The notes under the pieces: generated by a model
Database searches by the model: none
What the model saw: only the letters and a program-made list of their open reading frames with translations
Told to the model about the DNA's origin: nothing
Program-made: the position numbers and the translations under genes
In this document: positions 1 to 32,909 of the stretch, one piece after another
Layout of the letters: the number at the start of each line of letters is the position of its first letter
How positions within the stretch are numbered: position 1 is the first letter of the stretch
NCBI GenBank assembly: GCA_012837345.1
Contig: DURL01000035.1
Coordinates: forward strand, 1-32,909
From: Bacteroidales bacterium
GTDB taxonomy: Bacteria; Bacteroidota; Bacteroidia; Bacteroidales; Dysgonomonadaceae
Length of the DNA: 32,909 nt
Direction of reading: 5' to 3'

Positions 1-440
1 ACCAGGATCACATCCACATCGGCGGGCGGCACGATGCCGGTACGCTCCTTGTAGGTGATGCCGAAGCCGTGGGAGAAGTAGAGCGCCTTGCCGGGCGTCA
101 GGTGCTTCTTCACCGTCGGCCAGAGCGCGATCTGTGCCGCATCGGAGAGCAGGTACTGAATCACGGTGCCCTTCTCACAGGCCTCCTCAATTTCGAAGAG
201 CGTCTCGCCCGGCACCCAGCCGTCGGCCACCGCCTTGTCCCACGATTTGCTGTTCTTCCGCTGCCCCACGATCACGTTGAATCCGTTGTCACGCAGGTTG
301 AGCGACTGCCCCGGGCCCTGCACGCCATAACCGATCACAGCGATCGTCTCATCTTTCATCACCTCCTGAGCCTTGCTCAACGGAAACTCATCGCGGGTCA
401 CCACATTCTCTTCGACTCCGCCAAAATTCATTTTTGCCAT
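1..440 (-). CDS. ilvC: ketol-acid reductoisomerase, N-terminal part (cut by window edge)
   Basis: Converts acetolactate or acetohydroxybutyrate to the dihydroxy acid with NADPH, the second common step of valine and isoleucine synthesis in the cytoplasm. The 146 visible codons start MAKMNFGGVEENVVTRDEF and carry the Rossmann nucleotide-binding motif GYGVQGPGQ near residue 40, followed by the NLRDNGFNVIVGQR strand and the SHGFGITY segment. This N-terminus is typical of Bacteroidota IlvC. The gene continues beyond position 1, so the metal-binding knotted domain is not visible. It is the last visible gene of the BCAA operon and lies 245 bp downstream of ilvN; that gap holds tandem repeats and no clear TAnnTTTG promoter, so co-transcription is likely but not proven. 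Confidence 0.97.
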   Translation of the reverse strand, partial: MAKMNFGGVEENVVTRDEFPLSKAQEVMKDETIAVIGYGVQGPGQSLNLRDNGFNVIVGQRKNSKSWDKAVADGWVPGETLFEIEEACEKGTVIQYLLSDAAQIALWPTVKKHLTPGKALYFSHGFGITYKERTGIVPPADVDVIL

Positions 441-581
441 ATTTTAATCTGATCTTTATGCCTCACCGGCAATCTTCTTTGACAAGAATCCCCGATTTGG
501 CGAATTAATATTTTATATATTTTCTTTCATTTGATTCCTGGTTCTCTGTTCCTACATCCCGATCCCTGAACTACAATCGTT

Positions 582-680
582 GAACCAAGAACCAAGAACG
601 ATAAACTAAGAACTATGAACCATAAACAAATCAACCTACTAACCTACTAACCTACTAACCTACTAACTTACCAACTTATA
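582..680. repeat. intergenic tandem repeats, period 7 then period 8
   Basis: Positions 582-623 hold six heptamers of the form GAAC(C/T)A(A/T), with two diverged copies. Positions 633-680 hold six octamers, four of them identical AACCTACT followed by AACTTACC and AACTTATA. The array ends 5 nt from the ilvN stop codon, on its 3' side. The rest of the 441-685 gap is AT-rich and shows no clear promoter or gene. Confidence 0.9.
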
Positions 681-685
681 ATCTT

Positions 686-1240
686 TCAACGATTCTGATT
701 GTCCTGTTCCCTCTTCGTCAGCATATCGCTGAGCCGTTCCACCCTCGATTTGGTGATGGCGATACGGCCAGAGCGGACGAACTGCAACACGCCAATAGTG
801 TCGGCCAGTTCGTCGAAGAGTCCCTGCGTCTCCTCGTAATGTCCCGCCTTGAGGAACACCACGCAGTCGTTCGACACCTCCAGGATCCGCACGTTGTACT
901 TGCGCACCAGATACTCGATGGAGCCATGCTCCAGCACCTTCTCGGTGGAGAGCTTATAGAGCGCCAGCTCCTGGTGCACCAGGTCCTCGTTGGTATTGTA
1001 ATAAGCCTTTAGGATATCCACCCGCTTGTCGATCAGGGGGATTAGCTTCTTGATCACCTCCTCGTTGTCGGAAAAAGTGGTGATGGTGAACTTGTGAATC
1101 CCCTTGATGGCCGAGGGTGAGACCGACAGCGTCTCGATGTTGAGTTGCCGCCGGGTGAAGATGGTGGTGATCTGGTTGAGCACCCCTACCGTGTTCTCAG
1201 AGAAGACGGTGATGGTATATAATGTCCTGTTTTCGCTCAT
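686..1240 (-). CDS. ilvN: acetolactate synthase, small regulatory subunit
   Basis: Regulatory partner of IlvB; family members bind valine and other BCAA for feedback control and raise the activity of the catalytic subunit. The 184-residue product opens with an ACT domain (about residues 5-80: TLYTITVFSENTVGVLNQITTIFTRR region, then the NIETLSVSPS strand) and ends with the usual acetolactate synthase small-subunit C-terminal domain (about 85-170, including VRSGRIAITK). Length is normal for the family. The ATG start is supported by the match of the first residues to the ACT fold. It sits 88 bp behind ilvB, and a heptamer repeat array fills part of that gap. Confidence 0.96.
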   Translation of the reverse strand: MSENRTLYTITVFSENTVGVLNQITTIFTRRQLNIETLSVSPSAIKGIHKFTITTFSDNEEVIKKLIPLIDKRVDILKAYYNTNEDLVHQELALYKLSTEKVLEHGSIEYLVRKYNVRILEVSNDCVVFLKAGHYEETQGLFDELADTIGVLQFVRSGRIAITKSRVERLSDMLTKREQDNQNR

Positions 1241-1298
1241 CTTATTGTTTTATAAAAGTAATTCAAAAACCCTGTTTCTCACATCATACCTGCCTACT

Positions 1299-1328
1299 GC
1301 TGATAGCTGAAAGCTAATAGCTAATAGC
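1299..1328. repeat. heptamer array abutting the ilvB stop
   Basis: Four to five heptamers of the AGCT(G/A)A(T/A) type on the plus strand. On the transcribed strand they read as AGCTATT / AGCTTTC / AGCTATC units that begin immediately after the ilvB TAA. Same family as the arrays behind cimA, leuC, leuA, nqrF and infA. Confidence 0.85.
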
Positions 1329-3080
1329 TTACAAAGTATACCCATTCCCCAGCATAATATTGGTGACACAACCACCGGAGGGAACCATGGGGTAGACCAT
1401 TCCCTTGGTCTCCACCACCACCTCCAACAGATAGGCTCCCTTGTGGGCCAGCATCTCTCCAATGGCTCCGTTCAGCTCTTCCCGCTCAGTCACCTTGCGC
1501 CCCCTGATGTTGTAGGCATCGGCGATCTTGATGAAATCGGGATTCTTGAGGTGCGTCTCCGAGTAGCGTTCGTCGAAGAAGAGCTCCTGCCACTGGCGCA
1601 CCATGCCCAGGTAGTTGTTGTTCAGCAGGATGATCTTCACATCCACCCCATACTCGAGAATAGTACCGAACTCCTGGATGGTCATCTGCAGGCCGCCGTC
1701 ACCCACGAAGATGCAGACGGTGCGATCCGGTGCGCCGTACTTGGCACCGATGCCGGCAGGCAGGCCGAAGCCCATGGTGCCCAGACCGCCCGAGGTAACC
1801 AGGCTACGCGGTTGGGTGTACTTGAAGTAACGGGTGCTCATCATCTGATGTTGTCCCACGTCGGTCACACAGATGGCGTTGTTATGCGTTGCCTCCGTCA
1901 CCTTGTTCACCACCTCGCCCATCTTGATGGGTCCCTTTTCGGGAAAGAGCTCGTTGCGAATTACAGTATCAAACTCCTTCTTTTCGAAGGGCTTGAATTC
2001 CGCCAGCCACTCACCATGAGAGCCCTTTTGCAGGTATTCCGTCACTTTGGGCAGGGTCTGCTTCACGTCGCCCACCACCTTCACAGTTGTCGGTACGTTC
2101 TTGTTGATCTCTGCCGGGTCGATGTCGAAGTGGATCACCTTCGCCTGTTTGGCATAGGTCTTCAGATCGCCCGTCACACGGTCGTCGAACCGCATCCCGA
2201 TGGCGATCAGCACGTCGCACTCATTGGTCTTCAGGTTGGGCGCCACGTTACCGTGCATGCCCAGCATGCCGCAGTTGAGCGGATGATCGGTGGGGACTGC
2301 CGAGAGACCCAGGATGGTCGATGCGAAGGGTACGTCAGCTTTCTCCAGGAAGGCAACCAACTCCTTTTCGGCATGCCCGAGGAGCACCCCCTGGCCCACC
2401 AGCACGTAGGGCTTCCGGGCATTGTTGATCAGCTCCGCAGCCTTCCGTATCTGCACCTCATCCATATCGGGTACCGGCTGATAGCTCCTCAGGAAGGATG
2501 TTTTTTGATAGTCGAAGATGCATTTGTTCACCTGTGTATCCTTGGCGATGTCGAGCACCACCGGTCCGGGGCGACCGCTCGCGGCGATGTGGAACGCGCG
2601 CGACACCGCCCAGGCGATATCCTCCACGCGGCGGATCTGGTAGGCCCACTTGGTGATGGGCTGGGTGATGCCAATCACGTCAGCCTCCTGGAAGGCATCT
2701 GATCCCAGCAGGCTGGAGATCACCTGTCCCGAGATCACCACCAGCGGGGTGCTGTCCATCATCGCATCGGTGATTCCGGTGATGGCATTGGTGGCACCGG
2801 GGCCCGAGGTGACCAGTGCCACCCCTACCTTGTCCGATACACGGGCGTAACCCTGTGCCGCGTGCACCGCCCCCTGCTCATGGCGCACCAGGATATGTTT
2901 AATTTCATCTTTATGGTCATACAGCGCATCGAACACGGGCATGATCGCCCCGCCCGGATAACCGAAGATCGTCTCTACCCCTTCCGCCAGCAGTGAGCGG
3001 ATCAGGATCTCACTCCCCGTGACAGGTTGCTTCTCCGAAGTGGGGGAAACGATGACTGGTGATTGATTGACTCTGTTCAT
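1329..3080 (-). CDS. ilvB: acetolactate synthase, large catalytic subunit
   Basis: Thiamine-diphosphate enzyme that condenses two pyruvates to acetolactate (valine/leucine) or pyruvate with 2-ketobutyrate (isoleucine). The 583 residues show the three expected domains: an N-terminal TPP pyrimidine domain with GYPGGAIMPVFDALY near 40 and the catalytic Glu68 in RHEQGAVHAAQGYAR; a central FAD-type domain; and a C-terminal TPP pyrophosphate domain with GDGG...LNNNYLGMVRQWQ near 438-480. About 20 extra residues precede the conserved start of the family, so a slightly shorter N-terminus is possible. It lies between ilvD (41 bp upstream) and its regulatory subunit ilvN downstream. Confidence 0.97.
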   Translation of the reverse strand: MNRVNQSPVIVSPTSEKQPVTGSEILIRSLLAEGVETIFGYPGGAIMPVFDALYDHKDEIKHILVRHEQGAVHAAQGYARVSDKVGVALVTSGPGATNAITGITDAMMDSTPLVVISGQVISSLLGSDAFQEADVIGITQPITKWAYQIRRVEDIAWAVSRAFHIAASGRPGPVVLDIAKDTQVNKCIFDYQKTSFLRSYQPVPDMDEVQIRKAAELINNARKPYVLVGQGVLLGHAEKELVAFLEKADVPFASTILGLSAVPTDHPLNCGMLGMHGNVAPNLKTNECDVLIAIGMRFDDRVTGDLKTYAKQAKVIHFDIDPAEINKNVPTTVKVVGDVKQTLPKVTEYLQKGSHGEWLAEFKPFEKKEFDTVIRNELFPEKGPIKMGEVVNKVTEATHNNAICVTDVGQHQMMSTRYFKYTQPRSLVTSGGLGTMGFGLPAGIGAKYGAPDRTVCIFVGDGGLQMTIQEFGTILEYGVDVKIILLNNNYLGMVRQWQELFFDERYSETHLKNPDFIKIADAYNIRGRKVTEREELNGAIGEMLAHKGAYLLEVVVETKGMVYPMVPSGGCVTNIMLGNGYTL

Positions 3081-3121
3081 AGAACCTAAACTTTATATGT
3101 TGATACTTATAACCTTTAACC

Positions 3122-4981
3122 TTATACGATTCTGACCGCGCCCTTATCGGCAGAGGTGACAAATGCTGCGTAGCTTCGCAACGCTTTCGACACGGTACGA
3201 TCCCTGTTTGGCGTAAAGGCATCTGCTCCCCTGGCCTCTTCACTGCGACGACGCTCGGCCAGCTCCTCGTCGCTGATCATCACGTTGATGCTACGCGCCG
3301 GGATATCGATCTCGATGAGATCACCCTCCCGTACCAGTCCGATGTTGCCACCGGCTGCCGCCTCGGGTGAGATATGGCCGATAGAGAGTCCCGAGGTACC
3401 CCCCGAGAATCGTCCGTCGGTGATCAGGGCACACTCCTCACCCAATTTCTTCGATTTGATGTAGGAGGTGGGATAGAGCATCTCCTGCATCCCGGGACCG
3501 CCCTTGGGACCCTCGTATATGATCACCACCACGTGGCCGGCAGTGACGTCGCCGCGCAGGATCCCCTTCACCGCATCATCCTGCGAATGGAATACCTTTG
3601 CCCGGCCGCTGAACCTCCAGATGCTCTCCTTCACCCCCGCGGTCTTCACCACGCAGCCGTCGGCGGCGATGTTGCCCCGCAGGATGGCCAGCCCCCCATC
3701 TTTGGTGTAGGCGTTTGCCACGCTGCGGATGCATCCCCCCTCACGGTCGCTGTCCAGCTCCCTGAAGCGTGCATCCTGCGATCCCATCACCAGGTTGCGT
3801 CGGTTACCCGGCGCCGAGGAGTAGATGCGCAGCGCTTCCGCATCGGGTGCTGCTTTTGTGATGTCATACTGGTTGATAGCCTCGGCCAGCGTCATGCCAT
3901 CGGCACGGCTCACGCTGGTCTCCAGCAGTCCCGCTTTGGCCAGCTCACCCAGGATACCCATGATGCCTCCGGCGCGGTTCACATCCTGGATGTGATACTT
4001 ATCGGAGTTGGGCGCCACCTTGCAGATGCAGGGCACCCTATGTGAGAGCGTCTCGATGTCGTCGAGCGTGAAGTCGATCTCTCCCTCCTGTGCGATGGCC
4101 AGGGTGTGGAGGATGGTATTGGTCGATCCCCCCATGGCGATATCGAGCGTCATGGCGTTCAGGAACGACTCGCGGCAGGCGATGTTGCGGGGCAGCACGC
4201 TCTCATCACCGTCGAAATAGTACCTGTAGGCATTCTCCACGATTTGACGGGCCGCATCCAGGAAGAGCTGCTTCCTGTTCACGTGGGTCGCCAGCACCGT
4301 GCCGTTGCCCGGCAGTGCCAGTCCGATCGCCTCGTTGAGGCAGTTCATCGAGTTGGCGGTGAACATGCCGGAGCAGGAACCACAGGTGGGGCAGGCCAGC
4401 TCTTCCAGCTTTGATATCCGCTCGTCAGGGATGTTCTCGTCCGCCGACTCGATCATGGCGTCGATCAGGTCGATCTGCTGGTCGCCGATCTTTCCCGCCT
4501 CCATCGGTCCCCCTGAGACGAAGATGGTAGGTATGTTGAGCCGCATGGCGGCCATCAGCATCCCCGGCGTGATCTTGTCGCAGTTGCTGATGCATACCAG
4601 GGCGTCCGCCTTGTGGGCGTTCACCATATACTCCACCGAGTCGGCAATCAGGTCGCGCGACGGCAGCGAGTAGAGCATGCCGTCATGTCCCATGGCGATG
4701 CCGTCGTCCACGGCGATGGTGTTGAACTCGGCCGCGAAGCAGCCCAGCTTTTCGATCTCCTGCTTCACCAGCTGGCCGATGTCGTGCAGATGCACATGTC
4801 CCGGAACAAACTGGGTGAATGAGTTGGCGATGGCAATGATCGGCTTGCCCATCTGGCTGCGGGTCATCCCGTTAGCATGCCAGAGCGCCCGCGCACCGGC
4901 CATCAAACGTCCCTGCGTGCTGGTCGCGCTGCGCAGGTGATCCTTCTTTCCACCCTCTACTGTATGATTGTTGTTGCTCAT
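3122..4981 (-). CDS. ilvD: dihydroxy-acid dehydratase
   Basis: Iron-sulfur enzyme that dehydrates the dihydroxy acids to 2-ketoisovalerate and 2-keto-3-methylvalerate. The 619-residue sequence follows the E. coli IlvD pattern closely: [13 protein letters not shown] near 53-65 (no cysteine here), [12 protein letters not shown] with Cys134, [18 protein letters not shown] with Cys203, and the [14 protein letters not shown] block near the C-terminus. The E. coli-type cysteine set suggests an oxygen-labile [4Fe-4S] cluster, which suits an anaerobe (inference). Start ATG precedes MSNNNH. It is separated from leuB by a 251-bp spacer made almost wholly of tandem repeats. Confidence 0.97.
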
Positions 4982-4989
4982 TTTTATGC

Positions 4990-5085
4990 GTTGATACGTT
5001 AGTATGTTGATACGTTAGTATGTTGATACGTTAGTAAGTTGATACGTTAATAAGTTGGTAAGTTTGTTAGTTGTCACGTTATTAA
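4990..5085. repeat. tandem array of GTT-initial octamers (16-bp higher-order unit)
   Basis: Twelve consecutive 8-mers beginning with GTT. The first eight alternate GTTGATAC with GTTAGTAT, GTTAGTAA or GTTAATAA, giving four 16-bp units at 4990-5053; the remainder are diverged. Positions 5130-5153 hold three AAC-initial octamers (AACATAAT twice, then AACTTAAT) that are the same word in inverted orientation. GTTATTAAG at 5078-5086 is a perfect complement of CTTAATAAC at 5148-5156. The array starts 9 nt upstream of the ilvD ATG. Confidence 0.9.
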
Positions 5086-5159
5086 GATGTCAGTTGATCC
5101 TGTTTGCTGTTTGGCATTATAAACCCATAAACATAATAACATAATAACTTAATAACCTT

Positions 5160-5243
5160 GAACTATGAACCTTGAACTATGAACTATGAACCATGAACCA
5201 TGAACCATGAACCATGAACTATGAACTATGAACTATGAACTAT
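5160..5243. repeat. 12-copy heptamer array running into the leuB 3' end
   Basis: Twelve uninterrupted 7-mers on the plus strand: GAACTAT, GAACCTT, two GAACTAT, four GAACCAT, four GAACTAT, then a decayed GAACCAA at 5244-5250. The array overlaps the last codons of leuB: on the coding strand GTTCATAGTTCATAG encodes Val-His-Ser-Ser-stop. The repeat therefore supplies the end of the protein. Confidence 0.93.
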
Positions 5244-6306
5244 GAACCAAATATTCCCTGATCCATTCCCCCACTTCACTGGTGCTGTAAGCCTTGCCGC
5301 CGTCGGCAATATCCTCGGTCACGATGCCCGCCTCCATGCTGGCGTTCACCGCCTCACGGATCATCGCACCCTCCTCCATCAGTTCGAAACCATACTCGAA
5401 CATCAGCGCGACCGAGAGGATCATCGCCAGCGGGTTGGCAATGTTCTTCCCCGCAGCCTGCGGATAGGATCCGTGTATCGGTTCGAAGAGCGAGGTGTGG
5501 ATCCCCATCGATGCAGAGGGGAGCAGTCCCAGCGACCCTGTGATCACCGAAGCCTCGTCGGTGAGGATGTCGCCGAACAGGTTCTCCGTCACCAGCACAT
5601 CGAAGCTCTTCGGCCACTGGATGATGCGCATGGCGGCATTGTCCACGAAGAGGAAGTCGGTTTCGATGTCGGGGTACTGAGGCGCGATCTCCTGTGCGAT
5701 CTGGCGCCAGAGACGGGAGGTGGCAATCACGTTGGCCTTGTCCACTACCGTCAGCTTCTTGCGTCGCTGACCGGCGAACTTGTAAGCCAGGTGGAGGATT
5801 CGTTCCACCTCCTCGCGGGTGTAGATGCAGGTGTCGTAGGCGGTGTTGCCATCCTCACTGCGTCCCTGCGGCTGTCCGAAGTACATACCGCCGGTCAGCT
5901 CGCGGATGCAGACAAAATCGGCACCCTCCACCAGATCCGCCCGCAGGGGTGACTTGTGGATCAGCGAGGGAAAGGTCATCACGGGACGGATGTTGCCATA
6001 GAGGCCCAGCTGCTTGCGCATGCGGAGCAGACCCTGTTCGGGACGTACTTTCGCATTGGGGTCGTTGTCATACTTCGGGTCGCCGATGGCACCGAAGAGC
6101 ACCGCATCGCTCTCCATGCAGAGGTTGTGTGTCGCCTCCGGGTAGGGGTCGCCCGTGGCATCGATGCCACAGGCGCCCACGATCCCCTCTTTCAGCGAGA
6201 GCGTGTGTCCCTTCTTCGCACATACGGCTTTGGTCACCGCCAACGCCTGCTCCATGATCTCCGGGCCTATTCCGTCACCCGCCAGTACTGCTATCTTCAA
6301 CTCCAT
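5233..6306 (-). CDS. leuB: 3-isopropylmalate dehydrogenase
   Basis: NAD-dependent oxidative decarboxylation of 3-isopropylmalate to 2-ketoisocaproate in leucine synthesis. The same enzyme normally handles the methylmalate intermediate of the citramalate pathway. The 357 residues have the family marks: GDGIGPEI at 10-17, the substrate arginines in [21 protein letters not shown] near 93-113, and metal ligands in FVDNAAMRI and [16 protein letters not shown]. Start ATG gives [16 protein letters not shown]. The C-terminal four residues, VHSS, and the stop are encoded by the heptamer repeat at 5160-5243, so the exact C-terminus was probably set by repeat expansion. Next upstream gene is cimA. Confidence 0.97.
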
Positions 6307-6381
6307 ATTTTTGATTCTATTCTCTATAATTGTTCACTAAAAAAAACTTTTCTCCTGGACCAACCCGTCTTCCACCTTCAA

Positions 6382-6409
6382 AGCTGAAAGCTGATTGCTG
6401 ACAGCTGAC
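6382..6409. repeat. heptamer array behind cimA
   Basis: Four heptamers, reading AGCTGAA, AGCTGAT, TGCTGAC, AGCTGAC on the plus strand, lie 5 nt beyond the cimA stop. The junction to the stop reads GACCGCTTC on the plus strand, a short motif also found behind leuC and the NIF3-like gene. The rest of the 6307-6414 gap shows no other feature. Confidence 0.87.
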
Positions 6410-6414
6410 CGCTT

Positions 6415-7983
6415 CTATGGCAACTGCAAATAATTCATGTTTGGTATGTTCCCGCTCTCAATCATGTTCAGCATCTTCAAGGTCGCCTTGATGGCCGCCA
6501 CCGTCTGGTCGATGTCCAGGGCACGGGTCTTGAACACTTTGCCGTCGAACTTCCAGGTGATGATGGTCTGTACGTATGCGTTGGTCTTGCCACCGGGCGG
6601 GATCACCACCTCGTAGTCGATCAGTTCCGGTGTCTCCTTGTTCAGTCGCCGGTATATCTTGTACATCGCCTTGGAGAAAGCGTGGTACTGACCGTCTCCT
6701 GCAGCCGTCTCCTGGTAGATCTCTCCCTTGATGCTGAGCTTCACCGTGGCGGTGGGACGCAGTCCGTCGGTCAGAGCGAGCGAGTAGTTCAGCATCTGAA
6801 TATCCTTGTTGTCGAGACCGTTTTTGAGCACATCGGAGACGATGTAGGGCAGCTCGTCCAGGTTCACAATCTCCTTCTTGTCGCCCAGCTCGATGATGCG
6901 GGCGGTCACCTTGCGTGTCGACTCGTCATCCAGTTCGATGCCCAGTGCCTCGAGGTTCTTGATGATGTTCGACTTTCCGGCGTTCTTGCCCAGGGCATAC
7001 TCGCGGAAGCGGCCGAAGCGCTCCGGCATCAGGTCGTTGTAGTATAGGTTTTTCTTCTTGTCGCCATCGGCATGCACTCCGGCCACCTGCGTGAAGACAT
7101 TGTCGCCGATGATGGGTCTGTTTTTGGGGATCCGCACGCCCGAATAGGTCTCCACCACCTTGCTTACGTTGTAGAGGTGCGACTCATCGATACCGGTCTC
7201 CAGTTCCATGTGGTCGTGAATCAGCGCCACCACACTGGTAAGCGGTGCGTTGCCGGCACGCTCACCCAGACCGTTCACCGTCACATGCACCCCCTTGACA
7301 CCAGCCTTGAGGGCATTGTAGACGTTGGCTACCGCCAGGTCGTAGTCGTTGTGCGCGTGAAAGTCGAAGTGCAGCGACGGATAGCGTTCTATCATCTCAC
7401 TGCAGAACTGATACGCCTCGTCGGGATTAAGCACTCCGAGCGTGTCGGGCAGCATGAAGCGGGTCACCGGCTCATCTTTCAACCCGTCCATCATCCGAAA
7501 GACATACTCCTTCGAGTCGCGCATCCCGTTGGACCAGTCCTCCAGGTAGAGATTCACCCTCATCCCTTTCTCTTTTGCCAGGGTGATGGTTTTCTTCACA
7601 TCGGCCAGGTGCTCCTCCACCGTCTTGCGCAGCTGCCAGGTGCAGTGCTTGAGCGAACCCTTGCAGAGCAGGTTCACCACGCGGCAGCCGGCATCAGCGA
7701 TCCACTCGAGCGAGGTGCCACCATCCACGAAGCCGAGCACCTCCAGTCGGTCCAGGTAGCAGTGGGCGGCAGCCCACTGCGCCATCTTCTGCACCGAGCG
7801 GAACTCGCCCTCCGAGACGCGGGCCGATGCGATCTCTACGCGATCCACCTTCAGCTCTTCCAGCAGGAGGCTTACAATGCTCACCTTCTCCTGGGCTGCA
7901 AAGGATACACCGGAGGTCTGCTCCCCGTCGCGGAGCGTGGTATCCATGATCTCTATTCTTCTCTTCTCTGCCACCGCTTTCAT
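6415..7983 (-). CDS. cimA: (R)-citramalate synthase
   Basis: Condenses pyruvate with acetyl-CoA to citramalate, the first step of the threonine-independent isoleucine route. The 522-residue protein has a LeuA/HMGL-type TIM barrel (about 8-280) and a C-terminal LeuA-type regulatory domain (about 395-515). By recall it aligns over its length with the characterised Leptospira interrogans citramalate synthase. Catalytic residues Arg18, Asp19 and Glu148 and metal ligands His209/His211 (HAHND) are present. The three residues reported to give the Leptospira enzyme its pyruvate preference (Leu81, Leu104, Tyr144) correspond to Leu83, Leu106 and Tyr146 here, all conserved. A second, ordinary LeuA is encoded upstream, so this paralogue is not the isopropylmalate synthase. 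Databases may label it 2-isopropylmalate synthase. It is 11 bp from leuD. Confidence 0.9.
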   Translation of the reverse strand: MKAVAEKRRIEIMDTTLRDGEQTSGVSFAAQEKVSIVSLLLEELKVDRVEIASARVSEGEFRSVQKMAQWAAAHCYLDRLEVLGFVDGGTSLEWIADAGCRVVNLLCKGSLKHCTWQLRKTVEEHLADVKKTITLAKEKGMRVNLYLEDWSNGMRDSKEYVFRMMDGLKDEPVTRFMLPDTLGVLNPDEAYQFCSEMIERYPSLHFDFHAHNDYDLAVANVYNALKAGVKGVHVTVNGLGERAGNAPLTSVVALIHDHMELETGIDESHLYNVSKVVETYSGVRIPKNRPIIGDNVFTQVAGVHADGDKKKNLYYNDLMPERFGRFREYALGKNAGKSNIIKNLEALGIELDDESTRKVTARIIELGDKKEIVNLDELPYIVSDVLKNGLDNKDIQMLNYSLALTDGLRPTATVKLSIKGEIYQETAAGDGQYHAFSKAMYKIYRRLNKETPELIDYEVVIPPGGKTNAYVQTIITWKFDGKVFKTRALDIDQTVAAIKATLKMLNMIESGNIPNMNYLQLP

Positions 7984-7994
7984 CTCACTTGTGA

Positions 7995-8591
7995 TTAATA
8001 GGCGTAAGGGCGTCGCTGTTCATACGCCTCAATCTTGTCTCTGTTGGATAGGAGGAAATCGATGTCATCAAGCCCCTTGAGCAGGCACTCCTTCTTGTAG
8101 CTGTTGATCTCGAACTGCTCGTTCTCCCCCGTGGCGTTGTTGGTGATGGTCTGTTCTTCCAGGTTGACCGTGACGCTGCTCTTCGGATCGGCTTTCACTG
8201 CATTGAAGAGACCGCGCAGGAAGGCTTCGCTCACCACCACCGGCAGGATGCCGTTGTTGAGGGCGTTGTTGCGGAAGATGTCGGCGAAGAAGCTCGACAC
8301 CACCACCCTGAAGCCGTAGCCTCCGATGGCCCAGGCAGCATGCTCGCGGCTGCTACCACTGCCGAAGTTCTTCCCTGCCACCAGCACCTCACCACTGTAG
8401 GTGGGGTCGTTCAGCACGAAGTCGGTCTTGGGGTTGCCCTCCTTGTCGTAGCGCCAGTCGGCGAAGAGGTTGTCGCCAAAGCCATCGCGCGTCGTGGCCT
8501 TCAGGAAGCGTGCAGGTATGATCTGGTCGGTGTCCACATTCTCAATCGGAAGTGGCACATATGTCGATGTGATTGTCTGAAATTTCTCCAT
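7995..8591 (-). CDS. leuD: isopropylmalate isomerase, small subunit
   Basis: Small subunit of the aconitase-like isomerase that interconverts 2- and 3-isopropylmalate; with CimA present it should also isomerise citramalate. The 198 residues show the swivel-domain signatures [14 protein letters not shown] near 19-32 and [24 protein letters not shown] near 77-100, followed by [17 protein letters not shown]. Length is typical. It is sandwiched between leuC (54 bp upstream) and cimA (11 bp downstream), so the three are surely co-transcribed. Confidence 0.97.
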
Positions 8592-8617
8592 TGTCTTGCT
8601 GATTATTATTGTCTTTT

Positions 8618-8639
8618 AGCTGATAACTGATAACTGACC
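8618..8639. repeat. heptamer array behind leuC
   Basis: Three heptamers, AGCTGAT-AACTGAT-AACTGAC on the plus strand, followed by CGCTTTC and the leuC stop. On the transcribed strand this is stop, GAAAGCGGTCAG, then repeats: the same layout as behind cimA. Confidence 0.83.
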
Positions 8640-8645
8640 GCTTTC

Positions 8646-10028
8646 TTATGGCTGCGTGATTCTCCCGTTCACCGCCGCCGCGGCTGCCACCAGCGGTCCC
8701 GCCAGGATCGTCCGTGCACCGGGACCCTGTCGTCCCTCGAAGTTACGGTTCGAGGTGGAGACAGCGTACTTGCCGGCGGGCACCTTGTCGTCGTTCATCG
8801 CCAGGCAGGCGGAGCAGCCGGGCTGCCGCAGGGCGAAGCCGGCCTCCTCCAGGATCCTGTCCAATCCCTCTGCCTCTATCTGCTTGCGTACCTGCCAGCT
8901 GCCGGGTACCAGCCAGGCGGTGACGTTGTCCGCCTTCTTCCTGCCTTTCACGTAGCCCGCGAAGACGCGGAAGTCCTCAATGCGGCCGTTGGTGCAGCTG
9001 CCCAGGAAGACATAATCGATCTGCTTCCCTTCCAGCTTCTCACCCGGCTCGAAGCCCATGTAGCGGAGCGACTTCTCAAAGGAGATCTGTCCCGCCTCAT
9101 CTATCTCGTCGAGCGTGGGGATGGTGCCGTCGATCGGCATCCCCATGCCGGGGTTGGTGCCGTAGGTGATCATCGGCTTGATCTGTGACACGTCGAAGGT
9201 CACCTCCTTGTCGAACGCTGCCCCCTCATCGCTGTGCAGCGTCTGCCAGTAGGCCATCGCCTCCTCCCAGCGCTCACCCTTGGGTGCGAACTCGCGGCCG
9301 CGGATGTAGTTGAAGGTGGTCTCATCGGGTGCCACCAGACCGCCGCGGGCACCCATCTCGATGCTCAGGTTACAGAGCGTCATCCGTTCCTCCATGGTGA
9401 GGTTGCGTACCGCCTCACCGGCATACTCCACAAAGTAACCGGTAGCGCCGCCGGTGGTGAGCTGCGCAATCATGTAGAGCGCCATATCCTTGGCGCTGAC
9501 ATGCTCGTTCAGCTTCCCCTCGAAGTTGATCCGCATGGTCTTGGGGCGTGTCTGCAGAATACACTGCGAGGCCAGCACCATCTCCACCTCGCTGGTGCCG
9601 ATACCGAAGGCGATCGCCCCGAAGGCACCGTGTGTGGAGGTGTGGCTGTCGCCACAGACGATGGTCATCCCCGGCTGTGTGTAACCGTTCTCGGGACCGA
9701 TCACGTGGACGATGCCATTCTTCGGGTTGTTGAGACCGTAGTAGGTGAGCTTGTAGTCACGGGCGTTCTTCGCCAGCGTGTCTACCTGAAAGCGCGAGAT
9801 CTGGTCGCGGATGGGCTGATCCTGCCCCATGGTGGGGATGTTGTGGTCCGCCGTGAGCGTGGTCTGCTCAGGGCGGTAGACGCTCAATCCCCTGTTGCGG
9901 AGGCCGGCGAATGCCTGTGGACTGGTTACCTCGTGACAGAGATGTCTGTCGATGTATAATTGTGTGGGACCGTCCTGCACGGTGGTCACCACGTGCGCAT
10001 CCCAGATTTTATCGAAAAGAGTCTTCAT
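8646..10028 (-). CDS. leuC: isopropylmalate isomerase, large subunit
   Basis: Catalytic [4Fe-4S] subunit that works with LeuD. The 460-residue sequence begins [14 protein letters not shown] and contains the aconitase-family blocks [27 protein letters not shown] near 115-140 and [10 protein letters not shown]. The cluster cysteines are seen in [12 protein letters not shown] near 345 and in [10 protein letters not shown] near 405. Length matches the bacterial family (about 460-470). It follows leuA by 78 bp, and that gap is made of octamer/heptamer repeats. Confidence 0.97.
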
Positions 10029-10034
10029 TTATGT

Positions 10035-10102
10035 TGATTTGATGATTTGATGATTAGCTGATTTGATGATTAGCTGATAGCTGATAGCTGATAGCTGACT
10101 GC
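10035..10102. repeat. mixed octamer-heptamer array behind leuA
   Basis: Five octamers (TGATTTGA, TGATTTGA, TGATTAGC, TGATTTGA, TGATTAGC at 10035-10074) pass without a break into four heptamers (TGATAGC three times, then TGACTGC at 10075-10102). The leuA stop begins 5 nt further on. The change of period inside one continuous array shows that the 7-bp and 8-bp families are related. Confidence 0.9.
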
Positions 10103-10106
10103 TATT

Positions 10107-11591
10107 TTACCCAAACTTATTCACCGCGTCAATGAACGCCTCCACCGAGGCAGCCACGATATCGGTGTTGGCCGCGAAGCCGTAGTATAGGTTGCCATTG
10201 TGTTCCACCTGCATGTGCACCTTGCCGATGTCATCACTGCCATGGTCAATGGCCTGGATCAGGAACTCCTGGATCTTTATTTTTCTTTTGATGATGTTCT
10301 TCACCGCACGGATGGCCGCATCCACGGGACCGTTGCCGCTGGCGGTGGCTTCGAAGCGCTCGCCGGAGATGTTGAGGCAGAGGCTCGCCACATCGCGCAC
10401 GCCGATGCCACAGATCACCTGCAGGTACTCTACCTTGATGCGGTGCAGACGTGCCTCCCTGCCTACCAGCATCAGGACATCGTCGTCGTTCACGTTCTTC
10501 TTCTTGTCCGCCAGCTCGAGGAACTGCTGGTACACCTTGTCCAATTCCTCCGTCTCCAGCTTCACACCCAGCAGGTTGAGACGGTTCTTCAGGGCAGCAC
10601 GACCGCTGCGGGCGGTCAGCACGATCGCGTTGTCGTCGATGCCCACATCCTTGGGGTTAATGATCTCGTAGGTCTCCACATTCTTCAGCACCCCGTCCTG
10701 GTGGATACCGGAAGAGTGGGCAAAGGCATTGCGCCCTACGATCGCCTTGTTGGGCTGCACCGGCATATTCATCAGGCTGGAGACCATGCGGCTCGTGGAG
10801 TAGATGTGCTGTGTGTTGATATTGGTGTCGAAGCCGCGATCCTTATGACTCTTGAGTGCCATCACCACCTCTTCGAGCGAGGTGTTGCCGGCCCGCTCGC
10901 CGATGCCGTTGAGGGTCACCTCCACCTGGCGGGCGCCGTTGATCACACCCGAGAGGGTGTTGGCGGTGGCCATGCCCAGGTCCTGGTGGCAGTGGGTGGA
11001 GAGAATTGCCTCCTTCATATCCACGTTGTTGACAAGGTAGTTGATCTTGGCACCATACTCATCGGGGAAGCAGTAGCCGGTGGTGTCGGGTATATTCACC
11101 ACCGTGGCACCGGCGTTCACCACCGCCTGCACCACGCGGGCCAGGTACTCATTGTCGGTGCGTCCCGCATCCTCGGCATAGAACTCCACATCATCCACGA
11201 AACGGCGGGCATATTTCACCGCTTTCACTGCCCGTTCAATGATCTCCTCGCGGTTCGAGTTGAACTTATACTTGATATGGCTGTCGGAGGTACCGATGCC
11301 GGTGTGAATCCTCTTCCGCTTGGCATACTTGAGCGACTCGGCAGCCACCTCGATATCCTTCTCCACGGCACGGGTCAGGGCACAGATGGTGGGCCAGGTC
11401 ACCGCCTTCGATATCTCCACCACCGAATTGAAATCGCCGGGACTCGATACCGGGAAGCCGGCTTCAATCACATCCACCCCCAGCAGCTCCAGCGCCTGTG
11501 CAATCTGTATCTTCTCAATGGTGTTCAGCTGGCAGCCGGGAACCTGTTCCCCATCTCTCAGAGTGGTGTCAAAAACAAAAATGCGTTCCAT
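10107..11591 (-). CDS. leuA: 2-isopropylmalate synthase
   Basis: Commits 2-ketoisovalerate and acetyl-CoA to leucine. The 494-residue product starts [19 protein letters not shown], with the catalytic Arg-Asp at the barrel start, the [12 protein letters not shown] metal-binding segment, the [12 protein letters not shown] block, and a C-terminal leucine-sensing regulatory domain (about 370-494). An in-frame ATG at 11615 would add MTKQQEKI. I prefer 11591 because it matches the usual family N-terminus, has an AGGA-type ribosome binding site 8-9 nt upstream, and lies clear of the terminator U-tract that ends only 5 nt before the 11615 codon. It is the first structural gene of the operon and sits directly under the attenuator. 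Confidence 0.95.
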
Positions 11592-11620
11592 TATTTTTTC
11601 CTGTTGTTTGGTCATAACCT

Positions 11621-11652
11621 AAAAAAAACCTTTCTCACCGGGTGAGAAAGGT
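11621..11652 (-). terminator. attenuator terminator ahead of leuA
   Basis: On the minus strand, an 11-bp perfect stem (arms ACCTTTCTCAC and GTGAGAAAGGT, 3-nt loop) is followed by an uninterrupted run of eight U (positions 11628-11621; the first belongs to the stem-end A/T region). This is a textbook intrinsic terminator placed between promoter and first structural gene. Its 5' arm contains UCUCACCC (plus-strand 11640-11647), which can instead pair with GGGUGAGA over the leader-peptide stop codon (11698-11705). Confidence 0.93.
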
Positions 11653-11697
11653 CATCTTATTCTTTTATCTGCGTCAGTATACGATATGATATGCCAG

Positions 11698-11705
11698 TCT
11701 CACCC
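11698..11705 (-). promoter_or_regulatory. antiterminator segment overlapping the leader stop codon
   Basis: The transcript reads GGGUGAGA here, perfectly complementary to UCUCACCC in the 5' arm of the terminator at 11628-11652 (8 bp; two further G-C pairs are possible beyond a 2x2 internal loop). It contains the leader-peptide UGA. A ribosome reaching the stop would mask it and let the terminator fold. A ribosome stalled on Ile/Leu/Val codons would leave it free to block the terminator. The mechanism is inferred from the sequence. Confidence 0.8.
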
Positions 11706-11762
11706 TCTGAATTCTTCCAGAAGTAGAATAGAAATGACTAGAATATCAATATTGCGGATCAT
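11700..11762 (-). CDS. BCAA operon leader peptide
   Basis: A 20-codon reading frame encoding MIRNIDILVISILLLEEFRG, ending in TGA. Ten of 20 residues are branched-chain: five Ile, four Leu, one Val, mostly clustered at residues 5-15. It lies about 27 nt after the predicted transcription start and 47 nt before the terminator stem. The composition, the position between promoter and terminator, and the overlap of the stop codon with an antiterminator segment together mark it as a control peptide sensing charged Ile-, Leu- and Val-tRNA. No strong Shine-Dalgarno is visible, which is normal for Bacteroidota. Confidence 0.88.
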   Translation of the reverse strand: MIRNIDILVISILLLEEFRG

Positions 11763-11795
11763 ACGACAGTTTCAATATTTCTTGTTTGATGGTTG

Positions 11796-11826
11796 CAAAG
11801 TAAAGCCAAATAAATGAACCGGCAAA
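11796..11826 (-). promoter_or_regulatory. promoter of the leu-ilv operon
   Basis: On the minus strand, a -33 box TTTG (11826-11823) is followed after 19 nt by TTACTTTG (11803-11796), which differs from the Bacteroidota -7 consensus TAnnTTTG at one position. Spacing fits the expected 19-21 nt. Transcription should start near 11789. Positions 11827-12002 between this and the pabB start region are AT-rich and show nothing else I can name. Confidence 0.7.
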
Positions 11827-12002
11827 ATATTTCGTAATATTTTTTGCTTTTTTGTTTACACTTCGACAACCATAACCCTGTTTTCCTTTTCATTTAACAC
11901 AATAAACAGCTATAACACTACACAAAATCAATCCATTATACTTCCTCACAACCTTTTAGGCAACAAAGAGGATAAAGGTGGGGAGTTTACTCAAAATTGG
12001 TT

Positions 12003-12010
12003 TATTTTTG
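12003..12010 (+). promoter_or_regulatory. candidate -7 box of pabB
   Basis: TATTTTTG is an exact match to TAnnTTTG. It ends only 4 nt before the pabB ATG at 12015, so if used the mRNA would begin at or within a few bases of the start codon. No convincing TTTG -33 box is present at the right distance, which lowers confidence. Confidence 0.5.
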
Positions 12011-12014
12011 TACC

Positions 12015-12995
12015 ATGTTCTACAAGAGTGATGTGATCAGACAAAAAATGAACGAAGCAGGGCAGGCAGGCAGGCCTTTTCTCTTCGGAGTGACGTTCGA
12101 GGGAGAGGAGGGCTTCTTTCTCCCCCACCCGCTGATGCAGGACGAGGTGCTGTTCGATATCGGCGGGAAGGGTAACGCTCCCAACCCACCGGTTCGTACA
12201 CCCTCTTTGCTCTTTGAGGCGGTTCCGGAACCGTTTGACATATACCGTTCACGGTTTGAAGCAGTGATGGAGGGATTGCAGCGCGGCAACAGCTATCTCA
12301 CCAACCTCACCATCCGCACACCACTGCGTACATCACTCACCCTTAGTGAAGTCTTCCTCCACAGTGAGGCCCGCTACCGACTGCTGATACCCGGCGTAAT
12401 GGTTTGCTTCTCTCCCGAATGTTTTGTGACCATGCATAACCAACGCATCGCCACCTTCCCGATGAAGGGCACCATCGATGCCTCGCTGCCCGGTGCACGG
12501 GAGATCATCCTGAGCGATCCCAAGGAGAGAGCGGAGCACAACACCATCGTCGACCTGCTGCGCAACGATCTGAGTTATGTGGCTACCGATGTCAACGTGA
12601 AACGCTTCCGCTACCTGGAAACCGTACGTACCAGCAAGGGGGAGATCCTGCAGGTGAGCTCCGAGATTGAAGGCACCCTCCCGGATCATTACCGGGAACA
12701 ACTGGGTAGCCTCCTCTTCAAGCTGCTGCCGGCCGGCTCCGTGTCGGGAGCACCCAAGGAGGCAACACTGCGACTGATTCGTGCGGCCGAGAGTAAGTCG
12801 CGTGGTTATTACTGCGGTGTGGCGGGCTACTACGACGGCGAGTCGCTCGACACCTTCGTGATGATACGCTTCATCGAACAACGGGGGGAGCAATTCTTCT
12901 TCCGTAGTGGCGGGGGCATCACCGCCGGCAGCGACTGCCGGCGCGAATACGATGAAGCGATACAGAAAGTATATTTACCTTTTCAATCCTCCTGA
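12015..12995 (+). CDS. pabB: aminodeoxychorismate synthase component I (short form)
   Basis: Forms 4-amino-4-deoxychorismate from chorismate and ammonia for p-aminobenzoate and folate. The 326 residues comprise the chorismate-binding domain only; the N-terminal domain of the approximately 450-residue E. coli enzyme is missing, as is common in Bacteroidota. Visible motifs are PMKGTID with the active-site Lys, EHNTIVDLLRNDL, GSVSGAPKEATLRLI, GYYCGVAGYYD and RSGGGITAGSDCRREYDE. The ATG at 12015 gives MFYKSDVIRQKMNEAG, the normal family start; a TTG upstream at 11997 lies across the candidate -7 box and is not used. The glutaminase subunit (PabA/TrpG) is not encoded here. pabC follows after 4 nt. 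Confidence 0.93.
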   Translation: MFYKSDVIRQKMNEAGQAGRPFLFGVTFEGEEGFFLPHPLMQDEVLFDIGGKGNAPNPPVRTPSLLFEAVPEPFDIYRSRFEAVMEGLQRGNSYLTNLTIRTPLRTSLTLSEVFLHSEARYRLLIPGVMVCFSPECFVTMHNQRIATFPMKGTIDASLPGAREIILSDPKERAEHNTIVDLLRNDLSYVATDVNVKRFRYLETVRTSKGEILQVSSEIEGTLPDHYREQLGSLLFKLLPAGSVSGAPKEATLRLIRAAESKSRGYYCGVAGYYDGESLDTFVMIRFIEQRGEQFFFRSGGGITAGSDCRREYDEAIQKVYLPFQSS

Positions 12996-12999
12996 CACC

Positions 13000-13587
13000 A
13001 TGTTCCTCGAATCGATCTGCATCAACGACGGCCGGCCGGAGAATCTGGTGGCACACATCGAGCGGATGCGCATCACCGCTGCGCATCACGGCTTCACGGC
13101 CCCGCAACCACCACTGCTCACGCCACTGCTGCCAAACCACCTCACCCAGGGCAAAGTGAAATGGCGCATCATCTACCGGGAGGAGATCCAGACCGTGGAG
13201 TATCTCCCCTACCAACCCAAAACGGTGCAATCGCTCCGGCTGGTGGAGGGGGATCCCGATTATGCATTCAAGTATGCCGACCGGTCAGCGCTGGAGGAGT
13301 TACTTATGCAGAAAGGGGGTTGTGATGAGATCCTGATCGTACGCCAGGGGCTGATCACCGACACATCCTACAGCAATGTGGTATTACAGCAGGGAGAGCA
13401 CTTTTACACACCCAATCGTTTTCTGCTCAACGGCACCCGACGGCAGCAACTGCTTCGGAGCGGGAGAATCAAAGAAAGAGAAATCCGGGCAACCGATCTC
13501 CACAAGTACGACCGCCTCCTGATGATCAATGCCATGGTCGACATCAACAATGCTCCCTGTATCCCCATCAGCAGCATCTGCTGGTAG
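13000..13587 (+). CDS. pabC: 4-amino-4-deoxychorismate lyase (class IV aminotransferase fold)
   Basis: PLP enzyme that splits aminodeoxychorismate into p-aminobenzoate and pyruvate. The 195-residue protein is a short class IV aminotransferase-type protein; Lys91 in AFKYADR is the likely Schiff-base lysine, with the ITDTSYSNV cofactor loop and LNGTRRQQLL near the C-terminus as in Bacteroidota homologues. I start it at the ATG at 13000, 4 nt after the pabB stop, since MFLESICINDGRPENL matches the family start and implies translational coupling. The reading frame is open further upstream inside pabB, but that part has no family similarity. A branched-chain aminotransferase is less likely given the length and the pabB neighbour. 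Confidence 0.9.
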   Translation: MFLESICINDGRPENLVAHIERMRITAAHHGFTAPQPPLLTPLLPNHLTQGKVKWRIIYREEIQTVEYLPYQPKTVQSLRLVEGDPDYAFKYADRSALEELLMQKGGCDEILIVRQGLITDTSYSNVVLQQGEHFYTPNRFLLNGTRRQQLLRSGRIKEREIRATDLHKYDRLLMINAMVDINNAPCIPISSICW

Positions 13588-13600
13588 TTGAACATATAAA

Positions 13601-13630
13601 AGTTGGTACCCCAATGCAGGAGTACCAACT
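13601..13630. terminator. hairpin between convergent pabC and nqrF
   Basis: Perfect 9-bp stem (AGTTGGTAC and GTACCAACT) with a 12-nt loop. On the minus strand it is followed by TTTTATAT, a modest U-tract, so it should end the nqr transcript. On the plus strand the trailing sequence is CTATAAAAAA, so termination of pabC there is less certain. Confidence 0.65.
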
Positions 13631-13661
13631 CTATAAAAAAGCCCTTCTGTTTACCGCAGAT

Positions 13662-13688
13662 AGCTGAATGCTAACAGCTAACAGCTAT
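13662..13688. repeat. heptamer array behind nqrF
   Basis: Units AGCTGAA, TGCTAAC, AGCTAAC, AGCTATT on the plus strand, abutting the nqrF stop at 13689. Same family as the arrays in the BCAA operon, although this belongs to a different operon. Confidence 0.85.
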
Positions 13689-14963
13689 TTATCCGAAATC
13701 ATCGAACATGATCATCTCCGGCGGCACACCCAGGTCATCGAGCATGCGTTGCACGGCTGCAGCCATAGGGCCGGGACCACACATGTAGTACTCGATATCT
13801 TCCGGTGCGTCGTGATCCTTCAGATAGGTGTCGTGGATCACCTGGTGCACGAAGCCCGGGGTGTACTTCACGCCGGCGGCATCGGCTGCCGGGTCGGGAC
13901 GGTCGAGTGCCAGATGGAACGTGAAGTTGGGGAACTCGCGTTCCAACTCGTAGAAATCTTCCAGGTAGAAGGCCTCCACCAGTGCACGGGCACCGTAGAA
14001 GTAGGACATCTTCCGGTCTGTAATTTTGAGCGTCTTGGTCAGGTGCATAATCTGTGCACGGAGCGGCGCCATACCGGCACCACCACCCACCCAGAGCATC
14101 TCTCTCTTGCTGTCGAGGATGGGGTGAAATTCACCATAGGGACCCGATATCATCACCTTGTCGCCCGGCTTCAGGCTGAAGATGTAGGAGGATACGATCC
14201 CCGGGTTCACATTCATCCAGCTGCCCTTGGCACGGTCGAATGGTGGAGTGGCCACACGCACGTTAAGCATGATGACATTCCCCTCGGCGGGATAATTGGC
14301 CATGGAGTAGGCACGTACCGTGTCTTCCTCGTTCTTCGCCGTCAGATCCCACATCTTGAACTTATCCCAGTCGCCCTTGTACTCTTCATCGATATCGAAA
14401 TCGGCATATCTGATCTGGTCATATTTGGGTACCCTGATCTGGCTGTAGGAGCCGGGCTTGAAGTCGAGCTTCTCTCCTTCGGGCAGCTTCACCACAAACT
14501 CTTTGATGAACGAGGCCACGTTCTTGTTGGAGATCACCTCACACTCCCACTCCTTAATGCCGAAGACCTCTTCAGGGATAACGATGGACAGATCTTCCTT
14601 CACCTTCACCTGACAGCTCAGGCGCCAGTTGTTCAGCTGCTCCTTGCGACTGAAATGTCCCTTCTCGGTAGGAAGGATCTCACCACCACCTTCTATTATG
14701 CGACAGCGGCACTCGCCACAGGTGCCACCACCACCGCAGGCAGAAGAGAGATAGATGTCCTGCGACTGCAGGGTGTTGAGCAGTGTGCTGCCCATCGGCA
14801 CCTCCAGCTCTTTATCTTCATTCACGGTGATCTTCACGTTGCCCGAGGGCATCAGCTTAGCCTTTGCTACCAGGATGATCACTACCAGGACCAGAATGAC
14901 CAGCAGGAATACGATGACACTCGCCCATATGGTCAGTCCGCCCGCACTCAATAATACATTCAT
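13689..14963 (-). CDS. nqrF: Na+-translocating NADH:quinone reductase subunit F
   Basis: Electron entry subunit of Na+-NQR: oxidises NADH and passes electrons from FAD to a [2Fe-2S] centre. The 424 residues contain one N-terminal membrane helix (about 10-33), a plant-ferredoxin-type domain with cluster ligands Cys76, Cys82, Cys85 and Cys117, then a ferredoxin-reductase-like module with the FAD motif RAYSMANYP and the NADH motif GGGAGMAPLRAQI, ending in the aromatic MIMFDDFG tail. The length is slightly over that of Vibrio NqrF. It is the last gene of nqrABCDEF; no apbE flavin transferase follows within the window. Confidence 0.97.
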   Translation of the reverse strand: MNVLLSAGGLTIWASVIVFLLVILVLVVIILVAKAKLMPSGNVKITVNEDKELEVPMGSTLLNTLQSQDIYLSSACGGGGTCGECRCRIIEGGGEILPTEKGHFSRKEQLNNWRLSCQVKVKEDLSIVIPEEVFGIKEWECEVISNKNVASFIKEFVVKLPEGEKLDFKPGSYSQIRVPKYDQIRYADFDIDEEYKGDWDKFKMWDLTAKNEEDTVRAYSMANYPAEGNVIMLNVRVATPPFDRAKGSWMNVNPGIVSSYIFSLKPGDKVMISGPYGEFHPILDSKREMLWVGGGAGMAPLRAQIMHLTKTLKITDRKMSYFYGARALVEAFYLEDFYELEREFPNFTFHLALDRPDPAADAAGVKYTPGFVHQVIHDTYLKDHDAPEDIEYYMCGPGPMAAAVQRMLDDLGVPPEMIMFDDFG

Positions 14964-15012
14964 ACTTATGTATTTTATTTTATTTCTTTACTTTGTTACT
15001 GTCTGTTGTTGT

Positions 15013-15627
15013 TTAAATATTGATCCCGGAGAAGCTCATGAAGCCGATGGCCATCAGCGCCGTCACAATAAAGGTGATACCCAGCCCCTTGAGCGGCTTG
15101 GGCACGTGCGAGTATTCCAGCTTCTCGCGGATGGCAGCCAGACCCACGATAGCAAGCAGCCAGCCAATGCCGGAGCCGAAGCCGTAGGCGGTGGCCATGC
15201 CGATGTTGGCAAACTCACGTTGCTGCATGAAGAGCGATCCCCCCAGGATGGCGCAGTTCACGGCGATCAGCGGCAGGAAGATGCCGAGCGAGGCGTAGAG
15301 CGCGGGACTGAATTTCTCGATGATCATCTCCACCAGCTGTACGATAGAGGCGATGACGGCGATGAAGATAAGCAGACTGAAAACACTCAGGTCCACCCCG
15401 GTGAACTCATCGCCCAACCAGGTGAGCGCTCCCGACTTGAGCACGTGGTTCTCCAGCAGGAAGTTGACCGGCACCGTGATCACCAGTACGAAGGTGACGG
15501 CGATACCGAGTCCCAGGGCTGTCTTCACGTTCTTCGATACCGCCAGGAAGGAGCACATCCCCAGGAAGTATGCGAATATCATGTTGTCGACGAAGATCGA
15601 CCGGACAATCAAACTAATTGCATCCAT
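15013..15627 (-). CDS. nqrE: Na+-translocating NADH:quinone reductase subunit E
   Basis: Integral membrane subunit, paralogous to NqrD, that helps form the sodium and electron path across the cytoplasmic membrane. The 204 residues form about six hydrophobic helices. Cys25 in [10 protein letters not shown] and the later Cys in AVNCAILGG correspond to the cysteines that hold the intramembrane iron centre shared with NqrD. Length is normal. It lies 25 bp behind nqrD and 49 bp before nqrF. A second in-frame ATG is one codon away from the chosen start region, so the exact start could shift slightly. Confidence 0.97.
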
Positions 15628-15652
15628 ATATATAGTTTTTTTTGTTGTTCAG

Positions 15653-16285
15653 TTAATTGGTTTCTTCCTGCAAGTCCTTGTTGCGGGCCCGGTGTACCCA
15701 GATGATCACCGCCACCAGGATCAGTGCCATCGGTGCCAGCATCATCAGACCGTTGTTCTCGTAACCGGCGTCATACATGAACTGGGGAATCACCTTGTAT
15801 CCCAGGAGCTCACCCGAGCCGAGCAGCTCGCGGAAGAAGCCTACGGCCACCAGGATCCAGCCATAGCCGAGCCCGTTGCCGATGCCGTCGAGGAAGGAGG
15901 GCCAGGGGCCGTTGCCCAAGGCAAACGCCTCAAGACGTCCCATCAGGATACAGTTGGTCACAATCAGTCCCACGAATACCGAGAGCTGCTTGTTCACATC
16001 ATAGGCAAAGGCTTTGAGCACCTCGCTCACGATGGTTACCAGGGCAGCCACCACCACCAGTTGTACGATGATGCGGATGCGGTTGGGAATGGTCTTGCGC
16101 AGCAGGGAGATGATCACGTTGGCCGCAGCCAGCACCAGCGTCACGGCGACAGCCATCACCAGCGAGGGTTCCAGCTTGGAAGTGACCGCCAGGGCGGAGC
16201 AGATACCGAGCACCTGCACGATCACAGGGTTGTTCTTATTCAAGGGACCCAACAGGGCCGCTTTGGTTTTAGTCGATAATGCCAT
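15653..16285 (-). CDS. nqrD: Na+-translocating NADH:quinone reductase subunit D
   Basis: Integral membrane partner of NqrE. The 210-residue protein has about six membrane helices. Cys29 in LGICSALAVT and the Cys in IVTNCILMGR match the intramembrane iron ligands; this pair of inverted half-repeats is the signature of NqrD/E and RnfA/E families. Assignment to NqrD rather than RnfE follows from its place between nqrC and nqrE and from NqrA and NqrF being present. The N-terminus LSTKTKAALLGPLNKNNPV is typical. Confidence 0.96.
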   Translation of the reverse strand: MALSTKTKAALLGPLNKNNPVIVQVLGICSALAVTSKLEPSLVMAVAVTLVLAAANVIISLLRKTIPNRIRIIVQLVVVAALVTIVSEVLKAFAYDVNKQLSVFVGLIVTNCILMGRLEAFALGNGPWPSFLDGIGNGLGYGWILVAVGFFRELLGSGELLGYKVIPQFMYDAGYENNGLMMLAPMALILVAVIIWVHRARNKDLQEETN

Positions 16286-16312
16286 ATTCTTACTCTTTTA
16301 TGTAGACTGACC

Positions 16313-17023
16313 TCATTGGGCAGCGTTCAGGTTCATCAAAAAATTACTGTATTGTCCCACGCTGTTGAGCAGCATCGCATCCACGCCCTTGCTGGTGATG
16401 GTACCACCGGAGATGCCGTCCACGTAGTCACGGCCGGCAGCCGTCTGGCCCGGCTTGACCACTGCCACGGAGCGGAACTGCCCATCCTTGACCAGCTCCT
16501 TGCCGGCGAACTGCTGCCGGAAGGAGGGTGTCACAATCTCGGCACCCAGCCCCGGGGTCTCACCCTGGTGACCGAACTCGGCACCGTAGATGGTACTGCC
16601 GTCAGCTTCCACGGCCAGATATCCCCAGATGGGGCCCCACAATCCCGCACCATCCATCGGGATGATGTACTTCACCGAACCATCCACCTCAGCCTCATAG
16701 ACCGGCAGACCAGCAGCGCTTTCGTCGCCCAGCTCAGTGGAAAAGGCGGGATCATCGGGGGTGGTACCCTCGCTGCCCTCAACCTTCATCCCATCGGGGG
16801 TGATCAGGTAGGCGTTCTTCACCAGCTCATCATACTTCTGCTGCGCATCGGCGGCAGAGGCATCAATGTTGAGCGAGCGCAGGATCTGCTGCATCTTGTC
16901 GATGTTCACGTTGGCAGTCTGCCTCTCGTTCAGGGCCTGATGTGTGAATGCCAGCCCCAGTGCAACGATGATCACCATCACAGCTGCGTATATTATTGTG
17001 TATCCACTGTTTTCTCTGTTCAT
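16313..17023 (-). CDS. nqrC: Na+-translocating NADH:quinone reductase subunit C
   Basis: Carries one of the two covalent FMN groups on the periplasmic side. The 236 residues have one N-terminal membrane helix (about 8-28) followed by an FMN-binding domain. The flavinylation site is DGISGGT with Thr208; the consensus for the ApbE flavin transferase is D-G-x-S/T-G-A-T, so this copy has Gly in place of Ala just before the modified Thr. Start is the ATG at 17023 (MNRENSGYTIIYA), which matches the family; a TTG six codons upstream is unlikely. ApbE itself must lie elsewhere in the genome. Confidence 0.95.
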   Translation of the reverse strand: MNRENSGYTIIYAAVMVIIVALGLAFTHQALNERQTANVNIDKMQQILRSLNIDASAADAQQKYDELVKNAYLITPDGMKVEGSEGTTPDDPAFSTELGDESAAGLPVYEAEVDGSVKYIIPMDGAGLWGPIWGYLAVEADGSTIYGAEFGHQGETPGLGAEIVTPSFRQQFAGKELVKDGQFRSVAVVKPGQTAAGRDYVDGISGGTITSKGVDAMLLNSVGQYSNFLMNLNAAQ

Positions 17024-17067
17024 ATCGTTTGATTTATGCAATCGTCATGCTTATTCTGTTTCAGTCA

Positions 17068-18282
17068 TTAACCTTTCAATGATGCGGTTGCACGCTTCGC
17101 ACGCCGTTTGATGTTGGCATCGATCACGTAGAAGTCGATGAGCGGTGCAAAGGCGTTGATCAGCAGGATCGCCAGCATCATCCCCTCCGGATAGCCGGGG
17201 TTGAAGACACGGATGGCAACCGCCACCAGCCCAATCAGGAATCCAAAGATCCATTTTCCTTTCTCCGTGCGGGCCGATGTCACCGGATCGGTAGCCATGA
17301 AGACGGCACCAAAGGCGAAGCCGCCCAGCAGGAAGTGATAGTAGAAGGGCATCTCCATCATGGCATTCTGTGCAAAAGCATTTACCAGCAAGACACCCAC
17401 AGCACCGCCCACAAAGACGGAGAGCATGGTCTTCCAGCTGCCCACGCCGGTGGCGATCAGGATCAGCGCACCCAGGAGGATGGCGAAGGTGGATACCTCA
17501 CCCACCGACCCGGGGATGAATCCGAAGAACATATCACTGATGGAGAGTGGATTGCCGGTGATACCGTGGAAGGTGAACTCACCGAAGCTGCCTGCATCGG
17601 TGGTGGCGATCTGTCCCAACGGTGTGGCACCCGAGTATCCGTCGATCACCGTACCCTTGCCCATACCGAAGGTGTCTGCCGTGCGTACCCATACCTGGTC
17701 ACCCGACATCTTGGAGGGATAGGAGAAGAAGAGGAAGGCACGCGCGATGAGCGCCACGTTGAAGATATTGTATCCGGTACCGCCGAACACCTCCTTGGCG
17801 AAGATCACCGAGAAGGCGGTGGCCACCGCGACCATCCAGAGGGGTGTGTCGATGGGTACGATCATCGGGATCAGCATCCCGGAGACCAGGAACCCTTCGG
17901 CCACCTCTTCCTTTTTCACCTGTGCCATGGCAAACTCGATGCCGAGGCCCACCACATAGGAGACCACGATCAGCGGCAGCATGGCGATCAGCCCGTAGTG
18001 AAAGTTGTTGAGCAACGACATCTCCTGACCGATGGCCATGTAGTGTTGCAGCCCCACGTTGTACATGCCCACCAGCAGTGCCGGCACCAGTGCCAGGATC
18101 ACAATGATCATGGTGCGCTTGGAGTCGCGGGCATCGTGGATATGTACACCCGTCCTTGAAGTGGTGTTGGGTACAAACAGAAACGTCTCAACCGCATCGT
18201 AGGTGGAATAGAGCCAGTGCAGCTTTCCCCCCTCTTCGAAATTGGGCTTTATCTTGTCAAGATAGTTTTTTAACGCTTTCAA
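17068..18282 (-). CDS. nqrB: Na+-translocating NADH:quinone reductase subunit B
   Basis: Largest membrane subunit, holding a covalent FMN and riboflavin and forming the main sodium path and quinone site. The 404-residue protein is highly hydrophobic, with the flavinylation motif DGYSGAT (Thr220). The start codon appears to be TTG at 18282: the encoded MKALKNYLDKIKPNFEEGGK is the conserved NqrB N-terminus, and there is no ATG close by in frame. It follows nqrA by 42 bp and precedes nqrC by 44 bp. Confidence 0.95.
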   Translation of the reverse strand: MKALKNYLDKIKPNFEEGGKLHWLYSTYDAVETFLFVPNTTSRTGVHIHDARDSKRTMIIVILALVPALLVGMYNVGLQHYMAIGQEMSLLNNFHYGLIAMLPLIVVSYVVGLGIEFAMAQVKKEEVAEGFLVSGMLIPMIVPIDTPLWMVAVATAFSVIFAKEVFGGTGYNIFNVALIARAFLFFSYPSKMSGDQVWVRTADTFGMGKGTVIDGYSGATPLGQIATTDAGSFGEFTFHGITGNPLSISDMFFGFIPGSVGEVSTFAILLGALILIATGVGSWKTMLSVFVGGAVGVLLVNAFAQNAMMEMPFYYHFLLGGFAFGAVFMATDPVTSARTEKGKWIFGFLIGLVAVAIRVFNPGYPEGMMLAILLINAFAPLIDFYVIDANIKRRAKRATASLKG

Positions 18283-18324
18283 AGTTCTATGTTTTAGTTG
18301 TTATTATTCTTCGTTTCCCTCCCG

Positions 18325-19671
18325 TTACTCCATCTCCTTGCGAAGCAGGTCGAGCCCTGTACGGACAATGTGCTGCAACTCCAACTTGGAGGTATCCACA
18401 AACTCGCAGAGGGCGAAATCCTCGGGAGCCACCTCATAGATGCCCAGCGCCTCCATCTTATCGATGTTGAAGGCGATGATCGCCTTGATCAACTGCTCGG
18501 GATAGATATCCATGGGGAACACCTTATCATATTCGTTGGAGACGATGATGGCGCGTGGACCGCCCAGCAGACGGGCATCCATCCGGTAGGCTTTCTTCAA
18601 CGTGGGATAGGTACAACCGGCACTGTAACGCTTGGGTGAGAGCGATGCCCAGCCAAACGCCTCATGTACGTCGTCCCCCTCGGGGATGACCGTCACCTGC
18701 GAGTGGCCTGCACGCAGCACACCCTCCGCGTCGATCTTCTGACCGGTGAGCGGATTGCCGCTGATATATCGAAGTGAGATCCCTTCAGTCACATTGTTCT
18801 GGAAGAGCTGCTTCAGCTGGCTACCGATCACCATCTTCCAGTAACCGGTCTGTTTCACCTCCGAGCCGGTAAGGGCCACGACGCGCGTCAGGTCCACCGT
18901 ACCCTTGTTGAAGAGACGACCGATAATGGCTACATCGGGGGCGGTGAGTGTCCATACGGTCTCACCGCGGTTCACCGGTTTGAGGTGGTTGATCTGCACA
19001 CCTACGTTGCCAGCCGGATGGGGACCTTCAAACTCGTTGATCACAACGTTCTTCGCCTCACGCAACCCCTTGTTGCTGCTCTTTGGGCTGATGGAAAGGA
19101 ACACCTTCCCGGCAGTAAGCTTTGCCAGTGCATCGAATCCGGCCTGCAGATCAGCTTCCTGTCCCTGCAAGATGAAATCGTAGCTGGGTGCCAGCGGAGC
19201 GCTGTCGAAGCCTGTGACGAAGATGTCGCGCGGTGCCTTGTCGGGAGCAGCCACCACATCATAGGGGCGCTGCCTGATCAGAAACCAGATGCCGGCGTCG
19301 AGGATCGACTGCTTCACCTCCTCAGCCGAGAGGGCGGCCGGCTTCTTACTGCCAAAATCAACATAGTCGGTGGTTTCATCTACCTTCACCTCGATGTAGA
19401 GGATACGGCGCTTCTCACCACGTTCAATGTTGGTCACCACACCACTCACCGGTGAGGCAAAAAGCATTTCGGGATGGGTCTTATCGTAGAAGAGCGGCGC
19501 ACCGGCCTTCACGCTTTCCCCCGTCTTGACGGTTAACTTGGGAGTGATGCCCGGAAAATCTTCGGGACAGATCCGCACGACCTCGCTTGTCACGGTGCCG
19601 CACAATGTCTCCTCACACTCACCCAACAAAGGGATCCGCAAGCCTTTCTTAATTTTAATTCGATTAGCCAT
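18325..19671 (-). CDS. nqrA: Na+-translocating NADH:quinone reductase subunit A
   Basis: Peripheral cytoplasmic subunit of Na+-NQR that packs on NqrB at the quinone region. The 448 residues open with IKIKKGLRIPLLGECEET and show the family blocks GITPKLTVKTGESVKAGAPLFYDK, GPHPAGNVGVQINHLKPV near 214 and the PTLKKAYRMDARLLGGPRAIIVSNEYDKVFPMDIYPEQL stretch. Length is standard. It is the first gene of the six-gene operon, with a good Bacteroidota promoter about 110 bp upstream. Confidence 0.96.
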   Translation of the reverse strand: MANRIKIKKGLRIPLLGECEETLCGTVTSEVVRICPEDFPGITPKLTVKTGESVKAGAPLFYDKTHPEMLFASPVSGVVTNIERGEKRRILYIEVKVDETTDYVDFGSKKPAALSAEEVKQSILDAGIWFLIRQRPYDVVAAPDKAPRDIFVTGFDSAPLAPSYDFILQGQEADLQAGFDALAKLTAGKVFLSISPKSSNKGLREAKNVVINEFEGPHPAGNVGVQINHLKPVNRGETVWTLTAPDVAIIGRLFNKGTVDLTRVVALTGSEVKQTGYWKMVIGSQLKQLFQNNVTEGISLRYISGNPLTGQKIDAEGVLRAGHSQVTVIPEGDDVHEAFGWASLSPKRYSAGCTYPTLKKAYRMDARLLGGPRAIIVSNEYDKVFPMDIYPEQLIKAIIAFNIDKMEALGIYEVAPEDFALCEFVDTSKLELQHIVRTGLDLLRKEME

Positions 19672-19782
19672 ATAGTTGTGTAATAAGTTACCTTGTAGAG
19701 ATCTTTTTGAGTAACCAATTGTCTATCAAAAGGTTTTTAGTTAGCTGTGTATGAACTCGGGAACTGTGTCCCTGTATGTGCG

Positions 19783-19790
19783 CAAAGATA
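19783..19790 (-). promoter_or_regulatory. -7 box of the nqr operon promoter
   Basis: TATCTTTG on the minus strand exactly matches TAnnTTTG. A TTTG lies 17 nt further upstream, slightly short of the usual 19-21. Transcription would start near 19778, leaving about a 105-nt leader before nqrA. The leader has a small GGGA/TCCC hairpin but no reading frame or terminator that I can argue for. Confidence 0.7.
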
Positions 19791-19882
19791 CATCTTTTGT
19801 CACAAAACAAAGAAGATTCACACTACAAATAGGGAAAAAAATCCATATTAAATCGCTCTCCCGATCCATACCCACCGGATAC

Positions 19883-20650
19883 TTACTTATCCGAAATACC
19901 AGCCATTTCGGGATCAATCATGATGCGACCACAGTATTCACATACGATGATCTTCTTGCCCAGCTTGATGTCCATCTGCTTCTGTGGCGGTATCTTATTG
20001 AAGCATCCGCCGCAGGCACCACGCTGAATGGGCACGATACCCAAACCGTTGCGGGCATTCTTACGAATGCGTTTGAACGCTGCCAGCAGTCTCGGTTCAA
20101 CAGTAGTCTCCGTCTTCTTTGCCTTCTCTCTGATTTTCTCTTCCTGTGCCTTTGTCTCTGAGACGATGTCGTCGAGTTCCTTCTTCTTGTGCTCCAGGTC
20201 GCTTGCCTTATCCTTCAGTAGTTCGTTGGCTGTGGCAATCTGCTCACTGATAGAGGTCATCAGCTGGCCATGCTCACGGATATGCTTCTCGGAGAGTTCA
20301 ATCTCCAGTGTTTCGAACTCGATCTCCTTCGAGAGGTGGTCATACTCCTTACTGTTGCGCACGTTGTCAAGTTGCTTGGTATACTTCTCGATCTTCGCCT
20401 TGCTGGTTTCGATCTTACCCTTCTGCAACTTGCTGTTCTCTTCCAACTGCTTAAGCTCCAGCTCGAAGTTGTTGATGCGGGTCCCCAGCCCCGCAATCTC
20501 ATCGTCCAGGTCGGCTACCTCCAGAGGCAGCTCGCCTCGCAGGGTCTTGATGCGGTCAATCTCGGAGAAGTATGATTGCAGCTTGTAGAGCGACTTCAGC
20601 TTCTCTTCCACGGAAACTTCCTGTTCTGTTGCTTTCTTTTTTGTTGCCAT
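19883..20650 (-). CDS. coiled-coil zinc-ribbon protein (C4 type)
   Basis: Function unknown. The 255 residues form a long alpha-helical coiled coil (about 12-195) rich in Lys and Glu, followed by a C-terminal zinc ribbon with Cys213-x2-Cys216 and Cys237-x2-Cys240. The NSKEYDHLSKEIE segment around 99-111 and the ribbon are typical of a broad bacterial family of putative nucleic-acid or ribosome-associated proteins; that role is not established from sequence. It follows the NIF3-like gene on the same strand, a pairing common in Bacteroidota and other phyla, which suggests a linked function. The start ATG gives MATKKKATEQ. Confidence 0.85.
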   Translation of the reverse strand: MATKKKATEQEVSVEEKLKSLYKLQSYFSEIDRIKTLRGELPLEVADLDDEIAGLGTRINNFELELKQLEENSKLQKGKIETSKAKIEKYTKQLDNVRNSKEYDHLSKEIEFETLEIELSEKHIREHGQLMTSISEQIATANELLKDKASDLEHKKKELDDIVSETKAQEEKIREKAKKTETTVEPRLLAAFKRIRKNARNGLGIVPIQRGACGGCFNKIPPQKQMDIKLGKKIIVCEYCGRIMIDPEMAGISDK

Positions 20651-20670
20651 AAGTAAAAAAAATTTAGACT

Positions 20671-20693
20671 GTTATTGTTGTTATTGTTGTTAT
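20671..20693. repeat. 9-bp tandem repeat in the 5' leader of the zinc-ribbon gene
   Basis: Two and a half copies of GTTATTGTT on the plus strand (AACAATAAC on the transcribed strand), ending about 21 nt from the gene's start codon. Low complexity; no function assigned. Confidence 0.75.
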
Positions 20694-20746
20694 CCTTCCG
20701 GGCATAGGTTGTTATACCATTGCCGATAAAGTGTATCTAACGAAAA

Positions 20747-20784
20747 AATGCAGTAACCAAACGATGAAAAAAACGTTTCGTTAC
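20747..20784 (-). terminator. inverted repeat with U-tract behind the NIF3-like gene
   Basis: On the minus strand, GTAACGAAACG and CGTTTGGTTAC (one G-G mismatch in 11 bp) flank a 10-nt T-rich loop at 20784-20753. A TGCA and then six T follow. This is a plausible intrinsic terminator 43 bp after the NIF3-like stop. It would give the zinc-ribbon gene its own promoter, but I see no TAnnTTTG between, so partial read-through is also possible. Confidence 0.55.
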
Positions 20785-20826
20785 CACATTCACTGTAACT
20801 GCGGGAACTAGTCGGACCGCTTTCTT

Positions 20827-21921
20827 TTACAGGTACTTCACCGGATTCGCGTCGAATGCCGATTTATGGATTACAAAGGTAGGGAATTTTTTCGTAAGCA
20901 GATCGAAAAAGAGTTCTTTTGTGCAGATCTCCGACTCATAATGTCCCACAACCGCCAACAGCAGGCGATCTTCCACGTCGTAGTAGTCGTTGTACTTCGC
21001 CTCACCGGTCACAAAGGCATCGGCACCGTAAGAGACTGCCCGTGGGATCAGGAAAGCGCCTGCCCCACCGCAGATAGCCACATCGCGTATCTCCCGACCC
21101 CGTAGCTTGGTATGGCTGATGGTAGGCAGATTGAATAGATCCTTCAACAGATAGAGGAACTCCTGCTCCGGCATCGGCTCGGGCAGGACCCCCACCACGC
21201 CGCTACCATGCTGTCCCCACTCGTTGGCAATGGGATAGAGGTCATAGACCGGCTCCTCGTAGGGATGCACCGCTAACAGAGCACGCAACACCTCATCCTT
21301 CTTCATCACCGGTACGACTGTTTCTATCCGCACCTCCGGCTCCACATGAAGGGCATCGGTCTCCCCCACGAAGGGATTGGCACCCGCTCCGGGACGAAAT
21401 GTGCCCTCCCCCATGAGGTTGTAGCTGCAGCTGTCGTAGTTGCCTATATGGCCGGCACCGGCGTTGAAGAGTGCATTACGTACGCTTTCCGCATGCTGCA
21501 CCGGAACAGTGGTAACAAACTTGAGGAGTGAATTGTCTTTGGGCTGCAGTATCTTCACGTTCTGCAACTCCAGCATCTCCGCCAGCCTGTAATTCACCCC
21601 TCCCTGCGCATTGTCGAGGTTGGTGTGTGCGGCATAGAGTGCTACATCGTTACGGATGGCCATGATCATGGAGCGCTCCACGTAGTTCCTGCCGGTGAGC
21701 GAACGGAAAGGACGGAAGGCGATGGGGTGATGCGAGATGATCAGGTTGCATCCCAGGGAGATGGCCTCCACCACCACATCTTCAGTCACGTCGATGGCCA
21801 GCAACACACCGGTGGCCTCTCTGTTGAGGTCGCCACACTGCAAGCCGCTATTGTCATACTCCTCCTGCAGTGGCAGCGGTGCCAGCTGCTCAATGGCCTG
21901 AATGATCTCTTTGATGCGCAT
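20827..21921 (-). CDS. NIF3-like dinuclear metal-centre protein
   Basis: Member of the NIF3/YqfO/YbgI family, hexameric rings with two metal ions per subunit; the biological role is unsettled and the label GTP cyclohydrolase I type 2 is often transferred without proof. The 364 residues show metal ligands His64-His65 (ISHHPIAFRP), His99 and Asp103 (AHTNLDNAQGG), and a C-terminal GHYESE motif. The long middle part, with VPVMKKDEVLRALLAVHPYEEPVYDLYP, is the YqfO-type insert domain found in the roughly 370-residue members. Start at 21921 (MRIKEIIQAIEQLAP) is the family start. A -7 box lies 26 bp upstream. Confidence 0.92.
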   Translation of the reverse strand: MRIKEIIQAIEQLAPLPLQEEYDNSGLQCGDLNREATGVLLAIDVTEDVVVEAISLGCNLIISHHPIAFRPFRSLTGRNYVERSMIMAIRNDVALYAAHTNLDNAQGGVNYRLAEMLELQNVKILQPKDNSLLKFVTTVPVQHAESVRNALFNAGAGHIGNYDSCSYNLMGEGTFRPGAGANPFVGETDALHVEPEVRIETVVPVMKKDEVLRALLAVHPYEEPVYDLYPIANEWGQHGSGVVGVLPEPMPEQEFLYLLKDLFNLPTISHTKLRGREIRDVAICGGAGAFLIPRAVSYGADAFVTGEAKYNDYYDVEDRLLLAVVGHYESEICTKELFFDLLTKKFPTFVIHKSAFDANPVKYL

Positions 21922-21946
21922 AGCTCTTCCGGTTTAGTTGTTTCTG

Positions 21947-21954
21947 CAAATATA
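21947..21954 (-). promoter_or_regulatory. -7 box of the NIF3-like gene
   Basis: TATATTTG on the minus strand, an exact TAnnTTTG match, placing the transcription start about 20 nt before the ATG. No TTTG at the proper -33 distance. It is 11 bp from the divergent -7 box of the PNGase gene. Confidence 0.6.
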
Positions 21955-21965
21955 ATGGTTTTTTG

Positions 21966-21973
21966 TATCTTTG
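21966..21973 (+). promoter_or_regulatory. -7 box of the PNGase F-like gene
   Basis: TATCTTTG on the plus strand, an exact TAnnTTTG match in the frequent Bacteroidota context TATCTTTGTGCC. The transcript would begin near 21979, giving a leader of about 38 nt. The -33 region (TTTC at 21941-21944, 21-nt spacing) is one base off TTTG. Confidence 0.68.
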
Positions 21974-22016
21974 TGCCTATTCAAAACCATTCATCTTATC
22001 CAACCACTTGCACCCT

Positions 22017-23255
22017 ATGAAGAAAAAGGCACTCCTCATTTGTATCACACTGGTCACCGTGACAACCCTCACAGGGCAACGAACCCACACACCCGTAGTC
22101 AATGAATTGTTGCACGACACCCCGGTGCTCTTCAACCCGGGCGACTACCCCGACGGGGTGATAGAGAAGGGGGATCTGCTCTACCTGGGGAACGGACGTA
22201 TCGTCTTGAAAAAAGTACAGGTCCCCGATTTTGAAAACTACACCGAAGCAGAGATCACCCTCACCCTGGTATCCAATGGTGATCCCTGGGATAAGTCCGG
22301 CTCCTGCTTCGTCATCCCCGCAGCATCCGATATCACCATGATCGACGTGGCTGCCGGCCGTGCCATCTACCCGCCACACGACACAACACGCTACGAACAG
22401 CTTAGTGGCATCACCGCCAGTGAAGGATACCAGCCAGCGGTAGAGCTGATACGCTTCATGACCCCTTTCGGCGTGGGACACTTCAGCAGCAACGACGACT
22501 CGGTATCGATGCTGCGTCGTCCCATCTTTGTAGATGGGTGGGCAGAAAAGGTGAGTTGGAAGCAGGATATCAGCGACCGGTTGCCGCTGCTGGAGGGTGA
22601 GGCCTGGATAGGTGTTTTCATCGACACCTGGACGAAGGAGGGATACAAGGTGGATCTGAAGCTCTCTTTCACCGAAAGCGCCCTTCCCTGTGACCCCAAA
22701 CCGGAATTACAGGTGGAGCCACTGATCAACACCAACTATTACATCGCACAGAAGCATCCCGACATTTTCTCGCGGCAGGATGTGGTGATACCTTTCAATA
22801 TCCCAACCAATGCGAAGAAAGTGCGGCTGAAATATATCGCAACGGGCCATGGAGGCCACAGCGGAGGCGATGAGTTTCGTCCACAAAAGAACATTCTTTC
22901 TATCGATGGAGATGAGGTGTTGAACTTTACCCCCTGGCGCACCGACTGTGCCTCCTTCCGTCGCTTCAACCCCACTTCCGGTGTATGGCTACAGAAGCGC
23001 ACACAGGCATTCATAGGCCGTAACGGGAAACGGGAGATGAAAGAGATCGAGGAGCCACTGGCGTCATCCGACTTGTCACGCAGCAACTGGTGCCCGGGCA
23101 GCGATGTGCCACCTGTGGAGGTCAACCTGCCGGAGATCACACCGGGGAACCACACCCTCACCATCAGCATTCCACAGTCGACACCCATCGACGAGAACAA
23201 GCTGAACCACTGGCTGGTGTCTGCCTGGCTGGTGTGGGAGACTGATTCAATCTGA
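22017..23255 (+). CDS. secreted PNGase F-like peptide-N-glycanase
   Basis: Probably cleaves the bond between Asn and N-glycans, releasing intact glycans from glycoproteins. The 412 residues begin with a type I signal peptide (KKK, then a hydrophobic stretch to about residue 20), so export is expected; Cys9 is not in a proper lipobox. Similarity to PNGase F is seen as the WDK block (Asp92, equivalent to the catalytic Asp60 of the Elizabethkingia enzyme), IDTWTKEG (Asp203 where PNGase F has Glu118), GHGG..GGDEF (Glu286, likely equivalent to Glu206), and NWCPGSDVPP near 357-366. An additional N-terminal segment (about 25-75) precedes the first lobe. It stands alone between housekeeping genes, with no SusCD pair beside it. 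Substrate is unproven. Confidence 0.82.
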   Translation: MKKKALLICITLVTVTTLTGQRTHTPVVNELLHDTPVLFNPGDYPDGVIEKGDLLYLGNGRIVLKKVQVPDFENYTEAEITLTLVSNGDPWDKSGSCFVIPAASDITMIDVAAGRAIYPPHDTTRYEQLSGITASEGYQPAVELIRFMTPFGVGHFSSNDDSVSMLRRPIFVDGWAEKVSWKQDISDRLPLLEGEAWIGVFIDTWTKEGYKVDLKLSFTESALPCDPKPELQVEPLINTNYYIAQKHPDIFSRQDVVIPFNIPTNAKKVRLKYIATGHGGHSGGDEFRPQKNILSIDGDEVLNFTPWRTDCASFRRFNPTSGVWLQKRTQAFIGRNGKREMKEIEEPLASSDLSRSNWCPGSDVPPVEVNLPEITPGNHTLTISIPQSTPIDENKLNHWLVSAWLVWETDSI

Positions 23256-23278
23256 AGCTTTTTATTTTGTTTGATTGT

Positions 23279-24520
23279 TCAATCCGTATCCTTCAGGATC
23301 AGCCGCAGTGAGTTATTTTTGGTGAAGTAGTTCCAGGCCCAGTTGATAAAGATCACCAGCTTGTTGCGCACACTCAGGATCAGCATCAGGTGGAGGAACA
23401 TCCAGACGAACCAGGCAAAGCGCCCCTTGAACTTCACGAATGGTAGGTCCACCACCGCCTTGTTGCGCCCCACGGTGGCCATGGTCCCCAGGTTACGGTA
23501 CTCATAGGGTTTCAGATCAAAGCGACCGGCATCGATCTTATGCAGGTTTTTTGCAAGGTTCTTCCCCTGCCCGATGGCCACGTTGGCCAGCTGCGGGTGC
23601 CCTTTAGGATATTTCCCGGTCTCCATATAAGCCACATCACCTATTGCATACAGATCATTTGATCCCTCCACCCGGTTGTAACGATCCACCCTGATCCGCC
23701 CCGACCGCAGGATGCTCTCTTCTGGTAACCCGCTAATGAGGTTACCGGTCACTCCGGCAGACCAGATCACGTTGTGCGTGGGGATGGTTTCACCGGTGTT
23801 CAGTGTGACCCTTTCACCGTTGTAATCCTGCACCAGTGTGCCGGTCTTCACGATCACTCCCATGGAGCGAAGATAATTCTCTGAATATTTTTGTGCGAAG
23901 GGACTCATGGCCGCCAGCGTGTGGGGTCCTCCCTCCAGCAGATAGACATGTACCTTCCCGGCATCGATGTTGGGATAATCCTTCGGCAGGATCTCGCGGG
24001 TCATCTCGGCAAAGGCACCCGCCAGCTCCACGCCGGTGGCTCCGCCACCCACAATCACAATGTTGTAGAGCCCCTCCTTGTTCTCCGCATAAAGCAGCTT
24101 CTCAAAATTGTAGAGAATGTAGTTACGTACGTTGATGGCCTGGTAGGTGGACTTCAGCTCCAGTGCATGCTGCTCGGTGGCCGCGTTGCCGAAAAAATTG
24201 GTGCGGGTGCCGGTGGCAATCACCAGATAATCATAGACAAACGGTCCGATATTGGTCTGCACCACCTTTTTTGCTTCATCAACCGCCAACACCTCTGCCA
24301 GACGGATGCGTACATCCCTGCGCTTCTGGAAAATCTTACGGATAGGGAATGAGATGGTAGCCGGCTCTATCTGTGATGCCGCCACCTGGTAAAAGAGCGG
24401 TGGAAACTGGTGATGGTTGATCTTGTCGATCACCATGATGTCATACACTCCCCCGGGGAGGTGATTCACGAACTGCAACCCACCAAAGCCGCAACCCACC
24501 ACAACAATCTTCTTCTTCAT
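23279..24520 (-). CDS. ndh: type II NADH:quinone oxidoreductase (NDH-2)
   Basis: Single-subunit flavoprotein that transfers electrons from NADH to quinone without pumping ions. The 413 residues have two Rossmann motifs, GCGFGGLQ near 9-16 (FAD) and GGGATGVELAG near 163-173 (NADH), then AGVTGN and AIGDVAYMET. The C-terminal region has hydrophobic, amphipathic stretches (WFVWMFLHLMLIL and LVIFINWAWNYF) that would hold it on the inner face of the membrane. It is convergent with the PNGase gene (23-bp gap) and has its own transcription unit. With Nqr it gives the cell a second, non-pumping NADH oxidation route. Confidence 0.93.
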   Translation of the reverse strand: MKKKIVVVGCGFGGLQFVNHLPGGVYDIMVIDKINHHQFPPLFYQVAASQIEPATISFPIRKIFQKRRDVRIRLAEVLAVDEAKKVVQTNIGPFVYDYLVIATGTRTNFFGNAATEQHALELKSTYQAINVRNYILYNFEKLLYAENKEGLYNIVIVGGGATGVELAGAFAEMTREILPKDYPNIDAGKVHVYLLEGGPHTLAAMSPFAQKYSENYLRSMGVIVKTGTLVQDYNGERVTLNTGETIPTHNVIWSAGVTGNLISGLPEESILRSGRIRVDRYNRVEGSNDLYAIGDVAYMETGKYPKGHPQLANVAIGQGKNLAKNLHKIDAGRFDLKPYEYRNLGTMATVGRNKAVVDLPFVKFKGRFAWFVWMFLHLMLILSVRNKLVIFINWAWNYFTKNNSLRLILKDTD

Positions 24521-24576
24521 TGCATGCGATTTTTATGATGAGATGATAAAACATCCCGGAGGAAAAAAAGTTGCAT

Positions 24577-24611
24577 AAAAAAAAAGCGCTACGAATCACT
24601 CGCGGCGCTTT
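24577..24611 (-). terminator. terminator of the ribosomal protein/rpoA operon
   Basis: On the minus strand, a 7-bp stem (AAAGCGC and GCGCTTT) with a 15-nt loop that can add three inner pairs is followed by nine T. It lies about 150 nt after the rplQ stop and about 57 nt before the ndh start, so it separates the two units. Confidence 0.75.
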
Positions 24612-24720
24612 CTTCATGTTTAACATTTTAAAAATCACAGCTCACTGCAATTCAGATCATCGACAGAGGTTGCAGATCTCTATCTGTGTGACAACCGTTC
24701 CTGCAGTGTTTCGATGGGGA

Positions 24721-24744
24721 GGGGTGAAGGGGTCACTTCACCCC
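24721..24744 (-). other. stable hairpin directly behind rplQ
   Basis: Perfect 9-bp GC-rich stem (GGGGTGAAG and CTTCACCCC) with a 6-nt loop, 14 nt after the rplQ stop. It has no U-tract, so it is more likely an mRNA 3'-end stabiliser or pause element than a complete intrinsic terminator. The stretch between it and the U-tract terminator shows no gene. Confidence 0.65.
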
Positions 24745-24758
24745 CCTGGTTGAGGATC

Positions 24759-25358
24759 TTACTCCTCCCCTGTTTTTTCGGCGTCGGCCTGTGCTGCTTC
24801 AGGCTGCGGGAGGTCTTCCTTGAGTGTCTCCTGCACCGGAGCTTCCTCCTTGGCAGTCTCTTTCACGGGAGCTTCCTCCTTCTTCTTCGCCTCTTTTGCC
24901 TTGGACGCATCTGCAGCAGGAGCTGCAGCCGCGGTACCACCCTTTCTGCGTGAACGACGGGTCTTGGCCTTCTTGGCACCGCCATCACCGAGCATGTTTT
25001 CATTGAAGTCAACCAGCTCGATAAAACACATGGCAGCGTTGTCACCCAGACGGAAGCCGGTCTTGATGATCCGGGTATAGCCACCGGGACGATCAGCTAC
25101 TTTCTGCGATACGCTCTGGAACAGCTCCGTTACGGCAGCTTTGCTTTGCAGCAGACTGAATACCTCTCTCCTTGAGTGAGTGGTATCCTCCTTGCTCCTC
25201 GTGATGATCGGCTCCACGAATTTTCTCAATTCCTTGGCTTTGGGAACAGTGGTAAAGATGCGTTTGTGCATGATGAGCGAGGTGGCCATATTGGACAACA
25301 TAGCCCCACGATGCGCAGTCTTACGCCCTAAATGATTAAATTTCTTATTATGTCTCAT
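24759..25358 (-). CDS. rplQ: ribosomal protein bL17 with long charged tail
   Basis: Large-subunit ribosomal protein near the peptide exit tunnel. Residues 1-120 are an ordinary bL17 ([20 protein letters not shown]..., [27 protein letters not shown]). Residues about 121-199 form a low-complexity tail, first basic ([13 protein letters not shown]) and then rich in Ala, Lys, Glu and Pro. E. coli bL17 has 127 residues; Bacteroidota versions often have an extension, but this one is long. It is the last gene of the operon, 8 bp behind rpoA. Confidence 0.96.
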
Positions 25359-25366
25359 TGCAATTG

Positions 25367-26368
25367 TTAGTCTTTATCTAATTTGTATTTAGAGATATCC
25401 ATACCGAAGGATAGTTTCAGTCCGTCGAGCAGCTCTTCCAGTTCAGTGAGCGACTTCTTGCCGAAGTTACGGAACTTCAAAAGGTCGTTCTTATTGTGCG
25501 AAACGAGCTGTCCCAGCGACTCCACATCGGCGGCCTTCAGGCAGTTGAGCGCCCGCACCGAGAGGTTGAGGTCGGAAAGCTTGCGTTTCAGCAGCTGGCG
25601 CATGTGTAGCACCTCCTCGTCAAACTCCTCGATACTTTCCGCATCATTGCTCTCCAGCATGATCTTGTTGTCATCGGAGAAGAGCACGAAATGTTGAATC
25701 AGGATCTTGGCTGCTTCCTTCAAAGCCTCCTTGGGTTGGATGGATCCATCGGTGATAATCTCAATGATCAGCTTCTCGTAGTCGGTCTTCTGTTCAATAC
25801 GGTAGTCTTCAATCTCAAACTTCACGTTTCGGATCGGCGTGTAGATGGAGTCGATGGCCAGGGTCTGAACATCTTCCGATGCAAGCATCTCCCGATTTTC
25901 ATCGGCAGGCACATAGCCCCTACCCTTGTGAATGGTCAGCTCCATGCGCAGATCAGCTTTCTTGTTCAGACGGCAGATCTCCAGCTCTGGGTTGAGCACT
26001 TCGAAACCGGTCAGCAGCTTACCTATATCTCCGGCCTTAAACACTTCCGTTCCCGAAATAGCGATGCTCACCTTCTCTGTTTCAAACTCCTCTACGATCC
26101 GTTTGAACCGTACTTTCTTAAGATTCAGAATAATACCTGTTACATCTTCTATCACACCCGGTATGGCAGCAAACTCATGCTCCACGCCGTCTATCTTTAC
26201 CGATGTAATCGCGAATCCCTCGAGGGAGGAGAGCAGGATGCGGCGCAGGGCGTTACCAATGGTAATGCCATATCCGGGTTCCAAAGGGCGGAACTCGAAT
26301 TTGCCGGAGAATGCATCCTCCTGCAGCATGATTACTTTATCGGGTTTTTGGAATGCTAATATTGCCAT
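25367..26368 (-). CDS. rpoA: RNA polymerase alpha subunit
   Basis: Scaffold of RNA polymerase assembly and contact point for activators. The 333 residues show the N-terminal dimerisation domain (to about 230, with [22 protein letters not shown] near 30-52), an acidic linker ([14 protein letters not shown]), and the C-terminal domain with [21 protein letters not shown] and [14 protein letters not shown]. Usual length. It sits between rpsD (4 bp upstream) and rplQ, the standard alpha-operon order. Confidence 0.98.
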
Positions 26369-26372
26369 GAAA

Positions 26373-26981
26373 TTATTGTTTAGAATATAATTCTACGATG
26401 AGTTGTTCTTTGATGCTTTCAGGGATATCGGCTCTCTCGGGTATGTGCAGCATCTTGCCGCTCAAGGTTGCCTTGTCCCACTCCATCCAGGGATATTTGC
26501 TGTGGTTGAACCCTGCAAGTGAGTTGGTCACCACCTCCATCGATTTTGATTTTTCCCTAACACCTACCACTTCACCGGGCTTCACGGTATAAGAGGGGAT
26601 GTTGAGCACCTTGCCGTTGACCACGATATGACGGTGTGACACCATCTGACGGGCAGCAGCACGGGTGGGAGCGATGCCGAGACGGAAAACCACATTGTCG
26701 AGACGTGATTCGAGCAACTGAAGCAGCACCTCACCGGTGATGCCGCGGCTGCGGGCTGCTCTGTCGAATGTCAGACGGAACTGTTTCTCCAACACACCAT
26801 AGGTATATTTGGCACGTTGTTTTTCACGCAGCTGAATGCCATATTCCGATGTCTTCCTTCTGCGAGAGTTGCCGTGTTGTCCCGGGGGATAGTTCTTCTT
26901 GGAGAGAACCTTGTCGGGACCGAAAATAGGTTCGCCGAATTTACGGGCGATCTTTGATTTTGGACCAGTATATCTTGCCAT
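26373..26981 (-). CDS. rpsD: ribosomal protein uS4
   Basis: Primary 16S rRNA-binding protein that starts 30S assembly; in E. coli it also represses the alpha operon. The 202 residues start [20 protein letters not shown], lack the N-terminal zinc cysteines (C-minus form), and carry the S4 RNA-binding domain at about 92-155 ([23 protein letters not shown]). A 120-bp spacer separates it from rpsK, the widest gap in this operon. Confidence 0.98.
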
Positions 26982-27064
26982 TGTTACAATTTTAAACTTT
27001 ACTGAAGCCTAAACTGTGCAGCCGCGATTACAGAGAAGTTGTGGTGTAATCAAATTCACAGCTC

Positions 27065-27087
27065 AAGTTTCAAGGTAAATGAAACTT
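27065..27087 (-). other. inverted repeat in the rpsK-rpsD spacer
   Basis: Perfect 7-bp stem (AAGTTTC and GAAACTT) with a 9-nt loop, 14 nt after the rpsK stop and preceded by a short direct repeat of AATTAATC. No U-tract follows. The 26982-27101 spacer holds nothing else definite; it could host an S4-binding regulatory leader or an internal promoter, but neither is shown. Confidence 0.5.
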
Positions 27088-27101
27088 AATTGATTAATTG
27101 A

Positions 27102-27491
27102 TTAAACTTTTCTTTGTTTCGGAGGACGACATCCGTTGTGTGGCAGCGGTGTCACGTCGACGATCTCCATCACCTCGATACCTGCTCCATGAATGGTGCG
27201 GATAGCTGACTCACGTCCGTTTCCGGGACCTTTCACGTATGCTTTCACCTTTCGCAATCCCAGATCGTATGCTACTTTTGCACAATCCTGTGCTACCATC
27301 TGCGCTGCATAGGGGGTGTTCTTCTTGGAACTTCTGAATCCCATCTTGCCAGCCGATGACCAGCTGATCACCTCACCATTCTCGTTGGTGATGGAGACAA
27401 TGATGTTGTTGAATGAAGATGAGATATGAGCCTGTCCCAGCGCGCTCACCTTTACATTTCTCTTTTTTGCTGCAACTGTTCTTTTTGCCAT
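27102..27491 (-). CDS. rpsK: ribosomal protein uS11
   Basis: Platform protein of the 30S subunit that contacts 16S rRNA near the mRNA exit. The 129 residues have a basic N-terminal tail ([13 protein letters not shown]) and the conserved blocks [60 protein letters not shown] and the C-terminal [17 protein letters not shown]. It lies 10 bp behind rpsM. Confidence 0.98.
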
Positions 27492-27501
27492 GTTACCTTA
27501 A

Positions 27502-27882
27502 TTATTTAGTAGCTTTTTTCTTGTTCGCGACGGTTTTCTTCCTTCCCTTGCGGGTGCGGGCGTTGTTCTTGGTGCTCTGACCACGTGTGGGCAGACCAAT
27601 ACGATGACGGATGCCACGGTAGCAACCGATATCCATGAGTCGCTTGATGTTCAGCTGTACCTCCGAGCGCAGATCACCTTCCACTTTGAATTCGTTACCG
27701 ATGATCTCACGAATGCGGGCAGCCTGGTCGTCGCTCCAGTCTTTCACTTTGATGTTCTTGTCCACTTCTGCTTTCTCCAGGATGATGTTCGCAGCACTGC
27801 GACCAATCCCATAGATATAAGTGAGGGCAACTTCGCCCCTCTTGTTCTGCGGCAGATCGACACCTACAATTCTTATTGCCAT
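27502..27882 (-). CDS. rpsM: ribosomal protein uS13
   Basis: Head protein of the 30S subunit that bridges to the 50S and contacts P-site tRNA. The 126 residues show [26 protein letters not shown] at the start, the [22 protein letters not shown] block, and a lysine-rich C-terminal tail. It follows rpmJ by 36 bp. Confidence 0.98.
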
Positions 27883-27918
27883 ATATGTTTCTTGTTATTT
27901 GATTACAAATGATGAATC

Positions 27919-28035
27919 TTATCCCTGACGTTGCTTGAACTTGGGATTCTTTTTGTTGATGATGTACAAACGGCCTTTACGCCTTACGATCTTGCAGTCT
28001 GCCGTACGTTTCTTAAGTGATGCTCTTACTTTCAT
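27919..28035 (-). CDS. rpmJ: ribosomal protein bL36
   Basis: A 38-residue protein, beginning [20 protein letters not shown] and ending NPKFKQRQG, easily missed because of its size. It has one cysteine only, so it is the form without the full zinc-binding set. Position between infA and rpsM is conserved in most bacteria. Confidence 0.97.
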
Positions 28036-28065
28036 ATCTTTTGTATTTTTTTTTGCCTGTTATTT

Positions 28066-28096
28066 AGCTGAGTGCTGACAGCTGAGTGCTGACAGC
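28066..28096. repeat. heptamer array behind infA
   Basis: Two perfect 14-bp units, each AGCTGAG plus TGCTGAC on the plus strand, followed by AGC and the infA stop at 28097. It is the same heptamer family as behind leuA, cimA and nqrF, here inside the ribosomal operon between infA and rpmJ. Confidence 0.88.
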
Positions 28097-28315
28097 TTAT
28101 TTATACCTGAATGAGATTCTCCCTTTCGAGAGATCATAGGGCGACATCTCCACGCGTACCCTGTCACCGGGAAGAATGCGGATGTAGTGCATACGCATCT
28201 TGCCCGAGATATGAGCGGTTATTTCATGTCCGTTCTCGAGTTCCACACGGAACATCGCATTCGACAATGCTTCTATGATGGTTCCGTCCTGTTCTATAGC
28301 TGCCTGTTTAGCCAT
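28097..28315 (-). CDS. infA: translation initiation factor IF-1
   Basis: Small OB-fold factor that binds the A site of the 30S subunit during initiation. The 72 residues are the standard length and read [21 protein letters not shown], then the [46 protein letters not shown] core. It lies 18 bp behind map. The gap to rpmJ downstream holds the heptamer array. Confidence 0.98.
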
Positions 28316-28333
28316 TCAATCAATGCTCTTTGG

Positions 28334-29116
28334 TTAGTTGTTGCTTTCAAGAATAAACTCAAATGTCGATAAAATATCAGCTTTCCCGTTGCGGATAGCG
28401 ATGGTATGTTCAAAATGTGCTGAGGGCTGGCGGTCTTTGGTACGCACGGTCCATCCGTCATTCTCGAACACCACCTTGCGTCCACCCATATTGATCATCG
28501 GCTCGATGGCAATGCACATGCCGTTCCGCAAGAGCGGACCGGTACCGCGACGCCCATAGTTGGGTACCTCGGGAGCCTCGTGCATCTGCTTACCAATTCC
28601 ATGACCCACCAGCTCACGTACCACGCCGTAACCGTGTGATTCGCAGTAGCTCTGTATCGCTGACCCGATGTCACCTATGCGGTTGTCCTCCCGAGCCTGC
28701 TCAATACCCTTGTAAAGCGCCTCACGGGTGATGCGGAGAAGTTGTTTCACCTCCTCTTTCACCTCTCCCACACAGAAGGTGTAGGCTGAGTCGCCACAAA
28801 AACCGCGCAGGTTCGTGCCACAATCGACCGAGATCACATCCCCCTCCTCGAGAGGCTTGTCGTTGGGGATCCCGTGTACCACATTCTCGTTGACCGAGGT
28901 GCAGATCGAGTTGGGGAAACCGCCGTATCCCAGGAAAGTAGGGATAGCTCCGTGATCTCTGATGAAGGTCTCGGCGATGCGATCGAGTTGCAGCGTGGTG
29001 ATCCCCGGCCGGATATGGTGGGAGAGTTCGCCGAGGGTCATCCCCACCAGACGATTTGCATCACGCATAAATTCGATCTCTTCGTCGCTCTTCAGTATGA
29101 TCCTGTTGCTATCCAT
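28334..29116 (-). CDS. map: methionine aminopeptidase, type I
   Basis: Removes the initiator methionine from new proteins. The 260 residues have the pita-bread fold motifs and all five metal ligands: the two Asp in VDCGTNLRGFCGDSAYTF, His in GHGIGKQMHEAPEVPNYG, Glu in AIEPMINMG and Glu in FEHTIAI. There is no N-terminal zinc-finger extension. It sits between secY (17 bp) and infA, with no adk gene between secY and map, as in other Bacteroidota. Confidence 0.97.
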   Translation of the reverse strand: MDSNRIILKSDEEIEFMRDANRLVGMTLGELSHHIRPGITTLQLDRIAETFIRDHGAIPTFLGYGGFPNSICTSVNENVVHGIPNDKPLEEGDVISVDCGTNLRGFCGDSAYTFCVGEVKEEVKQLLRITREALYKGIEQAREDNRIGDIGSAIQSYCESHGYGVVRELVGHGIGKQMHEAPEVPNYGRRGTGPLLRNGMCIAIEPMINMGGRKVVFENDGWTVRTKDRQPSAHFEHTIAIRNGKADILSTFEFILESNN

Positions 29117-29133
29117 CCTTTATTCTTTCAACA

Positions 29134-30456
29134 TTAATAAGCGGCAATTGAACCTGTTCTGCCCTTGATCTTGGCACCCGATTTGAGGAAGCCGTCGTAG
29201 TGACGCATCAACAGGTGACTCTCAATCTGCTGGAGGGTATCGAGTACCACACCTACAAGAATCAGCAGCGATGTACCACCAAAGAACTGTGCAAACTGCG
29301 AATTGATACCCATCAGACCTGCAAAAGCAGGAAGGATGGCCACTATTGCCAGAAAGACAGAGCCGGGCAGCGTGATCCTCGACATGATGGTGTCGATATA
29401 CTCAGCCGTTCTCTTACCCGGTTTCACGCCAGGGATAAACCCGTTGTTGCGTTTCAGGTCTTCCGCCATCTGCACCGGGTTCACCGTGATCGCCGTATAG
29501 AAATAGGTGAACGCGATGATCAGCAGCGCGAAGATGAAGTTGTATGAGAAGCTGGTGAAATCCATCAGCGATACCCAGAAACCACCTCCCTCACCGGCAG
29601 AGAACTGCGCGATGGTGATGGGGATGAACATGATCGCCTGTGCGAAGATGATCGGCATCACATTGGCGGCATTCACCTTCAACGGGATGTACTGTCTCAC
29701 TCCCCCATACTGTTTGTTACCCACAATACGCTTGGCATACTGCACGGGTACCTTGCGGACACCCTGAACCAGCATGATCGCCGCGGCAGTCACCGCCACC
29801 ATGAACAGGAGCTCGAGCAAGAGCAGGATCAGTCCGCCGGGGGCGTCGATCAGGCGGTCATACTCAGCCACCAGCGAATGCGGCAGACGGGCAATAATAC
29901 CGATCAGGATGATGAACGAGATCCCGTTCCCAATACCCTTGTCGGTGATGCGTTCACCCAGCCAGAGCACGAACATGCTCCCGCCGGCAAGGATCACAGT
30001 GGAAGGCAATACCCAGTCCCAGAAGCCACCGGGGATGGCACCACCCACAGCTCCGTAGAGGTAGGCAGGTCCCTGCACCAGCAGGATGGCGACCGTCAGG
30101 TAACGGGTGTACTGGTTGATCTTGGTACGTCCGCTCTCCCCCTCACGCTGCATCTTCTGAAAGGCAGGCACGGCGATGCCGAGCAGCTGCATCACGATGG
30201 AGGCAGAGATATAGGGCATGATTCCCAGGGCAAAGATCGAGGCATTGGCAAAAGCACCTCCCGAGAACATATCGAGAAGGCTCAGCAGACCGGTACTGGC
30301 ATTTGACTGCAGTGCCACAAGCTGTTCAGGATTGATCCCGGGCAATACCACGAACGATCCGAACCGGTAGATGGCGATAAAACCAATGGTGATAATAAGC
30401 CTCTGACGGAGGTCTTCTATCTTCCATATATTTTTAACTGTTTGTACAAATCCCAT
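29134..30456 (-). CDS. secY: protein translocase subunit SecY
   Basis: Channel subunit of the Sec translocon in the cytoplasmic membrane. The 440 residues predict ten membrane helices, with the plug/TM2 region (LDMFSGGAFANASIFALGIMPYISASIVMQLL) near 60-95 and the cytoplasmic loop with GIRARLPHSL-like and NGFIPGVKPGKRTAEYI segments, the latter a SecY hallmark at about 345-360. Follows rplO by 4 bp, so translation is probably coupled. Confidence 0.98.
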   Translation of the reverse strand: MGFVQTVKNIWKIEDLRQRLIITIGFIAIYRFGSFVVLPGINPEQLVALQSNASTGLLSLLDMFSGGAFANASIFALGIMPYISASIVMQLLGIAVPAFQKMQREGESGRTKINQYTRYLTVAILLVQGPAYLYGAVGGAIPGGFWDWVLPSTVILAGGSMFVLWLGERITDKGIGNGISFIILIGIIARLPHSLVAEYDRLIDAPGGLILLLLELLFMVAVTAAAIMLVQGVRKVPVQYAKRIVGNKQYGGVRQYIPLKVNAANVMPIIFAQAIMFIPITIAQFSAGEGGGFWVSLMDFTSFSYNFIFALLIIAFTYFYTAITVNPVQMAEDLKRNNGFIPGVKPGKRTAEYIDTIMSRITLPGSVFLAIVAILPAFAGLMGINSQFAQFFGGTSLLILVGVVLDTLQQIESHLLMRHYDGFLKSGAKIKGRTGSIAAY

Positions 30457-30460
30457 TTTT

Positions 30461-30907
30461 TCAGAGTTTTACAGCGGTTCCACCTGCAGAGGTTATGGCT
30501 GCTTCGGCTGACTTGGAGAAAGCGTGTGCTTCCACCTCCAGCTTGGCGGTCAAGGTTCCTCTTCCGAGAATTTTCACCAGATGCTTGGCAGAAACCAAAC
30601 CGGCACCCATCAACACCTCAGGGTTGATCTTGGTAACCTTCAGTGCATCGGCCAGCTCCTGGAGGGTCTCCAGGTTGATGGCCTTGTACTCTGTCCGTTT
30701 CAGGGGCTTGAACCCGAACTTGGGAAGACGACGTTGCAACGGCATCTGACCACCTTCGAAGCCTACCTTCTTTGAGTAACCTGCTCTGGATTTCTGTCCC
30801 TTATGTCCTCTGGTTGAAGTACCTCCTTTACCCGATCCGGGGCCGCGGCCAATTCTTTTGCGGGTTGTGGTGGCTCCTTCAGCCGGTTTTAAATTCGATA
30901 AATTCAT
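30461..30907 (-). CDS. rplO: ribosomal protein uL15
   Basis: Late-assembling 50S protein. The 148 residues start [20 protein letters not shown] with the glycine-rich basic [18 protein letters not shown] segment and the [18 protein letters not shown] block. I use the ATG at 30907; a TTG two codons upstream is in frame but unlikely. Lies between rpmD and secY in the conserved order. Confidence 0.97.
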
Positions 30908-30939
30908 TGTCAATATCTATTTTATCGTTTGTAACTCTT

Positions 30940-31116
30940 TTATTCTACTACCGTAACCAGGTGGTGTACCTTGTTGATCAGTCCCCTGATTGAGGCATTG
31001 TCCTCATGTTCCACCACTCGGTGCATCTTGGTCAGTCCCAAAGCATCCAACGTCTTCTTCTGATCTTTAGGAGCTCCGATTCTGCTTCTTGTCTGTTTTA
31101 CTTTGATTGTAGCCAT
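30940..31116 (-). CDS. rpmD: ribosomal protein uL30
   Basis: A 58-residue 50S protein: MATIKVKQTRSRIGAPKDQK, then LDALGLTKMHRVVEHEDNASIRGLINKVHHLVTVVE. The frame is open for 21 more codons upstream, but that part lies largely within the end of rpsE and has no uL30 similarity, so the ATG at 31116 is the start. Confidence 0.97.
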   Translation of the reverse strand: MATIKVKQTRSRIGAPKDQKKTLDALGLTKMHRVVEHEDNASIRGLINKVHHLVTVVE

Positions 31117-31129
31117 TTCAGATTCCTTT

Positions 31130-31651
31130 TTATTGTCCGTTAAATACTTTTTCCATACTGATGCCTCTGTTCTGTGCAACAGTGTAGGGATCTCTCATCT
31201 CGGTCAGCGCTTCGATAGTCGCCTTCACCAGGTTGTGCGGGTTGGATGAGCCTTTCGACTTGGCCAACACGTCAGTGATACCCACGCTCTCCAGTACGGC
31301 ACGCATGGCACCACCGGCCTTCACACCGGTACCGGTTACAGCAGGCTTGAGGAACACTTCGGCACCGCCGAAACGGGCTACCTGTTCGTGAGGAATGGTA
31401 CCCTTGAGTACCGGCACCTTCACCAGGTTCTTCTTGGCTGCTTCCACACCCTTGGCAATGGCGGTGGTTACTTCACCCGCTTTGCCAAGACCCCAGCCTA
31501 CAATGCCGTCCTCGTTACCCACCACCACAATGGCAGCGAAGGTGAAGGTGCGACCTCCCTTGGTTACCTTGGTGGTACGATTAATAGCCACTAAGCGGTC
31601 TTTTAATTCTATATCGTTGGTAGACTTTACCTTTTTGTTATTTACTGCCAT
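31130..31651 (-). CDS. rpsE: ribosomal protein uS5
   Basis: 30S protein involved in decoding accuracy and mRNA unwinding. The 173 residues include the double-stranded RNA-binding N-terminal domain ([46 protein letters not shown]) and the C-terminal domain ending with [31 protein letters not shown]. It follows rplR by 5 bp and precedes rpmD by 13 bp. Confidence 0.98.
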
Positions 31652-31656
31652 AATCG

Positions 31657-32001
31657 TTAAAATTTAAGCCCTCCTTTGCGGGCGGCATCTGCCAGTTCTT
31701 TAATACGTCCATGATAGAGGTAACCGTTACGGTCGAAAGCAACCTTCTCCACACCTGCTTCCAGGGCGTTCTTTGCTACCAACTCTCCTACTTTGCTGGC
31801 CTGCTCCTTCTTGGGGAGCTTCTCATCAATCTTCAGTGAGGAGGCAGAAGCGAGGGTGCGACCGGTGAGGTCATCAATCACCTGTGCATAGATCTGTTTG
31901 TTGCTCCGGAAAACGGTCAGACGCGGGCACTCGGCGGTACCACTGATCTTACCGCGTACGCGGGCTTTTATCTTGAGTCTTTTTTCGTTCTTTGTAATCA
32001 T
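31657..32001 (-). CDS. rplR: ribosomal protein uL18
   Basis: Binds 5S rRNA and helps place it in the central protuberance. The 114 residues begin [21 protein letters not shown] and contain [29 protein letters not shown] and the C-terminal [26 protein letters not shown]. It follows rplF by 21 bp. Confidence 0.98.
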
Positions 32002-32022
32002 TGCGATGTCGGTTTACGTAGA

Positions 32023-32577
32023 TTATTTACCTGCTGTCTTACCCGATTTGCGACGGAGCTGCTCACCCACGAACTTGATACCCTTGCCCTTGTACGGCTC
32101 CGGCTTACGGAATGAACGGATCTTGGCACATACCTGTCCAAGCAACTGCTTGTCGCAAGACTCCAGGATGATGAGCGGATTCTTGTTTCTCTCCATCTTG
32201 GTCTCTACCTTGATCTCATCCGGCAACTGCAGGAAGATGCTGTGGGTATAACCAAGCGATAACTCAAGGACCTGACCGTTGTTGGATACGCGGTAACCAA
32301 CACCCACCAGTTCCAGCTCTTTACGGAAACCTTCCGATACGCCAATAGCCATGTTGTTCAACAATGAACGATAAAGGCCATGCATGGCACGGTTTTCTTT
32401 TTCGTCGTTCGGTCGTTCTACAGTGAGCACACCATTGTCGACCGACACCTTCATATTGGGTTTTATCTGTTGCTGCAATTCTCCTTTGGGGCCTTTCAGC
32501 GTGATCAGATTGTTCTCTCCTACCGTGACGTTGACGCCCGCGGGGAGTGTGATGGGTAATTTTCCTATTCTTGACAT
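32023..32577 (-). CDS. rplF: ribosomal protein uL6
   Basis: 50S protein near the factor-binding site. The 184 residues show the two L6 repeats, starting MSRIGKLPITLPAGVNVTV, with GPKGELQQQI and the C-terminal signature around KIRSFRKPEPYKGKGIKF, ending with a basic tail. It follows rpsH by 18 bp. Confidence 0.98.
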   Translation of the reverse strand: MSRIGKLPITLPAGVNVTVGENNLITLKGPKGELQQQIKPNMKVSVDNGVLTVERPNDEKENRAMHGLYRSLLNNMAIGVSEGFRKELELVGVGYRVSNNGQVLELSLGYTHSIFLQLPDEIKVETKMERNKNPLIILESCDKQLLGQVCAKIRSFRKPEPYKGKGIKFVGEQLRRKSGKTAGK

Positions 32578-32595
32578 ATTACTCTCTCCTTCAAA

Positions 32596-32909
32596 TTAAT
32601 ACACGTAACACAATACTTCACCGCCCACCATCTGTTCGCGGGCTTCCTTGTCTGTCATCACTCCGTTTGAAGTAGATAATATGGCAATACCCAAACCGTT
32701 CAGTACGCGTGGCATATCCTTATACCCTACATACTGGCGCAAGCCGGGAGTAGATACGCGTTTCAGTTTCTTGATTGCATTCACTTTGTTCACCGGATCG
32801 TACTTCAGGGCGATCATGATCGAACCCTGGGGACCATCCTCTACAAACTTGTAATTAAGTATGTAGCCTTTTTCAAAAAGAATCTTGGTGATGTCTTTTT
32901 TGAGATTTG
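32596..32909 (-). CDS. rpsH: ribosomal protein uS8, C-terminal part (cut by window edge)
   Basis: Central-domain 30S protein; in E. coli also the repressor of the spc operon. About 104 codons are visible, from NLKKDITKILFEKGYIL through GSIMIALKYDPVNKVNAIKK, ending with the diagnostic GLGIAILSTSNGVMTDKEAR and GGEVLCYVY. The frame stays open to the right edge, so the roughly 25 N-terminal residues lie outside the window. The internal Met at 32817 is not the start. Confidence 0.97.
   Translation of the reverse strand, partial: NLKKDITKILFEKGYILNYKFVEDGPQGSIMIALKYDPVNKVNAIKKLKRVSTPGLRQYVGYKDMPRVLNGLGIAILSTSNGVMTDKEAREQMVGGEVLCYVY

Follow-up and report, generated by a model that had tools for sequence, protein, structure and literature searches.

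A probable ribosome-mediated attenuator preceding leu-cimA-ilv genes in Bacteroidales

The leu-cimA-ilv genes of a Bacteroidales bacterium are preceded by an RNA element that, on the evidence of its sequence and of its relatives, is very probably a ribosome-mediated transcription attenuator. Comparison of related loci reveals conservation of a leader ORF, of the codon content of this leader, of both alternative helices and of a promoter box. The element is on the minus strand of the window (the whole stretch of DNA analyzed, 32,909 nucleotides), between leuA and the divergent pabB gene, within the 206 nucleotides before leuA (11621..11826). Similarity of leuA places the host near Proteiniphilum (95% to a Proteiniphilum sp. 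bin). The parts of the element are as follows.

11796..11826, minus strand: promoter-like elements (TTTG at 11826-11823, a 19-nucleotide spacer, TTACTTTG at 11803-11796)
11700..11762, minus strand: leader ORF MIRNIDILVISILLLEEFRG (ATG at 11762, stop codon UGA at 11702-11700, 20 codons)
11704..11723, minus strand: 1:2 hairpin over the final Leu codons in the predicted fold of the window (arms 11723-11716 and 11711-11704)
11698..11705, minus strand: segment 2 GGGUGAGA, the antiterminator strand, spanning the leader stop codon
11640..11647, minus strand: segment 3 UCUCACCC, which pairs with segment 2 and consists of loop bases and the half of the terminator 5' arm next to the loop
11621..11653, minus strand: intrinsic terminator ACCUUUCUCAC/GUGAGAAAGGU (stem 11652-11628, U8 ending at 11621)

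Direct reading confirms the original prediction that a promoter, a 20-codon leader, GGGUGAGA over the stop codon and a terminator are packed before leuA, and that GGGUGAGA is perfectly complementary to part of the terminator 5' arm, namely UCUCACCC at 11647-11640. The leader encodes 5 Ile, 4 Leu and 1 Val, and no Trp. As is characteristic of attenuators, a short leader ORF carries a run of codons for the pathway end products, an intrinsic terminator lies between this leader and the first structural gene, and an antiterminator that excludes the terminator is so close to the leader stop that a single ribosome spans the distance. The terminator stem comprises 11 base pairs when read directly and 12 pairs in a terminator scan. 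Eight terminator-like sites occur in positions 1-12000, which is no commoner than chance (shuffle mean 8.6), so the terminator alone proves little and the relatives must decide. The box TTACTTTG has five of the six fixed letters of TAnnTTTG, the consensus of the -7-like box; an automated scan of the window chose the adjoining TTTATTTG, whose score is equal. Among relatives, a box with at least five of the six letters is present in 69/69, versus 609/1380 in the control, and a perfect TAnnTTTG is found upstream in 47/69, versus 94/1380.

The genes downstream, all on the minus strand, were assigned with NCBIfam models.

10107..11615, minus strand: leuA (2-isopropylmalate synthase), the first gene, with a probable true start at 11591
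8646..10028, minus strand: leuC
7995..8591, minus strand: leuD
6415..7983, minus strand: cimA-like gene (best model NF042433, 656 bits, under its cut-off of 950)
5233..6306, minus strand: leuB
3122..4981, minus strand: ilvD
1329..3080, minus strand: ilvB
686..1240, minus strand: ilvN
3..440, minus strand: ilvC, a fragment cut at the window edge and below the models' cut-offs

For leuA, the mechanical ORF call at 11615 probably starts 24 nucleotides too early, and the ATG at 11591 is the likely start, because, by hand count, the tblastn matches to leuA leave out at least the first six residues in 74 of 110 loci and because, in the closely related locus L003, the ATG corresponding to 11615 reaches a stop after four codons. 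The U run therefore ends 30 nucleotides before the likely start. It is plausible that one attenuator controls all nine leu-cimA-ilv genes, since the only other minus-strand terminator-like site in positions 1-12000 is a stem of 5 pairs inside leuC. The gap between leuB and ilvD (window 4982-5233, minus strand) consists largely of short tandem repeats, GTTCATA-like and then CATACTAACGTATCAA-like, and contains no evident leader or terminator that might constitute a separate ilvD attenuator. The sole Rfam match at gathering score in the window is elsewhere, an S4-Bacteroidia ribosomal protein leader (RF03139) at 27019-27051 on the minus strand.

Searches with leuA yielded 110 loci (L001 and L003-L111), which are the best leuA matches rather than a random sample. 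A terminator-arm anchor was found in 96 of these, with no anchor match in 14, and 10 of the 96 were judged spurious; removal of 16 near-duplicates from the remaining 86 left the 70 loci of alignment A1, from which covariance model R1 was built. Matches to the element are present in 97/110 leuA loci, consisting of the 70 model builders and 27 of the 40 others. These 27, all with E values of 1.3e-7 or better, comprise all 16 near-duplicates of model members and 11 of the 24 loci that are not near-duplicates. R1 is unmatched in 13/110 loci (L052, L054, L068, L074, L082, L092, L093, L096, L097, L100, L103, L107 and L110). Named records carrying the element include Bacteroides fragilis (L064 and L065), B. 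xylanisolvens, B. finegoldii, Phocaeicola, Parabacteroides and Dysgonomonas. In searches of phylum and order sets, R1 is found in at least 36 of 296 genomes (E 0.01) and at least 45 of 159 (E 0.001), respectively, counts that are lower bounds under strict filters and include some rows in which the terminator palindrome was matched on the opposite strand. The host's own genome has just one strong R1 match; of two further rows, with E values of 0.115 and 0.284, the latter is the opposite strand of the same terminator.

An ATG-started leader ORF is present in 69/70 A1 loci, the picker having chosen none in L009. Leaders rich in Ile, Leu and Val (at least 7 such residues, making up at least 30% of the peptide) occur in 67/70 loci, versus 235/3500 shuffles run through the same picker. 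Several loci (for example, L004 and L105) were given wrong ORFs by an earlier picker that scored on Ile/Leu/Val fraction, and this ATG-based one took its place. Because the picker by design accepts stops from -20 to +32 of alignment column 99, which is in segment 2, only the peaks and the shuffle control are informative: the stop is at +1 in 26 loci, including the window, and at +14 or +17 in another 26. The RNA strand of segment 2 is thus kept even when it is read in different frames, which suggests that pairing is what is conserved. The peptides vary between clades and retain their richness in Ile, Leu and Val. Comparing leaders of 69 loci against the genes of one locus, CTA accounts for 103/296 Leu codons in leaders versus 2% in the window's operon genes, and ATT for 235/296 Ile codons versus 14%.

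The partner of segment 2 is the half of the terminator 5' arm nearest the loop. Both helices require segment 3, an arrangement that looks like a switch. For the antiterminator (A1 columns 95-104 with 166-175), 85.9% of alignment cells are paired, versus at most 61.2% in slid registers; its covariation score is 0.232 versus at most 0.158, and 43 cells show double changes versus at most 23. The double changes are mainly AU to GC at two positions, with UA to CG in three sequences. Five pairs have a double change, a number reached by 199/500 shuffles and exceeded in two slid registers with 6 each. For the terminator (columns 160-171 with 182-193), 93.7% of cells are paired versus at most 67.3% in slid registers, and covariation is 0.228 versus at most 0.119, in 70 loci that were chosen for having a terminator. 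The covariation score of each helix exceeds that of every slid register and of all 500 shuffles, although, as the tool warns, exceeding shuffles can arise from relatedness. RNAalifold applied to A1 returned the terminator alone and did not find the antiterminator, as can be expected for mutually exclusive helices, and we therefore counted the helices separately.

Predicted energies were computed for the window RNA from segment 2 onward. Before segment 4 is made, the fold with the antiterminator has an energy of -20.5 kcal/mol, comparable to the -18.2 kcal/mol of the fold with the terminator when segment 2 is masked. In 60/70 loci, the predicted fold contains at least 5 pairs in the exact antiterminator register. 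When the letters of segment 2 are shuffled, 877/1400 folds still have at least 5 pairs with segment 3 in any register; this control discriminates weakly, and our argument therefore rests on covariation and not on energy. The original prediction had proposed that stem covariation, the pairing of segment 2 with the terminator arm and leader codon richness be sought in relatives. All three are kept, and the conservation of leader codons, stop-codon strand and covarying alternative pairing supports the ribosome-driven switch that it proposed.

The codon content of the leaders changes with the genes that follow. From 149 rows of R1 matches elsewhere, 75 were chosen by hand, and 48 were used to compare Val content. 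The Val fraction is 0.021 in 24 leaders before leuA versus 0.173 in 24 before ilvD (p = 6e-9), the leaders of both groups having been picked by Ile/Leu/Val score and one ilvD locus, with tandem leaders, having been entered twice. Within the family of the window, we also compared genomes in which leuA and ilvD are joined, meaning within about 10 kb on one contig, to those in which they are separate. Of 55 genomes with a leuA match, 52 were used, three with only a partial leuA being excluded; three of the 52 (G008, G021 and G045) were set aside as ambiguous, leaving 28 joined and 21 separate. Before segment 2, Val flanked by Ile or Leu is present in 28/28 joined genomes versus 0/21 with ilvD elsewhere, where G003, whose leuA sits near a contig end, is placed in the separate group. 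Val anywhere before segment 2 occurs in 28/28 versus 2/21, near the N-terminus in those two. A coarser Val rule, giving 27/27 joined versus 8/21 separate, was replaced, as it mis-picked the ORF of G005 and mostly counted tail Val in the others. The contrast between joined and separate genomes was noticed after the fact and may reflect a single evolutionary event. It is consistent with one leader that would respond to each of the three amino acids where the cluster is joined, and so lends support to the earlier proposal of one leader for Ile, Leu and Val. Among the regions upstream of leuA in this family (L205-L223), a Trp immediately follows the Ile/Leu stretch (IILLW, LIILW) in most leaders from genomes with ilvD elsewhere.

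An alternative pair of helices suits any sensor, and the same pair could in principle respond to a small molecule, an RNA-binding protein or a tRNA, as in T-box RNAs. We regard this as very improbable because conservation extends to the ORF, its codon run and the stop position, which vary in step with the pathway. Moreover, no Rfam family matches the element at gathering score, or at E values up to 1 in L112, the locus of the element. This holds for the covariance models of Leu_leader (RF00512) and of the T-box families, each searched at gathering score in the window and at E up to 1 in L112. The Bacteroid-trp RNA (RF01692), a motif related to an amino acid that the window leader lacks, also has no match in the window.

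It is extremely unlikely that the stem is an ordinary upstream terminator (for example, one ending a small RNA) that happens to adjoin an unrelated short ORF, with the leuA promoter located downstream. The abundance of terminator-like sites, no greater than in shuffles, gives this idea some room, but the competing helix is kept and covaries, the leader ORF and its stop position are kept, leader codons track the pathway, and merely 30 nucleotides separate the U run from the likely leuA start. Equally hard to credit is that leader translation acts through Rho, translational coupling or nascent-peptide arrest and not by exposing segment 2 in a codon-dependent way: 26/69 leaders have their stop 14 or 17 nucleotides past column 99, so that the point of ribosome release differs by clade, but the peptides differ between clades while their Ile/Leu/Val richness is kept, and a covarying intrinsic terminator is present (in 70 loci chosen to have it).

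In the ribosome-mediated attenuation that we favour, RNA polymerase would start near 11790, a position suggested by the promoter-like boxes, and make the leader, and a ribosome would translate the 20-codon peptide. With ample charged Ile-, Leu- and Val-tRNA, the ribosome would reach the UGA codon and cover GGGUGAGA; with segment 2 covered, segment 3 would pair with segment 4, and transcription would end at U8. A shortage of any one of the three amino acids would instead stall the ribosome on the Ile/Leu/Val run. As the last Leu codon is 12 nucleotides before segment 2, a ribosome stalled on this run would leave segment 2 exposed to pair with UCUCACCC ahead of the synthesis of segment 4. The antiterminator would then occupy the half of the terminator stem next to the loop; the terminator could not nucleate, and the leu-cimA-ilv genes would be read. 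The pathway is thus very probably switched on when Ile, Leu or Val is scarce. Ribosome stalling, the change of termination and the control of all nine genes are what we infer from the conserved features, and the proposed mechanism assumes ribosome-polymerase coupling in Bacteroidota.

The original prediction that the ribosome itself masks the competing strand, with no separate anti-antiterminator hairpin, is not borne out in the clade of the window. There, CUUCUGGA (11723-11716) is predicted to fold with UUCAGAGG (11711-11704), and the 5' arm consists of the last Leu codons. This 1:2 hairpin is kept in 27 family members, with 93.5% of cells paired versus at most 68.3% in slid registers and covariation of 0.220 versus at most 0.106; with 4 double-change cells, a number equalled by one slid register, the covariation is nevertheless weak. 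Classical 1:2 hairpins likewise have their 5' arm on pathway codons. The hairpin is within codons, and some of its pairing may be due to coding constraint. In the window's family, it may form when the leader is untranslated or the ribosome is gone. Because it overlaps segment 2 by only two bases, it may act by pausing the polymerase or by weakening the antiterminator without taking its place. A single 1:2 register common to all families was considered and rejected: outside Dysgonomonadaceae-like loci, 177/355 cells are paired, fewer than the 191/355 of a neighbouring register.

Attenuators of enterobacterial leu and ilv operons (Leu_leader, RF00512) consist of a leader ORF in which codons of the pathway's amino acids form a run, including CUA Leu codons, and alternative antiterminator and terminator structures. 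The element described here is similar to them in its pathway-codon leader ORF, CUA Leu codons and alternative helices before the first gene. Unlike them, it has segment 2 on or just behind the stop codon, its one leader precedes a joined leu-cimA-ilv cluster, and it belongs to a different phylum. The abstract of Vitreschak 2004 is said to name attenuators "in some cases" in Bacteroidetes/Chlorobi, which would lower the novelty of our observations.

Published descriptions, cited here from the portions available, provide several points of comparison. Bacteroid-trp RNA is a cis-regulatory motif in Bacteroidetes (PMC2864571) and has been compared to the E. coli trp leader (PMC6414381), but it concerns tryptophan, whereas the element in the window concerns branched-chain amino acids. 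In Flavobacterium psychrophilum, strong clues were reported for leader-peptide attenuation before amino-acid biosynthesis operons, and pheA and hisG are among the genes named as having structured 5' elements (PMC9723704); ilvD and leuA are absent from the main text of that paper, and branched-chain operons, covariation and codon logic are absent from its section on leader peptides. Leader peptides accompanied by a terminator or hairpins precede ilv genes in Corynebacterium (ilvBNC, PMC1262725) and in other actinobacterial cases (ilvB, PMC11857589, PMC10272879), all of which belong to another phylum than the window and are likened here by description. Short ORFs in long 5' UTRs of B. thetaiotaomicron were called "reminiscent of leader peptides" in a text whose accessible portion does not contain the word leuA (PMC7366714). 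Only two Bacteroidaceae regulogs appear in a 2013 survey of RNA regulons (PMC3766115). According to a 2010 survey of attenuators, leader-peptide systems were known only from Proteobacteria and Actinobacteria before its own Firmicutes cases, ermC apart (PMC2965389).

In the literature searched, which covered few subscription papers, a branched-chain attenuator of Bacteroidota, its spread and its codon logic were not found described. To this extent, the earlier claim that such an arrangement had not been described for the phylum stands for branched-chain amino acids, but in its general form it goes too far, with Bacteroid-trp RNA and the F. psychrophilum leader-peptide clues already in print. 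As far as searched, then, the branched-chain attenuator is new to the phylum and conserved in an order where it has seemingly hardly been described, while the mechanism itself is textbook. Bacteroidota are dominant gut bacteria whose amino-acid regulation is little mapped. A conserved branched-chain attenuator offers a ready prediction of when these bacteria make Ile, Leu and Val, a candidate family for RNA libraries, and a place for testing ribosome-polymerase coupling in Bacteroidota.

Leaders of analogous design are found before other amino-acid genes. Ile-rich leaders precede four ilvE genes and one ilvA. Leaders with Thr/Ile runs precede aspartokinase-like genes in three loci; the one gene checked has bifunctional aspartate kinase/homoserine dehydrogenase as its best model, below the cut-off because the locus cuts the gene. 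Trp-run leaders lie before trpE in three loci (two genes checked), in which no Rfam model matches at its cut-off and Bacteroid-trp (RF01692) is absent at E up to 1. A His leader, MIYTTTHHHHSPDE, is found before hisG in one locus. We consider it somewhat more likely than not that leader-peptide attenuation is general for amino-acid synthesis in Bacteroidota. One leu/ilv design, with a GUGAG-type segment 2 and a CUCAC-type segment 3, would have been re-specified by changes in leader codons as operons split, fuse and gain tandem copies, with analogous Ile, Thr, Trp and His leaders alongside, mostly absent from RNA family libraries.

Some of these loci have further features. The Rfam Thr_leader model matches Thr/Ile leaders in L125:1501-1633 (minus strand) and L130:1501-1634 (minus strand) with 38 and 40.6 bits, where the cut-off is 55. 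The trpE leaders have WAWFWF or WWWW runs (L123:1501-1633, minus strand; L128:1501-1634; L181:988-1127). Attenuator-like units also occur in tandem, as two or three consecutive matches to the model, before ilvE in L175:3092-3479 (minus strand), before ilvD or ilvD-like genes in L194:249-544 and L195:637-897 (minus strand), and before weakly ilvN-like genes in L182:880-1131 and L126:1355-1612.
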